Shown here piece after piece: positions 1-64,000 of a stretch of 64,000 nucleotides of DNA. Numbering within the stretch: position 1 is the first letter of the stretch; the number at the start of each line of letters is the position of its first letter. Both the position numbers and the translations under genes were made by a program. The notes beneath the pieces are model-generated. The model searched no databases. It was not told the origin of the DNA and worked only from the letters and a program-made list of their open reading frames with translations. The DNA comes from Hydrogenophaga sp. (GTDB lineage: Bacteria; Pseudomonadota; Gammaproteobacteria; Burkholderiales; Burkholderiaceae_C): NCBI RefSeq assembly GCF_030373225.1, contig NZ_JAUCZG010000004.1, positions 1 to 64,000 on the forward strand, in the 5' to 3' direction.

Positions 1-139
1 CCCCTCGGGGGGCAGCGGACCACGCGCAGCGGGGGAGCGTGGGGGCAACGGACTCGCCGCCGGGCCGCCCCAAGGCGGGTCAGCCCCCTCGGGGGGCAGC
101 GGACCACGCGCAGCGGGGGAGCGTGGGGGCAACGGACTC
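1..139. repeat. GC-rich direct repeat, two 55-bp copies 84 bp apart
   Basis: A block of about 55 bp starting CCCCTCGGGGGGCAGCGG occurs at 1-55 and again, identical, at 85-139. Between them lies a short GCCGCCGGGCCGCCCCAAGG-type spacer. Each copy begins with a CCCCTCGGGG palindrome. The second copy ends inside the stop codon of the neighbouring minus-strand gene (stop at 138-140). The array probably continues left of the window. GC-rich intergenic repeats of this look are common in Comamonadaceae genomes; a role in termination or as REP-like elements is inference. Confidence 0.75.
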
Positions 140-1004
140 ACAACCTGCCCAGGGCCTGGACTTTCCAGGCGAGCCAGAACTTGCGCAAGGGCGTCAGGCT
201 CACGCGCTGCGTCAGCACCAGCAGCGGGTCGGCGGCGATCTCGCGCAGCAAGGTGCGGTAGATGCTGGCCATCATCAGCCCGGGCTTCTGGGCGCGGCGG
301 TCGGCCGCAGGCAGCAGGGCCAGCGCGTCGTCGTAGGTCTGCAGCGCACGCGTGCACTGGAACTGCATGAGGGCGGTGAAGCGGCGGTTGAAGTCGGCCA
401 CGTCGGTGCCGGGTGCGGCGCCGCGCTGCAGCAACTCGTGCGCCCTCACGTTGAAACTCTGCAGTTCGTTGACCGGCAGGTAGATGCGCCCGCGAGCAGC
501 GTCTTCGCCCACATCGCGCACGATGTTGGTGAGCTGGAACGCCAGGCCCAGGCGGTGCGCGTAGGCGGTGGTCTGCAGCTGCGTCTGGCCAAAAATGTTG
601 GCGGCCACTTCACCCACCACGCCGGCCACGAGGTGGCAGTAGCGCTGCAGGTTGGCGAAATCCAGGTAGCGGTTCTGCTCCAGGTCCATCTGGCAACCGT
701 CGATCACGGCGCTCAGGTGCCGGGCTTCGATGCCGTAGGTCGCGCTCAGGGGCATCAGCGCACGCATCACCGGGTGGGTGGGGGCGCCGGCAAAGGCCTG
801 CGCCACTTCGCGCCGCCACCAGGCCAGTTTGGTTTGCGCCAGTGCCGGGTCGCTCACCTCGTCCACCACGTCGTCCACCTCGCGGCAGAACGCGTAGAAC
901 GCGGTGATCGCGGCGCGTCGCTCGGCGGGCAGGAACAGGAAGGCGTAGTAAAAGCTGCTGCCCGACGCTGCGGCTTTTTGCTGAACGTAGTCTTGGGGAG
1001 TCAT
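138..1004 (-). CDS. hpnD: Presqualene diphosphate synthase-like (HpnD-type squalene/phytoene synthase)
   Basis: This 288-residue trans-isoprenyl diphosphate synthase should condense two farnesyl diphosphates to presqualene diphosphate, the first hopanoid step; phytoene synthesis is the alternative. The N-terminal SGSSFYYAFLFLP block is typical of HpnD. The two Asp-rich Mg-diphosphate sites are DDVVD at residues 44-48 and RDVGED at 163-168. The start chosen is the ATG at 1002-1004 (MTPQDYVQQ); the frame stays open upstream, but that stretch does not look like the family. Length fits HpnD (about 280 residues) and is much shorter than the clear CrtB at 24191. It is divergent from the HiPIP gene. 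Hopanoid rather than carotenoid use is inferred from family resemblance. Confidence 0.75.
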   Translation of the reverse strand: MTPQDYVQQKAAASGSSFYYAFLFLPAERRAAITAFYAFCREVDDVVDEVSDPALAQTKLAWWRREVAQAFAGAPTHPVMRALMPLSATYGIEARHLSAVIDGCQMDLEQNRYLDFANLQRYCHLVAGVVGEVAANIFGQTQLQTTAYAHRLGLAFQLTNIVRDVGEDAARGRIYLPVNELQSFNVRAHELLQRGAAPGTDVADFNRRFTALMQFQCTRALQTYDDALALLPAADRRAQKPGLMMASIYRTLLREIAADPLLVLTQRVSLTPLRKFWLAWKVQALGRL

Positions 1005-1202
1005 GGGCGGTTTGTTTTGCCAAGTGTACGTACCGCCGCTCGCCCCCGACGCAGCCGGGCTGACCTGCCGTCCTCCCGCTGGCAAAAGCCCGCCCCTGCA
1101 ATGGACTACTGCTTTGCTCAAGCGCTCGGCGGCTCGTGCCGCAAACCAGCCCGCGAGGCGTAGCATCCGCCTGCAATCTTGCAATTTCCCACGAGGTCAA
1201 CA

Positions 1203-1520
1203 ATGAACGGTTCGAATCGTCGCGTTTTCATGCTTCAGGTCGCGGCCGGCAGCACGGCTCTGATGGCCGCGTCTGCGGCCCAGGCCCAGGCCGCCATGGT
1301 CAACGAGAAAGACGCCCAGGCTGCCGCACTCGGCTATGTGGCCGACTCCACCAAGGTGGACGCCAAGAAGTATCCCAAGCATGCCGCCACGCAGCTGTGC
1401 AGCAACTGCCAGCTCTATGCGGCCAAAGCCACCGACCCGGCGGGCCCTTGCGCCCTGTTTCCCGGCAAGCTGGTGGCCGGCAAGGGCTGGTGCAGCGCCT
1501 ACGTCAAGAAGGCCGGCTGA
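1203..1520 (+). CDS. hip: High-potential iron-sulfur protein (HiPIP), Tat-exported
   Basis: This 105-residue precursor is a small periplasmic [4Fe-4S] protein. In many purple bacteria, Rubrivivax among them, HiPIP is an electron donor to the photosynthetic reaction centre. The N-terminus has a twin-arginine leader (NRRVFMLQV followed by an Ala-rich hydrophobic stretch ending near AAQAQAA). The mature part carries the cluster ligands as CSNC, then a Cys in GPCALFPG and a last Cys in GWCSAY, the usual HiPIP spacing. The ATG at 1203 follows a GAGG ribosome site at about 1192. It overlaps the convergent small membrane-protein gene by a few codons. Placement beside the bch/puh genes supports a photosynthetic role. 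Confidence 0.9.
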   Translation: MNGSNRRVFMLQVAAGSTALMAASAAQAQAAMVNEKDAQAAALGYVADSTKVDAKKYPKHAATQLCSNCQLYAAKATDPAGPCALFPGKLVAGKGWCSAYVKKAG

Positions 1521-1806
1521 CCACCGCCTGAGTGGGGCGCTGGCGCTGCCAGCGCTTCACGATGTCCCAGCCGTGTGCCACGCCCGATGCGCTCAGGCAC
1601 ACGGCGACCCAGGGCCAGGCCAGCCCGCCCAGAGCCGCACGCACGGCCAGCATCAGGCACAGGCCCGAGAGCATGTTCAAGGCGTATTCGCGTGGCGCCA
1701 GGCCACGGCCTGAGATGCGGTGGTAAAGCCACAGACCCACCCCCTCTAGCACGGTGAAAACGATGACGGCGTCGAGCAGCCAGCGGATCGGCCAGAAGTC
1801 CGTCAC
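1504..1806 (-). CDS. Small membrane protein encoded after bchP, function unknown
   Basis: This 100-residue protein begins at a GTG (1804-1806) whose GTGA overlaps the bchP stop codon, so it is probably translationally coupled to bchP. Two or three hydrophobic helices can be seen: WLLDAVIVFTVLEGVGLWLY, then NMLSGLCLMLAVRAAL, then a Trp-rich stretch around WPWVAVCLSA. The C-terminus is polar and Arg-rich. I recognise no catalytic motif. Its last-gene position in the bchG-carrier-bchP run suggests a part in late bacteriochlorophyll synthesis or pigment-protein assembly, but that is inference. Its 3' end overlaps the convergent HiPIP gene by 17 bp. Confidence 0.7.
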   Translation of the reverse strand: MTDFWPIRWLLDAVIVFTVLEGVGLWLYHRISGRGLAPREYALNMLSGLCLMLAVRAALGGLAWPWVAVCLSASGVAHGWDIVKRWQRQRPTQAVVSRPS

Positions 1807-3017
1807 ACGCGCGCAAAGCCCAGCAGGTGGCTCATGTCCTTCAGAAAAATGCGCACATGCGCCATCGGTTTCTTGCGCGCGAGCTGCTTGTTCATGTAGG
1901 ACTCGAACGTGAGTTGCTGGACGTCGCGGTCTTCGCAGATCTTCACGAAACGCTCGCGGCGCTTCTCGTTGACATACCAGAACCACTGCATGATGCCGAG
2001 CACCATGAAGACGGTGCCGTGCAGCTTCATGAAGCGCTTGCGTGCCAGCTTGAGCGCACGCACATCACCAGTGGCCAGCAGTTCATGCGCGGCCTGTGCA
2101 GCCAGTTCCCCGCCGAGCATGGCGTAGTAAATGCCCTCACCCGAAGCCGGTGCCACCACGCCGGCTGCGTCCCCTGCGAGCACCACGTCGCGGCCGTTGT
2201 CCCAGCGTTTGAGCGGTTTCATGGGCAGTGGTGCGCCTTCGCGGCGCAGCGTCTCGCATCCCGCCAGACCACTCGCTTCGCGCATCTTCTGAACCGAGCC
2301 GCGCAACGAGAAGCCCTTGTCGGCGCTGCCGGTGCCAATGCTCATGGTGTCCCCGTGCGGAAACACCCAGCCGTAGAAGTCGGGAGAGAAACGGCCCTGG
2401 TAATAGACGTCGCAGCGCGTGCCGTCGTAGCCGGCGGGCTGCACCCCGGGGGCGGGTGCGCGCACGATCTCGTGGTAGGCGAACACGTACTGGGTGTCCT
2501 CCACGCCGGGCACGCCGCCCTGGCGGGCCACCTGTGACTTCGCGCCATCGGCACCGACGATCACGCGTGCGCGCACCCGCGCCGGCGTGCCCTCTGTGCG
2601 CTGGTTGCGCTCTCGAGCGGTGTAGTGCACGACGCTGGTGCCATCGGGGTCGCGGCTGATTTTTTCGAACAGGCCAGTGCGTCGCTCGGCACCTGCGGTG
2701 GCAGCGCGCGCGCGCAGCCATTCGTCGAACGTGTCGCGGTTGACCATGCCGACAAAGCCGTTGTCGATCGGGATGTCGACGTGTTTGTTCGACGGCGCGA
2801 TCATGCGCGCGCACTGCGCCTTGGCCACCAGCAGCTCGTCGGGGATCTCGAAATCCTTGATCAGGCGCGGCGGAATGGCGCCGCCACACGGCTTGATGCG
2901 GCCGGCGCGATCGAGCAGCAGCACCGAACGGCCCTGGCGGGCAAGCTCGTGTGCTGCCGTGGCGCCGGCAGGGCCGCCACCGATCACCACCACGTCGAAG
3001 ATTTCTTCTGTGTTCAT
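1803..3017 (-). CDS. bchP: Geranylgeranyl reductase BchP
   Basis: This 404-residue flavoprotein reduces the geranylgeranyl tail of bacteriochlorophyll a (or geranylgeranyl diphosphate) to phytyl with NADPH. The Rossmann FAD motif GGGPAG is at residues 13-18, followed by the family block RIKPCGGAIPPRL and a second FAD-binding block, LAGDAAGVVAPASGEG. Length matches BchP (about 390-410). Its ATG overlaps the stop of the upstream PucC-type gene by 4 bp, and its own stop overlaps the next small gene. The bchG-carrier-bchP order is the one known from other purple bacteria. The promoter is most likely the PpsR-controlled one before bchG. Confidence 0.95.
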   Translation of the reverse strand: MNTEEIFDVVVIGGGPAGATAAHELARQGRSVLLLDRAGRIKPCGGAIPPRLIKDFEIPDELLVAKAQCARMIAPSNKHVDIPIDNGFVGMVNRDTFDEWLRARAATAGAERRTGLFEKISRDPDGTSVVHYTARERNQRTEGTPARVRARVIVGADGAKSQVARQGGVPGVEDTQYVFAYHEIVRAPAPGVQPAGYDGTRCDVYYQGRFSPDFYGWVFPHGDTMSIGTGSADKGFSLRGSVQKMREASGLAGCETLRREGAPLPMKPLKRWDNGRDVVLAGDAAGVVAPASGEGIYYAMLGGELAAQAAHELLATGDVRALKLARKRFMKLHGTVFMVLGIMQWFWYVNEKRRERFVKICEDRDVQQLTFESYMNKQLARKKPMAHVRIFLKDMSHLLGFARV

Positions 3018-4399
3018 GACAGTTGCCTGGGGTTGGGGCCGACGGCGAAAGCGTCACCGGCGTTGGGGAAAGGGGAGCTCCGGACCAGGGCCCGGGCAGC
3101 GTGTGACGGCGTGGGGGCCGAGATGCGCCAGGCCAGCGCGGCCGAAAGCAGGAACAGCAGGGCTTCGAGGGCGAACACCGTGGCGTAGGCCGATCCCGGT
3201 GTGGCGATCAGCCAGCGCGCGAGGTCGCTGGCCCCGGTGCCCACCAGGCCACCGAGCCCGAAGGCCACCGCCTGTGCCGCGCCCCACAGGCCCATGCGCA
3301 CCCCTTCGCGCGCCTGCCGGCCTTCGCTGGCCAGCCGCATCATCGAGCCGATGGCACCAATGGAGAACGCACCGTTGGCCAGGCCCAGGGCAAACACCGT
3401 GGCCTTCAGCGGTGCGCCCTCGCCGTGCAGGCCCGCCAGTGTCAGACCCAGCAGGGCCAGGGCCGAGGCGATGCAGCCGCCGATGGTCCAGCCGCGCAGG
3501 GAACCGATGCGGCCCAGCATCCTGTGCGAGGGGAAGCGCGCCGCCAACGCGCCGGAAAACGCCACCAGCAACATGCCGGCCAGCACACCGCCGTGCTGAA
3601 CACCCGAGAGCTGGGTGGATTCGCCCGGCGTGTAGCCGAACACCGTGCCGGCAAACGGCTCCAGGATCAGGTCTTGCGCGCTGTAGGCCAGCATCGAGAC
3701 AAACACGAAGATGGTTAAGCGCCGTGCCACCGGTTCTTCCCACACCTGGGCCAGTGCCTCCTTGAAGCCGGGTGCGTCGCCGTCTGGGCGCTCGTACCGT
3801 GCCTGTTCGCCCTCCAGCCCGCGCAGGGCCGCCAGCGCGAGCACAAAGGCGATCAGTGACACGCCGGCGGTGACCGCCAGAAGGCGTTCGGGTGAGTAGG
3901 GCTCGAGAAAGTGGCCGGCCAGTCCGGCGGTGAGTGCAAAGCCTGCGATCATCATCATCCAGACCAGGGTGGCCGCACCCGCCCGGCGCCCGGCCGGCAC
4001 GCGTTTGGCCAGCATCACCAGCAGCGAGGTGCCGCTGGCGCTCACGCCCAGGCCCACCAGCGCAAATCCGAGCACGGCCAGCGCGATGCCGGATGCGCGA
4101 TCGGTGGCCATCCACACCGTGCCCAGCGCCGCCACCACGCCGCCGATGCCCAGCACCGCCATGCCGCCCACGATCCAGGGTGTGCGGCGCCCGCCCACGT
4201 CAGAGCCGTGACCCATGCGGGGTCGCGCGATCTGCACCAGGTAATGCAAGGCCACCAGCATGCCCGGCAACAGGGCGGGCAAGGCCAGCTCGACCACCAT
4301 CACGCGGTTCAGGGTGGAGGTGGTCAGCACCACGATGGCCCCCAGGGCCATCTGCACCAGACCGAGGCGCGCGATGCTGCCCCAGCCGAACGGTGTCAT
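3014..4399 (-). CDS. PucC/LhaA-family MFS protein between bchG and bchP
   Basis: This 461-residue polytopic membrane protein belongs to the bacteriochlorophyll-delivery branch of the major facilitator superfamily. It begins at the ATG 4397-4399 (MTPFGWGSIARLGLVQMALG) and shows the signature VLTTSTLNRVMVVEL, also present in LhaA (GTLNRVMIVEL at 17 kb), plus about twelve hydrophobic segments. It corresponds to the carrier-like gene found between bchG and bchP in Rhodobacter (ORF428/bch2). It overlaps bchG by 4 bp and bchP by 4 bp, so all three are probably one transcript. Pigment handover during light-harvesting complex assembly is the family role; the exact cargo is not known. Confidence 0.88.
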   Translation of the reverse strand: MTPFGWGSIARLGLVQMALGAIVVLTTSTLNRVMVVELALPALLPGMLVALHYLVQIARPRMGHGSDVGGRRTPWIVGGMAVLGIGGVVAALGTVWMATDRASGIALAVLGFALVGLGVSASGTSLLVMLAKRVPAGRRAGAATLVWMMMIAGFALTAGLAGHFLEPYSPERLLAVTAGVSLIAFVLALAALRGLEGEQARYERPDGDAPGFKEALAQVWEEPVARRLTIFVFVSMLAYSAQDLILEPFAGTVFGYTPGESTQLSGVQHGGVLAGMLLVAFSGALAARFPSHRMLGRIGSLRGWTIGGCIASALALLGLTLAGLHGEGAPLKATVFALGLANGAFSIGAIGSMMRLASEGRQAREGVRMGLWGAAQAVAFGLGGLVGTGASDLARWLIATPGSAYATVFALEALLFLLSAALAWRISAPTPSHAARALVRSSPFPNAGDAFAVGPNPRQLS

Positions 4400-5283
4400 G
4401 CGCCCGCTCCCGTCATGGACCGCAGGGCGAAGGCGCTGACCATCATTCCTGAAACGAACAGGGGCACACCGAAACCGCTGTACCAGAGCGCGCGGGGGGT
4501 GGGGTCGGCGAGGAAGCGGCGCATCATCACGCCCTGCGCCAGCAGCAAGGCCGTCACTCCGGCGGCGTGCCAGGGCTGGCCCCAGGCCAGCAGCAGCGCG
4601 ATCACCACCAACTGCGGCACGGCCATGAACCAGCAGGCCACGCGAGCAGCTCGGTCCACGCCCAGCTGCACCGGCAGGGAGCGCACGCCCATCTGGCGGT
4701 CGCCCGCCACCGCCTTGAAATCGTTGAGCGTCATGATGCCGTGGGTGCCGGCGCTGTAGAGCGCGGCCAGCACCAGCGATTCGCCGCCGGGCATGGCGCC
4801 GCCGGCCATGACGGCCGCGCCGGTGATCCAGGCGATGCCCTCGTAGCTGATGCCGCAGGCCGCATTGCCCCACCAGCCGTTTTCTTTCAGGCGCACCGGT
4901 GGCGCGCTGTAGGCCCAGGCCAGCAACAGCCCGAGTGCAGCGGCGCCGAAGCCCCAGGGACCCAGCAAGGTCGCCACCGCCAGCGACACCGCGGTCCAGA
5001 GAACGGCCAGGTACAGGCCCCAATGGCCGGGGATGCGGCCGGACGGGATCGGTCGCTGCGGCTCGTTGATGGCATCCACATGGCGGTCGTACCAGTCGTT
5101 CACCGCCTGACTGGTGGCGCACACCAGCGGCCCGGCCAGCGCCACGCCCACCGCCGCCAGCAACCAGCGCCCGTCCATCGACACACCGGAGGCCACCACC
5201 CCGCAGGCAAACGCCCACATCGGTGGAAACCAGGTGATGGGTTTGAAGAGCTCGGTGACAGCCGAAAGCGCCGGGAGTTGCAT
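4396..5283 (-). CDS. bchG: Bacteriochlorophyll synthase BchG (UbiA prenyltransferase family)
   Basis: This integral membrane prenyltransferase attaches geranylgeranyl or phytyl diphosphate to bacteriochlorophyllide a. From the ATG at 5281-5283 (MQLPALSAVTELFKPITWFP) it has 295 residues. The first Asp-rich motif is NDWYDRHVDAINEPQRPIPS (residues 62-81) and the second NDFKAVAGDR (187-196); both bind Mg-diphosphate. The frame is open 17 codons further to 5334, but that stretch covers the operator and the -35 box, so the later start is preferred. No strong ribosome site lies just before it. First gene of bchG-carrier-bchP-orf100. Confidence 0.94.
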   Translation of the reverse strand: MQLPALSAVTELFKPITWFPPMWAFACGVVASGVSMDGRWLLAAVGVALAGPLVCATSQAVNDWYDRHVDAINEPQRPIPSGRIPGHWGLYLAVLWTAVSLAVATLLGPWGFGAAALGLLLAWAYSAPPVRLKENGWWGNAACGISYEGIAWITGAAVMAGGAMPGGESLVLAALYSAGTHGIMTLNDFKAVAGDRQMGVRSLPVQLGVDRAARVACWFMAVPQLVVIALLLAWGQPWHAAGVTALLLAQGVMMRRFLADPTPRALWYSGFGVPLFVSGMMVSAFALRSMTGAGA

Positions 5284-5290
5284 GGGAAAG

Positions 5291-5319
5291 GTTGTACCTC
5301 TCTCACGAACAAGTGTCAA
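5291..5319 (-). promoter_or_regulatory. Predicted sigma70-type promoter of bchG
   Basis: On the minus strand, TTGACA (5314-5319) and TACAAC (5291-5296) are separated by exactly 17 bp. The -35 is perfect and the -10 matches 4 of 6. Transcription would start about 5283-5285, right at the preferred bchG ATG, implying a leaderless or nearly leaderless message. The -35 hexamer lies inside the PpsR-type palindrome, a layout suited to repression. Confidence 0.6.
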
Positions 5320-5343
5320 AGAAAAATGACACATGAAGTGTCA
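5314..5343. promoter_or_regulatory. PpsR/CrtJ binding site TGT-N12-ACA plus overlapping palindrome
   Basis: TGT at 5314-5316 and ACA at 5329-5331 are separated by 12 bases, the strict consensus for the aerobic/light photosynthesis repressor PpsR (CrtJ). A second dyad, TGACAC-ATGAA-GTGTCA (5327-5343), overlaps its right half and adds another GTGTCA half-site. Together they cover the bchG -35 region. The ppsR gene itself is only about 200 bp away. Recognition is inferred from the known consensus. Confidence 0.75.
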
Positions 5344-5439
5344 ACCAAGGGAAAACCCGGGCAAGCCGAAGCTCCGGGAAGCCGACCGGACGAAAAAAAA
5401 CCAGCCGGAGCGACTGGTCATTTTCAGGGGCACCGCGGA

Positions 5440-5522
5440 TCCGGCTGCGCCGGTCCCAGGTGCCGCCCCCCTCCCGCCGCAGGCGAGAGAGGGGGGAGCC
5501 GCAAAGCGGCGCGGGGGGTGTT
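5440..5522. repeat. GC-rich intergenic repeat with hairpins after ppsR
   Basis: Between the ppsR stop and the bchG operator lies a GC-rich block with a CCCCCCTC / GAGAGGGGGG inverted pair (around 5464-5496) and a short GCCGC-AAA-GCGGC hairpin, ending GCGGGGGGTG. It resembles, without being identical to, the repeat at 1-139. It may serve as the ppsR terminator; no T-tract is present. Confidence 0.5.
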
Positions 5523-5526
5523 TCCC

Positions 5527-6996
5527 TCAGTGCGTGTCTTCGCCAACGCCTTCGAGGATGCCGAAGCGGCGCAGCTTGATGTAGAGGCTCTGGCGCGAAA
5601 GGCCGAGCATTTCCGCAGCGGATGCGCGGTTGTCACCGGTGAGTTCGAGCGCGGCTTCAATGCAGAGCTGCTCGATCAGGTCGGTGGTTTCTCGCACGAT
5701 GTCCTTGAGCGGCAGGCGGCCCACCAGCTCGGTCATCTGGCTGGCCGAGCGGGGCAGTTCCTTGCTGGCGCGGGTTTCAATGCCCAGGCGCCGGCCCACA
5801 TCGCGGATGGTGAAGCCCAGACACCGCTGGGAACCGGCGTTCACCGCCACCGCCGAGATCTCGACCTCGGAGGTGGAGCCGTATTCGCCGCGCAGCTGCG
5901 TGGCAAACAGGCGCACGCTGCCGTGTTGTCGCAGGTTGGTGAGCAACACGCGGAAATCCACGCCGGTGCGCCCCAGCCATTTTTCCAGCACTTCGCCCCG
6001 GGCCTGGTCTTCGCTGCCGAGCTGACCGAGTTCGAGGAACGCGCGGTTGGCGCTCAGGATACGACCGTCGAGATCGGTCACGACCAGCGCATCGGGTGCA
6101 CTCTCCATCACCTGGAGCAGCTGGCGCTTGCTGGCCGCCATGCTGGGCGCTGCCATGTCCATCGGGCGGGTGAAGCGCAGCAGGAAGTGCAGGGTGTTTT
6201 CCTGCCGGAACTGAGAGGCAGACACCACCATGTCCTGCGTGGAATCGACCAGACGGATGGTGCAGGGATCGGCGCGGCCGCTGGAGCGCAAGCGGTCGAG
6301 CATGTCGCGCACCGCCGTCTGGCTGGCCACGTCGAGGCTGCTGAGCAGGGTCCAGCCGGGCAGGCGCGACGGTTCGCCGAACAGTTCGTGGGCCGCGGGG
6401 TTGGCTTCCTCGAGCTTGTCGATCGAGCCTTCCAGAATGAGCACGGGCTCGGAGGCCATCTGGAACAGCAGGCGGTAGCGCGTTTCCACCTGGCGCAGAC
6501 GCCAGTAGTCGCGCTCCATGGACTGCTGCGCCGAGACCAGGCGCTGCTGCAGCGCCACCTGGCCGCGCAGGTCGCGGCCGAACGCCACGCTGTGGGAGAC
6601 CTGGTCGGCCTGGCCCTGAGTCTTGCGAAGAACCTGAACCACCGAGTAGGACAAGGGCAGGTCGGCCCGGTCGCTCATGGGATGGTTCACATGGCGCCAG
6701 CGGATGCTCTCAGGCCCCTGGTCGTCCTGCGGACCGAGCAGGTCCTCGATCTTGGGCTTGCTCTCGATCGTGACCGTCTGGGACCAGGGCTTGCCGATCC
6801 AGTCCTGGCAGCCCAGGCCCATCATGTCCTTGCCGATCAGGGCCATGTCCTGGATCACGCCCTCGTTGTCCAGGATCAGGACCACGTCAGCCGAGGCGGT
6901 CACGAGTTCCGCTGCCGCCTCTGCGTCCAGACCGGCCAGGAACTGGTCGGCCTTTTGAAAGGGCCTGTGGACATAGGCCTGTGACGCCTGCGACAT
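5527..6996 (-). CDS. ppsR: Photosynthesis repressor PpsR/CrtJ
   Basis: This 489-residue DNA-binding regulator represses bch, crt and light-harvesting genes under oxygen. It has an N-terminal PAS-like region (about 25-145), a linker helix rich in Gln/Arg (145-175), a PAS domain (about 175-280), a second PAS domain (about 290-405) and a C-terminal Fis-type helix-turn-helix (EMLGLSRQSLYIKLRRFGI). Cys245 and Cys445 (in IEQLCIEAALEL) sit where CrtJ/PpsR carry their redox-active cysteines. The start used is MSQASQAYV at 6996; a TTG 10 codons upstream overlaps the ppaA stop and is the alternative. It lies directly behind ppaA. Confidence 0.94.
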   Translation of the reverse strand: MSQASQAYVHRPFQKADQFLAGLDAEAAAELVTASADVVLILDNEGVIQDMALIGKDMMGLGCQDWIGKPWSQTVTIESKPKIEDLLGPQDDQGPESIRWRHVNHPMSDRADLPLSYSVVQVLRKTQGQADQVSHSVAFGRDLRGQVALQQRLVSAQQSMERDYWRLRQVETRYRLLFQMASEPVLILEGSIDKLEEANPAAHELFGEPSRLPGWTLLSSLDVASQTAVRDMLDRLRSSGRADPCTIRLVDSTQDMVVSASQFRQENTLHFLLRFTRPMDMAAPSMAASKRQLLQVMESAPDALVVTDLDGRILSANRAFLELGQLGSEDQARGEVLEKWLGRTGVDFRVLLTNLRQHGSVRLFATQLRGEYGSTSEVEISAVAVNAGSQRCLGFTIRDVGRRLGIETRASKELPRSASQMTELVGRLPLKDIVRETTDLIEQLCIEAALELTGDNRASAAEMLGLSRQSLYIKLRRFGILEGVGEDTH

Positions 6997-7022
6997 GTTG
7001 GACTTTCGTGGTACTGGCAAGA

Positions 7023-7991
7023 TCAATATGTGGGCGAGCGGGCTTCAAGCTGACGTCTCACCTGGTTGTCGGCCAGAAGTTTTTCTGCCAGAGCCGGGGC
7101 AGCAGGTCCGTCGGTGATGATGGCATCGGCGGGCAGCTGGTGACCGAAATCCGGGCGCAAGGCAAAGATGGCCCCGCCGGCAATTATAGAGACGCCGGGA
7201 TTGAGGCTTTTGCGCCGGACTTGCGCCATCGTGTCGCTCAGGCGCTCGATGCCGGTCTCGCAGGCGAGCGAGAAACCGACCACGTCGTACCAATCTTTCT
7301 GGACCATGCCGGGTGCACCATCGGAGGCCACGAAACTCGTGATCACTTCCCAGCCGGCCCGGTGAAAAAACTCGCCCACCAGTGACAGCCCGAACGTGTG
7401 CTGTTCCCCCGGGCAAGGCATCAACAGGACACGTCGTGCATGCGCCCGGCCGCCTTCGCGGTCGAACTGGGAAAACGCGTTGCTGTTCTCACGCAGCAAC
7501 TGCTGCAGCCGCCCCAGCGCCACGGTGACCTCGGTGAAGGAGCACAGATCGCGCTCCCACAACTCACCCAGGTAGCGGGCCACCGGCGCGAGCAAGTCCA
7601 GGAAGATCGATTCGGTGGACACACCACGACCGCGCAGCGCAGCCACGAAATTGCGCAGCGCGTCGTCGTCCTCGTGCAGCACCATCCCGGCGAATGGAAT
7701 CACGTCCTCGGCAGACACCTGCCGGCCCTCGGAGACGGGCTGGACCCCCCCTTCATGGGATACACGGTGCGCGAGCATCAGCCGGGGAATGATCTCGTAT
7801 TCCACCGCCTTGGCCAGCAGCACCGCCCGCAGGCCGTCGTCGCCGGAGGCTTCCACCGGTTCCATGCGAAGAAGGTCGTCGATGCCGGGTGGGCCTGAAG
7901 GCGCACACATGCCGTCGGGCCAGCCGTCCGGGGAGGGCGTCCCGAAGAGTTCTGCCTCGGAAGCCGGCGTTTGCCGGGAATAAGAGCCCAT
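7023..7991 (-). CDS. ppaA: PpaA/AerR, cobalamin-binding light-responsive partner of PpsR
   Basis: From the ATG at 7989-7991 (MGSYSRQTPAS) this protein has 322 residues. The middle part has the four-helix region seen in B12-dependent photoreceptors (YLGELWERDLCSFTEVTVAL, about 140-159), followed by a Rossmann-like B12-binding domain with PCPGEQHTFGLSLV. His198 in EQHTFG would be the cobalt ligand, as known for AerR. The C-terminal part keeps the B12-domain block SIIAGGAIF. AerR/PpaA antagonises CrtJ/PpsR, and the ppaA-ppsR pair is conserved in purple bacteria. An in-frame upstream extension of 16 codons is possible but unlike the family. Confidence 0.92.
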   Translation of the reverse strand: MGSYSRQTPASEAELFGTPSPDGWPDGMCAPSGPPGIDDLLRMEPVEASGDDGLRAVLLAKAVEYEIIPRLMLAHRVSHEGGVQPVSEGRQVSAEDVIPFAGMVLHEDDDALRNFVAALRGRGVSTESIFLDLLAPVARYLGELWERDLCSFTEVTVALGRLQQLLRENSNAFSQFDREGGRAHARRVLLMPCPGEQHTFGLSLVGEFFHRAGWEVITSFVASDGAPGMVQKDWYDVVGFSLACETGIERLSDTMAQVRRKSLNPGVSIIAGGAIFALRPDFGHQLPADAIITDGPAAPALAEKLLADNQVRRQLEARSPTY

Positions 7992-10150
<2,159 letters not shown>

Positions 10151-10171
10151 CTTTTTCACGGCACACCCAAC

Positions 10172-11717
10172 ATGCAACTCACGCTCTGGACCTACGAAGG
10201 CCCTCCCCACGTGGGAGCGATGCGCATCGCCACCGCGATGAAGGACGTGCACTACGTGCTGCACGCACCGCAGGGCGACACCTACGCCGACCTGCTGTTC
10301 ACCATGATCGAGCGCAATGCCAGGCGTCCGCCGGTGACCTACACCACCTTCCAGGCGCGCGACCTGGGCGGCGACACCGCCGAGCTGTTCAAGAACGCGG
10401 CGCGCGAGGCCTACGCGCGCTTCAAACCCCAGGCCATGATGGTTGGCTCCTCGTGCACCGCCGAGCTGATCCAGGACGATCCGGGTGGCCTGTGCAAGGC
10501 GCTCGACCTGCCCGTGCCGGTGGTGGCGCTGGAGTTGCCGTCCTACCAGCGCAAGGAAAACTGGGGCGCCTCGGAAACCTTCTATCAGATGGTGCGCCAC
10601 CTGGCCGACACCAGCATCAAGCGCGCCCCGCGCCAGGCCGGTGAGCGCGCCCGCTGCAACATCCTGGGCCCTGCCGCGCTGGGTTTTCGCCACCGCGACG
10701 ACCTGCGCGAGATCACCGGCCTGCTCACCGGCATGGGGGTGGACATCAACGTGACGGCGCCGCTGGGCGCCTCACCCGCCGACATGGCCCGCCTGGGCGA
10801 TGCCGACTTCAATGTGGTGCTCTACCCGGAAATCGCCAACGTGGCGGCCGGCTGGCTCAAAAGAACCTTCGGTCAGCCGTCGACCCGCACCGTGCCGATC
10901 GGCTCGGGCGCCACCCGCGACTTCATCCAGGAGGTCGCCGAGCTCGCCGGTGTGGATCCTTCCGACGTGTTGGCCAACGCCGAAGCACGCGCCCCCTGGT
11001 ACGCGAAATCGGTTGACTCCACCTACCTCACCTCCAAGCGCGTGTTCGTGTTCGGCGACGCCACCCACGTGGTGGCGGCTGCACGCATTGCCGCGCAGGA
11101 GATGGGTTTCACCGTGGTCGGCCTGGGCACCTACAGCCGCGAGTTTGCGCGCGAGGTGCGCGACGCTGCCGCGCTTTACGGCGTGGAAGCCCTGATCAGC
11201 GATGACTATCTCGAAGTGGAGGCCCGCATCGCCGAGTTGCAGCCCGAGCTGGTGCTGGGCTCGCAGATGGAGCGTCACATCGCCAAGCGCCTGGGCGTGC
11301 CGTGTGCCGTGATCTCGGCGCCTGTCCATGTGCAGGACTTCCCCGCACGCTATTCGCCGCAAATGGGTTTTGAAGGCGCCAACGTGCTGTTCGACACCTG
11401 GGTGCACCCGCTCATGATGGGACTTGAAGAGCACCTGATCGGCATGTTCCGTGGGGATGCCGAATTCCACGAGGACGCCGCGCCCTCGCACCTGGGCGGG
11501 GGTGTGGTCCCCAAGGCCGAGGTGCCCCCGGCCGTCGTCGCGCCGGTGGAGCAGTCGGCCGCCAACGAGACCCTCACCCCGCAGGAGGCCACCTGGGGTC
11601 TCGATGCCGAAAAAGAACTGCGAAAGATCCCCTTCTTCGTTCGCGGAAAAGCCAAGCGCAACACCGAGCGTTTTGCCATCGACCGAGGGGTGTCCCTGAT
11701 CACCGTGGAGACGCTGT

Positions 11718-11746
<29 letters not shown>
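10172..11746 (+). CDS. bchB: Dark protochlorophyllide reductase subunit B
   Basis: BchB is the NifK-like partner of BchN. The 524 residues begin [20 protein letters not shown], as in all BchB/ChlB proteins. The large nitrogenase-type domain is followed by the small C-terminal PCP-reductase domain, which here contains [20 protein letters not shown] and RNTERFA. A Pro/Val-rich linker of about 40 residues joins them. It starts 21 bp after bchN and overlaps the start of bchH by 29 bp, so translation of the two is probably coupled. Confidence 0.95.
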
Positions 11747-16426
<4,680 letters not shown>

Positions 16427-16439
16427 GCAGGCACACCGC

Positions 16440-17153
16440 ATGAAAACCTCCAACGCCAACTACATCGAGCGCCGCTCGGAGATCGAAAATTACTTCGATC
16501 GCACGGCCGCCAAGGCCTGGGAGCGACTGACCTCCAACGCCCCGGTGGGCCGCATCCGCGCCTCGGTGCGTGCCGGACGCGACGAGATGCGCAACACGCT
16601 GCTGGGCTGGTTGCCGCAGGACATGGAGGGCCTTCGCCTGCTCGATGCCGGCTGTGGCACCGGCGCACTGGCCATGGAGGCCATGCAGCGCGGCGCCGAG
16701 GTGGTGGCCATCGACCTGTCGCCCACGCTGGTGCAACTCGGGCGTGAACGCAACGCCACGCTCACACCCAACGGGCGCGGCGGCAGCATCACCTACCTGT
16801 CGGGCGACATGCTCGACGACGCACTCGGTGAGTTCGACCACGTGGTGGCGATGGACTCGGTCATTCACTACGACACGCCCGACATCGCCCACGCCATCCA
16901 GCGCCTGGCCGCGCGCACCCGGGGCAGCGTGCTCTTCACCATCGCGCCCAGCAGCCCGCTGCTGAGCGTGGCCCATGCCATGGGCCGCTTCTTTCCCAGC
17001 AGCGACCGCTCGCCGGCGCTCACCCCGGTGTCACAAGCCCGCTTGCGCGCCCTGTTGACGCAGGGCCTGGGAGGCACCGGCTGGACCGAAGGCCGCACGC
17101 AGCGTGTCTCCGGTGGCTTCTACACGTCTCAAGCCTGGGAGTGGACGCGGTGA
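16440..17153 (+). CDS. bchM: Mg-protoporphyrin IX O-methyltransferase
   Basis: BchM transfers a methyl group from S-adenosylmethionine to the C13 propionate of Mg-protoporphyrin IX. This class I methyltransferase has 237 residues with SAM motif I LLDAGCGTG at 67-75 and an acidic loop end VVAIDLSP. The family's N-terminal YFDRTAAKAWERLTS and C-terminal RVSGGFYTSQAWEWTR blocks are present. It begins 13 bp after bchL and its stop overlaps the lhaA GTG. Confidence 0.95.
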   Translation: MKTSNANYIERRSEIENYFDRTAAKAWERLTSNAPVGRIRASVRAGRDEMRNTLLGWLPQDMEGLRLLDAGCGTGALAMEAMQRGAEVVAIDLSPTLVQLGRERNATLTPNGRGGSITYLSGDMLDDALGEFDHVVAMDSVIHYDTPDIAHAIQRLAARTRGSVLFTIAPSSPLLSVAHAMGRFFPSSDRSPALTPVSQARLRALLTQGLGGTGWTEGRTQRVSGGFYTSQAWEWTR

Positions 17154-18574
17154 ACCTGAGCCGGATGCTGTCCCCCGCCTGGGCGATGAACATCACCCGG
17201 CGCTACGCACCGTTTGCGGACGCGGCCTCTGTCGACCTGCCCCTGGGGCGCCTGCTGCGTCTTTCTCTTTTCCAGCTCTCGATCGGCATCACCATCGCCT
17301 TGCTGGTGGGCACGCTCAACCGCGTGATGATCGTCGAGCTCGCCGTGCCGGCCTGGTGGGTCGCGCTGTCGGTGGCTCTGCCGCTGGTGTTCGCTCCGCT
17401 GCGAGCATTGATCGGCTACCGCAGCGACACGCACCCCTCGGCACTGGGCCTCAAGCGCATGCCCTACATGTGGATCGGCACGCTGCTGATGTTCGGCGGG
17501 CTGGCGATCATGCCGTTTGCGCTGTTGCTGCTGACCGTGACCGATGCCAGCGTGTGGGCCGGGCGCATTGGCGCCGCGTTGGCGTTCCTGCTGGTGGGTG
17601 CCGGCATGCAGATCACCCAGACCGCCGGCATGGCGCTGGCCAGTGACCTGTCGCCCGAAGACAAGCGCCCGCGCGTGGTGGCCCTGCTCTACAGCACGCT
17701 GCTGGTGGGCATGATCGTGGGCAGCGCGTTGCTGGGTTTTGTGCTGATCGACTTCAGCCCCACGCGGCTGGTGCAGGTGGTGCAGGGTGCTGCCGTGATG
17801 GTGGCCGTGCTCAACATCGCCTCGCTGTGGAAGCAGGAGCCCCGGCAAGCGCGCCGCGGTGCCCGCGAACCGCAAGGCTTCTCGCGCAGCTGGGCGCGAC
17901 TGATGGCGATCCCGAAGATCAAGCGCTTCCTGTGGACGGTCGGCCTGGGCACCGTGGCCTTCAACATGCAGGACATCATTCTGGAACCCTACGGTGGCCA
18001 GGTGCTGGGTCTCAACGTGAGCCTCACCAGCTCGCTCACCGCCATGAGCGCCGGTGGTGCCCTGCTGGCCTTCGTGCTGTCGGCGCGCTTCATGTCGCGC
18101 GGGCTCGACACCATCCGGCTGGCCGCCATCGGGGCCTTGCTCGGTTTGCCGGCGTTCGCCTGCGTGATCTTTTCGGCGCCCTTGAATTCGGCCCTGCTGT
18201 TCCAGTTCGGCGCAGCGCTCATCGGCTTTGCCGGCGGCCTGTTCTCGGTGAGCATGCTGCTGACCGCCATGGACCTGCCCGAGCGCGAACTCACCGGCCT
18301 GGTGCTCGGCGCCTGGGGTGCCGTGCAGGCCACCGCGGCTGGCCTGTCCATGGCCCTGGGCGGTGTGCTGCGTGATGTGGTCTCCAGCCTCGCGGTCAAC
18401 GGCTGGCTGGGCGAATCGCTGAACGCGCCGGCCACCGGCTACAGCTTTGTGTTCCACCTGGAAATCTACCTGCTCTTCGCGGTGCTCATCGCGTTGGGCC
18501 CGCTGGTGCGCCGACGTTCCTCGGACACCCCCCGCAAACCCCACCCGATTGGCCTGGCAGAGCTGCCAGGCTGA
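17150..18574 (+). CDS. lhaA: Light-harvesting 1 assembly protein LhaA (PucC family)
   Basis: LhaA helps insert bacteriochlorophyll into the LH1 antenna, as shown in Rhodobacter. The protein has about 474 residues and twelve hydrophobic segments. The family signature GTLNRVMIVELAVPAWWV and the block LGLKRMPYMWIGTLL are present. I place the start at the GTG 17150, which overlaps the bchM stop (GTGA) and has GGGA about 9 bp upstream; a GTG at 17141 and an ATG at 17165 are alternatives. It is a paralogue of the carrier gene at 3014. It sits between bchM and puhA, as in other purple bacteria. Confidence 0.93.
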   Translation: MNLSRMLSPAWAMNITRRYAPFADAASVDLPLGRLLRLSLFQLSIGITIALLVGTLNRVMIVELAVPAWWVALSVALPLVFAPLRALIGYRSDTHPSALGLKRMPYMWIGTLLMFGGLAIMPFALLLLTVTDASVWAGRIGAALAFLLVGAGMQITQTAGMALASDLSPEDKRPRVVALLYSTLLVGMIVGSALLGFVLIDFSPTRLVQVVQGAAVMVAVLNIASLWKQEPRQARRGAREPQGFSRSWARLMAIPKIKRFLWTVGLGTVAFNMQDIILEPYGGQVLGLNVSLTSSLTAMSAGGALLAFVLSARFMSRGLDTIRLAAIGALLGLPAFACVIFSAPLNSALLFQFGAALIGFAGGLFSVSMLLTAMDLPERELTGLVLGAWGAVQATAAGLSMALGGVLRDVVSSLAVNGWLGESLNAPATGYSFVFHLEIYLLFAVLIALGPLVRRRSSDTPRKPHPIGLAELPG

Positions 18575-18626
18575 ACCCGCGTTGAAGACGAGTCACCGAG
18601 CCAGCCCTCATTGAAGGAGAACCACC

Positions 18627-19385
18627 ATGGATACAGGCGCAATCACCCAGTATGTCGACGTTGCACAACTCGTGCTTTACGCCTTCTGGATCTTCTTCTT
18701 CGGGTTGATCTACTACCTCCAGCGAGAGAGCCATCGTGAGGGTTACCCGATGGACCCGGGCCGTGAGAACGGTCCGGTCACACCGGGCTGGCCCACCGCC
18801 ACGCCCAAGACCTACGAACTCGAAGACGGCCGCAGCTTTCTGGCGCCCGACGTGAATCGCCCCGACGGCGCCTACTCCGCCACGCCAACGCACAACTGGG
18901 CAGGTTCACCGCTCGACCCGGTGGGCGATCCGCTGCTGGCCGGCGTGGGCCCGGGCGCCTGGGCGGCCCGTGCCGACCACCCCGACATGACGCTGGAAGG
19001 CGAAGCAAAGATCGTTCCGCTGCGCGCGGCGGCCGACCACGGCGTGGCCCGCCAGGACACCGACCCGCGCGGCCTGCCGGTCTATGGCGCCGACAAGGAA
19101 GTGGCCGGCGTGGTGCACGACATGTGGGTCGACAAGTCGGAAATGATGTTCCGCTACATCGAGGTGAACCTCAAGGCCGGCGGTTCGGTGCTGTTGCCGG
19201 TCAACTTCTCCCGCATCCGCAAGGACGGTGTGAGCGTGCACGCGATCCTGGCCGCGCAGTTCGCCAACGTGCCCAAGACGCGCAACCCCGAGCAGATCAC
19301 CTTGCTCGAGGAAGAAAAGATCATGGCGTACTACGGTGCCGGTCTGCTCTACGCGACGCCCGACCGCATGGAGCCGCTGCTGTGA
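18627..19385 (+). CDS. puhA: Photosynthetic reaction centre H subunit
   Basis: PuhA caps the cytoplasmic side of the L/M reaction centre core and helps proton delivery to the secondary quinone. The 252 residues have one N-terminal transmembrane helix (about 12-32, VAQLVLYAFWIFFFGLIYYL) followed by the conserved RESHREGYPM junction and a soluble beta-rich domain. The end matches the family (EEEKIMAYYGAGLLYATPDR). A strong AAGGAG precedes the ATG. It is separated from lhaA by 52 bp and overlaps puhB by 4 bp. Confidence 0.97.
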   Translation: MDTGAITQYVDVAQLVLYAFWIFFFGLIYYLQRESHREGYPMDPGRENGPVTPGWPTATPKTYELEDGRSFLAPDVNRPDGAYSATPTHNWAGSPLDPVGDPLLAGVGPGAWAARADHPDMTLEGEAKIVPLRAAADHGVARQDTDPRGLPVYGADKEVAGVVHDMWVDKSEMMFRYIEVNLKAGGSVLLPVNFSRIRKDGVSVHAILAAQFANVPKTRNPEQITLLEEEKIMAYYGAGLLYATPDRMEPLL

Positions 19386-20065
19386 ACGCGCACCACGAAC
19401 ACGAATTCGAGGCTGCACCCGGCCTGCCCGAGCCGCTGCCGCAAGGCGAGCGCCTGCTCTGGCAAGGCAGCCCCGACTGGCGCACGCTGGCGATCCATGC
19501 CTTTCATGTGCGCAAGCTCTCGATCTACTTCGCCGGCATGCTGGCTGTGCAGTGGCTGTACCTGCTGGGCGAGCCCGGTGGCGCGGTGCTGATGCCGCTG
19601 CTCACCAGCGGGGTGCTGGCCTCGGTGGCCCTGAGCCTGCTGGCCCTGACCGCCTGGTTCTCGGCCCGCACCACCATCTACACCCTGACCGACCGCCGCA
19701 TCCTCATGCGCGTGGGCATTGTGCTCACGCTCACCTTCAACCTGCCGTTGCGCAAACTCGCCGCCGCCGCCATCCGTCCGCAAGCCGGTGGCCATGGAGA
19801 CATTGCGCTCACCCTGGCCGGCGAGGAGCGCATTGCCTACCTCAACCTCTGGCCGCACGCCCGTCCGTGGCTGCTCAAACAGCCCCAGCCGAGCCTGCGC
19901 TGCGTCCCCGAGGCACAGAAGATCGGCGAGATGATCCTGCAGGCCTGGAGCGCGCAGAACGCCGATGCGCTGGCGATCGTCGGCAACAGCGGCACCGTCT
20001 CCCCTGCCAGCACTGCGCCGGCGCGTCAGCCGCGCGAGCGCGACATCTCGACGGCCACCGCCTGA
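19382..20065 (+). CDS. puhB: Photosynthetic complex assembly protein PuhB
   Basis: PuhB is a membrane protein with a PH-like domain that promotes reaction-centre assembly. It begins at a GTG whose GTGA overlaps the puhA stop and has 227 residues. Two to three hydrophobic helices (KLSIYFAGMLAVQWLYLL and a long one near 80-105) precede TTIYTLTDRRILMRVGI, the PH-like strand typical of the family. The C-terminal tail is Ala/Ser-rich and variable. Confidence 0.92.
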   Translation: MNAHHEHEFEAAPGLPEPLPQGERLLWQGSPDWRTLAIHAFHVRKLSIYFAGMLAVQWLYLLGEPGGAVLMPLLTSGVLASVALSLLALTAWFSARTTIYTLTDRRILMRVGIVLTLTFNLPLRKLAAAAIRPQAGGHGDIALTLAGEERIAYLNLWPHARPWLLKQPQPSLRCVPEAQKIGEMILQAWSAQNADALAIVGNSGTVSPASTAPARQPRERDISTATA

Positions 20066-20085
20066 GCCCCAACCGGAGAACCCCG

Positions 20086-20547
20086 ATGAGCACGCAGCAC
20101 CATCCCTCGCCCCTGGGCAGCGACACGCCCTGGCCGATCTGGGTCCTCGGCCTCCTGCTGCTGGCGGTCCTGGCGGGCGTGACCCTGCAAATGAAGCTGC
20201 ATGGCGCCGCAGCGCCCCAGCCGACCGAGGCTGTTCAATGGGAACGCTCGCTGTCCTTTGTCGGCCAGTCCAACGGCGACATCGCCGTGCTGGACGCCGC
20301 CACCCGGCAGGAAGTGGCGCGCTTCCAGGGCGAGCAGGGCTTCCTGCGCGGCAGCCTGCGCGCACTCAACCGCGAGCGCAAGCGCAGCGGCATGAACCCC
20401 GACCTGCCGTTCAAGCTGACCGGCCATGTGGACGGCCGCATCACGCTGCTCGACACGGCCACCGGCCAGCGCCTGAGCCTGGAGTCCTTCGGTCCGACCA
20501 ACTCGGCCGTGTTCTCGCAGCTTCAGTGGGCCCGGCCTGCATCCTGA
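20086..20547 (+). CDS. puhC: Photosynthetic complex assembly protein PuhC
   Basis: PuhC is a 153-residue single-pass protein with a large periplasmic part, needed for efficient reaction-centre/LH1 assembly in Rhodobacter. The N-terminal helix is WPIWVLGLLLLAVLAGVTL (about residues 16-34). It is followed by the family block FVGQSNGDIAVLDAATRQEV and GQGFLRGSLRALNRERK-type sequence. GGAG lies just before the ATG. The gene follows puhB by 20 bp. Confidence 0.92.
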   Translation: MSTQHHPSPLGSDTPWPIWVLGLLLLAVLAGVTLQMKLHGAAAPQPTEAVQWERSLSFVGQSNGDIAVLDAATRQEVARFQGEQGFLRGSLRALNRERKRSGMNPDLPFKLTGHVDGRITLLDTATGQRLSLESFGPTNSAVFSQLQWARPAS

Positions 20548-20589
20548 GCTTCTCCGAAGAACCGAACCGACAACCGTCAGGAGTCCTCC

Positions 20590-21705
20590 ATGAACACCAC
20601 CACCGCCAGCGCCGACATCGACCACGTTGCCCTGCTCATGGACAACGTCGAGAGCGCCGAAGACGCCAATGCCAAGGCCGTGAAGAGCACCATGCTGTCA
20701 CCGCGTTTCTACACCACCGATTTCAAGGCCATGGACGCGCTGGACATCTCCAGCGTGCGGGCCGACTGGGACGTGATGATGAAAGAGTACGAGGGCGACA
20801 ACAACCACGACCACTTCCAGCGCGACGCCGCGTTCGCCGACGAGGTGCGCACCCTCATGCCGCAGCTCTCGCCCGAGATGCGCCAGGAATTCCTCGACTT
20901 CCTCATCAGCTCGCTGACCTCGGAGTTTTCGGGCTGCATCCTTTACAACGAGATCCGCAAGAACATCAGCAACCCCGACATCAAGCAGCTGATGACCTAC
21001 ATGGCGCGCGACGAATCGCGCCATGCCGGCTTCATCAACCAGTCGCTCAAGGACTTCAACCTCGGCATCGACCTGGGCAGCTTGAAGCGCAACAAGGCTT
21101 ACACCTACTTCAAGCCCAAGTACATCTTCTACGCGACCTACCTCAGCGAGAAGATCGGCTATGCGCGCTACATCACCATCTTCCGCCAGCTCGAGCGCAA
21201 CCCCGACAAGCGCTTCCACCCGATCTTTCGCTGGTTCGAACGCTGGTGCAACGACGAATTCCGCCATGGGGAGTCGTTCGCGCTCATCATGCGTTCGCAG
21301 CCCGGCCTGCTGCAGGGCGGCAACAAGCTCTGGATCCGTTTCTTCATCCTTGCCGTCTACGCCACCATGTACGTGCGCGACCACACGCGCCCGCTGCTGC
21401 ACGAAGCCATGGGACTGGAGTCCACCACCTACGACTACGAGGTGTTCCGCATCACCAACGACATCTGCCGCCAGGTGTTCCCGGTCGAGGTCGACATCGA
21501 CAACCCGGCCTTCCGCCGCGGCATGGAACGCCTGCTGGAGATCTCGCTGGCGGCGGACCGCGCGAAGAAGCAGGGCGGGCTGGTGGGCAAGCTGAAGGTG
21601 GCCTTCCGCAGCGTCCAGGCCGCATTCACCTTCGGGCGCCTGTACCTGTTGCCGGTGAAGAAGCAGGCATTGCCGCAGGCCATCCGCATGGAGCCGGTCT
21701 GGTAG
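20590..21705 (+). CDS. acsF: Aerobic Mg-protoporphyrin IX monomethyl ester cyclase AcsF
   Basis: AcsF is the O2-dependent diiron enzyme that forms the fifth ring of (bacterio)chlorophyll. It has 371 residues. Likely iron ligands are Glu112 (SEFSG), Glu142/His145 (DESRH), Glu187 (LSEKIGY) or Glu202, and Glu223/His226 (NDEFRH). An O2-using cyclase fits an aerobic or facultative lifestyle; the anaerobic BchE is not in this window. AGGAG precedes the ATG. It lies between puhC and puhE, as in Rubrivivax-type clusters. Confidence 0.96.
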
Positions 21706-21730
21706 TGGCCGTGATGCGAACCACTTGTTC

Positions 21731-21799
21731 GTTCGGGCTGAGCTTGTCCAAGCCCTCGCACGAACCCTTGCGTGAACCCTTCGACAGGCGCAGGGTGAC
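21731..21799. repeat. Dispersed imperfect palindromic repeat between acsF and puhE
   Basis: A left arm GTTCGGGCTGAGCTTGTC (from 21731) and a right arm CCCTTCGACAGGCGCAGGG (from 21778) form an imperfect inverted repeat. The left arm recurs inside dnaE2 (51242-51267) with only two differences over 26 bases. Repeats of this type are scattered in many Comamonadaceae genomes. The right arm ends 2-4 bp before the puhE start codon, so it also supplies puhE's translation start context. Confidence 0.7.
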
Positions 21800-21802
21800 C
21801 GT

Positions 21803-22627
21803 GTGAACGAGGTCGCCGCGCCTGCGCTGTTTGCGCTGTTGTGCTGGTGGTTCGGCACTGGCGCCATTCTGTGGCTGGTGCGCCGCGCGCCCGCCACGTT
21901 TCCCTGGTCTTTGGGGTTCCTGAGCCTGCTGCTGGCCGGCAGCCTGTGGACCACCCACCTCAGCATGCGCGAGCCCACCGTGGCCAGCGCCTACCTTGCG
22001 TTCGCCAGCGTGATCGTGCTGTGGAGCTGGCACGAAATGGCCTTTCTCACCGGCTGGCTCACCGGTCCGCGCCGCGAGCCGCTGCAGCCCGGCGCCCGTG
22101 GCTGGACGCGCTTCACCCAGTCGGTGCAGGCGGTGATCTGGCACGAACTGGCGCTGCTGGCCAACTTCGGTGTGCTGCTGTGGATGCAGCAAGGGCAGAG
22201 CGGCCATGTGGCGATCTGCACCTTTGCCTTGCTGTGGTGCATGCGCTTCTCGGCCAAGATGAACCTCTTTCTCGGCGTGCCGGAGACCGGCGAGCAATAC
22301 CTGCCGGGCCAGCTGGCCTACCTGGCCAGCTATTTCAAGCGCGGTCCGCTCACGCTGTTCTATTACCTGACGGTCGGCCTCTCATGCCTGGTGTGGGCAT
22401 GGATGGTGTGGCAGGTCGCCAGCGGCGCTGCGCTCATCACCACCGGCTGGGTGCTGCTGGCGGCACTGCTGGGCCTGGCGATTGTCGAACACGTGATCAT
22501 GGCGTTTCCCACGCCCATGCAGAAACTCTGGGGCTGGGCCATGTCGCGCAGCCCGGCGAGTGGTCGCTCCCAGGGCGAGGGTGCCGCGGCACCGGCCCGC
22601 GTGGCGATCAAACCGGAAAAAGCATGA
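21803..22627 (+). CDS. puhE: Photosynthetic complex assembly protein PuhE (DUF3623)
   Basis: This 274-residue polytopic membrane protein is of the family encoded beside puhABC in most purple bacteria. It starts with GTG (21803). Seven or so hydrophobic segments are visible, with the conserved blocks WSWHEMAFLTGWLTGPRREP, WHELALL and AKMNLFLGVPETGEQYLP. PuhE modulates bacteriochlorophyll and photocomplex levels in Rhodobacter; its mechanism is unclear. The start lies directly behind the repeat, so its translation signal is poor. Its stop overlaps crtI (ATGA). Confidence 0.92.
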   Translation: MNEVAAPALFALLCWWFGTGAILWLVRRAPATFPWSLGFLSLLLAGSLWTTHLSMREPTVASAYLAFASVIVLWSWHEMAFLTGWLTGPRREPLQPGARGWTRFTQSVQAVIWHELALLANFGVLLWMQQGQSGHVAICTFALLWCMRFSAKMNLFLGVPETGEQYLPGQLAYLASYFKRGPLTLFYYLTVGLSCLVWAWMVWQVASGAALITTGWVLLAALLGLAIVEHVIMAFPTPMQKLWGWAMSRSPASGRSQGEGAAAPARVAIKPEKA

Positions 22628-24216
22628 ACGCTTTTCGCACCCCCGAAGACCTCTGGGACCTGCCCCCGTCGTCCTGTTCCCCGGCCGCCCGGCCCGCAAC
22701 CGATGCGCCGCACGCGGTCATCATCGGCAGCGGATTCGGCGGCCTGGCGTCTGCCGTTCGCCTGGCCGCCAAGGGCTGGCGCGTCACCGTGCTGGAAAAG
22801 CTCGATGCGCCCGGCGGCCGCGCCTACGTGCACCGTCAGAACGGCCACATCTTCGACGCCGGCCCGACCATCATCACCGTGCCGTTCCTGTTCGAGGAGC
22901 TCTGGGCACTGGCGGGCCGCAAGTTGTCGGACGACATTGAGCTGCGCGCACTCGACCCGTTCTACCGCATCCGCTTTGATGACGGCGACGAATTCAATTA
23001 CAGCGGCGACCCCGACAAGATGCGCGCCGAGGTGCGCCGCATCAGCCCGTCGGACGCCGCCGGCTACGAACGTTTCATGGCCGAGGCCGACCACTGCTAC
23101 CGGCTGGGCTTCGAGGCCCTGGGCGACAAGGCCTTCGATACCGTGGGCGACCTGATCAAGGCCAGCCCGGCCATTCTGAAGATGCGCGGCTGGCGCAGCC
23201 TGCATGCGATGGTGGCGGCGCACCTCAAGCACCCCAAGCTGCGCATGGCCATGAGCCTGCAAAGCCTGCTGATCGGGGGCAACCCGTTCTCGGTGACCTG
23301 CATCTACAGCCTCATCAATGCGCTCGAGCGCAAGTACGGTGTGCACTGGGCCGTGGGCGGTACCGGGCGGCTGGTGCAGGGCCTGGTGAGCCTGCTGCAG
23401 GGGCAGGGCGGGGTGCTTCGCTGCAACGCCGAAGTCAGTCGCATCGAGGTCGACCAGGGCGTGGCCACCGGCGTGACGCTGGCCAGCGGCGAGCGCATCG
23501 GCGCCGACATCGTGGTCTCGAACGCCGACACCGCCTGGACCTACCGCCATCTGGTGGAGCCGCAGCACCGCCGCCACTGGACCGACCGCCGCGTCGAGCG
23601 GGGCCGTTACTCCATGAGCCTGTTCGTCTGGTACTTCGGCACCGACCGCCAGTACACCGATGTGCCGCACCACATGATGCTGCTCGGCCCGCGTTACAAG
23701 GAACTGCTCAAGGACATCTTTCGCCGCCACAAGCTGGCCGACGATTTCAGCCTGTACCTGCACCGCCCCACCGCCAGCGATGCCTCGATGGCGCCCGCCG
23801 GACACGACACCTTTTACGCGCTGGCCCCGGTGCCGCACCTGGGCAGTGGCACCGACTGGGCCACGCAGGCAGAGTCGTTTCGCCGGGCCATCGCCGAGGT
23901 GCTCGACCGCACCGTGCTGCCCGGCTTCGAGAAACACCTCAGCGCGTCCATGCTCACCACGCCGCAGGACTTTCACGATCGCCTGCTGTCCTTCAAGGGG
24001 GCGGCTTTCGGACTGGAGCCCCTGCTGCTGCAAAGCGCCTGGTTCCGCCCCCACAACCGCAGCGAAGACGTGGAGGGGTTGTACATGGTGGGCGCCAGCA
24101 CCCACCCCGGCGCGGGCGTGCCGGGCGTGCTGATGTCGGCCAAGGCGCTCGATTCGGTGGTGCCCACCGCCAGCCTCTGGCAACAAACCCATGGACGTAC
24201 CCATGCCGCGGCCTGA
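22624..24216 (+). CDS. crtI: Phytoene desaturase CrtI
   Basis: CrtI is the FAD enzyme that dehydrogenates phytoene to neurosporene or lycopene. The 530-residue protein has a 30-residue Pro/Ser-rich leader, then the dinucleotide motif GSGFGG at residues 35-40. It also has the family blocks LEKLDAPGGRAYV and FDAGPTIITVPFLFEEL, and the C-terminal signature VGASTHPGAGVPGVLMSAK. Its start overlaps the puhE stop and its 3' end overlaps crtB by 26 bp, so crt expression should follow the puh operon. The number of double bonds introduced cannot be read from the sequence. Confidence 0.94.
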   Translation: MNAFRTPEDLWDLPPSSCSPAARPATDAPHAVIIGSGFGGLASAVRLAAKGWRVTVLEKLDAPGGRAYVHRQNGHIFDAGPTIITVPFLFEELWALAGRKLSDDIELRALDPFYRIRFDDGDEFNYSGDPDKMRAEVRRISPSDAAGYERFMAEADHCYRLGFEALGDKAFDTVGDLIKASPAILKMRGWRSLHAMVAAHLKHPKLRMAMSLQSLLIGGNPFSVTCIYSLINALERKYGVHWAVGGTGRLVQGLVSLLQGQGGVLRCNAEVSRIEVDQGVATGVTLASGERIGADIVVSNADTAWTYRHLVEPQHRRHWTDRRVERGRYSMSLFVWYFGTDRQYTDVPHHMMLLGPRYKELLKDIFRRHKLADDFSLYLHRPTASDASMAPAGHDTFYALAPVPHLGSGTDWATQAESFRRAIAEVLDRTVLPGFEKHLSASMLTTPQDFHDRLLSFKGAAFGLEPLLLQSAWFRPHNRSEDVEGLYMVGASTHPGAGVPGVLMSAKALDSVVPTASLWQQTHGRTHAAA

Positions 24217-25303
24217 GTCCCGATCAGCGCGCGCCGAACAGGACCTGCAGGCCTGCGTGGCGCTCATGCGCACCGGCTCCAGAACGTTTTTTGCCGCCAG
24301 CCGACTGCTGCCCGCACGGGTGCGCGCCTCGTCGATCGCGCTCTATGCCTTTTGCCGTGTGGCAGACGACATGGTGGACAGCGGCGACATGGCGGTCGAC
24401 GACGCCATGCGTGTGCTGCTGAGCCGACTGGACCGCATCTACGCGGGCGATCCGATCGATTGTGTGGAAGACCGGGCGCTGGCGGTGGTGGTGCAGCGGC
24501 ACGAACTGCCGCGCCCGTTGCTCGAGGCGCTGCTCGACGGTTTTGCCTGGGACGCCCAGGCGCGCCGCTACGACACGCTGGAGCAGGTGCACGACTACGG
24601 CGCACGCGTGGCCGGCAGCGTGGGCGCCATGATGTGCTGGATCATGGGTGTGCGCAGCCCGCAGGCGCTGGCCCGGGCCTGCGAACTCGGTGTGGCCATG
24701 CAGCTCACCAACATCGCGCGCGACGTGGGCGAAGACGCGCGCAACGGTCGCCTGTACCTGCCGCGCCAGTGGATGGCGCAGGCCGGACTCGACGCCGATG
24801 TCTGGCTGCGCGATCCGGTGGGTGGGCCCGGGCTGCAGACCGTGGTGGGGCGCCTGCTCGATGAGGCCGATCGCCTCTACGGGCAGGCCGCCGCCGGCAT
24901 TGCACAACTGCCGCGGGATTGCCGCTCGGCCATTCTGGCGGCCCGCCTCATTTACGCCGAGATCGGCCAGCAGCTGCGCCGCGACGGCCTGGACCCGTGT
25001 GCCCGGCGGGCGGTGGTGCCGGCCTCGCGCAAGCTGGTGTTGCTGGCCGCTGCGTCCCTGCAGTCCAGCTGGGTCGGCCGCTCCTCGGCCGCGGTGCCGC
25101 CGCTGGCCGCCATCGCCTACCTCGTGGACCACTGCCACACCATCGAAGGCGCCGCGTTTTCCAGCGGCATCTCGACCCGGCCGCTCAACCAGCGCATGGC
25201 CTGGATGCTGGAGATGTTCGAACGGGTGGAGGTGCGCCGGCTGGAGGAGCGCAACGCAACTCCTGCAGGCGAAGCGCCGACGGGGCAGCGGTTCTCGCAC
25301 TGA
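24191..25303 (+). CDS. crtB: Phytoene synthase CrtB
   Basis: CrtB joins two geranylgeranyl diphosphates into phytoene. The 370-residue protein has the Asp-rich sites DDMVD at 59-63 and NIARDVGEDA at 175-184, and the block ANGRLYLP-type RNGRLYLPRQW. The start may be 24191 or the next ATG at 24203; both lie inside crtI. This is the last gene of the plus-strand run, and no strong terminator is seen after it. It is longer than, and distinct from, the HpnD-type synthase at 138-1004. Confidence 0.94.
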   Translation: MDVPMPRPESRSARAEQDLQACVALMRTGSRTFFAASRLLPARVRASSIALYAFCRVADDMVDSGDMAVDDAMRVLLSRLDRIYAGDPIDCVEDRALAVVVQRHELPRPLLEALLDGFAWDAQARRYDTLEQVHDYGARVAGSVGAMMCWIMGVRSPQALARACELGVAMQLTNIARDVGEDARNGRLYLPRQWMAQAGLDADVWLRDPVGGPGLQTVVGRLLDEADRLYGQAAAGIAQLPRDCRSAILAARLIYAEIGQQLRRDGLDPCARRAVVPASRKLVLLAAASLQSSWVGRSSAAVPPLAAIAYLVDHCHTIEGAAFSSGISTRPLNQRMAWMLEMFERVEVRRLEERNATPAGEAPTGQRFSH

Positions 25304-25361
25304 GCGGTGCCGCGCGGTGCTTCGGCGTCGCTGTTCGGGCCTGAGCGTTCAGCCCCGGCCC

Positions 25362-25841
25362 TCAAGCCCGTTGGGCCATCAGCTCGGCCTTGCGCCGCGC
25401 CATGCGGTCGCCGAGTTCCACCAGATCGATGTCCGATGCCTTGACCTGGGGGAACAGGCTCGTGTGGAGCGTGGACGCGTGTTCCTTCATCTCCTGGGCG
25501 AGCACCTGAATCGGCCCATCCACCTGATCGGCCACCGGCTCCAGACTCTGGATATGCGCGACCATGGCCTTTATCGCCGTGTGTTGCGGCGTGGCCTGGG
25601 GCACCACCGACTCGACCGCCGGAAAGAAGATCTCTTCCTCGAGCTGCGCGTGAACCACCAGGGTGGTGCAGATGCGCCGCACCAGAAAGCGCTTGTTGTT
25701 CACCGAACGGGTGTTCTCGAAGGCCGTGAACATCTGTTGCAATTCGTCGTGGTCCACCGCCATTTGCGTGATGGCATTGCTCACCGGACGGCTCGGCTCG
25801 ACCCGGCGGGGTTTGCGGTCTCGGAGACTGGGTGGAATCAT
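25362..25841 (-). CDS. Hemerythrin (HHE) domain protein
   Basis: This soluble protein of 159 residues has the four-helix hemerythrin pattern: AVDHDELQQMFTAFE, then VHAQLEEEIFFPAV, then HTAIKAMVAHIQSL and MKEHASTLHTSLFPQ. The His and Glu residues would hold a diiron centre that binds O2 or NO. The start chosen is the ATG 25839-25841 (MIPPSLRDRK). It is divergent from a Crp/Fnr regulator gene, so the two may share a control region and an oxygen/nitric-oxide theme; this is inference. Confidence 0.85.
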   Translation of the reverse strand: MIPPSLRDRKPRRVEPSRPVSNAITQMAVDHDELQQMFTAFENTRSVNNKRFLVRRICTTLVVHAQLEEEIFFPAVESVVPQATPQHTAIKAMVAHIQSLEPVADQVDGPIQVLAQEMKEHASTLHTSLFPQVKASDIDLVELGDRMARRKAELMAQRA

Positions 25842-26094
25842 GAGGGCTTTCGGGCGTCTTTTGAGGCACCACCACGGCAGGGTGGGCAGACTGTCGACCG
25901 TAAAGTGCTGCCACGCGTCGGTCGGTGCGCTGTCAAACACACTTCCCACGCGATAACCCTCTGGCCGACGTGTGAGAAAACGAACAGACTGGCCCCTTCT
26001 CCTTGCGCGGAAATACACTTGCGGCCCATGCGCCTGAACCGGCGTGTCCCGCGACATCCGGCCTGTCGCCCTGGTCTCCATCAGTACAAGAACA

Positions 26095-26886
26095 ATGACC
26101 ACCAATGCTCCGTCCAGGGACTCCCTTGAATGGCCTGACACGGCCCCTCCAACCGCCATGCCCTGCTCCGAGTGCCCACTGCGGCCCCTCCCGCTGTTTG
26201 TCGACCACACCCCCGAGGAGCTCGAGCTGGTCCAGTCGCTCAAGCGCCGCTCGCTGCGGGTGGAGGCGGGCGAGACCCTGATCCACGAAGGCCAGACCGA
26301 TTCGCCGCTCTACACCTTGCTGCAGGGCTGGGCCTTTCGCTACAAGACGTTGAGCGACGGCCGGCGCCAGATCCTGACCTTTCTGCTGGCGGGTGATTTC
26401 GTCGGCGTCCAGCAGAAGATGGGTGATGCCGCGGCGCACGGCGTGGACACGCTGACCTCGGCGAGCTTCTGCGTCTTCCAGCGCGATGCGCTGTGGGAGA
26501 TCCATCGCCGCTCGCCCACCATGGGTTTCAACGTGACCTGGCTCACCGCGCACGAAGAGTCGCTGGTGGACGACACGCTGCTGTCGGTGGGGCGGCGCAG
26601 TGCCGAAGAGCGCATTGCCAGCATGTTGATCCTGCTGTTCAAGCGGGCCGGCGCGCTGCAGGGCGACAACGGCAAGGGCGGCGTGGTGTGGCCGCTCACG
26701 CAGCAGCACATCGCCGATGCGCTGGGCCTGTCGCTGGTGCACACCAACAAGACCTTGCGAAAACTCGAGAAGCGGGGCCTGCACGAAATCAAGGACGGCC
26801 GCCTGTATTTGCGAGATGTCAAAGCGCTGGTCCGCCTGGCCGACCTCTATGGTGACGGGCATCCCCCTCCACGACCGTTGGTCTGA
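26095..26886 (+). CDS. Crp/Fnr family transcriptional regulator (FNR-like, incomplete Cys set)
   Basis: The 263-residue protein has an N-terminal cyclic-nucleotide-binding-like beta-barrel (about 45-150) and a winged helix-turn-helix near the C-terminus (LTQQHIADALGLSLVHTNKT, about 201-220). It keeps Cys24 and Cys27 in PCSECPLRPLP and one Cys in SASFCVFQRD, but lacks the full four-Cys set of FNR, so a [4Fe-4S] oxygen sensor cannot be assumed. The start is the ATG 26095 (MTTNAPSRD). It lies near the photosynthesis cluster and divergent from the hemerythrin gene. Confidence 0.88.
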   Translation: MTTNAPSRDSLEWPDTAPPTAMPCSECPLRPLPLFVDHTPEELELVQSLKRRSLRVEAGETLIHEGQTDSPLYTLLQGWAFRYKTLSDGRRQILTFLLAGDFVGVQQKMGDAAAHGVDTLTSASFCVFQRDALWEIHRRSPTMGFNVTWLTAHEESLVDDTLLSVGRRSAEERIASMLILLFKRAGALQGDNGKGGVVWPLTQQHIADALGLSLVHTNKTLRKLEKRGLHEIKDGRLYLRDVKALVRLADLYGDGHPPPRPLV

Positions 26887-27064
26887 CCCCCCCCCACCGG
26901 GGTCTGTCGCTCCGGGGATGTAACCGATTGACAAGTTTCGTAAAGGTCGGGCTGCCTGTGTCTTTCGACATGGAATATCCATATGGGTCAACCTACATTG
27001 ACTCATCGGCCAGGCACATCGAACCCTTGATGCGCTCCGCAGAACAACCATGAGGCGCACCGCA

Positions 27065-27904
27065 ATGACTCCTTCTGCCATTTCCCACCGCGAAAAGAAC
27101 CAGCTGCTGGCGGCCATGCCGTTTGACGACTGGCGCTACATCGAGTCCCACCTGGAGTGGGTCGAAATGCTCGCCGGCAGCACCCTTCACGAGGCTGGCG
27201 GCAGCCTGCGCCACGTGTACTTTCCCACCACCGCCGTGGTGTCGCTGGTCTCGACCATGCTGGATGGTTCCACCGTGGAAGTGGCCGCCGTGGGCAACGA
27301 AGGCATGGTGGGCGTGGACGCCTTCATGGGCAGCAGCAACGCCAACAACGGCACCACCGCCAGCGGCACCGTGACGGCGCAGAACTCGGCCCTGGTGCTG
27401 CGCAGCGGCCACGGCTACCGCATGAGCGCGCAGTCGATCGCGCACCAGGCCAAACGCTCGGAGCATGTGATGCACCACCTGCTCAACTACACACGCACGC
27501 TGTTCCTGCACATGTCGCAGACCTCGGCCTGCAACCGCCATCATTCGCTCGACCAGCAGCTCGCGCGCTGGCTGCTGGTGCACCTCGATCGCCAGGCCGA
27601 CGGTGAACTGCACATCACGCAGGAGCGCATTGCCAGCATGCTGGGTGTGCGCCGCGAAGGCGTGACCGGTGGGGCATTGCGACTGCAGAAAGCCGGCGTG
27701 ATCCGCTATGGCCGGGGGCAGATGTCGGTCATCGACCGTGCCGGCCTGCAAGCCCACAGCTGCGAATGCCACGGCGTGATCCGCGATGCCTATGCGCGCC
27801 TGACGAACGATGCGGTGTTGCAGGTCCAACCCGCCGTGGCGGCAATGCCCCTGCCGGATCCGGTGGACCACCACCACGGCATGGCCGGTGTCTTGTCTGG
27901 TTGA
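27065..27904 (+). CDS. Crp/Fnr family transcriptional regulator
   Basis: The 279-residue protein has a sensor barrel with GNEGMVGVDAFMGSS, an LDQQLARWLLVHLD dimer/hinge region, and a winged HTH with ITQERIASMLGVRREGVTGG. The C-terminal tail carries a CEC and an HHHG stretch. The ATG at 27065 is preceded by GAGGCG; an ATG at 27050 is in frame just before. It follows the first Crp/Fnr gene on the same strand after 178 bp, with a TTGACA at 26928-26933 as a possible -35. The ligand is unknown. Confidence 0.85.
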   Translation: MTPSAISHREKNQLLAAMPFDDWRYIESHLEWVEMLAGSTLHEAGGSLRHVYFPTTAVVSLVSTMLDGSTVEVAAVGNEGMVGVDAFMGSSNANNGTTASGTVTAQNSALVLRSGHGYRMSAQSIAHQAKRSEHVMHHLLNYTRTLFLHMSQTSACNRHHSLDQQLARWLLVHLDRQADGELHITQERIASMLGVRREGVTGGALRLQKAGVIRYGRGQMSVIDRAGLQAHSCECHGVIRDAYARLTNDAVLQVQPAVAAMPLPDPVDHHHGMAGVLSG

Positions 27905-27987
27905 CGGGAAGCGTTCCATCACTCAGGCTGTGTGCATGAGGTGCAGCGAACTGCCACCCTTCCAAAGAACCCTTGCCAGGAGACCCC

Positions 27988-28188
27988 GTGCAAAACAAAC
28001 AACCCGCCCCCGACGACGCCTTGGCCGAACACCCGCTGGATTATTCCGATCCGGAGTTGCGCGCCTACACCGAGGAGCAGGCGGAGGACATGCTGGACAC
28101 CGTGGTGCACTACATGCCGGTCGTCCTGCCCGTCATGGGGGCTTTGCTGATCTTCATGCTGGCCTTCATTGCGGTGTTCATGGCCTGA
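27988..28188 (+). CDS. Small single-pass membrane protein, unknown
   Basis: A GTG at 27988, 5 bp after a clear AGGAG, opens a 66-residue protein. Its first 40 residues are acidic (DDALAEHPLDYSDPEL, then EEQAEDML). The last 25 form one strong transmembrane helix ending at the C-terminus (VVLPVMGALLIFMLAFIAVF). It follows the second Crp/Fnr regulator by 83 bp. A tail-anchored protein of this size could modulate a membrane complex, but nothing in it names a function. Confidence 0.7.
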   Translation: MQNKQPAPDDALAEHPLDYSDPELRAYTEEQAEDMLDTVVHYMPVVLPVMGALLIFMLAFIAVFMA

Positions 28189-28238
28189 GCCTGTCCAGCA
28201 GGGGATGCCTCAAGGAAAAGGCACTTTGCCGTGTCCGT

Positions 28239-28400
28239 TCAAACCGCTGGTGTAGGGGTTGCAACCGCCGCCAGCAGGGCAGCCGACAACCCATCGTGTG
28301 ACAGCCACAGCAGCGACCCGATCGCCGCGGTGGCCATCACGAACACATCGAACCAGGCAAAGGCGCGTCGAAGTGCCGCACCGGCGGTGGGCGCAGGCAG
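28239..28400 (-). pseudogene. Possible remnant of a small membrane protein
   Basis: The minus strand stays open for 53 codons without a normal start at its head (the first ATG is at 28335-28337, only 32 codons from the stop). It reads as a coding-like hydrophobic sequence, FAWFDVFVMATAAIGSLLWL then AALLAAVAT. It could be a short gene with a GTG start at 28340 or the tail of a decayed one. Evidence is only the amino-acid character, so this is tentative. Confidence 0.25.
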
Positions 28401-28434
28401 TCAGATGAGGCCCGCTGGGCCTCTCGCGTCAGGC

Positions 28435-28755
28435 TCAGGCCAGCGCTTCGATGATGCGGATGTCCCGCTCGGCGCCCTGGCCGAGGGCCTTGAGGGCCTC
28501 TTGGTACATCGCGCTCTCGTGTGCGCCTGTGGCCTGCGCCACGCTGTCGAATTCGATCAGCACCGCGCGCTGGTTGACGGCTGCCTCATACACCTGCGCG
28601 GGCATGCCGCGCGCGAGGAAGCGCCCTCCGGCTGCCTGAATGGCAGGGCCGGCCAGGGCGGCGTAGGCGGCAAGGGCGGCGGGATCGGAGATGGATCGGT
28701 AGGTGGCGATCCAGTAGGCCTTGGGCATGGTGCATTCGAGGTTGTTGAAACCCAT
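28435..28755 (-). CDS. DUF1330 family protein
   Basis: A 106-residue alpha/beta protein of the dimeric ferredoxin-like DUF1330 family. The core is MPKAYWIATYRSISDPAALA, followed by GGRFLARGMPAQVYE and RAVLIEFDSVAQA. GGAG 6 bp upstream supports the ATG at 28755 (MGFNNLECT); MPKAYW at 28728 is the usual family N-terminus and an alternative. Biochemical function of the family is not established. Confidence 0.85.
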   Translation of the reverse strand: MGFNNLECTMPKAYWIATYRSISDPAALAAYAALAGPAIQAAGGRFLARGMPAQVYEAAVNQRAVLIEFDSVAQATGAHESAMYQEALKALGQGAERDIRIIEALA

Positions 28756-28826
28756 GGATTCTCCATCAGCCCCGGCACCCTCGCCGGGCAGGCGTGCAAG
28801 CCGCCGCGCCGATATACTGGGGGACC

Positions 28827-29186
28827 ATGCGCCGCTGCCTCATCGCGATCTTCGCGCTCCACTTTTTCCTGAGTGTGAGCGCGTTTGCTTTTGGCAGCCT
28901 GCACGGCGCACCGGCCGGGCAGGCCCGTGCCGGGGCGGTGCTTCACGCCGAAGCTGCGGTGGTGGTGTCCGTGGTGTCCGAAGACCAGGTCGGCGCCGAC
29001 ACCGCCGCGCCGCATGCGCTGGTCGACGAATTGCCCGAGCTCCCCGACAGCCTGCCCCGGATCGCGTCCGCGCAGCGCCCGCCGGTCGAGACCGGTCCCA
29101 CCATCGGCTACCGGCAGCGCGCCGCTTTGCCCCCTTCGCTGGACGGCCTGCTCCGTCCGCCACAGCAGGCCTTTTCAGCGGCCTGA
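28827..29186 (+). CDS. Exported small protein, unknown
   Basis: The 119-residue product begins MRRCLIAIFALHFFLSVSAF, a clear Sec signal peptide with likely cleavage near AFAFG, preceded by GGGGGA before the ATG. The mature part is rich in Ala, Pro and acidic residues and has no Cys or recognisable domain. It starts 71 bp after, and divergent from, the DUF1330 gene. I do not recognise the family. Confidence 0.6.
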   Translation: MRRCLIAIFALHFFLSVSAFAFGSLHGAPAGQARAGAVLHAEAAVVVSVVSEDQVGADTAAPHALVDELPELPDSLPRIASAQRPPVETGPTIGYRQRAALPPSLDGLLRPPQQAFSAA

Positions 29187-29311
29187 GCGGGGCCCGCCCC
29201 TGCGCGGCCCCCAACCCCGTCCACCGACGAGCCCGACGCCGATGCGTTGCGGCCTGCTGTTCGCAGCCCCCTTTCCCATCCCTTGTCTTCACTCCTTGAA
29301 CGGAAATCACC

Positions 29312-29998
29312 ATGACCCCCGATCTTTCTGCCCCGTCCTTCAACGCTGCCGTGCTGGTCGAGCGCAACCGCGTGTTGCGCAACACCTACTGGCTGCTCGC
29401 CCTGTCGATGATTCCCACGGTGTTGGGCGCCTGGGTCGGCCTGGCCACCGGCATCACCGCAGGCCTCACCGGCTTCATGGGCCTCGCCGTGTTCCTGGGT
29501 GGCGCCTTTGGCTTCATGTTCGTCATTGAAAAGACCAAGAACTCGGCCGCCGGTGTGCCGGTGCTGCTGGCCTTCACCTTTTTCATGGGGCTCATGCTGT
29601 CGCGCCTGGTGGGTGCGGTGCTGGGCCTGTCCAACGGCGCGGGCCTGGTGATGACGGCGTTCGCCGGCACCGGCGCGATCTTTCTGGGCATGGCCATGCT
29701 GTCGTCCATCATCAAGCGCGACCTCACCAGCATGGGCAAGTTCCTGTTCATCGGCGCCATCATGTTGCTGGTGGCGGGCGTGGCCAATGTGTTCATCCAG
29801 TCGGGCGCGCTCATGATCACCCTGGCGGTGCTGGCCATCGGCATCTTCTCGGCCTTCATCCTGTACGACCTCAAGCGCGTGCAGGACGGCTCGGAGACCA
29901 ACTACATCACCGCCACCCTGGGCGTGTACCTGAGCCTGTTCAATGTGTTCCAGAGCCTATTGATGTTGCTGGGCCTGGGTGGTTCGCGCGACGAGTGA
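29312..29998 (+). CDS. Bax inhibitor-1/YccA family membrane protein
   Basis: The 228-residue protein has seven hydrophobic helices and the family's C-terminal sequence AFILYDLKRVQDG followed by NYITATLGVYLSLFNVFQSLL. The pair of Asp residues typical of the BI-1 pH/Ca2+-sensing site is represented by the Asp in LYDLK and the later QDG. In E. coli YccA binds the FtsH protease; members also act as cation leak channels. The gene stands alone with about 120-160 bp on each side. Confidence 0.9.
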   Translation: MTPDLSAPSFNAAVLVERNRVLRNTYWLLALSMIPTVLGAWVGLATGITAGLTGFMGLAVFLGGAFGFMFVIEKTKNSAAGVPVLLAFTFFMGLMLSRLVGAVLGLSNGAGLVMTAFAGTGAIFLGMAMLSSIIKRDLTSMGKFLFIGAIMLLVAGVANVFIQSGALMITLAVLAIGIFSAFILYDLKRVQDGSETNYITATLGVYLSLFNVFQSLLMLLGLGGSRDE

Positions 29999-30162
29999 AT
30001 TTCGCCTTCGGTGGGCGCTCTGCTTGAGCGGGTGAACGCCATTGCACAGGCAGGGCCGGCCTTGGCCGGTCCGGCGCAGGGGCTGACCGCGTTTCCGCCC
30101 ATGCCGTGTGGCGCCCCGCTGCGCCTCCATTCCTGAACTTGCCGGAGCCTTTCTGACTTTCC

Positions 30163-31488
30163 ATGGAAATCGCCATACTTTTTGCGCTGATCCTGCTCAA
30201 CGGCGTGTTCGCCATGTCCGAGATCGCGCTGGTGACCGCCCGCAAGGTGCGTCTGCAAAAACTCGTTGACGAAGGGGACGCTGCTGCCGCAGCCGCCGTG
30301 AAGCTGGGCGAGAACCCGACCCGCTTTCTCTCCACCATCCAGATCGGCATCACCTCGATCGGCGTGCTCAACGGCATCGTCGGTGAAGCGGCGCTGGCCG
30401 CGCCGCTGTCGATCTGGCTCACATCGCTCGGCGTGGCCGAGCCGTTCAGCAGCTACGGCGCCACGATCCTTGTCGTGGTGGTCATCACCTACTTTTCGAT
30501 CGTGGTGGGAGAGCTGGTGCCCAAACGGCTGGGCCAGTCGCACCCCGAGGTGCTCGCACGCCTGGTGGCGCGGCCGATCAACTGGCTGGCGATCGCCACC
30601 AAGCCTTTTGTGCTGCTGCTTTCGGTGTCCACGCGTGCGCTCATGCGCCTGCTGGGCATCAAGGAAAACAACTTCAGCGCCGTGACCGAGGAAGAGATTC
30701 ACGCCATGCTGGCCGAGGGCACCACCGCGGGTGTGATCGAGTCGCACGAGCACGCCATGGTGCGCAACGTGTTCCGGCTCGACGACCGCCAGATCGGCTC
30801 CCTCATGGTGCCGCGCAGCGATGTGGTGGTGCTCGACCTCGATCAGTCGTTCGACGTCAACATGGCGCGCGTGGAAGCCTCCGACCACGCCCGCTTCCCG
30901 GTGGTGCGCGGCAACATGAGCCATGTGATGGGCGTGGTGAACGCGCGCAAGTGGCTGTCCCAGGCCTTGCGAGGCGACCTGCGCGAGCTGGAAAGCCAGC
31001 CCCTGCAGGCGCCGCTCTACGTGCCCGAAACCATCACCGGCATGGAGCTGCTCGACAACTTCCGCCAGTCCGACGTGCACATGGCTTTCGTGATCGACGA
31101 ATACGGCGAGGTGCAGGGCATCGTCACGCTGCAGGACCTGATCGAGGCCATCACCGGCGAGTTCAGCCCGAAGGACCCCGAGACCTCCTGGGCCATGTTG
31201 CGTGAAGACGGCAGCTGGCTGCTGGACGGACACATACCGGTGCCCGAGCTCAAGGACCGCCTGTTGCTCGACAGCGTGCCCGACGAGGAGCGGGGCCGCT
31301 ACCACACGCTCAGCGGAATGATGATGCTGCTCACTGGTCGGCTGCCGAAAGAGGCCGACATGGTGACCTGGGAGGGTTGGCGGCTGGAGATCGTGGACAT
31401 GGACGGACGCACCATCGACAAGGTGCTGGCCACCCGCATTGCCGCGGCTGCAGAGGGCGACATCGAGGAAGCGCCCACCGGCACATGA
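30163..31488 (+). CDS. Hemolysin-like CNNM/CorC protein
   Basis: The 441-residue protein has an N-terminal CNNM membrane domain (about 1-170; ALILLNGVFAMSEIALVTAR and the ELVPKRLG turn). Two CBS domains follow (about 190-330, including MVPRSDVVVLDLD and FVIDEYGEVQGIVTLQDLIE), then a C-terminal CorC/HlyC domain. Such proteins are linked to Mg2+ or other divalent-cation export. The start ATG is the first of the open frame; the ribosome site before it is weak. Confidence 0.92.
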   Translation: MEIAILFALILLNGVFAMSEIALVTARKVRLQKLVDEGDAAAAAAVKLGENPTRFLSTIQIGITSIGVLNGIVGEAALAAPLSIWLTSLGVAEPFSSYGATILVVVVITYFSIVVGELVPKRLGQSHPEVLARLVARPINWLAIATKPFVLLLSVSTRALMRLLGIKENNFSAVTEEEIHAMLAEGTTAGVIESHEHAMVRNVFRLDDRQIGSLMVPRSDVVVLDLDQSFDVNMARVEASDHARFPVVRGNMSHVMGVVNARKWLSQALRGDLRELESQPLQAPLYVPETITGMELLDNFRQSDVHMAFVIDEYGEVQGIVTLQDLIEAITGEFSPKDPETSWAMLREDGSWLLDGHIPVPELKDRLLLDSVPDEERGRYHTLSGMMMLLTGRLPKEADMVTWEGWRLEIVDMDGRTIDKVLATRIAAAAEGDIEEAPTGT

Positions 31489-31591
31489 GCGCAAAACAGG
31501 GCCGGCGCACGCACGGCGCAGCGCACGGGTACGCTGTCGCTGTCACCACAGACCGCCCACGCATTGGCGCGACCGACCCGGGAACCCGACC

Positions 31592-32233
31592 TTGACCCCG
31601 ACCGACCTCATCGCACCAGCAACCCAGGGCAGCGTGCCCCTGTCGGTGGTGCTGTTCCGCCTGGCGAACGACACCAGCCGCGAGCGCATTTCGGTCGCTG
31701 ATCTGCTCACGGTGCTGGGCGACCGTGCGATCGGCGCGCTGATGTTCTTTTTCGCGGCCCCCAACATCCTGCCGGTGCCGCCGGGCGTGTCCACGCTGCT
31801 CGGCGCGCCCTTGCTGTTCCTGTCGGTCCAGCTCATGTTGGGCATGCGGCCTTGGCTGCCGGGTTTCGTGACGCGACGCTCGCTGTCGCGCGATGACCTG
31901 GCCACGCTGGTGCGGCGCATCGTGCCCTGGCTGACCAAGGCCGAGCGGCTGCTCAAACCGCGGATGCAGGTGCTGGTTCGGCCACCGACCGAGCACGCCG
32001 TGGGCCTCGTCTGCCTGGTGCTCGCCACCATCCTGTTTTTGCCCGTGCCACTGGGCAATATCCTGCCGGCGCTGGCCATCAGCGTGCTGTCGCTGGGCGT
32101 GCTGGAGCGTGACGGCGTGTGGATCGTGCTGGGCCTGCTGGCCTCGGTGGTGGCGGGGGCCGTGGTGTCGGGCGTGTTGTGGGCGATGATCCAGGCGGCG
32201 GTGCTGATCCTGGGACCTCTGTTTGCGGTTTGA
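31592..32233 (+). CDS. Exopolysaccharide synthesis ExoD family protein
   Basis: This 213-residue membrane protein has the ExoD pattern: GDRAIGALMFFFAAPNILPV followed by PPGVSTLLGAPLLFLSVQL, with four hydrophobic segments and a cytoplasmic Arg-rich loop (FVTRRSLSRDDL). I place the start at a TTG (31592), because the frame has no ATG after the preceding gene's end that fits; the start is uncertain. ExoD is tied to exopolysaccharide production in rhizobia, and its molecular role is unclear. Confidence 0.8.
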   Translation: MTPTDLIAPATQGSVPLSVVLFRLANDTSRERISVADLLTVLGDRAIGALMFFFAAPNILPVPPGVSTLLGAPLLFLSVQLMLGMRPWLPGFVTRRSLSRDDLATLVRRIVPWLTKAERLLKPRMQVLVRPPTEHAVGLVCLVLATILFLPVPLGNILPALAISVLSLGVLERDGVWIVLGLLASVVAGAVVSGVLWAMIQAAVLILGPLFAV

Positions 32234-32336
32234 AGCGTATGCCAGGGCCCGGGCCTGCCGCACCGACTGTGCGTCAGCGCACCGACCGGCCCTCCCTGCC
32301 GCAGCCATGCTGAGGTCCCCTCCATCAGGAATGCAC

Positions 32337-32549
32337 ATGGCACAAAAAGCACACATCGTCGGCAAGGTCGAGTACCGCAGTGGCGACGGCCCGAATGTCG
32401 TGATCCGCCCCGGTCCGGTGGACGTGACCACCGGCATCAACGACGTCACGCTGAGCTGGACCGATGAAGAGACGCACGGTTCGGCCGCCATGCCGCTGAC
32501 CGACTTCCAGCGGCAGGTGGCCGAAGGACTCATCACGCTGGAGAACTGA
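32337..32549 (+). CDS. Small conserved-looking soluble protein, unknown
   Basis: A 70-residue protein (MAQKAHIVGKVEYRSGDGPN...) with alternating hydrophobic and polar residues, probably an all-beta fold. AGGA lies about 8 bp before the ATG. Codon use matches the neighbours and it ends just before a convergent MBL gene. No domain is recognised. Confidence 0.65.
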   Translation: MAQKAHIVGKVEYRSGDGPNVVIRPGPVDVTTGINDVTLSWTDEETHGSAAMPLTDFQRQVAEGLITLEN

Positions 32550-32555
32550 AAGACC

Positions 32556-32579
32556 CCGGCCAGCGCCAGGCCAGGCCGG
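32556..32579. terminator. Possible bidirectional terminator
   Basis: CCGGCC (32556-32561) and GGCCGG (32574-32579) pair with a 12-base loop between two convergent genes; a GGGTTT follows on the plus strand. The T-run is short, so this is tentative. Confidence 0.4.
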
Positions 32580-32585
32580 CGGGTT

Positions 32586-33560
32586 TCAGCGACCGCCCAG
32601 GCTTTCCTTCTCCATCAGCAGGTAGGTGTTGTAGGCGTTCATTCGGTTGGCAAAACGAAACATCGGCATGGGCTCGAAGTCGCGCCAGTCGGTGCTGCTG
32701 TAGGCCTCTTCGAACGGCACCAGTTCCTTGACCGCGCGGCCCATGGTGGTGCGCAGGTAGTTCAGGTAGTCGCGCATGATCACCATGTCCTTGCGCGGCT
32801 CGGTCGACGCGGCGCCGTGACCGGGCACGACCACGTCCACGTCGAAGCGCAGCAGGCGTTCCAGCGAGTGGATCCACTGGCCGCTGTCGGCCTGGCCCAC
32901 GAAGGGCAGGCGCCCGCTGAACATCAGGTCGCCGGCGAAAAGAACACGTTCGGCCGGCACATGAACGGCCATGTCCTCGGGCGTGTGCGACGGCCCCACG
33001 CGCTCCAGCACGAAGCGCATTCCCGAGAGTTCCAGCGTGGTCGATTCCTTGAGCCAGCGGTCGGCCGGCACCAGACGGGTCTTGTCGTCCACCCAGGGCG
33101 CGAGTTCGGTGCGCGACGCCACCAGGCGCTGCGCGGCGGTCTCGGAATTCAGGTACTCGCGGGCGTCCTGCTGCGCCACGATCTGCGCCCCCAGTTCCTT
33201 GAACACCTGCAGGCCATAGATGTGGTCGGCATGGTAGTGCGTCACGATCACATGGGTGATGGGCTTGGGCGTGATTTCGGCGATCTTCTGCACCAGGCGG
33301 CGCGCCAGCGCGGGTGAGCCCAGCGCGTCGATCACCACCACGCCCTGTGGCGCCACCACGAAGCCGGCGTTGCTGATGAAGTTCTGGTTGGCCGGTGAGC
33401 CGAGGGCGGCCAGCCCCTGCACGAACCAGCTGTTGGGGCCGACCTTCTGCGGCTGCATGTCGGACAGGTTCTGCGCCGCGGCCGAGAGGCTCAGGGCGGC
33501 CAGGCTCAGTGTCAGCACGCGGGCGAACCGTTGGCGCAAGGTGGGTGCGGTCGAGATCAT
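32586..33560 (-). CDS. Exported metallo-beta-lactamase-fold hydrolase
   Basis: The 324-residue precursor has a Sec signal (about 1-30, VLTLSLAALSLSAAAQ) and the MBL zinc motif THYHADH with His108, His110, Asp112 and His113. Later ligands follow in PSHTPEDM, FAGDLMFSGR and VPGHG. It resembles periplasmic MBL proteins near sulfur-oxidation or PQQ-enzyme genes (SoxH-like), but substrate is not evident. It lies 21 bp behind an exported rhodanese, with which it probably forms an operon. Confidence 0.88.
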   Translation of the reverse strand: MISTAPTLRQRFARVLTLSLAALSLSAAAQNLSDMQPQKVGPNSWFVQGLAALGSPANQNFISNAGFVVAPQGVVVIDALGSPALARRLVQKIAEITPKPITHVIVTHYHADHIYGLQVFKELGAQIVAQQDAREYLNSETAAQRLVASRTELAPWVDDKTRLVPADRWLKESTTLELSGMRFVLERVGPSHTPEDMAVHVPAERVLFAGDLMFSGRLPFVGQADSGQWIHSLERLLRFDVDVVVPGHGAASTEPRKDMVIMRDYLNYLRTTMGRAVKELVPFEEAYSSTDWRDFEPMPMFRFANRMNAYNTYLLMEKESLGGR

Positions 33561-33581
33561 GGGGCGCTCCTCGGGTGGGGC

Positions 33582-34043
33582 TCAGTGTCTGGCGGCGGGT
33601 ATCGTGCGGCTCGCGGCGTCGAATCCGCCCTTGGCCTTCCACTCTTCCATGCCGCCCTGCAGGATGCGCAGGTTGTCCCAGCCGGCCACGCGCAGCGCAA
33701 AGCCGGCCTGCGCCGACAGCGAGCCGGTGTTGCAGTAGATCAGCACGGGTTTGTCCTTGGGGATCGAATCGCGTTTGGCCAGCACCTGGCGCCAGTCCAT
33801 GTGGATGGCGCCAGGAATGTGCCCCCTGGCAAACTGCCCGGCGTCGCGCGCGTCGATCAGCACGAACTTCTTCCAGTCGTCCCTGGGAATCTGCTCGGCG
33901 AAGATCACGCCGCCGCCGTAGTCCACGAACTCCAGATACGCCTCCATTTCGTCGATGGCGGCCGCCTTGTCGGCCAGGGCGGCGCCGGGGCCGAGCAGGG
34001 CGAGGGTGCTCAGCACCGTCTGGGCGAGGTGGTGTGGGCGCAT
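33582..34043 (-). CDS. Exported rhodanese-domain protein
   Basis: A 153-residue protein with a Sec-type N-terminus (LAQTVLSTLALLGPGAALA) and a single rhodanese domain. The catalytic Cys104 is in YCNTGSLSAQAGF, and the CH2A-like block FVLIDARDAGQFARGHIPGA is at 60-79. It should transfer sulfane sulfur in the periplasm. The ATG at 34041-34043 has a GGAG 6 bp upstream. It is first of the rhodanese-MBL pair and has an inverted repeat in its upstream region. Confidence 0.87.
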   Translation of the reverse strand: MRPHHLAQTVLSTLALLGPGAALADKAAAIDEMEAYLEFVDYGGGVIFAEQIPRDDWKKFVLIDARDAGQFARGHIPGAIHMDWRQVLAKRDSIPKDKPVLIYCNTGSLSAQAGFALRVAGWDNLRILQGGMEEWKAKGGFDAASRTIPAARH

Positions 34044-34067
34044 CTTGTCTCCATTGTTTGGTAGTAA

Positions 34068-34083
34068 ATCAGCAATCACTGAT
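34068..34083. promoter_or_regulatory. Inverted repeat upstream of the rhodanese gene
   Basis: ATCAG-CAATCA-CTGAT lies 25-40 bp before the rhodanese ATG in a locally AT-rich stretch. It is a candidate operator; no family of regulator can be named from it. Confidence 0.4.
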
Positions 34084-34155
34084 ATTGTGTGCCGATTTTG
34101 AATCTTCTGAAACCACCGAGCCACCAGGCGCACGGTCCGGACTTGCAAGGCCACC

Positions 34156-34278
34156 ATGAGCAGCAGCCGCAGCGTTGATTTTTTCGACCGCCAGTTCGAA
34201 CGGCAGATCCACCAGGACTTTGCGGCACCGGGCAACACGGTGAAGTCGTTCGCGACCATCGTCGCGCGCAAACCCTGA
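34156..34278 (+). pseudogene. Internally deleted SAM-methyltransferase relic
   Basis: A 40-codon frame reads MSSSRSVDFFDRQFERQIHQ and then DFAAPGNTVKSFATIVARKP before a TGA. The first half looks like the extreme N-terminus of TehB-like class I methyltransferases, the second like their last strand. The whole SAM-binding core is absent. The simplest reading is an in-frame internal deletion, perhaps across a short repeat encoding QDFA/DFA. The family match is from memory of family sequences, so it is moderate. The relic lies between SUMF1 and rhodanese genes, on the opposite strand. Confidence 0.5.
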
Positions 34279-34290
34279 CGGGTGATCCGC

Positions 34291-34983
34291 TCAGGCGTAC
34301 ACGCAGCGAAAGCCGATGTAGACCGCGACAAAATCGGCCGGCTTCCAGGCCACCACGTCGGCCTTCATCTGCGAGGCGCCATACCACCACGAGCCACCCA
34401 TGGTGCGGCGCTCGTTGCCCTGCTGGTCGCTCACCCATTCCCACACGTTGGCGCCCATGTCGTGCAGCCCGTTGACGCCGGCCGCCGTTTCGCCCGCCGG
34501 CGCGGCGCGGGACCAGCGGTCGGCGTCGCTGGTGTTGGCGCCTTGCGGGCTGTTGCCCGTGGGCCAGGCGTAGGTGGTGCCGCGCTGCCAGGGTGCGGGC
34601 GGCGCAGCGCGCTGTTCGGTGAATGCCGCGCTCAACCACTCGGCGGCGGTGGGCAGGCGCCCGCCGGCCCAGCGGCAGTAGGCCTCGGCCTCGGCGTGCG
34701 TGAGGTGCACGGCGGGCAGTTGCGGAGAGGCCGCAACGCCGTCGGGCGTGCGCCAGGTCCAGCCCGCGCGGCGCTGCCAGCCGCCTTCGAACTCGAAGCC
34801 GCCGCCCTCGGTCTCGGCCCGCGTGACGGTGGCCGTGGCCTGGGCAAAACGGCTGAACTGCGCGATGGTGACTTCGGTGCGGTCGATCGAGAACCGGGCC
34901 AGCCGCACGCGGTCGTTGGCCAGCGCGGCCTGGGCCGCCGCCGCCAGCAGCAGGCCGGTGAACAAACGCTGCGGGTGTTTCAT
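34291..34983 (-). CDS. Exported SUMF1/formylglycine-generating-enzyme-like protein
   Basis: The 230-residue precursor has a signal peptide (LFTGLLLAAAAQAALAN) and a C-type-lectin-like FGE-sulfatase fold: IDRTEVTIAQFSRFA, YCRWAGGRLPTAAEWL, GANVWEWVSD and the end IGFRCVYA. It is shorter than true formylglycine-generating enzymes. I cannot confirm their catalytic Cys pair, so a binding or modification role remains open. Its start overlaps the thioesterase stop by 4 bp. Confidence 0.85.
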   Translation of the reverse strand: MKHPQRLFTGLLLAAAAQAALANDRVRLARFSIDRTEVTIAQFSRFAQATATVTRAETEGGGFEFEGGWQRRAGWTWRTPDGVAASPQLPAVHLTHAEAEAYCRWAGGRLPTAAEWLSAAFTEQRAAPPAPWQRGTTYAWPTGNSPQGANTSDADRWSRAAPAGETAAGVNGLHDMGANVWEWVSDQQGNERRTMGGSWWYGASQMKADVVAWKPADFVAVYIGFRCVYA

Positions 34984-35486
34984 GGCCGCTTGTGATCCGT
35001 TTCAGACGACGGGGTTCGCAGTTCGTCGAAACGGCTGGCGAATTCCTGGCGCAACTGTTTGCGCACCTTGGCCGCGGCGTGGCGGCGGCATTCGTCGGGT
35101 GTCACGGGCACGAGCGGCGGCACCGCCACGGGCTTGCCGTCGTCGCCCACCGCGACCATGGTGAAGAAGCAGCTGTTGGCGTGGCGCACCACCTGGTTGC
35201 GGATGTTCTCGGTCACCACCTTGATGCCGATTTCCATTGACGAGGTGCCGGTGAAGTTGACCGAGGCCATGAAGGTGACGAGCTCGCCCACGTGGATGGG
35301 CTGGCGGAACATGACCTGGTCCACCGAGAGCGTGACCACGTAGCTGCGTGCGTAGCGGCTGGCGCAGGCATAGGCCACCTGGTCGAGCAGCTTGAGCACG
35401 GTGCCGCCGTGCACATTGCCCGAAAAGTTGGCCATGTCGGGCGTCATGAGCACCGTCATGGCGAGTTGGTGGGTGGGCAGGTCCAT
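34980..35486 (-). CDS. Acyl-CoA thioesterase (hotdog fold, YciA/BACH type)
   Basis: The 168-residue protein carries the HotDog acyl-CoA hydrolase pattern: MANFSGNVHGGTVLKLLDQV, with the catalytic Asp in LLDQVAYACASRYA, followed by TLSVDQVMFRQPIHVGELV. It hydrolyses acyl-CoA to free acid in the cytoplasm. The gene begins the thioesterase-SUMF1 pair, but a shared function is unlikely on known biology. Confidence 0.9.
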   Translation of the reverse strand: MDLPTHQLAMTVLMTPDMANFSGNVHGGTVLKLLDQVAYACASRYARSYVVTLSVDQVMFRQPIHVGELVTFMASVNFTGTSSMEIGIKVVTENIRNQVVRHANSCFFTMVAVGDDGKPVAVPPLVPVTPDECRRHAAAKVRKQLRQEFASRFDELRTPSSETDHKRP

Positions 35487-35726
35487 GGCGGGGGTGTGGG
35501 TCGACGCAGCACCGCGCTGCTGGCCGGCATTGTGCCCGGATCTGCCAGCACGGGCCGGTGAGTGTCATGGTGCGGTAAAGCTGGAATGAAGGCGTTTGCC
35601 GCCGTCCGCACCCTCCCACAGCGTGAAACCGTGGGCCGTCCGACGCGGTTCGACAAACACGTTTTGTCACCGGCGTTGCGGCCAGGCCGGTTAGATTGCG
35701 TGCACGTTGCAACGCTTTGAAAGGAC

Positions 35727-36287
35727 ATGCACATGGACAAGTCAATGATGAAGGGCATCGCCGTGGGCGGCCTGGCCATGGTGGTGCTGGGGGCCAGCGG
35801 CGTCACCGGCTACCAGGCGCTGACGCAGCCCGAGGTGGCCGAGGTCGTGGCGGTGAAGGAGGTCATGAAGACGGTGTCGACCCCGCGCGAGGTTTGCGAA
35901 ACGGTCGCCGTGCAGCGCACGGCACCGGTGAAGGACCAGAACCGCATCGCCGGCACAGTGGTCGGGGGTCTGGCCGGGGGGCTGCTGGGCAGTGCGGTGG
36001 GCAACGGCACCGGCAAGACCGTGGCCACCGTGGTGGGCGCGGCCGCCGGCGGCTATGCGGGCAACCAGGTGCAGAAGAACATGCAGCAGAAAGACGTGGT
36101 CACGACCAACGAGCAGCGTTGCAAGACCGTGCAGGACAAGTCGCAAAAGGTGGTGGGCTACGACGTGACCTACCGCCTCGACGGCAAGGACGGCACGGTG
36201 CGCACCAGCTTCAAACCCGGCGACACGCTGCCGGTGAAAGACGGCCAGGTGGTGACCACACCGCCGGCCGCCGACGCCAGGTCCTGA
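35727..36287 (+). CDS. Glycine-zipper 2TM (17-kDa antigen-like) envelope protein
   Basis: The 186-residue protein begins with a hydrophobic signal-like segment (IAVGGLAMVVLGASG). A basic/polar stretch follows, then the glycine zipper GTVVGGLAGGLLGSAVGNGT plus VVGAAAGGYAGNQVQK (about 77-120). Two Cys (EVCETV and EQRCKTV) may form a disulfide. The C-terminal part has the strand pattern of the outer-membrane Rickettsia 17-kDa antigen family. The start may be 35727 or the ATG at 35733. It is convergent with the HlyD-type gene. Confidence 0.85.
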   Translation: MHMDKSMMKGIAVGGLAMVVLGASGVTGYQALTQPEVAEVVAVKEVMKTVSTPREVCETVAVQRTAPVKDQNRIAGTVVGGLAGGLLGSAVGNGTGKTVATVVGAAAGGYAGNQVQKNMQQKDVVTTNEQRCKTVQDKSQKVVGYDVTYRLDGKDGTVRTSFKPGDTLPVKDGQVVTTPPAADARS

Positions 36288-36296
36288 CGCTGGCGC

Positions 36297-37511
36297 TCAC
36301 CGGACCTTCACCGCCTGGCCGTCGCTGATGGTGCTGCCCGGGTAGAGCAGCACCTGCTCGCCCTCGCGCACGCCATCGCTGACCCAGGCGACGTCGGCGT
36401 TGCGCTCGCGCAGCGTCACGGCGCGCGCCACCGCACGCTGACCCTCGATCACGAACACCCGCCACGCGGTGCCGTCGCGCACGAGCGCAGCGCCGGGCAG
36501 CAGCAGGGCGCCTTCCTGGCTGGAGACGGTGATGCGCGCGTCGACCCGGAAGCCATCACCCAACCGCTGCGTCCCTGGCGCGGTGGTGTCCAGGTCCACG
36601 ATCACGTTCACCCGCTGCTCCTCGATGCCCAGCGCCGAGACCTTGGTGAAGGCCACCGGCTCGATGCGCACCACATGACCCGCCAGCGCCGCCGCCCCGG
36701 TGTTCAGCGCCAGGCTCACCGGTGCACCCGGCGCGATGGCCTGCACCTCGCTGGAGAGCACGTCGATGACGGCTTCCACCGCCGAGACATCGCCGATTTC
36801 CAGCAGGGGCTGTCCCGCGGTCACGGGGGCGGCGCTGTCCAGGTGCAGCTTGATCACCTGGCCATCGGCCGGGCTCCTGAGCGTCCACAGGCCCTCCGGG
36901 CGAGCCCCTGTACCGGGCTCCGAGCGGGCCAGCGCGGCCTGTGCCTCGGCCAGTGCGAACCCGGCAGCGCGCAACTCGGCGCGCCCGGCTTCCAGCGCCT
37001 GCTGTGCCGACCGGCGCGCCAGCACCGCCTGATCGAGCGCGGAGGGCGCGATGAAGTTCTCGCGTGCCAGTTTCTGTGCGCGCTCGGCTTCCAGGCTGGC
37101 CTGGGCCAGCGCCGTGTCCAGGCGCTGCAGTTGAGCACGCGCCGCGCGCTGCGCCGCGTCGGCGCTGCCCACACGTTGCTGCAGCACGAGCCGGGTGCGC
37201 GCGTCGATCATCTGTGGCGCCACGGGAGTGAGCGTGGCCACCACGTCGCCGGCGCGAACGGGGTCGCCCACCTTGAGCGTGGGCCGCGCCAGTTCGGCCT
37301 GGGTGGGCGCCGAGATCAGGTAACGGTGTTTCAGGCGCAACTGCCCGTCTTCCTCGATCGCCTGCTCGAAACGACCGACGGTGACCGGCGCCACCTCCAC
37401 CAGCAGCGGACGCGGCTGGAAGGCCCACCAGGCGAGGGCGCCGACCAGCAGGGCAGCGATCCCCCAGGGCGCCCAGTGGCGCCAGCGGTTGTTGTGGTTC
37501 GTGTGGTTCAT
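36297..37511 (-). CDS. HlyD/RND-type periplasmic adaptor
   Basis: The 404-residue protein has one N-terminal helix (WGIAALLVGALAWWAF), lipoyl half-motifs, a long Ala/Gln/Arg-rich coiled-coil hairpin (about 105-200) and beta-barrel/membrane-proximal domains (LLLPGAALVRDGTAWRVFVI). It would bridge an inner-membrane exporter to the outer membrane. Its start overlaps the permease stop by 4 bp, so ATPase, FtsX-type permease and adaptor form one operon, like MacAB-type exporters. Confidence 0.9.
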   Translation of the reverse strand: MNHTNHNNRWRHWAPWGIAALLVGALAWWAFQPRPLLVEVAPVTVGRFEQAIEEDGQLRLKHRYLISAPTQAELARPTLKVGDPVRAGDVVATLTPVAPQMIDARTRLVLQQRVGSADAAQRAARAQLQRLDTALAQASLEAERAQKLARENFIAPSALDQAVLARRSAQQALEAGRAELRAAGFALAEAQAALARSEPGTGARPEGLWTLRSPADGQVIKLHLDSAAPVTAGQPLLEIGDVSAVEAVIDVLSSEVQAIAPGAPVSLALNTGAAALAGHVVRIEPVAFTKVSALGIEEQRVNVIVDLDTTAPGTQRLGDGFRVDARITVSSQEGALLLPGAALVRDGTAWRVFVIEGQRAVARAVTLRERNADVAWVSDGVREGEQVLLYPGSTISDGQAVKVR

Positions 37512-39877
37512 TCGCGGACTTTCAAAACAGCGACCAGGTCGAGACGGTCGATCTGGCGGCGCACCATCAGGGCGCTGACCACACCCGCAGCCAGCACGAT
37601 CAGGGCGGCCCAGGCGTAGGTGGCGGGTTCGATCACCACCGGGAAATCGATGCTGTCGGAGGACATGAGCCGCATCATCAGCGACGCCAGCGCCCAGCCC
37701 GCCACCGCGCCGATGGGCAGGGCCAGCAGCAGTTCGGCCCCGAGCTCGCCGAGCAGCAGCACCGACACCTCGGCGCGCGTCATGCCCAGCACACGCAGGC
37801 TGGCGAGTTCCCAGGCCCGCTCCGAGAGCGTGATGCGTGCGGCGTTGTAGACGATGCCCACCGCCATGGCCACGGCGAACAGCGTGAGGATGCCGCTGAA
37901 CACGCCCATGTTGCGCGAGGTGGTCTCGTTGAAACTGGCCATGGTGCCGGCCTTGTCGAACACGGCGTTGATCACCGGTGCGCGCTTGACCGCCGCCCAG
38001 AACTCGCCCATGGCCAGCGGGTCCACGCGCAGCGCGGCTTCGGCCACGCCGGACCCGTCGCGCGCCAGCGTGTTCATCGCATCGAGGTTCATGAAAGCCT
38101 GCTTGCCCATCAGGGTGTGCACGATCTCCACCACCTCCACCGTGGTGCGTGTCTGGTTCCAGAGACGGAAGTCCACGTCCACGCGGTCACCCACGCGCGC
38201 ACCCACGGCCCTGGCCAGCAGGGACGACATCACCAGGCCGCTCGTGGGCAGCGCCACCGGCCCGCGTGTGTCGTCCACCGTGCGCAGGAGCTGCGCACCA
38301 TCGATCAGGCCCATCAGCGAAGCGTCTTCGGTCTGGCCGCGCAGGCGCACGCGCACCGGTTCGCTGCGGTAGGGCTCGGCCTTCATCACGCCGGGCAGGC
38401 GCTGCAGCTCGTGCACCACCGACAGCGGCACCGGGCGGTGGAAGTTGACCAGCACATCGCCCTGCTGCACCTGGCGGAACTGCACGTCCACGATGTGGGC
38501 GATGGCGTCGAGCCAGAAGGCGCCCGAGATCTGCAGCGCCACCGACATCGCGATGCCGGTGACGGTGAAGGCCGCGCGCAGCGGGCGGCGCTCGAAGTTG
38601 CGGATGACCATGAGCGCGCCCGTGCTCACATGCCGGCCCAGACCGAGCCGTTCGATCAGCGTCTGCCGGTAGCTGGGCGGTGCCGGGGGCTGCATGGCCT
38701 GCGCAGGCCGCAGGCTGACCACCGCGCGGATGGCCGTCCAGGTGCCGGCCGCGGCCGCGGCAAACGACAGTGCGGTGGCCGCCACCACCAGCCACGGCGT
38801 GGTGATGTAGGCGAGCTGGTTGAAGCGGAACACCTCGTCGTACAGGCCCAGCATCAGCTGCCCGATGACCACGCTCAGGCCCAGCCCTGCCACCACGCCC
38901 AGCCCGGCGATCACCAGCGACAGCGAGATGTAGTGCCAGGCGATCGCCGCGTCGCTGTAGCCCAGCGCCTTGAGTGCGGCGATCTGGCTGCGCTGCGTGG
39001 CCACCTGGCGGCTGATCACCACGTTGAGGATGAACATGGCCACCGCCAGAAAGATCGATGGCAGCACCGTGCCCATGACTTTGAGTTGCGAGAGTTCGTC
39101 CGCCACGATCTTGGCCGAGAGCTGTTTGTCGCGGCCCACCGCGCCCAGCGTGCCGTGGGCGTCGAGCAGCCGGTCGACCTGTTCGATCACGGCGGGTCTT
39201 GATGCGCCAGCCTCCAGCCGCAGCGACACCTGGTTGAAGGCGCCCTGCAGGTCGAAGGCATGGGCCATGTGTTCGTCGTCGATCCACCAGATGCCGAAGG
39301 TCTGGTCGTCGGGTGCGCCGCCGCGCGAGGCAAACACGTATTCGGGCGAGATGGCGGTGCCCACCAGGTGCACCTGTTCCAGCCGGCCGTTGAGGATGGC
39401 GTTGACCCGGTCACCGGGACGCAGGCCCCGCGCCACGGCAAAGCGGTCGCTCACCACGGCCTCGAGCGCACGCCCGCGCTCGGGCCAGCGGCCGCTGCGC
39501 AGCGTGAGGGCGTTGAGGCCCTGGCGCTGGTCGTGCACCTGCGCCAGGTCGAGCCCGATGAAGCGACCGGTCACGGGCGCGTCGGCATCGGGCAGCGCGA
39601 TCTGCGCGTCCATCACCACGTCGAGCTTCACTTCGGCCACACCCGCCACGGCGGCCAGCCGCGCGCCCAGGTGCACCGGCGCGCGCTTGACGCTGGCGAA
39701 CACGTCGGCCAGGCGGTTGTCGCGGTAGAAGGCATCGCGCGAGCCCTGCAGCGACTCGTGCACCGAGAACATGCCCACGAAGCCGGCCACGCCGATCGCC
39801 ACCACCAGCGCGATGGTGATCACCTGCGCACGCAGGCGTTTGAGGTCGCGCCAGAGCTTGGTGTCCAGGGCCCTCAT
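37508..39877 (-). CDS. ABC transporter permease with two FtsX domains
   Basis: The 789-residue protein has an N-terminal helix after DLKRLRAQVITIALVVAIGV and a large periplasmic MacB-like core (about 45-250). Three helices follow (about 265-385), then a second helix (FTVTGIAMSVALQISGAFWL), a second periplasmic core and three C-terminal helices. This double-FtsX layout matches lipoprotein or mechanotransmission-type exporters. It lies 7 bp after the ATPase gene. Confidence 0.92.
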   Translation of the reverse strand: MRALDTKLWRDLKRLRAQVITIALVVAIGVAGFVGMFSVHESLQGSRDAFYRDNRLADVFASVKRAPVHLGARLAAVAGVAEVKLDVVMDAQIALPDADAPVTGRFIGLDLAQVHDQRQGLNALTLRSGRWPERGRALEAVVSDRFAVARGLRPGDRVNAILNGRLEQVHLVGTAISPEYVFASRGGAPDDQTFGIWWIDDEHMAHAFDLQGAFNQVSLRLEAGASRPAVIEQVDRLLDAHGTLGAVGRDKQLSAKIVADELSQLKVMGTVLPSIFLAVAMFILNVVISRQVATQRSQIAALKALGYSDAAIAWHYISLSLVIAGLGVVAGLGLSVVIGQLMLGLYDEVFRFNQLAYITTPWLVVAATALSFAAAAAGTWTAIRAVVSLRPAQAMQPPAPPSYRQTLIERLGLGRHVSTGALMVIRNFERRPLRAAFTVTGIAMSVALQISGAFWLDAIAHIVDVQFRQVQQGDVLVNFHRPVPLSVVHELQRLPGVMKAEPYRSEPVRVRLRGQTEDASLMGLIDGAQLLRTVDDTRGPVALPTSGLVMSSLLARAVGARVGDRVDVDFRLWNQTRTTVEVVEIVHTLMGKQAFMNLDAMNTLARDGSGVAEAALRVDPLAMGEFWAAVKRAPVINAVFDKAGTMASFNETTSRNMGVFSGILTLFAVAMAVGIVYNAARITLSERAWELASLRVLGMTRAEVSVLLLGELGAELLLALPIGAVAGWALASLMMRLMSSDSIDFPVVIEPATYAWAALIVLAAGVVSALMVRRQIDRLDLVAVLKVRE

Positions 39878-39884
39878 GGCGGTG

Positions 39885-40622
<738 letters not shown>

Positions 40623-40729
40623 CGGGTGATCGGGCACAAATGGCCGCCACTGATTGCACCACCCGGACCATCGTGTGTCCTTGACACCGGTCAAGTCGGT
40701 GCCATTGGCTTAGACTGCCGCCTCCCCTC

Positions 40730-41956
40730 ATGTCTGTTTCCGCCTCCCCTTCCCCCTCACACGCGCCGCTGATCGCCAACCTGATCGCGCAGCTGGCCTT
40801 CGGGCTGCTGGCCATGACCATCTGCCTGCCGTCGATGCAGGAGTGGGGCGCGCTGTTCGGCTCGGACCAGGCCAGCGTGCAGCTCACCTTCAGCGGCTAC
40901 GTGGTGGCCTACGGCGGGCTGCAGTTGCTCTACGGTCCCTGGTCCGATCGGTGGGGGCGCAAGAAGGTGCTGATGTTCGGCCTGGCGCTCGCCGGCCTGG
41001 GCTCGGTGCTGGCCGCGCTCTCGCCGAGCCTGGCCTGGCTGACCGCGGCGCGGGTGCTGCAGGGCGCGGGCTGCGCGGCCGGCATGGTGGTGGGGCGGGC
41101 CATGGTGCAGGACCTCTTCACCGGTCCCGAGCGCACCCGGGTGATGGCCTTCGTGGGCATGGCCATGGGCCTGATTCCGCCCACCGCCACCATCCTGGGC
41201 GGGCAGATCCATGTGCGGCTGGGCTGGCAGGCCAACTTCGTGCTCATCGCGGTGCTGGCGGTCGTGCTGTTCGTGGCCGCGTGGAAGGGGCTGCCCGAGC
41301 ACCGGCCCGCCACCACGGTGCAGCCGCACTGGCTGGGCGCGATGCTGTCGTCGTATGCCCGGCTGGCGCGCGAACCCTCGTTCCTGCTGTTCGTGCTCAT
41401 CCTGGCCATGACGACCGCCACTTTCTATGCCTTCCTGGCCGGCGCGCCCATCGTGCTGGGCAGCTACGGCGTGGGGCCGGCCGGCATCGGTTACTACATC
41501 ATGGTGGTGCCGCTGTCCTACATCCTGGGCAACTACCTCACCACCCGCCTGGTGCACCGCACCGGCGACCGCGCCATGATGATGATCGGGCAGGTCTTCT
41601 CGGTCGGTGGCATCGCACTCATGCTGGTGCTGGCGCTGGCCAACGTGGACACGCCACTGGCCTTTGCCCTGCCGCTCATGCTGCTGGGCCTGGGCAACGG
41701 CTTTCTGGTGCCGCCGGCGCTCACCGGCACGGTGGGACTGGTGCCGGCGCTGGCTGGCTCCGCTGCTGCAGTGGCGGGCCTGGCACAGCAGCTCATGGGC
41801 GCGGTGGGGGGATACGCGGTGGGGCTGGTGCCGCACGACGGCGCGGTGAACCTGGGCTGGCTGATGCTGGGCCTGGGCAGCGTGGCGCTGGTGGCGCAAG
41901 CGGTGCTGAACCGCCGCCGGCCTGGCAGACCACCGCCGCAGCGCAGCGGTCCCTAA
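40730..41956 (+). CDS. Bcr/CflA-type MFS drug-efflux protein
   Basis: The 408-residue protein has twelve hydrophobic helices. It has the DHA1-family motif A GPWSDRWGRKKVLMFGLAL and motif C-like VLQGAGCAAGMVVGRAMVQD, as in Bcr and CflA exporters. It should expel small hydrophobic compounds with protons. The ATG lacks a good ribosome site. Its stop overlaps the convergent SRAP gene by 4 bp. Confidence 0.9.
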   Translation: MSVSASPSPSHAPLIANLIAQLAFGLLAMTICLPSMQEWGALFGSDQASVQLTFSGYVVAYGGLQLLYGPWSDRWGRKKVLMFGLALAGLGSVLAALSPSLAWLTAARVLQGAGCAAGMVVGRAMVQDLFTGPERTRVMAFVGMAMGLIPPTATILGGQIHVRLGWQANFVLIAVLAVVLFVAAWKGLPEHRPATTVQPHWLGAMLSSYARLAREPSFLLFVLILAMTTATFYAFLAGAPIVLGSYGVGPAGIGYYIMVVPLSYILGNYLTTRLVHRTGDRAMMMIGQVFSVGGIALMLVLALANVDTPLAFALPLMLLGLGNGFLVPPALTGTVGLVPALAGSAAAVAGLAQQLMGAVGGYAVGLVPHDGAVNLGWLMLGLGSVALVAQAVLNRRRPGRPPPQRSGP

Positions 41957-42690
41957 AGCAGGCTGCCCTGGACGTTGGCGCCGCGTTCGCGCGAGGTCAG
42001 CAGCGCGTCGGTGGCGCGTGCATCCGCCAGATCGAACACCTCGGCGGGCTGGGGCCGCACCAGCGCGCGGGCATCGGCCTGCGTGCCGTGCAGCCAGACG
42101 GACCAGTCCTCCGGGTCGATGTGGGCGACGGCGCGTTTGTCCTGCTGCTCGGAGGGCAGCTTGGGATCGGGTTTGTGCAGGCGCGCGAGCAGGGGGTGCG
42201 CGTCGCAGTTGCAGGTGATCATGGTGAAGTTGGGCACCAGCTCCCCGGTGGCGGGATCGGTCCAGTGCGACCACAGGCCCGCCAGCGCCCAGGGTGCACC
42301 GTCGGCGCGGCGCATGCGCCACCAGATGTTCCTGCCGGTTTCCCAGTTGGGCTCCTGGTACCACTGCGCCAGGATCAGGCAGCGCTGGCCCTGTGCCCAC
42401 GGACCCCGGTAGGTCACGCGCTCGGCGATGCCTTCGACGCGCGCGTTGTTCGTGAGGACCGCGCGCGAGGCGGGCCGCCGCGTGGTGCTGCCGGGGCGGA
42501 TCATGCCCCACTGGCCCAGGCGCCCGACCAGCTGTGCGGCTTCACCCGGCTGCCCGGGCCGCACCATCAGGCCGTGCTGGAACGGTCCCACCGTGGCCTG
42601 CGTGTAGTTCTCCACGTCCACGCTCGCACCCACGCTGCCCAGGTAACGCTCGGCCGTGCCTTTGTCGGTCATGTTGTAGAGGTTGCACAT
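41953..42690 (-). CDS. SRAP-domain abasic-site-processing protein (YedK/HMCES family)
   Basis: The 245-residue protein begins MCNLYNMT; Cys2 is the nucleophile that forms a covalent link to abasic sites in single-stranded DNA. The family's other residues lie in ARVEGIAERVTYR (Asn/Glu) and NFTMITCNCDAHPLL (catalytic His). It protects abasic sites during replication. No LexA box of correct spacing is found upstream. Confidence 0.9.
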   Translation of the reverse strand: MCNLYNMTDKGTAERYLGSVGASVDVENYTQATVGPFQHGLMVRPGQPGEAAQLVGRLGQWGMIRPGSTTRRPASRAVLTNNARVEGIAERVTYRGPWAQGQRCLILAQWYQEPNWETGRNIWWRMRRADGAPWALAGLWSHWTDPATGELVPNFTMITCNCDAHPLLARLHKPDPKLPSEQQDKRAVAHIDPEDWSVWLHGTQADARALVRPQPAEVFDLADARATDALLTSRERGANVQGSLL

Positions 42691-42809
42691 GGTGGATGCG
42701 AAGTCTCTGTGTGATGGCGAACAGACCGCAGATGGGTCAGATGATCAGATGGGGTGCAGGCAAACGCCCATGGCCCTCGTCGAGGACCGGCAGCCCTCAG
42801 GAGAAAACC

Positions 42810-42869
42810 ATGTACATCGGCGGCGGCGCTCTATTGCTCATCATCATCCTCTTCCTCGTGTTCCGTTGA
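42810..42869 (+). CDS. 19-residue hydrophobic micropeptide
   Basis: An ATG 6 bp after AGGAGAAA opens a 20-codon frame reading MYIGGGALLLIIILFLVFR. It is one glycine turn followed by a single transmembrane helix with a terminal Arg. A strong ribosome site and the all-membrane composition argue for a real gene. No role is known to me; small peptides of this shape often tune membrane complexes. Confidence 0.65.
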   Translation: MYIGGGALLLIIILFLVFR

Positions 42870-42885
42870 ACCAGGGCGCGAGGGC

Positions 42886-43602
42886 TTACACACCGTTGTG
42901 CGGGTCTTCGCGACGTTGGGCGTACCAAAGGTCCAGCCCCTTGCGCTGTCTCACCGCGCCCAGGCCGCCCCGGATCAGGCGGCCCAGCAGTGCCCACATC
43001 TCGCGTGCCGAATGCGTGCGCAGCTTGCGCCCCGAGCTCAGCACCGGCTCGCTCAGGATCAAGAACCTTCCCTGCCGCTTGAGCGCCCGGCTCAAGCCCA
43101 GCTCCTCGGCTGCAAAGTAACGCTCGTCAAATCCGCCCACGGCCTCGAACGCGGTGCGGGTGCAAAAGAAAAAGCATCCCGCCGCCAGCCGGCTGACCTG
43201 CAACAGCTTCACCACCAGCGGCACCATCAGGCGCGCGTGCAGCGGCATGGCGCCGTCAAAGCGCACCACGGCGCCACCGCCCACCGCCCCGCCACGCAAG
43301 GCCTGCAAGGCCAGACGCACCAGCGCCAGGTGCACCCGCGTGTCGGCATCGACAAAGATGAACACCTCGCCTTGAGCCACCCGTGCACCCGCGTTGCGCG
43401 TGGCAGCAATCTGCCGGTGCGCGACCGTCACCACCTGTGCACCGTGCTCGCGCGCGACCTCGGCCGTGCGGTCGGTGGAGGCGTCGTCCACCACGATCAC
43501 CTCGCAGGCCTCGTCGAGCGCGCCTGCCACCGCATTCAAGGCCTGCAGGGTGGCGCCCAGCAGGCGTTCTTCGTTGTAGGCCGGCACGATGAAGGAGATC
43601 AT
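42886..43602 (-). CDS. Family 2 glycosyltransferase
   Basis: The 238-residue GT-A protein starts MISFIVPAYNEERLLGATLQ and has the nucleotide-binding VIVVDDASTDRT and the metal motif FIFVDADTRVH (DXD). GGFDERYFAAEELGLSRAL corresponds to the acceptor/ED region. No C-terminal membrane segment is evident. It is likely to transfer a sugar to a lipid or glycan. The start is ATG 43600-43602, preceded by a far upstream open frame that is not coding-like. Confidence 0.88.
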   Translation of the reverse strand: MISFIVPAYNEERLLGATLQALNAVAGALDEACEVIVVDDASTDRTAEVAREHGAQVVTVAHRQIAATRNAGARVAQGEVFIFVDADTRVHLALVRLALQALRGGAVGGGAVVRFDGAMPLHARLMVPLVVKLLQVSRLAAGCFFFCTRTAFEAVGGFDERYFAAEELGLSRALKRQGRFLILSEPVLSSGRKLRTHSAREMWALLGRLIRGGLGAVRQRKGLDLWYAQRREDPHNGV

Positions 43603-43737
43603 GCACAGCAGGTTACCCGCGCATGGCCGGCTGGCACGGGTACGGGGTTTCTGGCTGCGGCGCGAACACGCGCGACAACGCCCGCCGGCGCTTCGGTGCA
43701 ACATCGTGCCGCCCTCCATCTTCCGGCGCCGCCCACC

Positions 43738-44856
43738 ATGACCACCCAGTTCCAGCTCCGCAAGGACCAGCTCGCCACCACCCGCACCGTGCAGTTGCCC
43801 GACACGCCCCCGCCGGACGGCGCGATCCGCGTGCGCATCGAGCAGTTTGCCTACACCTCCAACAACATCACCTACGCCGCTTTCGGCGACGCGATGAACT
43901 ACTGGGCGTTTTTCCCGGTGGCGCCCGGGGCGGCCGACACGCCGGCCTGGGGCATGGTGCCGGTCTGGGGCTTCGGCGTGGTCGAAGAGACCCGGTGCGC
44001 CGGCGTGGCGGTGGGTGAACGCCTCTACGGCTACTGGCCGATGGCCACCCATGCGGAGCTCGTGCCTGCGCGCCTCTCACCCGAGGGTTTCATGGACGGC
44101 GCGCCCCACCGTGCGGCGCTGCACCCGGTCTACAACCACTACCTGCGCTGCGCGGCGGACCCGCTGCACGACCCGGCCACCGAGTCCCTGCAGGCGCTGC
44201 TGCGCCCGCTCTTCCTCACCGCCTGGCTGATCGACGACTTCCTGGCCGACAACGACTTCTTCGGCACGAACAACGGCGGCCAGCGCGGCGTGATGCTGCT
44301 CTCGTCGGCCAGCAGCAAGACCGCCTGCGCCACGGCCGCACAACTGGCGCAACGTCCCGAGGTCGAGGTGGTGGGCCTGACCTCGCCGGGCAACGTGGCA
44401 TTTTGTGAAAACCTGGGCGTGTACAGCCGCGTGCTCACCTACGACCAGCTCGATCGGCTGGCGCCGGACACGCCGATGGTGTACGTGGACTTTGCCGGCA
44501 ACGGCGCACTGCGCAAGGCCATCCACAGCCGCTTCACCGCGCTGGCCTACAGCTGCTCGATCGGCGGCACGCACGTGGACCAGCTCGCCGGGGGCCGCGA
44601 CCTGGCCGGCCCGCGCCCGGTGCTGTTCTTTGCCCCCGCGCAGGCCAAGAAGCGCCACGGCGACTGGGGGCCGGCCGGCTTCAACGAGCGCCTGGCCCGG
44701 GCCTGGCACGCTTTCATCGCCCAGGTGAACGATCCCGCCCAGCCCTGGGTGGTGGTGCAGCACCACAGCGGCCCCGATGCCGTGCGGGCCGCGCACGCGC
44801 TGGTGCTGGGTGGGCAAGGGGATCCGCGCGTGGGGCACATGCTGTCGCTGTCGTGA
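43738..44856 (+). CDS. DUF2855 family protein
   Basis: The 372-residue protein has the block NNITYAAFGDAMNYWAFFP near the N-terminus and SSASSKTACATAAQLAQRP in the middle, both typical of DUF2855, a family with a medium-chain-dehydrogenase-like layout. Its reaction is not established. It is divergent from the glycosyltransferase with 135 bp between. The ATG is at 43738-43740. Confidence 0.85.
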   Translation: MTTQFQLRKDQLATTRTVQLPDTPPPDGAIRVRIEQFAYTSNNITYAAFGDAMNYWAFFPVAPGAADTPAWGMVPVWGFGVVEETRCAGVAVGERLYGYWPMATHAELVPARLSPEGFMDGAPHRAALHPVYNHYLRCAADPLHDPATESLQALLRPLFLTAWLIDDFLADNDFFGTNNGGQRGVMLLSSASSKTACATAAQLAQRPEVEVVGLTSPGNVAFCENLGVYSRVLTYDQLDRLAPDTPMVYVDFAGNGALRKAIHSRFTALAYSCSIGGTHVDQLAGGRDLAGPRPVLFFAPAQAKKRHGDWGPAGFNERLARAWHAFIAQVNDPAQPWVVVQHHSGPDAVRAAHALVLGGQGDPRVGHMLSLS

Positions 44857-45088
44857 GCGCGTGACCTTACGCACAGAGACTGTGCCCTAGGCTGTGGATA
44901 ACGAGGTGGACAACCGCCACAGGCCGCCGCCCGCCTCACGCTGCGCGATGTGCCTTGAAAACAGGCAGTGGTCAGCCGCTCGGCAGAGGCTCACCAACGT
45001 CTCGTCATGGAGCGGGCAGCGTGCAGGCCATCGATCACGCCATGGCACCGTGCAGACCCAGGCGGACGCGTGCTCACCGCAACGGGGG
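44857..45088. other. Intergenic region with one DnaA-box-like 9-mer
   Basis: No gene is seen in this 232-bp convergent gap. TGTGGATAA at 44893-44901 matches the DnaA box TTATCCACA on the other strand, but only once. The rest shows no repeat. Confidence 0.5.
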
Positions 45089-46540
45089 TCAGCCTGTGCT
45101 GTTTTGCCCCGGGCTTGATCCACCCATCAAGCGCTTCACATTGCCCATCGCTGCCATCGCCTGCTGGCGCAGCTCGGCCAGGATGGCGGTTTTTTCCGTG
45201 TCCGCAGGGTCGATGCCGGCCGTCATCTTGCTGAAGCCGTCGAGGCGGCTTTCGCGCATCCAGTTGCGCAGGGGCTTGTCCTGGCTCCAGCGCATCTGGT
45301 TGGACAGACTGACCAGGGTGGACTGGACGTAGCCCCCCACGTTGCGCGGAAAGGGCACGGGCGTGCAGAGCTGGTTCCGGGTGGCGTCGTCTTCGTGGTG
45401 CGCTTCCACATACGCACACACGGCGCTGCTGAACGTGACCAGCGGGGCGCGCACGAGCTGGGGCACGATCTTGCCGGGTTGAAAGATCGGCTCGATGTCG
45501 CGCGGCTCCACGGCGGAGGCGGTGCAGTTGATGAAGAGCGTGTTGTCGTCCATGGCCTCGCGGCCTTGTTCGAGCACGAGCGCACCGGCTTCGATGGCCA
45601 GCACGCGGCCCTTGCGGATCACGTGCTGGATCTGTCTGAGCAACTGCACCTCGCCTTCGGACAGCGTGGCGTAGTGGAACATGCGCGGGGTGTGCCGCGT
45701 GTCGATGCGCAGCATCTGGCCGCCGGCCTCCAGGCGCTCGAACAGGTCGTCCACGCTGCTGGCTTCGGCCAGGGCTTTCATCTGTGCCAGTTGTCCACCG
45801 ATGGAGTGCTTGAAGAACTCTTCGCCTGGCTGCGTGGTGAGCCGGTTCACCACCCACGAGTCGCGCGGCATCACCCAGCTGATGGCTTGTTGCGGCACGC
45901 CGCATTCGAGCAGCCAGACGGCCGCGTCCATCGCGGTCTTGCCGGCGCCCAGGATGCAGAAGCGGGTGGGGCGTTCCTGCGTGCCGTCCAGGCTGCCCTG
46001 CCAGAGCTGGGTGAGCTGCGTGGGGGTGACCAGGCGCACACCCTCGGCCACGCTGAATTTCGGCTTGGTGGTGGCCGGCACGCTGGGGCTGAAGTAGCGC
46101 GCGTCCACCAGCTTTCTGCGCACGGTGATGGTGGACACGGCGCCCGAGAGCAATGAGGTCACACGGGCGGTGCCGGCGTCCAGACCTTCAAAACGGCTCA
46201 TGGGCAGGTAGCGCACGCGGCCGCTGGGCAGCAAGGTCTGGTGCATCACCTGATGGAAATAACCGCTCACCTCGGCGCCGCTGGCCAGCTCGTACATGCC
46301 CGCGTTGTGGCCCACGGTGTCCTTGCGGCCGGTGCCCAGCGCCAGCGAATTCACGCCGTAGAAGGCCGAGGGCTGGTGCAGGGATACAAAGGGATAGGCG
46401 TCGTTCCAGTGGCCGCCGGGCTGGCCGTGCATGTCCACCAGGGTGATGTGCGCGTCGCTCTCGTGCAGCAGCGTGTCGGCGAAGGCCAGGCCGGTGGCTC
46501 CTGCGCCGATGATGAGGTAGTCGGTCGCGTGCTGGGCCAT
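45089..46540 (-). CDS. FAD/NAD(P)-binding oxidoreductase
   Basis: The 483-residue flavoprotein begins with YLIIGAGATGLAFADTLL (Rossmann GAGATG) followed by GQPGGHW. It has a second dinucleotide site at FCILGAGKTAMDAAVWLL, and so resembles flavin monooxygenases. No membrane segment. The substrate is unknown. It is divergent from imuA, with the LexA box between them, so it might also feel SOS control. Confidence 0.85.
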   Translation of the reverse strand: MAQHATDYLIIGAGATGLAFADTLLHESDAHITLVDMHGQPGGHWNDAYPFVSLHQPSAFYGVNSLALGTGRKDTVGHNAGMYELASGAEVSGYFHQVMHQTLLPSGRVRYLPMSRFEGLDAGTARVTSLLSGAVSTITVRRKLVDARYFSPSVPATTKPKFSVAEGVRLVTPTQLTQLWQGSLDGTQERPTRFCILGAGKTAMDAAVWLLECGVPQQAISWVMPRDSWVVNRLTTQPGEEFFKHSIGGQLAQMKALAEASSVDDLFERLEAGGQMLRIDTRHTPRMFHYATLSEGEVQLLRQIQHVIRKGRVLAIEAGALVLEQGREAMDDNTLFINCTASAVEPRDIEPIFQPGKIVPQLVRAPLVTFSSAVCAYVEAHHEDDATRNQLCTPVPFPRNVGGYVQSTLVSLSNQMRWSQDKPLRNWMRESRLDGFSKMTAGIDPADTEKTAILAELRQQAMAAMGNVKRLMGGSSPGQNSTG

Positions 46541-46648
46541 GGCAGTCCTTGAGGTGGTGCTTCAGAGCATGCAGGACCCAGGCCGGACCGGCAATCGGGG
46601 CAAACCATGCGCACGGCGCCACCACTGGACACGGATTGGCCTTTCATA

Positions 46649-46668
46649 TACTGTACGTGTATACAGTA
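46649..46668. promoter_or_regulatory. LexA (SOS) box of imuA-imuB-dnaE2
   Basis: CTGT (46651-46654), 8 bases, ACAG (46663-46666), flanked by TA on both sides, give a nearly perfect 20-bp palindrome of the TACTGT-N8-ACAGTA form. It lies 46 bp before the imuA ATG, where it would block the promoter until DNA damage. Confidence 0.92.
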
Positions 46669-46714
46669 TCGATTCGGCCTTTCAACCCCACCCCCACACC
46701 CCGGTTCACCCGCC

Positions 46715-47554
46715 ATGCATCCCGCCCTCGACTGGCAGGAGGACGACCTGTCTTCCGCCTTCACACCCGCCGCCCCGGCCCCCACGCCCCGACCGGCCCG
46801 CCTGCCCGGTGAACTGCCGATGGCGGTGGCCGCGGCCATCTGGCGCGGCGACCAGCTCGGTGGCCCGGTCTCGGCCGTGCTGGCCAGCGGCTTCGACGCG
46901 CTGGACGCGCAGTTGCCCGGCGGCGGCTGGCCGTGCCACGGGGTCATCGAGATCCTGGCGCCGCAAAGCGGCATCCTGGAATGGCGCCTGCTCGGGCCGG
47001 CGCTGCGCCAGGTGTGCGCCGCCGGGCGCGCGGTGGTGGTGGTCGGGCCACCCAAGGCGCCGCACCTGCCGGGACTGCGTTTCGAAGGCATCGACGAGCG
47101 CCAGCTGGTGTGGGTGCGGGCCGACACGCCGTCCGAGCGCCTGTGGTCGGCCGAACAACTCGTCAAGGCCAACGCCTGCGGTGCGCTGGTGGTATGGCTG
47201 CCGCAGGTGCGTGCCGAGCAGGTGCGTCGCCTGCAGGTGCTGGCCGCCGGTTGCGAAGGCCCGGTGTTCCTGTGCCGGCCGATCACGGCGGCGCGCGAGT
47301 CGTCGGCCGCGCCGCTGCGACTGCAGGCCCGCGTGGGACCGGACTGGGAACTGCACCTGAGCATCTTCAAGCGCAAGGGCCCGCCGCTGGAAGACACGTT
47401 GCGCCTGGGCTCGGTGCCCGGCGGGCTGCGCGCCATCCTCACGCCGCGGCTGCGCTTCCCCAGCCGCCTTCTGCCCTCCGATGCGCACCGAGAGGCCGAA
47501 CATGTTGTGGTCAGCACTCCTGCTCCCGACCGCCCCCGTCACGCCGTCCACTGA
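46715..47554 (+). CDS. imuA: ImuA, SOS mutagenesis accessory protein
   Basis: The 279-residue RecA/SulA-related protein is needed with ImuB and DnaE2 for error-prone translesion synthesis. The start MHPALDWQEDD is at 46715. The block GFDALDAQLPGGGWPCHGVIEIL and the strand VVVVGPPKAPHLP fit ImuA. The C-terminal RKGPPLEDTLRLGSVPGGLR-like region is also typical. It overlaps imuB by 53 bp. Expression should be LexA-controlled. Confidence 0.92.
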   Translation: MHPALDWQEDDLSSAFTPAAPAPTPRPARLPGELPMAVAAAIWRGDQLGGPVSAVLASGFDALDAQLPGGGWPCHGVIEILAPQSGILEWRLLGPALRQVCAAGRAVVVVGPPKAPHLPGLRFEGIDERQLVWVRADTPSERLWSAEQLVKANACGALVVWLPQVRAEQVRRLQVLAAGCEGPVFLCRPITAARESSAAPLRLQARVGPDWELHLSIFKRKGPPLEDTLRLGSVPGGLRAILTPRLRFPSRLLPSDAHREAEHVVVSTPAPDRPRHAVH

Positions 47555-48815
47555 GGCGGCGCGCCGAGCCGTGGCCACCTGGGCGTTGCAGTTCACGCCC
47601 CGCGTGGCGCTGGCCGATGGTGCGGTGCTCATGGAGGTGGCGGCGAGCGTGCGCCTGTTTGGCGGCAAGCGTGCGCTGCGCGACCGTGTGGTGATCGAGA
47701 GCCCGCAGCTCGGTGTGGTGCAGGTGGCCTGGGCGCCGAACAGCCTGGCCGCGCTGGCGCTGGCGCGCGCCGGCCGTGAAAACGGCTTGCGGCAGGCGCT
47801 GCCGGTGCTGCTCGATGCCTTGCCCATGGCGGTGTTGAGCGCCACACAGCCCCACCACACCACGCTGGCGCACATCGGCTGCCGCACGCTGGGCGACATC
47901 CGCGCGCTGCCGCGCGGCGGCATGGGCCGGCGCTTTGACAAGCAGTTGCTGCAGGCACTCGACCAGGCCTACGGTGCCGAACCCGAGGCCCATGTGTGGG
48001 TGGCGCTGCCCGAACGGTTCGAGGAACGGCTGGAGCTCATGGCGCGCGTGGAACAGGCGCCGGCCCTGCTGTTTGGTGCGCGGCGCCTGCTGCTGGTGAT
48101 GAGCGGCTGGCTGGCGGCGCGGCGCGCGGGCGTCACGGCCTTCACGCTGCGCTGGGCGCACGACGCCATGCGAGCGCGGGACGCGGGCGAGGGCGGCGAG
48201 ATCACGGTGCGCACGGCCGAGCCCACGCGCGACACCGAACACCTCTGCCGCCTGCTGGCCGAGCACCTGGCCCATGTGCAGCTGCTCGCGCCCGTGGGCG
48301 ACCTGCAGCTGCTGGCCACCGAGGTGCAGCCGCTGGTGGAGACCAGCGCCTCGCTCTTGCCCGACACCGTGCGCCAGGGTGAGACGCTGCACCTGGTGCT
48401 GGAGCGGCTGGCCGCACGCCTGGGGCCCGGGCGCGTGTTGCGCCCGGTGCTGCTGCCCGACCACCGCCAGGAATGGATGTGCCGCTGGCAGAGCGCGCCC
48501 GAACCGCTGCCACGCAAAACCGGCAAGGCACCGGCCTGCACCACCGGCCTGCCACAACCCACCTTTGTATTGCCCGAGCCTCTGAAGCTGGCGGTGCGCG
48601 GCAACCGGCCGATCTACCAGGGTGAACTGCAGCTGCTCGCCGGCCCGCAGCGGGTGGAGGGCGGCTGGTGGGACCGCGTGGACGACGTGGCCACCACGCG
48701 CAACGTGGTGCGCGACTACTGGGTGGCGCTCTCGGCGCACGCGGGTGTGCTGTGGGTGTTCCAGACGCGGCTGGACGAGACGCCTGCGTGGTACCTGCAC
48801 GGGCACTTTGCATGA
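47502..48815 (+). CDS. imuB: ImuB, inactive Y-family polymerase
   Basis: The 437-residue protein from ATG 47502 (MLWSALLLP) has the Y-polymerase palm/little-finger layout. It lacks the acidic catalytic residues of DinB (no SIDE-type motif), as ImuB proteins do. It tethers DnaE2 to the beta clamp. It overlaps imuA at the front and dnaE2 (ATGA, 48812) at the end. An upstream ATG at 47481 is also in frame. Confidence 0.92.
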   Translation: MLWSALLLPTAPVTPSTEAARRAVATWALQFTPRVALADGAVLMEVAASVRLFGGKRALRDRVVIESPQLGVVQVAWAPNSLAALALARAGRENGLRQALPVLLDALPMAVLSATQPHHTTLAHIGCRTLGDIRALPRGGMGRRFDKQLLQALDQAYGAEPEAHVWVALPERFEERLELMARVEQAPALLFGARRLLLVMSGWLAARRAGVTAFTLRWAHDAMRARDAGEGGEITVRTAEPTRDTEHLCRLLAEHLAHVQLLAPVGDLQLLATEVQPLVETSASLLPDTVRQGETLHLVLERLAARLGPGRVLRPVLLPDHRQEWMCRWQSAPEPLPRKTGKAPACTTGLPQPTFVLPEPLKLAVRGNRPIYQGELQLLAGPQRVEGGWWDRVDDVATTRNVVRDYWVALSAHAGVLWVFQTRLDETPAWYLHGHFA

Positions 48816-51800
48816 ACCTGCCCGACTACGCCGAGCTGCGCTGCATTTCCAACTTCAGCTTCCTGCGCGGCGCCAGCCGGCCCGAGGAGCTGGTGCAGCG
48901 GGCGCATGCGCTCGGTTACCGCGCGCTGGCGCTGGTGGACGAATGCTCCATGGCCGGCATGGTGCGCGCGCACGGGGCGGCAAAAGACAAGGGCCTGAAG
49001 CTGCTGGTGGGCAGCCAGTTCCGGGTGCAGGCGGACGCAGCCTTCACCCTCATCGTGCTGGCCTGCAACCTCAACGGCTACGGCAACCTGTGCGAGTTCA
49101 TCACGCGCCTGCGCCGCGCCTCGGCCAAGGGCAGCTACCACCTGGGCCTGGACGGCATCGACGCCGCCGCGCTCGCCGACTGCGTGGTGATCGCCGTGCC
49201 CGAGCGCACGGGCGAGCAGGCGCAGATGGACACGGTGGCGCGCTGGCTGCTGCAGCATTTCATGGGCCGCTGCTGGCTCGGGGTGGAGCAGTTGCGCCGG
49301 CTCGACGACGAGATGCTGCTGCACAAGCTGCGCCAGAGCAGCGATCTCACCGCGGTGCCGCTGGTGGCCGTGGGCGACGTGCACATGCACCTGCGCTCGC
49401 GCAAGCCGCTGCAGGACGTGCTCACCGCCACGCGCATCGGCCAGCCGCTGAGCGCCTGCGGGCTGGCGCTGTCGCAAAACGCCGAGCAGCACCTGCGCTC
49501 GCGCCTGGCACTGGGCCAGCGTTACCCGGCCGGGCTGCTCGCTGAAACGCTGGTGGTGGCCGACCGCTGCGCGTTTTCGCTCGACGAACTGCGCTACCAG
49601 TACCCGGACGAGGTGGTGCCCGCCGGCGAGACGCCCGCCAGCCATTTGCGCCGGCTGGCTTACGAGGGCGCCGGGCGGCGCTGGCCCGAAGGTGCGACGG
49701 CTGCGGTGCAGCAACAGATCGAACACGAACTCGCGCTGATCGAGGAGCTGAAGTACGAGCACTACTTCCTCACCGTGTACGACATCGTGGCCTTCGCGCG
49801 TTCGCAGAACATCCTGTGCCAGGGCCGTGGCTCGGCGGCCAACAGCGTGGTGTGTTACTGCCTGGGCATCACCGAGGTGGACCCGGCGCGCATGTCGGTG
49901 CTGTTCGAGCGTTTCATCTCGCGCGAGCGCAACGAGCCGCCCGACATCGACGTGGACTTCGAGCACGAGCGGCGCGAGGAAATCATCCAGTACCTCTACC
50001 GCAAGTACGGCCGTGAGCGCGCCGCGCTGACCGCCGCGGTGGCCAGCTACCGCCCGCGCAGCGCCATTCGCGATGTCGGCAAGGCGCTGGGTTTCGCCGA
50101 GGCCACGCTGGACGCGCTGGCCAAGGGCCACCAGTGGTGGGACAGCCGCGGCATCGAGCCCGAGCGCCTGCGCGAAGCGGGGCTGGACCCGCAAAGCCTG
50201 GCGGTGCGCCAGTTGATCGCGCTCACCGGCCAGCTCATGGGTTTTCCGCGCCACCTCTCGCAGCACAGCGGCGGCTTCGTGCTCACGCGCCTGCCGCTCT
50301 CGCGCATGGTGCCGATCGAAAACGCCAGCATGGCCGGGCGCACGGTGATCGAGTGGGACAAGGACGACCTGGACGCCATGGGCCTGCTCAAGGTGGACGT
50401 GCTGGCCCTGGGCATGCTGACCGCCATCCGCAAGTCGCTGGCGTTCATCGGCGAGCGCAAGGGCCATGTGTTCGAGATGCAGGACATCCCGCCCGAGGAC
50501 GAGGCCACCTACGACATGATCTGCGCCGCCGACACCGTGGGTGTGTTCCAGATCGAGAGCCGCGCGCAGATGAGCATGCTGCCGCGCCTCCAACCCCGCT
50601 GCTTCTACGACCTGGTGATCGAAGTGGCGCTGGTGCGCCCCGGCCCCATCCAGGGCGGCGCGGTGCACCCGTACCTGGACCGCCGCCAGGGCAAGGTGCC
50701 GGTGAGCTACCCCAGCGCTGCGCTGGAGCAGGCGCTGGGCCGAACGCTGGGCATTCCGATCTTTCAGGAACAGTGCATGCAGATCGCCATATTGGCCGCG
50801 GGCTTCACGCCCGGCGAGGCGGACGGCCTGCGCCGCGCCATGGCAGCCTGGAAGCGCAAGGGTGGCCTGGGCCACTACGAACGCCGCCTGATCGACGGCA
50901 TGACCGAACGCGGCTACACGCTGGAGTTCGCCCAGGGTGTGTACGAGCAGATCAAGGGATTCTCCAGCTACGGCTTTCCCGAGAGCCACGCCGCCAGCTT
51001 TGCGCTGCTGGTCTATGCCAGCTGCTGGATCAAGCGCCACCACCCGGCCGAGTTTCTGGCCGCGCTGCTCAACAGCCAGCCGCTGGGCTTCTACACCCCG
51101 AGCCAGCTGGTGCAGGACGCCCGGCGCCACCAGGTGGAGGTGCGCCGCGTGGACGTGCTGCACAGCGAATGGGACTGCACGCTCGAAGAGCGCTCTGCCG
51201 TCCGGGCCGATCCCACCCCCGTTCGGGCTGAGCCCACACCCGTTCGGGCTGAGCCTGTCGAAGCCCTGCCCGCCGTGCGCCTGGGCCTGCGCCTGGTCTC
51301 GGGCCTGAAGACCGGGGCCGCCCAACGCATCGTGGCGGCCCGCGCCCAGCGCCTGTTCGACAGTGCCGAAGACCTGGCCCGCCGCGCCGGCCTGGACCAG
51401 CAGGACATGCAGCAGCTCGCCGCTGCCGATGCGCTGGCGGGCCTGAGTGGCCACCGCCGCCAGCAGGTGTGGGACGCCGCCGCCCTGAAGACCGCGCCCG
51501 AACTGTTGCAGGACGCGCCGGTGGACGAAGACCCGCTGGACCTGCCCGAGGCGCCCGAGGGCGAAGCGGTGGTGTGGGACTACGCCAGCCTGGGCCTCAC
51601 GCTGCGCCGCCACCCGCTGGCGCTGCTGCGCCCGCAACTCGACCAGCGAAAGCTCATGACCGCCGAAGCGCTGCAGCACGCACCCAACGGCAGGCTGGTG
51701 CGCCATTGCGGCATCGTCACCCTGCGCCAGCAACCCGAGACCGCTTCCGGCGTGGTGTTCGTGAGCCTGGAAGACGAGACCGGTGTGGTGCAGGTGATCG

Positions 51801-51973
51801 TGTGGAAACACCTGCGCGAACGCCAGCGCACCGTGCTGCTGCGCTCACGCCTGCTGGCGGTGTACGGTGTGTGGCAGCGCGAAGGCGAAGCAAAGAACCT
51901 GATCGCCGGCCACCTGGAAGACCTCACGCCGCTGCTCAGGGGGCTGTCGACGGTGAGCCGGGATTTTCATTGA
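48812..51973 (+). CDS. dnaE2: Error-prone DNA polymerase DnaE2
   Basis: The 1053-residue C-family polymerase has a PHP domain at the N-terminus (YAELRCISNFSFLRGASRPE), then the palm (QGRGSAANSVVCYCLGIT and PDIDVDFEHERR, holding the catalytic Asp residues), fingers, and a C-terminal OB region (GIVTLRQQPETASGVVFVSL). Between fingers and OB region, residues 797-817 contain three 7-residue repeats not expected in the family (see repeat at 51198). Its last 7 bp overlap the convergent AbiEii gene. Last gene of the SOS operon. Confidence 0.94.
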   Translation: MNLPDYAELRCISNFSFLRGASRPEELVQRAHALGYRALALVDECSMAGMVRAHGAAKDKGLKLLVGSQFRVQADAAFTLIVLACNLNGYGNLCEFITRLRRASAKGSYHLGLDGIDAAALADCVVIAVPERTGEQAQMDTVARWLLQHFMGRCWLGVEQLRRLDDEMLLHKLRQSSDLTAVPLVAVGDVHMHLRSRKPLQDVLTATRIGQPLSACGLALSQNAEQHLRSRLALGQRYPAGLLAETLVVADRCAFSLDELRYQYPDEVVPAGETPASHLRRLAYEGAGRRWPEGATAAVQQQIEHELALIEELKYEHYFLTVYDIVAFARSQNILCQGRGSAANSVVCYCLGITEVDPARMSVLFERFISRERNEPPDIDVDFEHERREEIIQYLYRKYGRERAALTAAVASYRPRSAIRDVGKALGFAEATLDALAKGHQWWDSRGIEPERLREAGLDPQSLAVRQLIALTGQLMGFPRHLSQHSGGFVLTRLPLSRMVPIENASMAGRTVIEWDKDDLDAMGLLKVDVLALGMLTAIRKSLAFIGERKGHVFEMQDIPPEDEATYDMICAADTVGVFQIESRAQMSMLPRLQPRCFYDLVIEVALVRPGPIQGGAVHPYLDRRQGKVPVSYPSAALEQALGRTLGIPIFQEQCMQIAILAAGFTPGEADGLRRAMAAWKRKGGLGHYERRLIDGMTERGYTLEFAQGVYEQIKGFSSYGFPESHAASFALLVYASCWIKRHHPAEFLAALLNSQPLGFYTPSQLVQDARRHQVEVRRVDVLHSEWDCTLEERSAVRADPTPVRAEPTPVRAEPVEALPAVRLGLRLVSGLKTGAAQRIVAARAQRLFDSAEDLARRAGLDQQDMQQLAAADALAGLSGHRRQQVWDAAALKTAPELLQDAPVDEDPLDLPEAPEGEAVVWDYASLGLTLRRHPLALLRPQLDQRKLMTAEALQHAPNGRLVRHCGIVTLRQQPETASGVVFVSLEDETGVVQVIVWKHLRERQRTVLLRSRLLAVYGVWQREGEAKNLIAGHLEDLTPLLRGLSTVSRDFH
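51198..51267 (+). repeat. Three 21-bp tandem units inside dnaE2, related to the dispersed repeat
   Basis: CCGTTCGGGCTGAGCC begins at 51219 and 51240, and a decayed copy at 51198, with a 21-bp period. In frame they encode VRADPTP-VRAEPTP-VRAEPVE. The last unit runs on into GCTGAGCCTGTCGAAGCCCT, matching the left arm of the repeat at 21731. This suggests an intergenic repeat that landed in the gene and kept the frame. Confidence 0.75.
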
Positions 51974-52836
51974 GGGGTCGGCAAGGAACCTGCCTCCAGC
52001 AGGCTCGGCTGCAGGGCTCTGCGCAACGCGGCCACGGTGTCGGGTAGCGGTCGATGATTCAGTTGATTTTTCTTGAGGAATGCATGCCAGAGCGCCTGGC
52101 GTGACGGATCGGTTCCAAACTCGTCCGTCAAGCCCAAGGGCAATGCAGCGGGAACCACCATGCCTCGCCGGTCAAACGTGGCTGCGATCGCCCGTGCCAA
52201 TGTCCTGGTGTTCAGGGTTTCGCGGTCCAGCAATATCGACAGGTCCAGGTAGTCTTTCAACCGGCTGTTGGTCATGCCAAGCAAGGCGATGGCATGAAGC
52301 TTTTCGGCGATGACGGTGTAGACCGGGTAAGTGCGCAGGCGCGGCGCAGGCAGATCGGTCAGCAGCACGGGGTAAACCGCGGCCACGGGTCCGGGCGTGA
52401 CTGCGTCGCCGAATCCGATGTCGATCTGCGTCTTGCAACGCGCTTTGGCCACGTCGGCCGTGATCAAGATCCGGGCTCCGGCATAACCCGCCTCTTTGCG
52501 AATGTCTTCGGCCGTGATCGACGCGGGATCGAAGTGAATGCCGTCGTCTGCTTCAACGCTCACGATGTCGCGGAATGTCTGAACCACGGACGCCAGATCG
52601 CTGGGCCCGAAACCCAGCAAGTCCGCATCGCGCGTGGCGCGGTGGGGCATGTCGTACCAGAGCGTGAACAGCAGCGCTCCTTTGAGCAAAAAGTCATCGG
52701 CGTGTGCCGACTGGCTCAGGCGATAAAGCATGCGTTCGAGCGCAAAACGGACCAACACCTGATTGAAATCCACACCTTGTGCCTTGGCGATATTGAGCAG
52801 GCGTGCCCGCACCGATGCTGCACGGTCCTTGCTCAT
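51967..52836 (-). CDS. AbiEii-type nucleotidyltransferase toxin, copy 1
   Basis: The 289-residue protein has the AbiEii/AbiGii fold. LLKGALLFTLWYDMPHRATR plus DADLL hold the GS/DxD-like nucleotide site, and KLHAIALLGMTNSRLKDYLD holds a later conserved Asp/Lys motif. Type IV toxins of this group halt growth, often as abortive phage defence. It overlaps its antitoxin gene by 4 bp and the 3' end of dnaE2 by 7 bp. The copy at 54659 is closely related. Confidence 0.88.
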   Translation of the reverse strand: MSKDRAASVRARLLNIAKAQGVDFNQVLVRFALERMLYRLSQSAHADDFLLKGALLFTLWYDMPHRATRDADLLGFGPSDLASVVQTFRDIVSVEADDGIHFDPASITAEDIRKEAGYAGARILITADVAKARCKTQIDIGFGDAVTPGPVAAVYPVLLTDLPAPRLRTYPVYTVIAEKLHAIALLGMTNSRLKDYLDLSILLDRETLNTRTLARAIAATFDRRGMVVPAALPLGLTDEFGTDPSRQALWHAFLKKNQLNHRPLPDTVAALRRALQPSLLEAGSLPTPQ

Positions 52837-53444
52837 TCAATGGCCTCCAGGTAGGGGCGCATCACATTGGCGACGCGGCAGATCTTTGCGTATCGCCAGA
52901 GATCGTCGGCCGAAACCTTCTTCTGCGCACGTGCGTCGCGCAGCGCTTCCAGTGCCACGTCGATACCGATTTTGTTGCGGTGTTTGAAGCAGTCAACCAC
53001 GGTCTTGGCCACGCCATAGACCCGCAGTGGAACTCCATCGTGTTTGAAGATTTCGACGCCTGCCGCGTAAGCGTCACCGGTGACCTGGACCATCTTGAGC
53101 GGTGGGTAGTCGATCTTCGGCACATGGCTGCCACGCGGCATGGCGATCCAGATCTGGTTCGGAAGCTGTGTGGTGACGCCATGAAACTGCAGCGCAGTGA
53201 GCAGGCAAAAAACAGCCTGTGGCACCTTGGTGGCAACAGTGATCAGGCTCTCGTTTTCAGAGAGGTCCTGGTCGGGCAGACGGTAGAGACCTCGATCAAC
53301 TTTCTCCAGCAGTCCGGCGGCTGTCATGCGCGCGAGCACCGCGCGAGACGCGCCGGTCGCCTCCAGATCGCTGGGGCGCAGCAAACCCTTGTGCGCGAGC
53401 AGATCCAGGATGCGCTGGGTGTGGGTTTCGTTCTGAGGAGACAT
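52833..53444 (-). CDS. AbiEi-type antitoxin, copy 1
   Basis: The 203-residue protein has an N-terminal winged helix (ILDLLAHKGLLRPSDLEATG) and the AbiEi core CLLTALQFHGVTTQLPNQIW plus VYGVAKTVVDCFKHRNKIG. It neutralises the AbiEii toxin and represses its own operon. The start ATG is at 53442-53444, 17 bp behind a 14-bp inverted repeat. It is homologous to the protein at 54063, and conserved residues align along the whole length. Confidence 0.9.
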   Translation of the reverse strand: MSPQNETHTQRILDLLAHKGLLRPSDLEATGASRAVLARMTAAGLLEKVDRGLYRLPDQDLSENESLITVATKVPQAVFCLLTALQFHGVTTQLPNQIWIAMPRGSHVPKIDYPPLKMVQVTGDAYAAGVEIFKHDGVPLRVYGVAKTVVDCFKHRNKIGIDVALEALRDARAQKKVSADDLWRYAKICRVANVMRPYLEAIE

Positions 53445-53452
53445 GCCATCGC

Positions 53453-53499
53453 AGTATGTTCCATTTATTCGTCGATTGCAAACATTCGACGAATAAATG
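53453..53499 (-). promoter_or_regulatory. Promoter and AbiEi operator, copy 1
   Basis: CATTTATTCGTCGA (53462-53475) and its exact reverse complement (53486-53499) flank a 10-bp centre. On the minus strand TTGCAA (53476-53481) and CATACT (53453-53458) are 17 bp apart, so one arm lies between -35 and -10. A start near 53446 would give an almost leaderless message. Autoregulation through such repeats is known for AbiEi. Confidence 0.75.
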
Positions 53500-53514
53500 A
53501 ATCACCTGCTTCCC

Positions 53515-53997
53515 TCAGGAGCCCAACAGCGTGCCGGTGATCAACCTCCAGTGCGCCTCGCTCACCGGCGTGATCGACAAGCGGCTGCCGCGCTGCAGCA
53601 GCGTCATGTCGGCCAGGGCCGGGTTCGCCCGAAGTTCGGGCAGGCCGAGCAGCCGCGTCTTGCGCAGCGCCTTCACATCGAGCAGCAGCCAGCGCGGTGC
53701 ATCAGGTTTGGACTTGGCGTCGAAGTAGGGCGACTGCGGGTCGAACTGCGTGGGGTCGGACCGGGTGGTGGACGCGACCTGTGCGATGCCGGCGATGCCG
53801 GGCTGCGGACAACTCGAGTGGTAGAACAGCACGCCGTCGCCGATGCGCATGGTGTCGCGCATGAAGTTGCGCGCCTGGTAATTGCGCACGCCGGTCCAGG
53901 GCACGGTGGCGCCGGGTGCGGCGAGTGCGTCGTCGATCGAGCACTCGTCGGGCTCGGATTTCATCAACCAGTATCGGGCTGCAGCGGGTGAGGTCAT
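53515..53997 (-). CDS. EVE-domain protein (possible modified-base reader)
   Basis: The 160-residue protein starts YWLMKSEPDECSIDDALAAP and has WTGVRNYQARNFMRDTMRIG and GVLFYHSSCPQPGIAGIAQV, the hallmark EVE (PUA-like) blocks. EVE domains are reported to bind modified bases in DNA or RNA and occur in restriction and tRNA-related systems. It sits between the two AbiE pairs, on the strand of copy 1 but with its own start. Confidence 0.9.
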   Translation of the reverse strand: MTSPAAARYWLMKSEPDECSIDDALAAPGATVPWTGVRNYQARNFMRDTMRIGDGVLFYHSSCPQPGIAGIAQVASTTRSDPTQFDPQSPYFDAKSKPDAPRWLLLDVKALRKTRLLGLPELRANPALADMTLLQRGSRLSITPVSEAHWRLITGTLLGS

Positions 53998-54010
53998 CGC
54001 GCTATTTTGC

Positions 54011-54057
54011 GGAGTTTTTTCATGACTTGTTGATAAGTCATGAGTTATTTAAACTCC
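54011..54057 (+). promoter_or_regulatory. Nested inverted repeats upstream of AbiEi copy 2
   Basis: An inner pair TCATGACTT (54020-54028) / AAGTCATGA (54035-54043) with a 6-bp centre lies within an outer pair GGAGTTT (54011-54017) / AAACTCC (54051-54057). A TAAACT at 54050-54055 could be the -10, 17 bp after TTGTTG. The sequence is unlike the copy-1 operator. Confidence 0.65.
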
Positions 54058-54062
54058 CTGGC

Positions 54063-54662
54063 ATGAACCAATCTGAAAGCATCCTGGACCTTGCCCGGCG
54101 CCAGCGCCTGCTGCGCGCGGCCGACGTGCGCGAGCAGGGTTGGTCGCCTCAGTTGCTGATACGTCTGCATGCAATGGGGCAACTGGAGCGTGTGGCCCGT
54201 GGAATCTACAGCCTTCCCGATGCGGATTTCACCGAGTACAAGGGGCTGGCAGAAGTGTGTCAGCGCGTGCCCAAGGCGGTGATCTGCCTGCTGTCCGCCT
54301 TGCAGTTCCACGGCATCGGCACCCAACTGCCTCACGAGGTCTGGATCGCGCTGCCCGAGGGCGCGCAAACCCCGGCGGGGGATTACCCGCCACTGCGCGT
54401 CTCGCGTCTGCGCGGGGACGCCTATGCCTCAGGGGTAGTCACTGTGATGGAGCGGGGTTCACCGATCCGCGTTTACAGCGCCGCCAAGACAGTCACCGAC
54501 TGCTTCAAGTTCCGCAACAAGATCGGACTGGATGTGGCGCTTGAAGCGCTCAAGGACGCATGGCGGTCCCGCAAGGTCACCATGGACGACGTCGCGCACT
54601 TCGCGCGCATCAACCGGGTGGAACAGGTGATGCGGCCTTATCTCGAGGCGGTGGTGGCATGA
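54063..54662 (+). CDS. AbiEi-type antitoxin, copy 2
   Basis: The 199-residue homologue of the 52833 gene has the same order: winged helix (ILDLARRQRLLRAADVREQG), CLLSALQFHGIGTQLPHEVW, then VYSAAKTVTDCFKFRNKIGL and the end VEQVMRPYLEAVVA. The ATG is 54063. It overlaps the toxin start (ATGA at 54659). The differing operator and many substitutions suggest the copies no longer cross-regulate, which is inference. Confidence 0.9.
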   Translation: MNQSESILDLARRQRLLRAADVREQGWSPQLLIRLHAMGQLERVARGIYSLPDADFTEYKGLAEVCQRVPKAVICLLSALQFHGIGTQLPHEVWIALPEGAQTPAGDYPPLRVSRLRGDAYASGVVTVMERGSPIRVYSAAKTVTDCFKFRNKIGLDVALEALKDAWRSRKVTMDDVAHFARINRVEQVMRPYLEAVVA

Positions 54663-55561
54663 AGAAGGACCTGTCGGCATCGGTGCTGGCGCGCTTGTTG
54701 AACTTGTCGAAGCAACGCGGTGAGGACCACAGCCTGCTGCTCAACCGGTTTGCGCTGGAGCGGTTGTTGTACAGGGTCGGAATCTCAAGGCACTCACAGC
54801 AGTTTTTACTGAAGGGCGCATTGCTGTTCGCACTTTGGTACGACGACCCCCATCGGCCCACCCGAGATGCCGATCTGCTGGGCTTTGGTCCGGACGACGA
54901 CGCGAGTCTGGTGGCGACGTTTCGTGAACTGGCCAACATGGCGTTGGACGACGGCATCGTGTTCGATGCCGCATCGGTGCGCGCCAGCAGCATCCGCGAG
55001 GACAACACCTACGGCGGCACGCGGATTCACCTGACCGCCCACATCGGTCCTGCTCGCTGCGTGTTGCAGATCGACATAGGTTTCGGCGATGCAGTGACGC
55101 CCCCAGCAAGAACAGTGGTGTTTCCCGCCTTGTTGCCGGATTTCGAAGCGCCGCAGCTTCGTGCGTATCCGGTCTACACGGTGATCGCAGAGAAGTACCA
55201 CGCCATGGTGGTGCTTGACCTGGCGAACAGCCGCATGAAGGATTTCTACGACCTCATGGTCATCGCGCAGCGCACCCGGCTGGACGGCGCAACGCTGGCC
55301 GCCGCCGTGGCTGCCACCTTTGCCCGGCGAGCCACTGCGTTGCCAAGCGAGCCGCCGTTGGCTTTGACTGCCCGATTCAGCGAAGACGCTGCCAAAGTGC
55401 GGCAATGGCAGGCTTTCTTGGGCAAGAACCGCCGGGAGGCGGGTTCGCTGGTGCTTACCGTGGAGCTGTTGTACAGGCTGCTGTGGCCGGCCACACAGGT
55501 CGCTGCCGAGCGAAGTTCTGCGAACGCCAGCTGGAGCCCCGAGGCCGGCAACTGGGCTTGA
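54659..55561 (+). CDS. AbiEii-type nucleotidyltransferase toxin, copy 2
   Basis: The 300-residue paralogue of the 51967 gene starts MKKDLSASVLARLLNLSKQR and shares LLKGALLFALWYDDPHRPTR plus DADLLGFG. It also has QIDIGFGDAVTP and RAYPVYTVIAEKYHAM with copy 1. Convergent with the chemotaxis gene after 21 bp. The tail is longer than copy 1 by about 12 residues. Confidence 0.88.
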   Translation: MKKDLSASVLARLLNLSKQRGEDHSLLLNRFALERLLYRVGISRHSQQFLLKGALLFALWYDDPHRPTRDADLLGFGPDDDASLVATFRELANMALDDGIVFDAASVRASSIREDNTYGGTRIHLTAHIGPARCVLQIDIGFGDAVTPPARTVVFPALLPDFEAPQLRAYPVYTVIAEKYHAMVVLDLANSRMKDFYDLMVIAQRTRLDGATLAAAVAATFARRATALPSEPPLALTARFSEDAAKVRQWQAFLGKNRREAGSLVLTVELLYRLLWPATQVAAERSSANASWSPEAGNWA

Positions 55562-55582
55562 TGCCCCAAGGTCAGCGAGTCG

Positions 55583-57355
55583 TTAGAACGATTCCCAATC
55601 GTCCGAAGCCCCGGCCCGCTCGGCCACCTTGGCCACCGGCTGTGGTGCCGGCCTGGCCAGCGCCGGCTTCTTCGGGGCCACCGGCACCGGCCTGGCATTG
55701 GCGACGACCGGCTTCTTTGCCGCCGGCATGCTGCGCACGGCGCCGCTGCCGGGCTTGTGCAGGTCGGCCGACCGGACCTGCGCGATCGTGCTCTGCGACG
55801 TGCTGTGTGCATCCACCCGGAACACGCGCACCACCTCGGCCAGCCGGTCGGCCTGGTCGTTCATGCTCGATGCGGCGGCGGCACTTTCTTCGACCAGGGC
55901 TGCGTTCTGCTGGGTCAGCTGGTCCAGGTTGGCCACGGCCGAGTTGATCTGGTTCACGCCGTCGGCCTGTTCGCCCGAGGCGCTGGCGATCTCGCCGATC
56001 ATGTCGCGCACGCGCACCACGTTGGCCACGATCTCGCCCATGGTCGTGCCGGCCTGGTTCACCAGCTCGGTGCCGGCGGTCACCTTGTCCACGCTGGTGC
56101 CGATCAGCACCTTGATCTCTTTGGCGGCCTGCGCGCTGCGCTGGGCCAGGTTGCGCACCTCGCCGGCCACCACGGCGAAACCGCGGCCCTGCTCGCCGGC
56201 GCGGGCCGCTTCCACCGCCGCGTTGAGCGCCAGGATGTTGGTCTGGAAGGCGATGCCGTCGATGACGCCGATGATGTCGCTGATCTTGCGTGAGGACTGG
56301 TTGATCTCTTCCATGGTAGTGATCACCTGTTGCACCACGTCGCCACCCTTTTGTGCGCTTTGCCCGGCCACGTCGGCGAGCTGGTTGGCCACGCGGGCCG
56401 AGTCGGCCGACTGGCGGATCGCGCCCGACATCTGCTCCATGCTGGCGGCGGTCTGCTGCAGGTTGGAGGCGGTTTGCTCGGTGCGGGCCGAGAGGTCGTT
56501 GTTGCCGGCGGCGATTTCCTTCGCAGCCACGGTGATGTTGTCGGTGCCGCGCTTGACATCGGCCACCACGTTGACCAGGCGGTCGCGCATGCCGAGCAGT
56601 GCCGCCGACATGGCGCCGAACTCGTCCTTGCGGTCGTTGCGGATCTGCGCGGTGAGGTCGCCGCTGGCGATCTGTTCGGCGAAGGCCATGGCTTCGCGCA
56701 GCGGATTGCGGATGTTGCGGATCAGGAAGAAGGCGCCGGCGACGATGGCGGCGATCAGCGCGCCGACCTGGAACGTGGCAATGGTCAGGCTGGTCGCGCG
56801 CTGCTCGCTGAAGCTGGCCTGGGCCTGCTGACGGATCTCCGCCTGCAGGCGGGCGAACTCGCGCAGGGCGGCGAGGTAGGGCGGCACGGTCTGGTTGAAG
56901 CGGGTCGAAATCTCCAGCGCGGCGCCAGCGGCATCGCCGGCCTGTTTCAGTTCGTTGGCCTTGCCCAGCGAGTCCAGCACGTTCTTGCGCAACTCGGCGA
57001 TCTTCGCCATCTGGGCCTGTTCCTGCCCGTTCATGTCCATGGTCTGCAGTTCCTTCTGCAGGGCAGAAATGGCCGCCACGCCGGCCGGGATCAGGTCCTT
57101 GTACATCTCGGCCACGACCGGGTCCGAGCTGGCGATCGAGGCCTGCACGCGCGTGACGTTGGTCTCGGTGAGACCCGCCCATTCGGTGGCGATGGTGGTC
57201 TTGTGGGCGAGGGCCGAGAGCACCTTTTCGGATTCCTGGTTGAGCATGGCCGACCGCGCCCCTGCGGTGGCAACGACGACAAACAGGGCCACGATGATGG
57301 CGATGACACCGGCCCACAGGCGGGCGCCCACGGAGAGCTTGCGAAAGAGGTTCAT
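55583..57355 (-). CDS. Methyl-accepting chemotaxis protein
   Basis: The 590-residue receptor has a first helix at about 12-33, a periplasmic helical ligand domain to about 190 (4HB type), a second helix and a HAMP domain ([20 protein letters not shown]). The long signalling coiled coil follows, with hairpin [20 protein letters not shown]. After an Ala/Pro-rich linker it ends DWESF, like the CheR/CheB-docking pentapeptide. The ligand is unknown. It lies 62 bp after cheW. Confidence 0.93.
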
Positions 57356-57417
57356 GGGATTCCAGCAGACGAAGGAGAGCGGGCCGCGGCCGGTCGGATC
57401 CGGTGCGGCACGAGGAC

Positions 57418-57954
57418 TTATTGAACGGGCGTGGGGTGGGTCACCAGGCCCATGTCGGCGCTGCCGATGAGGGCTTCGATGTTGGCCAGGATGAGCATGC
57501 GCTCGCCCACGCTGGCGATGCCGGTGATGAAGCCGGCGTCCAGCGTGGTGCTGATCTGCGGCGCCGCCTTGATGTGGTCCTGCCCGAGGCGGATCACGTC
57601 GCTCACCGAATCGACCACCAGCCCCACGACGCGGTCGTGCACGCTGAGCACGATCACCACGGTGAGCGCGTTGTAGTCGACCTTCTCACAGCCCAGCTTG
57701 ATGCGCATGTCCACGATCGGCACGATCACGCCACGCAGGTTGACCACGCCCTTGATGAAGCCGGGAGCGTTGGCGATGCGGGTGGGTTCTTCGTACGAGC
57801 GGATCTCCTGCACGCTCAGGATGTCGATCCCGTATTCCTCCGCCCCCAGGCGAAAGCTCAGGAACTCGCCGGCGCGGGCCGACGACGGCGACTGGCCGCG
57901 GGCCAGGATGTGGGAAGACGAGACGCTGACGGTGGGGGTGGGGATGGTGTCCAT
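57418..57954 (-). CDS. cheW: CheW-like coupling protein
   Basis: The 178-residue protein has a 28-residue disordered start and one CheW domain ([20 protein letters not shown], then [18 protein letters not shown]). It links receptors to CheA. It heads a CheW-MCP pair; no CheA gene is in the window. Confidence 0.92.
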
Positions 57955-58067
57955 GGGTCCGCAATGTGGGGTTGATGCCTCGGTATCGGCACCTGCCCGG
58001 GCTTCTTGAGCGGGCTTTGCCCTTGCGCGTGGGGCGGCCCGGGCGCGCCTTCACTAAGATCGGGCCC

Positions 58068-59084
58068 ATGCCGACCTTGCTGGACCCGACCACCTCTGCC
58101 CGACGAGTCTTCGTGCTGGGCGCCACCGGCACCATCGGCCAGGCCACCGTGCGCGCGCTGGTGGCGCGCGGGCACGAGGTGGTGTGCCTGGTGCGCCCGC
58201 GCGCGGGTGCCGGGGGAGGTCTGCAGGTGGACGACACGGCCCGCCTGTTGCCGGGCGCCAGCGTGCGCGTGGGCGAGGTGCAGGACCCGGTGTCGCTGCA
58301 GCGGGATGGTTTTCGCGGCGAGCGCTTCGACGCGCTGGTGTCCTGCATGGCTTCGCGCACCGGCGTTCCCCGGGACGCCTGGGCCATCGACCACCAGGCC
58401 CACGTGCACGCGCTGGACGCCGCGCGCCGGGCCGGCGTGACGCAGATGGTGCTGCTGTCGGCCATCTGTGTGCAGAAACCCTTGCTGGCGTTTCAACAGG
58501 CCAAGCTGGCGTTCGAGCAGGTGCTGATCGATTCGGGTCTGACGTATTCCATCGTGCGGCCCACGGCGTTCTTCAAATCGCTCTCGGGGCAGATCCGGCG
58601 GGTTCAGCAGGGCAAACCCTTTCTGCTGTTCGGAGACGGTCGTGCCACGGCCTGCAAGCCGATCAGCGACGACGACCTCGGCGCTTTCCTGGCCGACTGC
58701 CTGACCGATGCCAACCGCCACCACCGGGTGCTGCCCATTGGCGGCCCGGGCGAGGCCATCACGCCGCGGCAGCAGGGCGAACACCTGTTCGCGCTGCTCG
58801 GGCGGGCGCCGCGTTTCAAGAGCGTGCCGCTGGGCTTGCTCGACGCGATCATCGCGGTGCTGGGTGCGGCCGGGCGGGTGGTGCCCGCGCTCGCCGACAA
58901 GGCCGAGCTCGCGCGCATCGGGCGCTACTACGCCACCGAGTCCATGCTGGTGCTCGACCCCGTGAGCGGCCGCTACGACGCTGCGGCCACCCCGTCCACC
59001 GGCAGCCAGACGCTGTTCGACTTTTATGCCCAGGTGCTGGGCGGCGCAGCCGCGCCCGAGCGGGGCGACCACGCGGTGTTCTGA
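58068..59084 (+). CDS. bciA: Divinyl (proto)chlorophyllide 8-vinyl reductase BciA
   Basis: The 338-residue NADPH enzyme of the atypical SDR/NmrA class has GATGTIG at residues 18-24. The blocks AFQQAKLAFEQVLIDSGLTY and SIVRPTAFFKSLSGQI, and KPFLLFGDGRATACKPISDD, are typical of BciA. It reduces the 8-vinyl group to ethyl in (bacterio)chlorophyll synthesis. It lies about 33 kb from the bch cluster. The start ATG is 58068; the frame is open upstream. Confidence 0.9.
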   Translation: MPTLLDPTTSARRVFVLGATGTIGQATVRALVARGHEVVCLVRPRAGAGGGLQVDDTARLLPGASVRVGEVQDPVSLQRDGFRGERFDALVSCMASRTGVPRDAWAIDHQAHVHALDAARRAGVTQMVLLSAICVQKPLLAFQQAKLAFEQVLIDSGLTYSIVRPTAFFKSLSGQIRRVQQGKPFLLFGDGRATACKPISDDDLGAFLADCLTDANRHHRVLPIGGPGEAITPRQQGEHLFALLGRAPRFKSVPLGLLDAIIAVLGAAGRVVPALADKAELARIGRYYATESMLVLDPVSGRYDAAATPSTGSQTLFDFYAQVLGGAAAPERGDHAVF

Positions 59085-59093
59085 ACGCCAGCA

Positions 59094-59126
59094 AACCCCG
59101 GAGCCGACAGGCAGCCCCGGGGTTTC
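59094..59126. terminator. Bidirectional terminator hairpin
   Basis: AAACCCCGG (59094-59102) and CCGGGGTTT (59118-59126) form a perfect 9-bp stem with a 15-base loop between convergent bciA and the DUF4148 gene. The A/T ends serve both directions. Confidence 0.75.
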
Positions 59127-59141
59127 AGGAGCCGCGACCGG

Positions 59142-59555
59142 TCAGTTGGACTGCGTCGAGCGGTTCATCCGGCCCATGCCCACGGTGGTGTCGGTGTTGC
59201 CCGTGGCCTGCATGCCGTTCATGGGATGGAGCCCGGGGTTCAGGTCGCGGAAGGTGGCGCCGGTCTGGCCGTCGGCCACCAGCGTGCCGTCGCGTTGTGC
59301 CTGCGCCAGCTCGGCGCGAACCTGGTCGCGCGAGATGGAAGACATGGCCGCGGGCTGTGCGTACCGGCCGGGGAACAGTTGACGGAAGCTGAGGCCGGTC
59401 TGGCCATCGGCGATCAGGCTGCCGTCGCGCTGGGCCTGGGCCAGCTCGGCGCGAACCTGGTCGCGCGTCCTGGGGGTCATGTCGGCGGCGAACACCGAGC
59501 CGGCGCAGAGCGTGGTGAGGGTGAGGGCGATGACGGAGTGGCGAAGGTTTTTCAT
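59142..59555 (-). CDS. Exported DUF4148 protein with duplicated motif
   Basis: The 137-residue precursor has a Sec signal (VIALTLTTLCAGSVFAAD). The mature part has a twofold repeat: DQVRAELAQAQRDGSLIADG and DQVRAELAQAQRDGTLVADG, each followed by QTG and a short FR segment. DUF4148 proteins are common, often multicopy, in Burkholderiales; function unknown. Confidence 0.85.
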   Translation of the reverse strand: MKNLRHSVIALTLTTLCAGSVFAADMTPRTRDQVRAELAQAQRDGSLIADGQTGLSFRQLFPGRYAQPAAMSSISRDQVRAELAQAQRDGTLVADGQTGATFRDLNPGLHPMNGMQATGNTDTTVGMGRMNRSTQSN

Positions 59556-59757
59556 GGGGGATCCTTGAAGAGGTTGTAAGAAGCCAGAGAGCCTGGCGTT
59601 GCGAGCGGGACACCCTGAATACGGGCCAGGAGCCCGACTGGATTCAAGCTGCGCTCAAAAAAGAGCCGCGGCCGGCCCTCGGCCTGCGTCCAACCGCCGT
59701 GCGACCCGGGGCCTGCAGGCGACAGGCCGCGGCCCGGGGCTCGCCGACAATCCGTGC

Positions 59758-60636
59758 ATGGCCATCCCGATCCACTCCGACACCGTTCTCACCCCGCCCC
59801 TGCCTTCGGCCACCGTGATGGTGGTGCGCGACGGACCCGCCGGGCTGGAAGTTCTGCTGGTGCGCCGACACGGCAACTCGGGCGTGCTGGGTGGGGTGCA
59901 CGTGTTTCCGGGCGGCAAGCTCGATGCCGGCGACCGCCTGGTCGAAGCGGCCTGGCTGGACCGCTCGGCGCCGGACTGCGCGCTGGCGCTGAACGAACCC
60001 GGTATCGATGCCGACACCGCGCTCGGCCTGCATGTGGCGGCCCTGCGCGAAACCTTCGAAGAAAGCGGCCTGCTGCTCGGGCAGTTGCACCAGGCCGACC
60101 TGGCCGTTCGCGTGCGCGAACTCACCGCTGGCGGCACCGCCTTCGCCGCCGCCTTGCAGCAGCTCGGTTGTGTGGTGTCCACCGACAGCGTGCGGCCCTG
60201 GTCGCGCTGGGTCACACCGCGGGTGCCCTCGGTGACCAACAAGCGTTTCGACACGCGATTCTTCGTGGCGCTGGCACCCGCCGGCCAGCTGGCCGAGCAC
60301 TGCGTCTTTGAAGCCACCGAAGCGGTGTGGATGGCGCCGCGCCTGGGGCTGGAACGCTACTGGGCGGGCGAGATCGATCTCGCACCGCCACAGATCATGA
60401 GCCTGTGCCAGCTGGCGCGCCTGCAGAGTGCCGCAGAGGTGATGGCCACGGCCGCCAGCCGGGCACCCGCGCTGATCGAGCCCGAACCGTTCGACCTGGA
60501 CGGTGTGCGCGTGATCTGTTACCCGGGCGATCCGGCGCACAGCGTGGCGCAGCGGGTGTGGCCCGGGCCCACGCGCCTGAGCTACCGCAACCAGCGTTTC
60601 GAGGCCGAGGGTGGTCTGGCGGCCTTGCTGACCTGA
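59758..60636 (+). CDS. Nudix hydrolase (NUDT19-like)
   Basis: The 292-residue protein has GVHVFPGGKLDAGD and AALRETFEESGLLLG, a Nudix box with a long insert between its halves as in NUDT19-type CoA diphosphatases. LEVLLVRRHGNSGVLGG and NKRFDTRFFVA also fit. It cleaves X-linked nucleoside diphosphates, perhaps CoA. The ATG is 59758. Confidence 0.87.
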   Translation: MAIPIHSDTVLTPPLPSATVMVVRDGPAGLEVLLVRRHGNSGVLGGVHVFPGGKLDAGDRLVEAAWLDRSAPDCALALNEPGIDADTALGLHVAALRETFEESGLLLGQLHQADLAVRVRELTAGGTAFAAALQQLGCVVSTDSVRPWSRWVTPRVPSVTNKRFDTRFFVALAPAGQLAEHCVFEATEAVWMAPRLGLERYWAGEIDLAPPQIMSLCQLARLQSAAEVMATAASRAPALIEPEPFDLDGVRVICYPGDPAHSVAQRVWPGPTRLSYRNQRFEAEGGLAALLT

Positions 60637-60760
60637 CGCGGCGCGCTCCGCGCCCGCTTGCCCCTGCTGCCTGTGGGGCATTCGGTTTGTTGAATCCATC
60701 ACGCCGCGTGGCACGTACTGGGTAGGCAGATGACTGCAAACACCACCCAGGAGCACCCCC

Positions 60761-62356
60761 ATGAAACTCAAACCCGCCTCCCTCGCCAGAGGATGCCTGC
60801 TGATGGCCGTTGCCGGCGCCGCCATCGCGTCGAGCCACCGTGAAGCCCCCTTCATCACCACCACGCCCAAGGTGGACGGCACCGACTTCTACATGTTCCG
60901 CAGCTACGAAGGTGTGGCCGCCAACGGCGCGGGCGGGCGCTCCGATTTCGTGACCTTGATCGCCAACTACCAGCCGCTGCAAGGCCCCTACGGTGGCCCC
61001 AACTATTTCTCGATGGACCCGAACGCGCTGTACGAGATCCATGTGGACAACAACGGCGACGCGCGCGAAGACATCACCTTCCAGTTCCGCTTCCAGAACC
61101 GGCTCAACAGCGTGGCCCTGCCCATCGGCAACCAGAACGTGCCGATTCCGCTGATCCAGGCCGGCACCGTGTCCTCCGTCAACGACCCCAACCTCAACCT
61201 CAACGAGAGCTACAGCCTGACCGTGGTGCGCGGCGACCGCCGCAAGGGTGCCATCCAGACGGTGGCGGCCTCGCTGGCCAAGCCGGTGGACTACATCGGC
61301 CAGAAAACCCTGGGCGACGCCGCCGCCTACAAGGCCTACGCCGACCGGCACATCCACAGCGTGACCATTCCGGGCTGCAGCGTGCCCGCCAGGGTGTTCG
61401 TGGGCCAGCGCCAGGAAGGGTTTGCGGTCAACCTCGGGCGCATCTTCGATCTGGTCAACGCACCGGTGGACGTGTTGCTCAACCCCGACCTCAAGGACGC
61501 CGAGGGCGCCAACGGCAACCATGTCATCCAGAAGCAGAACGTGACTTCGCTGGCGCTTGAAGTGCACCAGAGCTGCCTGACCGCAGGCAGCGAGACGGTG
61601 ATTGGTGGCTGGACCACGGCCAGCCTGCGCCAGGCGCGACTGCTCAACGGCAGCCCGCCATCGGGCCACCAGGCGAGCGAGAAGGCCGGCGGTGCGTGGA
61701 CGCAGGTGTCGCGCCTGGGCAATCCGCTGGTCAACGAGGTGGTGATCGGTCTGGGTGACAAGGACAGGTTCAACGCCTCCGCCCCGCGGGACGATGGCCA
61801 GTTCCTCACCTACGTGACCCACCCCACGCTGCCCGCCCTGCTGGGGCTGGTGCTGGCCGGCAACCCCGCCGCCGTGGCGCCCACCAACCTGCCGCGCACC
61901 GACCTGGCCACCACTTTCCTGACCGGCATCACCGGCGTGAACAAGCCGTCCAACCCGACGCCCTCGGAGATGCTGCGCCTGAACACAGCCGTGCCACCGG
62001 TGCCGTTCGCCAGCCAGAACCGCCTGGGTGTGGCTGGCAACGCGCTCAACGCCGACCCGGCCAAGGTCAACGACAACGCCGGCTTTCCGAACGGCCGCCG
62101 GCCCAAGGACGACGTGGTCGACATCGCGCTGGTGGCGGTGCTCGGTGGCCTGTGCGTGATCAACGGTGACAACGACGCGCTGGGTCTCAACAGCGTGCCG
62201 GGCGTGCCCTCGCTGACCTCGGCCTGCAGGCCTTCGAGCGTTCCGCTGGGCGCCCGCTCGGCCGGCATCCACGACGCGGTCGACCAGGCCGTCGTGCCCT
62301 TCCTGCCCGCGTTCCCCTACCTGAACACGCCCAACGCCGGTTCGTCGAACCTGTGA
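60761..62356 (+). CDS. Exported DUF4331 protein
   Basis: The 531-residue protein has a signal peptide (LARGCLLMAVAGAAIASS) followed at once by the family's SHREAPFITTTPKVDGTDFY. LNESYSLTVV and GLGDKDRFNA repeat the beta-rich style. CCCAGGAG precedes the ATG. Function unknown; such proteins often neighbour exported metal-related or HupE-type genes. Probably first of a three-gene operon. Confidence 0.88.
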   Translation: MKLKPASLARGCLLMAVAGAAIASSHREAPFITTTPKVDGTDFYMFRSYEGVAANGAGGRSDFVTLIANYQPLQGPYGGPNYFSMDPNALYEIHVDNNGDAREDITFQFRFQNRLNSVALPIGNQNVPIPLIQAGTVSSVNDPNLNLNESYSLTVVRGDRRKGAIQTVAASLAKPVDYIGQKTLGDAAAYKAYADRHIHSVTIPGCSVPARVFVGQRQEGFAVNLGRIFDLVNAPVDVLLNPDLKDAEGANGNHVIQKQNVTSLALEVHQSCLTAGSETVIGGWTTASLRQARLLNGSPPSGHQASEKAGGAWTQVSRLGNPLVNEVVIGLGDKDRFNASAPRDDGQFLTYVTHPTLPALLGLVLAGNPAAVAPTNLPRTDLATTFLTGITGVNKPSNPTPSEMLRLNTAVPPVPFASQNRLGVAGNALNADPAKVNDNAGFPNGRRPKDDVVDIALVAVLGGLCVINGDNDALGLNSVPGVPSLTSACRPSSVPLGARSAGIHDAVDQAVVPFLPAFPYLNTPNAGSSNL

Positions 62357-62384
62357 TGCCGACCCTGCACACCAAGGACACACC

Positions 62385-62624
62385 ATGAGACAACATCTCG
62401 CGACATCCCTGCTGGCGGTGGCGGCCACCGCGGCACTGGTGGGCTGCGGCGGTGGCGGCGGTGACGCCGCTGCACCGGCCCGGCCCGAAGCCACCACGCC
62501 CTTCATGGGCAGCACCGTGCAGTCGCTGCTCGATTACATGGATCAGCTGATCGCACAGACCAGCGAAACCACCGAGCCCGAACCGGTGGACAGCACGCCG
62601 CTGCCGGTGGACGACACGGTCTGA
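62385..62624 (+). CDS. Small lipoprotein, unknown
   Basis: The 79-residue product has a lipobox LVGC with Cys21, a run of glycines, then an acidic Thr/Pro-rich tail with TVQSLLDYMDQLIAQTSETT. It lies 28 bp after the DUF4331 gene, and AAGGA precedes its ATG. The acidic tail and helix hint at protein contact; no family is recognised. Confidence 0.7.
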   Translation: MRQHLATSLLAVAATAALVGCGGGGGDAAAPARPEATTPFMGSTVQSLLDYMDQLIAQTSETTEPEPVDSTPLPVDDTV

Positions 62625-62687
62625 CACGGCTTCTTCAACACTGAAAGGGACGGGTCGACGCACGCCGTGCGCCGACCCGCTGATCAC

Positions 62688-63509
62688 ATGAACAAATGGA
62701 TCTTCTCCAGCCTGCTGTGGCTGGTTTCCAGCGCACATGCGCACGAATTCTGGATGGCGCCCGACCGGTTTTCGCCCGCCGTGAACGCGCCGGTGACGCT
62801 GTCGCTGCGGGTCGGCGAAGGTTTCCTGGGTGAGCCCGTGGGCTTCGACCGGCCAATGGCTGTCTCGCTGCACTGGCACCGCTTGCGCGGACAGCAGAAC
62901 CTGACGGCGCAATTGCCCGCCAGCCCCGGGCCGTCCGTGCAGATCGCCTTCGATCAGACCGGCACGCAGCTCATCGCACTCGACACGCAGCCGGTCACCA
63001 CCGAGCTGGCGGCCGACGAGTTCACCGCCTACCTGCGCGAAGACGGACTCGAACACGTGATCGCCCAGCGCCAGGCCAGCGGGCAGGGCGCAGCACCCGG
63101 GCGCGAGCGCTACCGCCGCCATGTCAAGACGCTGCTCAATGTGGGCGGCCAGAGCGACGCGGTGTTTGGCGTGCGCACCGGCCAGACGCTGGAGATCGTG
63201 CCATTGCTCGATCCGCAAGGACTGCGGGCGGGTGATGCGATGCCGGTGGAGGTGCTGTTCAAGGGTGCGCCACTGCCCGGCGCGCTGGTGCGGGTCTGGA
63301 ACCGGCGCGCAGAGCGGTTCGACGTGTCGACCGAGCGCACCGACGCCGCGGGCCGGGCCCGCATGCCCCTGCCCTGGGGCGGAGTCTGGATGGTCAGTGT
63401 GGTGCACATGGTGCCCAACCCGGACGGACAGGGCCAGGACTGGGACAGCCACTGGGGCAACCTCACCTTCGAGCTGCCCGCTGCCCCTGCGCAGCGCCGG
63501 CCATTGTGA
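62688..63509 (+). CDS. Exported DUF4198 protein
   Basis: The 273-residue precursor has signal peptide SLLWLVSSAHA and the mature start HEFWMAPDRFSP, as in DUF4198 proteins linked to metal (Ni/Co) transport. The C-terminal domain carries GGVWMVSVVHMV. No metal transporter gene follows; serA does. Start is ATG 62688. Confidence 0.86.
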   Translation: MNKWIFSSLLWLVSSAHAHEFWMAPDRFSPAVNAPVTLSLRVGEGFLGEPVGFDRPMAVSLHWHRLRGQQNLTAQLPASPGPSVQIAFDQTGTQLIALDTQPVTTELAADEFTAYLREDGLEHVIAQRQASGQGAAPGRERYRRHVKTLLNVGGQSDAVFGVRTGQTLEIVPLLDPQGLRAGDAMPVEVLFKGAPLPGALVRVWNRRAERFDVSTERTDAAGRARMPLPWGGVWMVSVVHMVPNPDGQGQDWDSHWGNLTFELPAAPAQRRPL

Positions 63510-63550
63510 GGGCCTGAGCCCACGGGCGCCCGAGGGGGCTACAGTGCCCC

Positions 63551-64000
63551 ATGACCGCCATTCTTCCGACCCCATCCGCCAGCGCCGCTGCCACCTCGAC
63601 CGACCGGCACAAGATCCGCTTCCTGCTGCTCGAAGGCATTCACCCTTCTGCCGTGGCGGTGCTGCGGGCGGCGGGCTATTCGCAGATCGAAAGCCTGCCG
63701 GGCGCGCTGCCCGACGACGAGCTCAAGGCCCGCATCGCCGACGTTCACTTCCTGGGCATCCGCTCGCGCACCCAGCTCAGCGCCGAGGTGCTGTCGCACG
63801 CGCGGCGGCTGGCCGCCGTGGGCTGCTTCTGCATCGGCACCAACCAGGTGGACCTGGCCGCCGCGCGCCAGCGTGGTGTGGCGGTCTTCAACGCGCCGTT
63901 TTCCAACACCCGCTCGGTGGCCGAGCTGGTGCTGGCCGAAGCGATCCTGCTCATGCGCGGCGTGCCCGAAAAGAACGCCGAGGCGCACCGCGGCGGCTGG
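63551..64000 (+). CDS. serA: D-3-phosphoglycerate dehydrogenase, 5' part
   Basis: Only the first 150 codons are in the window; the gene runs off the right edge. KIRFLLLEGIHPSAVAVLRA, CFCIGTNQVDL and FNAPFSNTRSVAEL match the E. coli-type SerA, which oxidises 3-phosphoglycerate with NAD in serine synthesis. The N-terminal 20 residues are Ala/Ser-rich. Confidence 0.93.
   Translation, partial: MTAILPTPSASAAATSTDRHKIRFLLLEGIHPSAVAVLRAAGYSQIESLPGALPDDELKARIADVHFLGIRSRTQLSAEVLSHARRLAAVGCFCIGTNQVDLAAARQRGVAVFNAPFSNTRSVAELVLAEAILLMRGVPEKNAEAHRGGW

Follow-up and report, generated by a model that had tools for sequence, protein, structure and literature searches.

Two AbiE Toxin-Antitoxin Modules from Separate Clades on Either Side of a Resident EVE-Domain Gene in Hydrogenophaga

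Organization of the Locus

The DNA analyzed here (the window, a stretch of 64 kb) contains a block of five genes whose coordinates were verified, in the order AbiE-1 toxin, AbiE-1 antitoxin, EVE, AbiE-2 antitoxin, AbiE-2 toxin. The genes and their associated features, with the evidence for each, are as follows.

46651 to 46666, forward strand: LexA-box-like site CTGTACGTGTATACAG, located 48 bp ahead of the probable start codon of imuA (46715)
46715 to 51973, forward strand: imuA-imuB-dnaE2 (SOS mutasome operon), resident left flank (dnaE2 by its PHP, DNA_pol3_alpha, finger, and HHH domains; synteny in relatives)
51967 to 52836, reverse strand: AbiE-1 toxin (AbiEii, DUF1814 nucleotidyltransferase) (Pfam, PADLOC, motif comparison)
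52833 to 53444, reverse strand: AbiE-1 antitoxin (AbiEi) (Pfam, PADLOC)
53462 to 53499, no strand assigned: AbiE-1 operator-like inverted repeat, 14-bp arms and 10-bp spacer, CATTTATTCGTCGA-N10-TCGACGAATAAATG (repeat search, shuffles, relatives)
53515 to 53997, reverse strand: resident EVE-domain gene, 160 aa (Pfam, synteny, GC3)
54012 to 55578, forward strand: extent of the AbiE-2 insertion, against the empty sites of genomes G023, G016, and G001 (with G032 as reference, the right edge is at 55582)
54020 to 54043, no strand assigned: AbiE-2 operator-like inverted repeat, TCATGACTT-N6-AAGTCATGA, within the 65 bp that separate the divergent EVE and AbiE-2 genes
54063 to 54662, forward strand: AbiE-2 antitoxin (AbiEi) (Pfam, PADLOC, paralogue alignment)
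54659 to 55561, forward strand: AbiE-2 toxin (AbiEii) (Pfam, PADLOC, paralogue alignment, motifs)
55583 to 57954, reverse strand: methyl-accepting chemotaxis protein (MCP) gene and cheW, resident right flank (domain search, synteny)

The two toxins match the Pfam family AbiEii (PF08843; E = 2e-43 and 1.2e-46), both antitoxins match AbiEi_4 and AbiEi_3_N, and the EVE protein matches PF01878 (E = 5.4e-52); PADLOC assigns each pair as AbiEi/AbiEii, and NCBIfam gave no match for any of the five proteins. The toxins share 55% identity over 278 aa and the antitoxins 54% over 196 aa, and in each pair the antitoxin and toxin reading frames overlap by 4 bp. These data confirm the preliminary description of the block as two diverged AbiE pairs in opposite orientation with an EVE gene between them. 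Across the whole window, ARAGORN detected no tRNA, and Rfam at gathering scores detected no RNA, 6S RNA included.

Gap Contents in Related Genomes

EVE is a resident gene in the genus of the window genome; in close relatives it lies between imuA-imuB-dnaE2 and MCP-cheW. It stands in this place without any AbiE in three genomes (G032, G023, and G058), an arrangement that the preliminary description had named, together with the lack of a phage phenotype, as evidence against its reading. It is accompanied by AbiE-1 alone in G016, G001, and G013 (contig ends truncate the EVE gene of G013) and by AbiE-2 alone in G031. Both pairs occur together in the window genome alone among 50 EVE-bearing genomes (66 were searched in the genus), and the surrounding DNA examined at 80 named EVE neighbourhoods contained no AbiE; four or more of these 80 duplicate genomes of the genus. 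The survey of genomes that had been called for thus gives no sign of AbiE-EVE-AbiE as a recurring arrangement.

Across relatives the dnaE2-EVE gap contains AbiE-1, MqsRA (G023 and G031), only MqsA, or other sequence, or else is no longer than 37 bp. The MqsRA module sits in the gap that AbiE-1 fills in other genomes, and belongs to unrelated protein families. A constant toxin-antitoxin slot was considered and rejected, as 15 of 28 loci hold other sequence; in some of these an ankyrin-like or CRNIKTLFNFEPP protein was named, by eye only. Among the nine genomes that share the EVE-MCP arrangement, seven have an empty gap there and two have AbiE-2 in it. Insertion edges were placed against four empty sites for AbiE-2 and one for AbiE-1, and no mobility gene lies between them.

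The window was also searched for further defence genes. With PADLOC at 1e-10, the 54 window proteins yielded AbiE plus one member each of mad2 and mad3 (among the 25 families listed of 28), together with a marginal "C3a186" match (7e-11); the mad2 and mad3 matches fall outside the eight of the 54 proteins that were rescanned. A defence island was rejected, nothing convincing beyond AbiE having appeared in this search. What finds support in the composite defence island suggested earlier is a composite origin, the parts having arrived separately; EVE as a part of such an island is not supported, given the relatives that carry EVE without AbiE or with one pair and the PADLOC result.

The EVE Gene

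The nearest structures to EVE are 2g2x (PP5205) and 2eve (PSPTO5229), both Pseudomonas proteins. Within the genus, 43 near-full-length matches are 74-93% identical to it, and EVE has the sequence of a putatively housekeeping, conserved type. No compensatory pair was found in a hairpin across its start. The window EVE resembles the conserved, slow-evolving beta/gamma-proteobacterial group as described in the available text of PMC7641849, being likewise a stand-alone domain and close in sequence. Linkage to zapA-6S RNA is typical of that group, not strictly defining; the window lacks 6S RNA by Rfam, and in two of eight Burkholderiales loci scanned a 6S RNA immediately precedes EVE.

One could suppose a single composite system, in which EVE reads modified bases in the nucleic acid of phage or host and frees or directs both AbiE toxins, as the preliminary description had suggested in proposing a sensor that links base modification to growth arrest. 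The adjacency of the genes in the window would fit, as would the occurrence of certain EVE proteins in toxin-antitoxin contexts (PMC7641849, available text). However, the close relatives in which EVE has no AbiE or a single pair, the ability of the unrelated MqsRA to fill the same gap, and the named neighbourhoods without AbiE all weigh against a sensor role. The same available text ties defence contexts to fast-evolving EVEs, while the window EVE resembles the conserved type, and it contains no mention of AbiE. We regard such a system as extremely unlikely. In a literature search, no paper was found to have both AbiEii and the EVE domain; AbiE was co-mentioned with Hydrogenophaga and, separately, with imuB and dnaE2, in one listed paper each.

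Phylogeny, Selection, and Composition

AbiE-1 and AbiE-2 form separate clades, each with 100/100 support, in both the toxin and the antitoxin tree, so the pairs are not a local duplication. An inverted duplication around EVE would account for the mirror arrangement and for the identity of about 55%, but each pair has closer relatives in other genomes, and relatives carry one pair without the other; this origin has next to no chance of being correct. Relatives of AbiE-2 occur on plasmids of Variovorax (68%) and Polaromonas (56%).

The AbiE modules look to be under selection (dN/dS of 0.09-0.19 over 16 comparisons); two of the six dnaE2-linked AbiE-1 toxins contain in-frame stops. For EVE, dN/dS is 0.10-0.34, not below that of AbiE, and similarity to the counterparts in G016 and G001 is 89-93% for AbiE-1 and 87-89% for EVE. 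The arrival of AbiE-1 therefore need not be recent, and EVE is not the more constrained here. GC3 is 0.73 for toxin 1 and 0.72 for antitoxin 1, lower than in 47 of the 49 window genes used for comparison; it is mildly low for antitoxin 2 and toxin 2 (eight of the 49 are lower) and typical of the window for EVE (0.88), the 49 comparison genes having been picked by a GC3-GC2 rule that is biased toward high GC3.

Operator-Like Inverted Repeats

The preliminary description assigned a different inverted-repeat operator to each antitoxin gene, and sequence comparison agrees with two distinct putative operators. For each 110-bp upstream stretch, an equally good repeat arose in none of 300 dinucleotide shuffles, and close relatives of each pair retain its own repeat type; the arms of the AbiE-1 repeat are 20 bp and perfect in G016 and G001.

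Within the EVE/antitoxin 2 gap the AbiE-2 repeat lies 23 to 46 bp ahead of the EVE start codon, a position that raises the possibility that the AbiE-2 operator has captured EVE. At empty sites MCP and EVE are tandem genes of a single strand, MCP being immediately upstream, with about 40-80 bp between, so insertion here would have given a new divergent promoter region repressible by AbiEi-2, and EVE expression would follow the state of AbiE-2. However, a consensus scan of the 65-bp gap found no promoter, and the insertion is known in the window genome and G031 only; we consider capture unlikely.

Adjacency of AbiE-1 to dnaE2

In the left flank, imuA and imuB are presumed identities, from position (no Pfam match at 1e-8). 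The LexA-box-like site is the single match to the LexA consensus in the window (shuffle mean 0.82, about the chance rate), so its weight rests on its place ahead of imuA. The stop codon of the AbiE-1 toxin lies within the last codons of the convergent dnaE2; the two ends overlap in the window, and two more distant genomes have a short interval between them. Six of the eight AbiE-1 clade members (the window, G016, G013, G001, G039, and G034) are immediately 3′ of dnaE2 and convergent with it, even where EVE lies at a distance of 3 or 15 kb. The other two, G059 and G035, are not beside dnaE2, and fall inside the six in the antitoxin tree (91/87) and outside them in the toxin tree (94/92). For random cargo this adjacency would seem too constant; inheritance can explain it.

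A functional tie between AbiE-1 and the SOS mutasome is suggested by this persistent convergence, through which SOS induction could disturb AbiE-1 transcription, and by the LexA-box-like site. It is nevertheless very unlikely: a single insertion followed by inheritance accounts for the adjacency, in close relatives this place holds MqsRA or next to nothing, in-frame stops interrupt some of the linked toxins, and two clade members lie elsewhere with conflicting tree positions. Slightly less probable again is the stronger proposal that AbiE-1, instead of being cargo, is regulated as a partner of the mutasome, and that SOS transcription running through dnaE2 trips or silences it. If true, this would tie mutagenic repair to growth arrest, and MqsRA would be an arrest module exchangeable with AbiE-1 at this site.

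Interpretation

Our analysis favors, with a probability of roughly 0.9, two independent type IV AbiE modules from separate clades that settled in two short gaps flanking the resident EVE gene. Each AbiEi would act through its own inverted-repeat operator to repress the operon that encodes it, and would neutralize its own AbiEii, a DNA-polymerase-beta-like nucleotidyltransferase that would stop growth once freed; the outcome may be addiction to the plasmid or locus and perhaps also abortive infection on phage attack. We infer the toxicity, neutralization, autorepression, and phage effect from the protein families, and each module presumably works alone. EVE is without a demonstrated part in either, and the gaps beside it are most likely a permissive site for two independent type IV modules.

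The locus carries a caution, in that a striking neighbourhood of toxin, sensor-like domain, and toxin dissolves when relatives are compared. It also provides a well-resolved case in which one chromosomal gap by an SOS operon is filled by unrelated modules, AbiE in some relatives and MqsRA in others; such a case is of use in studying why toxin-antitoxin modules settle at given places.

Comparison with Known AbiE and AbiG Systems

Against solved structures up to E = 1, with searches that covered toxin 1 and antitoxin 2, the sole sequence match of the AbiE-1 toxin is AbiG (AbiGI/AbiGII, PDB 9hlo; E = 5e-26); the AbiE-2 antitoxin matches the partner of AbiGII in 9hlo (E = 2e-8) and 6y8q (E = 4e-8). 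No structure paper for AbiG was among the 8 matches listed of 28 in the literature search. AbiG is remote kin of the window AbiE, and differs in that AbiGII has an arginine at position +7 from the motif III lysine, which the window toxins lack.

The closest known counterpart is the AbiE type IV toxin-antitoxin system of Streptococcus agalactiae and Lactococcus, as presented in the available text of PMC3985639. With it the window pairs share antitoxin-toxin order, AbiEi families, upstream inverted repeats (found in S. agalactiae), and the DUF1814 AbiEii motifs I, II (x15 spacing, DhD after R), III (lysine), and IV (aspartate). For motifs I and II both window toxins have GA-x15-DAD with an R ahead of the D, and the motif III K and motif IV KD are kept in an alignment of 26 AbiE toxins. 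Motif I has glycine-alanine here and G[G/S] in the AbiE of that source, where alanine is noted in some AbiEii homologues; the repeats are compact, with a 6- or 10-bp spacer, in contrast to arms 27 bp apart in S. agalactiae. At +7 from the motif III lysine, a spacing derived from residue numbers in PMC3985639 and not by alignment to its protein, all 26 toxins have leucine (another arginine, in N[ST]R, is present in all 26); with arginine replaced there, the published AbiEii mechanism is uncertain for the window toxins. Both AbiE pairs of the window are ordinary toxin-antitoxin pairs.

The Block and Its Flanks

The block at 51967–55561 comprises five genes: as the preliminary description had it, two AbiE toxin–antitoxin pairs in opposite orientation flank an EVE-domain gene. 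The EVE protein has 160 aa. NCBIfam gave no match for any of the five proteins; Pfam and PADLOC gave the assignments below.

Genes of the block (51967–55561)
Left part, minus strand: toxin 1 (AbiEii) and antitoxin 1 (AbiEi), the AbiE-1 pair; Pfam, PADLOC
Middle, minus strand: EVE; Pfam
Right part, plus strand: antitoxin 2 (AbiEi) and toxin 2 (AbiEii), the AbiE-2 pair; Pfam, PADLOC

The pairs are paralogous (toxins 55% identical, antitoxins 54%). On the left lies imuA-imuB-dnaE2, on the right a methyl-accepting chemotaxis protein (MCP) gene and cheW; Pfam gave no match at 1e-8 for the first two, which are taken to be imuA and imuB from their position. A palindrome resembling the LexA consensus lies 48 bp upstream of the likely imuA start. 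The dnaE2 gene is convergent with toxin 1, whose stop codon falls inside the last dnaE2 codons. The window genome has a single EVE gene; a third AbiE pair (contig C22, locus L122, 8770–9944) has a broken toxin with in-frame stops. PADLOC also matched one protein each to mad3 (1.5e-32) and mad2 (1.4e-14) among 54 window proteins, with no such match among eight window proteins rescanned.

The window's dnaE2 (48812–51973) is unusually diverged, at ~80% identity to near relatives versus ~90% for ImuB; its last 100 residues are the exception (92–93%), and replacement by recombination is possible. Direct repeats (CCCGTTCGGGCTGAGCC-like) in its reading frame (~51200–51265) fall in the 100-residue stretch of lowest identity to relatives (57–76%).

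EVE with and without AbiE

Sixty genomes of the genus, including that of the window, were searched with EVE and toxin 2, and EVE and toxin 1 served as queries against 45 genomes of ≥90% completeness; six of the 45 were new, for a total of 66. Each toxin query recovers the other's clade at ~50–55% identity; the new genomes were searched with the toxin 1 query only, and those below 90% completeness with toxin 2 only. EVE is present in 50 of the 66 (45 of the 60, in G013 as pieces only, and five of the six). AbiE lies within 1 kb of EVE in five of these 50, a count that AbiE past a contig end beside EVE would escape, many genomes being fragmented (in G011, EVE is 39 bases from an end): AbiE-2 in G031, AbiE-1 in G016, G001, and G013 (whose EVE is cut by contig ends), and both in the window genome, the single case of AbiE on both sides. 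In G039 and G034, AbiE-1 adjoins dnaE2, with EVE ~3 kb and ~15 kb off, respectively. Wider regions were fetched around EVE (40) and AbiE copies (20); for the nine EVE genes outside them, the distance to AbiE was judged from match coordinates. Among the 80 best named EVE loci, a profile search (E 1e-3, up to 9 kb each side) found no AbiE toxin or antitoxin. Some of these loci span little DNA, four or more (L125, L126, L128, and L129) repeat genus-survey genomes, and records very near the window genome may be missing.

The dnaE2–EVE gap was compared at 28 loci, window included, with both genes in one fetched region.

Contents of the dnaE2–EVE gap
AbiE-1: 5/28 loci (G034 and G039 with further genes too)
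MqsR and/or MqsA, an unrelated toxin–antitoxin module: 4/28 (G023 and G031 have both genes; G058 and G037 have MqsA alone)
No more than 37 bp: 4/28 (G032, G022, G046, and G048)
Other sequence: 15/28

Where the module is complete, Pfam confirmed both MqsR and MqsA; the gap sequence of the other two loci (L069 and L075), with MqsA and no detected MqsR, looks like a remnant of the module. In the dnaE2 tree, a gene tree that gives the window's copy an odd position, G013 (AbiE-1) clusters with G023 and G031 (MqsRA) with modest support (83/79), and the gap occupant therefore appears to vary between closely related genomes. G057 has a further, partial EVE-like stretch (L071, 15957–16175; 62–63% identity), which lies ~7 kb from the main EVE and adjoins a dnaE2 C-terminal stretch.

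On the other side, an orthologous MCP gene adjoins EVE in nine genomes, with AbiE-2 between them in two (the window genome and G031) and nothing in seven (gaps of ~40–80 bp in G023, G032, G016, G058, G001, G037, and G028). Alignment to empty sites places the AbiE-2 insertion at 54012–55578 (right edge 55582 versus G032); the AbiE-1 insertion, from G032 alone, lies between 51976 and 53532. Visual inspection of the edges revealed no obvious target-site duplication.

EVE thus stands at the same place without AbiE in relatives, and the co-occurrence expected of a composite defence island, or of base-modification reading by EVE coupled to AbiE growth arrest, is not borne out by the survey. The AbiE–EVE–AbiE arrangement is genuine, yet most likely incidental, with EVE as the resident gene and the AbiE pairs next to it as modules independent of each other. 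Two further readings are judged unlikely: that AbiE-1 benefits from its place beside dnaE2, and that EVE has come under the control of the AbiE-2 operator.

Origin and Operators of the AbiE Pairs

Phylogenies of 26 toxins and 26 antitoxins separate AbiE-1 (8 rows) from AbiE-2 (10 and 9 rows), each clade having 100/100 support in both trees. Some inner branches differ between the two: the toxin tree puts the G035 and G059 copies outside the six dnaE2-linked AbiE-1 copies (94/92), and the antitoxin tree puts them among the six (91/87). The window's AbiE-2 is nearest to the G031 copy (94% and 90%) and, after it, to copies at other places in other genomes. Some relative occurs in 630 plasmid records, the best in Variovorax (68%), with one in Polaromonas (56%); phage relatives are remote (15 records, all below 60%, best row 37.5%).

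GC3 is 0.728 in toxin 1, 0.721 in antitoxin 1, 0.780 in antitoxin 2, 0.774 in toxin 2, and 0.882 in EVE; the 49 other predicted window genes average 0.852 (sd 0.060), and 2, 2, 8, 8, and 29 of them, respectively, have lower values. This composition fits a foreign origin of AbiE-1 and a native one of EVE, and makes a weak case for a foreign AbiE-2. Identity to the G016 and G001 counterparts is much the same for AbiE-1 (89–93%) and EVE (87–89%), which argues against recent arrival of AbiE-1.

The pairs carry different inverted repeats, as previously described, and for each of the window's two, 300 dinucleotide shuffles produced no score to equal it. AbiE-1 copies near dnaE2 have a common repeat, ATGTTCCATTTATTCGTCGA-N10-TCGACGAATAAATGGAACAT, perfect in G016 and G001, with one mismatched pair in G013, with the outer part of the far arm altered in the window, and diverged in G034 and G039; G035 and G059 have the inner part only. 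AbiE-2 copies have CAT-x-ACTT-N6-AAGT-x-ATG in seven of nine rows (one of them, L109, by visual reading, the script having chosen another hairpin), L110 and L112 being less regular. Given how dissimilar the two types are, cross-repression would be unlikely.

The EVE Gene

The nearest solved structures to the EVE protein are 2g2x and 2eve, and its sequence fits the conserved beta/gamma group. In the available part of the EVE census paper, that group is tied to zapA–6S RNA and cell-cycle functions and fast-evolving EVEs to defence, and AbiE is unmentioned (PMC7641849). Of eight Burkholderiales loci scanned, two have a 6S RNA immediately upstream of EVE. Six empty-site relatives (L065, L067, L068, L069, L070, and L075) have a hairpin of 8+3 pairs (GGTCATCG...CGATGACC) over the EVE start codon; where AbiE-2 is inserted, the upstream arm of the hairpin is lost. 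The alignment of the six has wobble changes, three cells that break pairing, and no compensatory pair.

Selection, Decay, and Toxin Motifs

Nei–Gojobori dN/dS, with dS above 1 in several distant pairs, is 0.09–0.19 for the window's AbiE genes versus homologues (16 comparisons, two with interrupted toxin genes), 0.10–0.34 for EVE (five), and 0.22–0.26 for ImuB (three). Toxin 1 has in-frame stops in two of six dnaE2-linked copies, at ~residue 38 in G001 (L070) and ~residue 60 in G039 (L089); none was seen in the antitoxin genes.

The window toxins, which we take to be kin of MenT, may by analogy modify tRNA acceptor ends. MenT-family nucleotidyltransferase toxins, in the available parts of two sources, act on these ends and modify them (PMC11541572, PMC10435456). 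Motifs I, II, and IV are present in both window toxins, as is the lysine of motif III. An arginine seven residues past that lysine is essential in S. agalactiae, according to the available part of the source (PMC3985639). This residue is leucine in 26 of 26 toxin rows, all of which have another arginine (N[ST]R).
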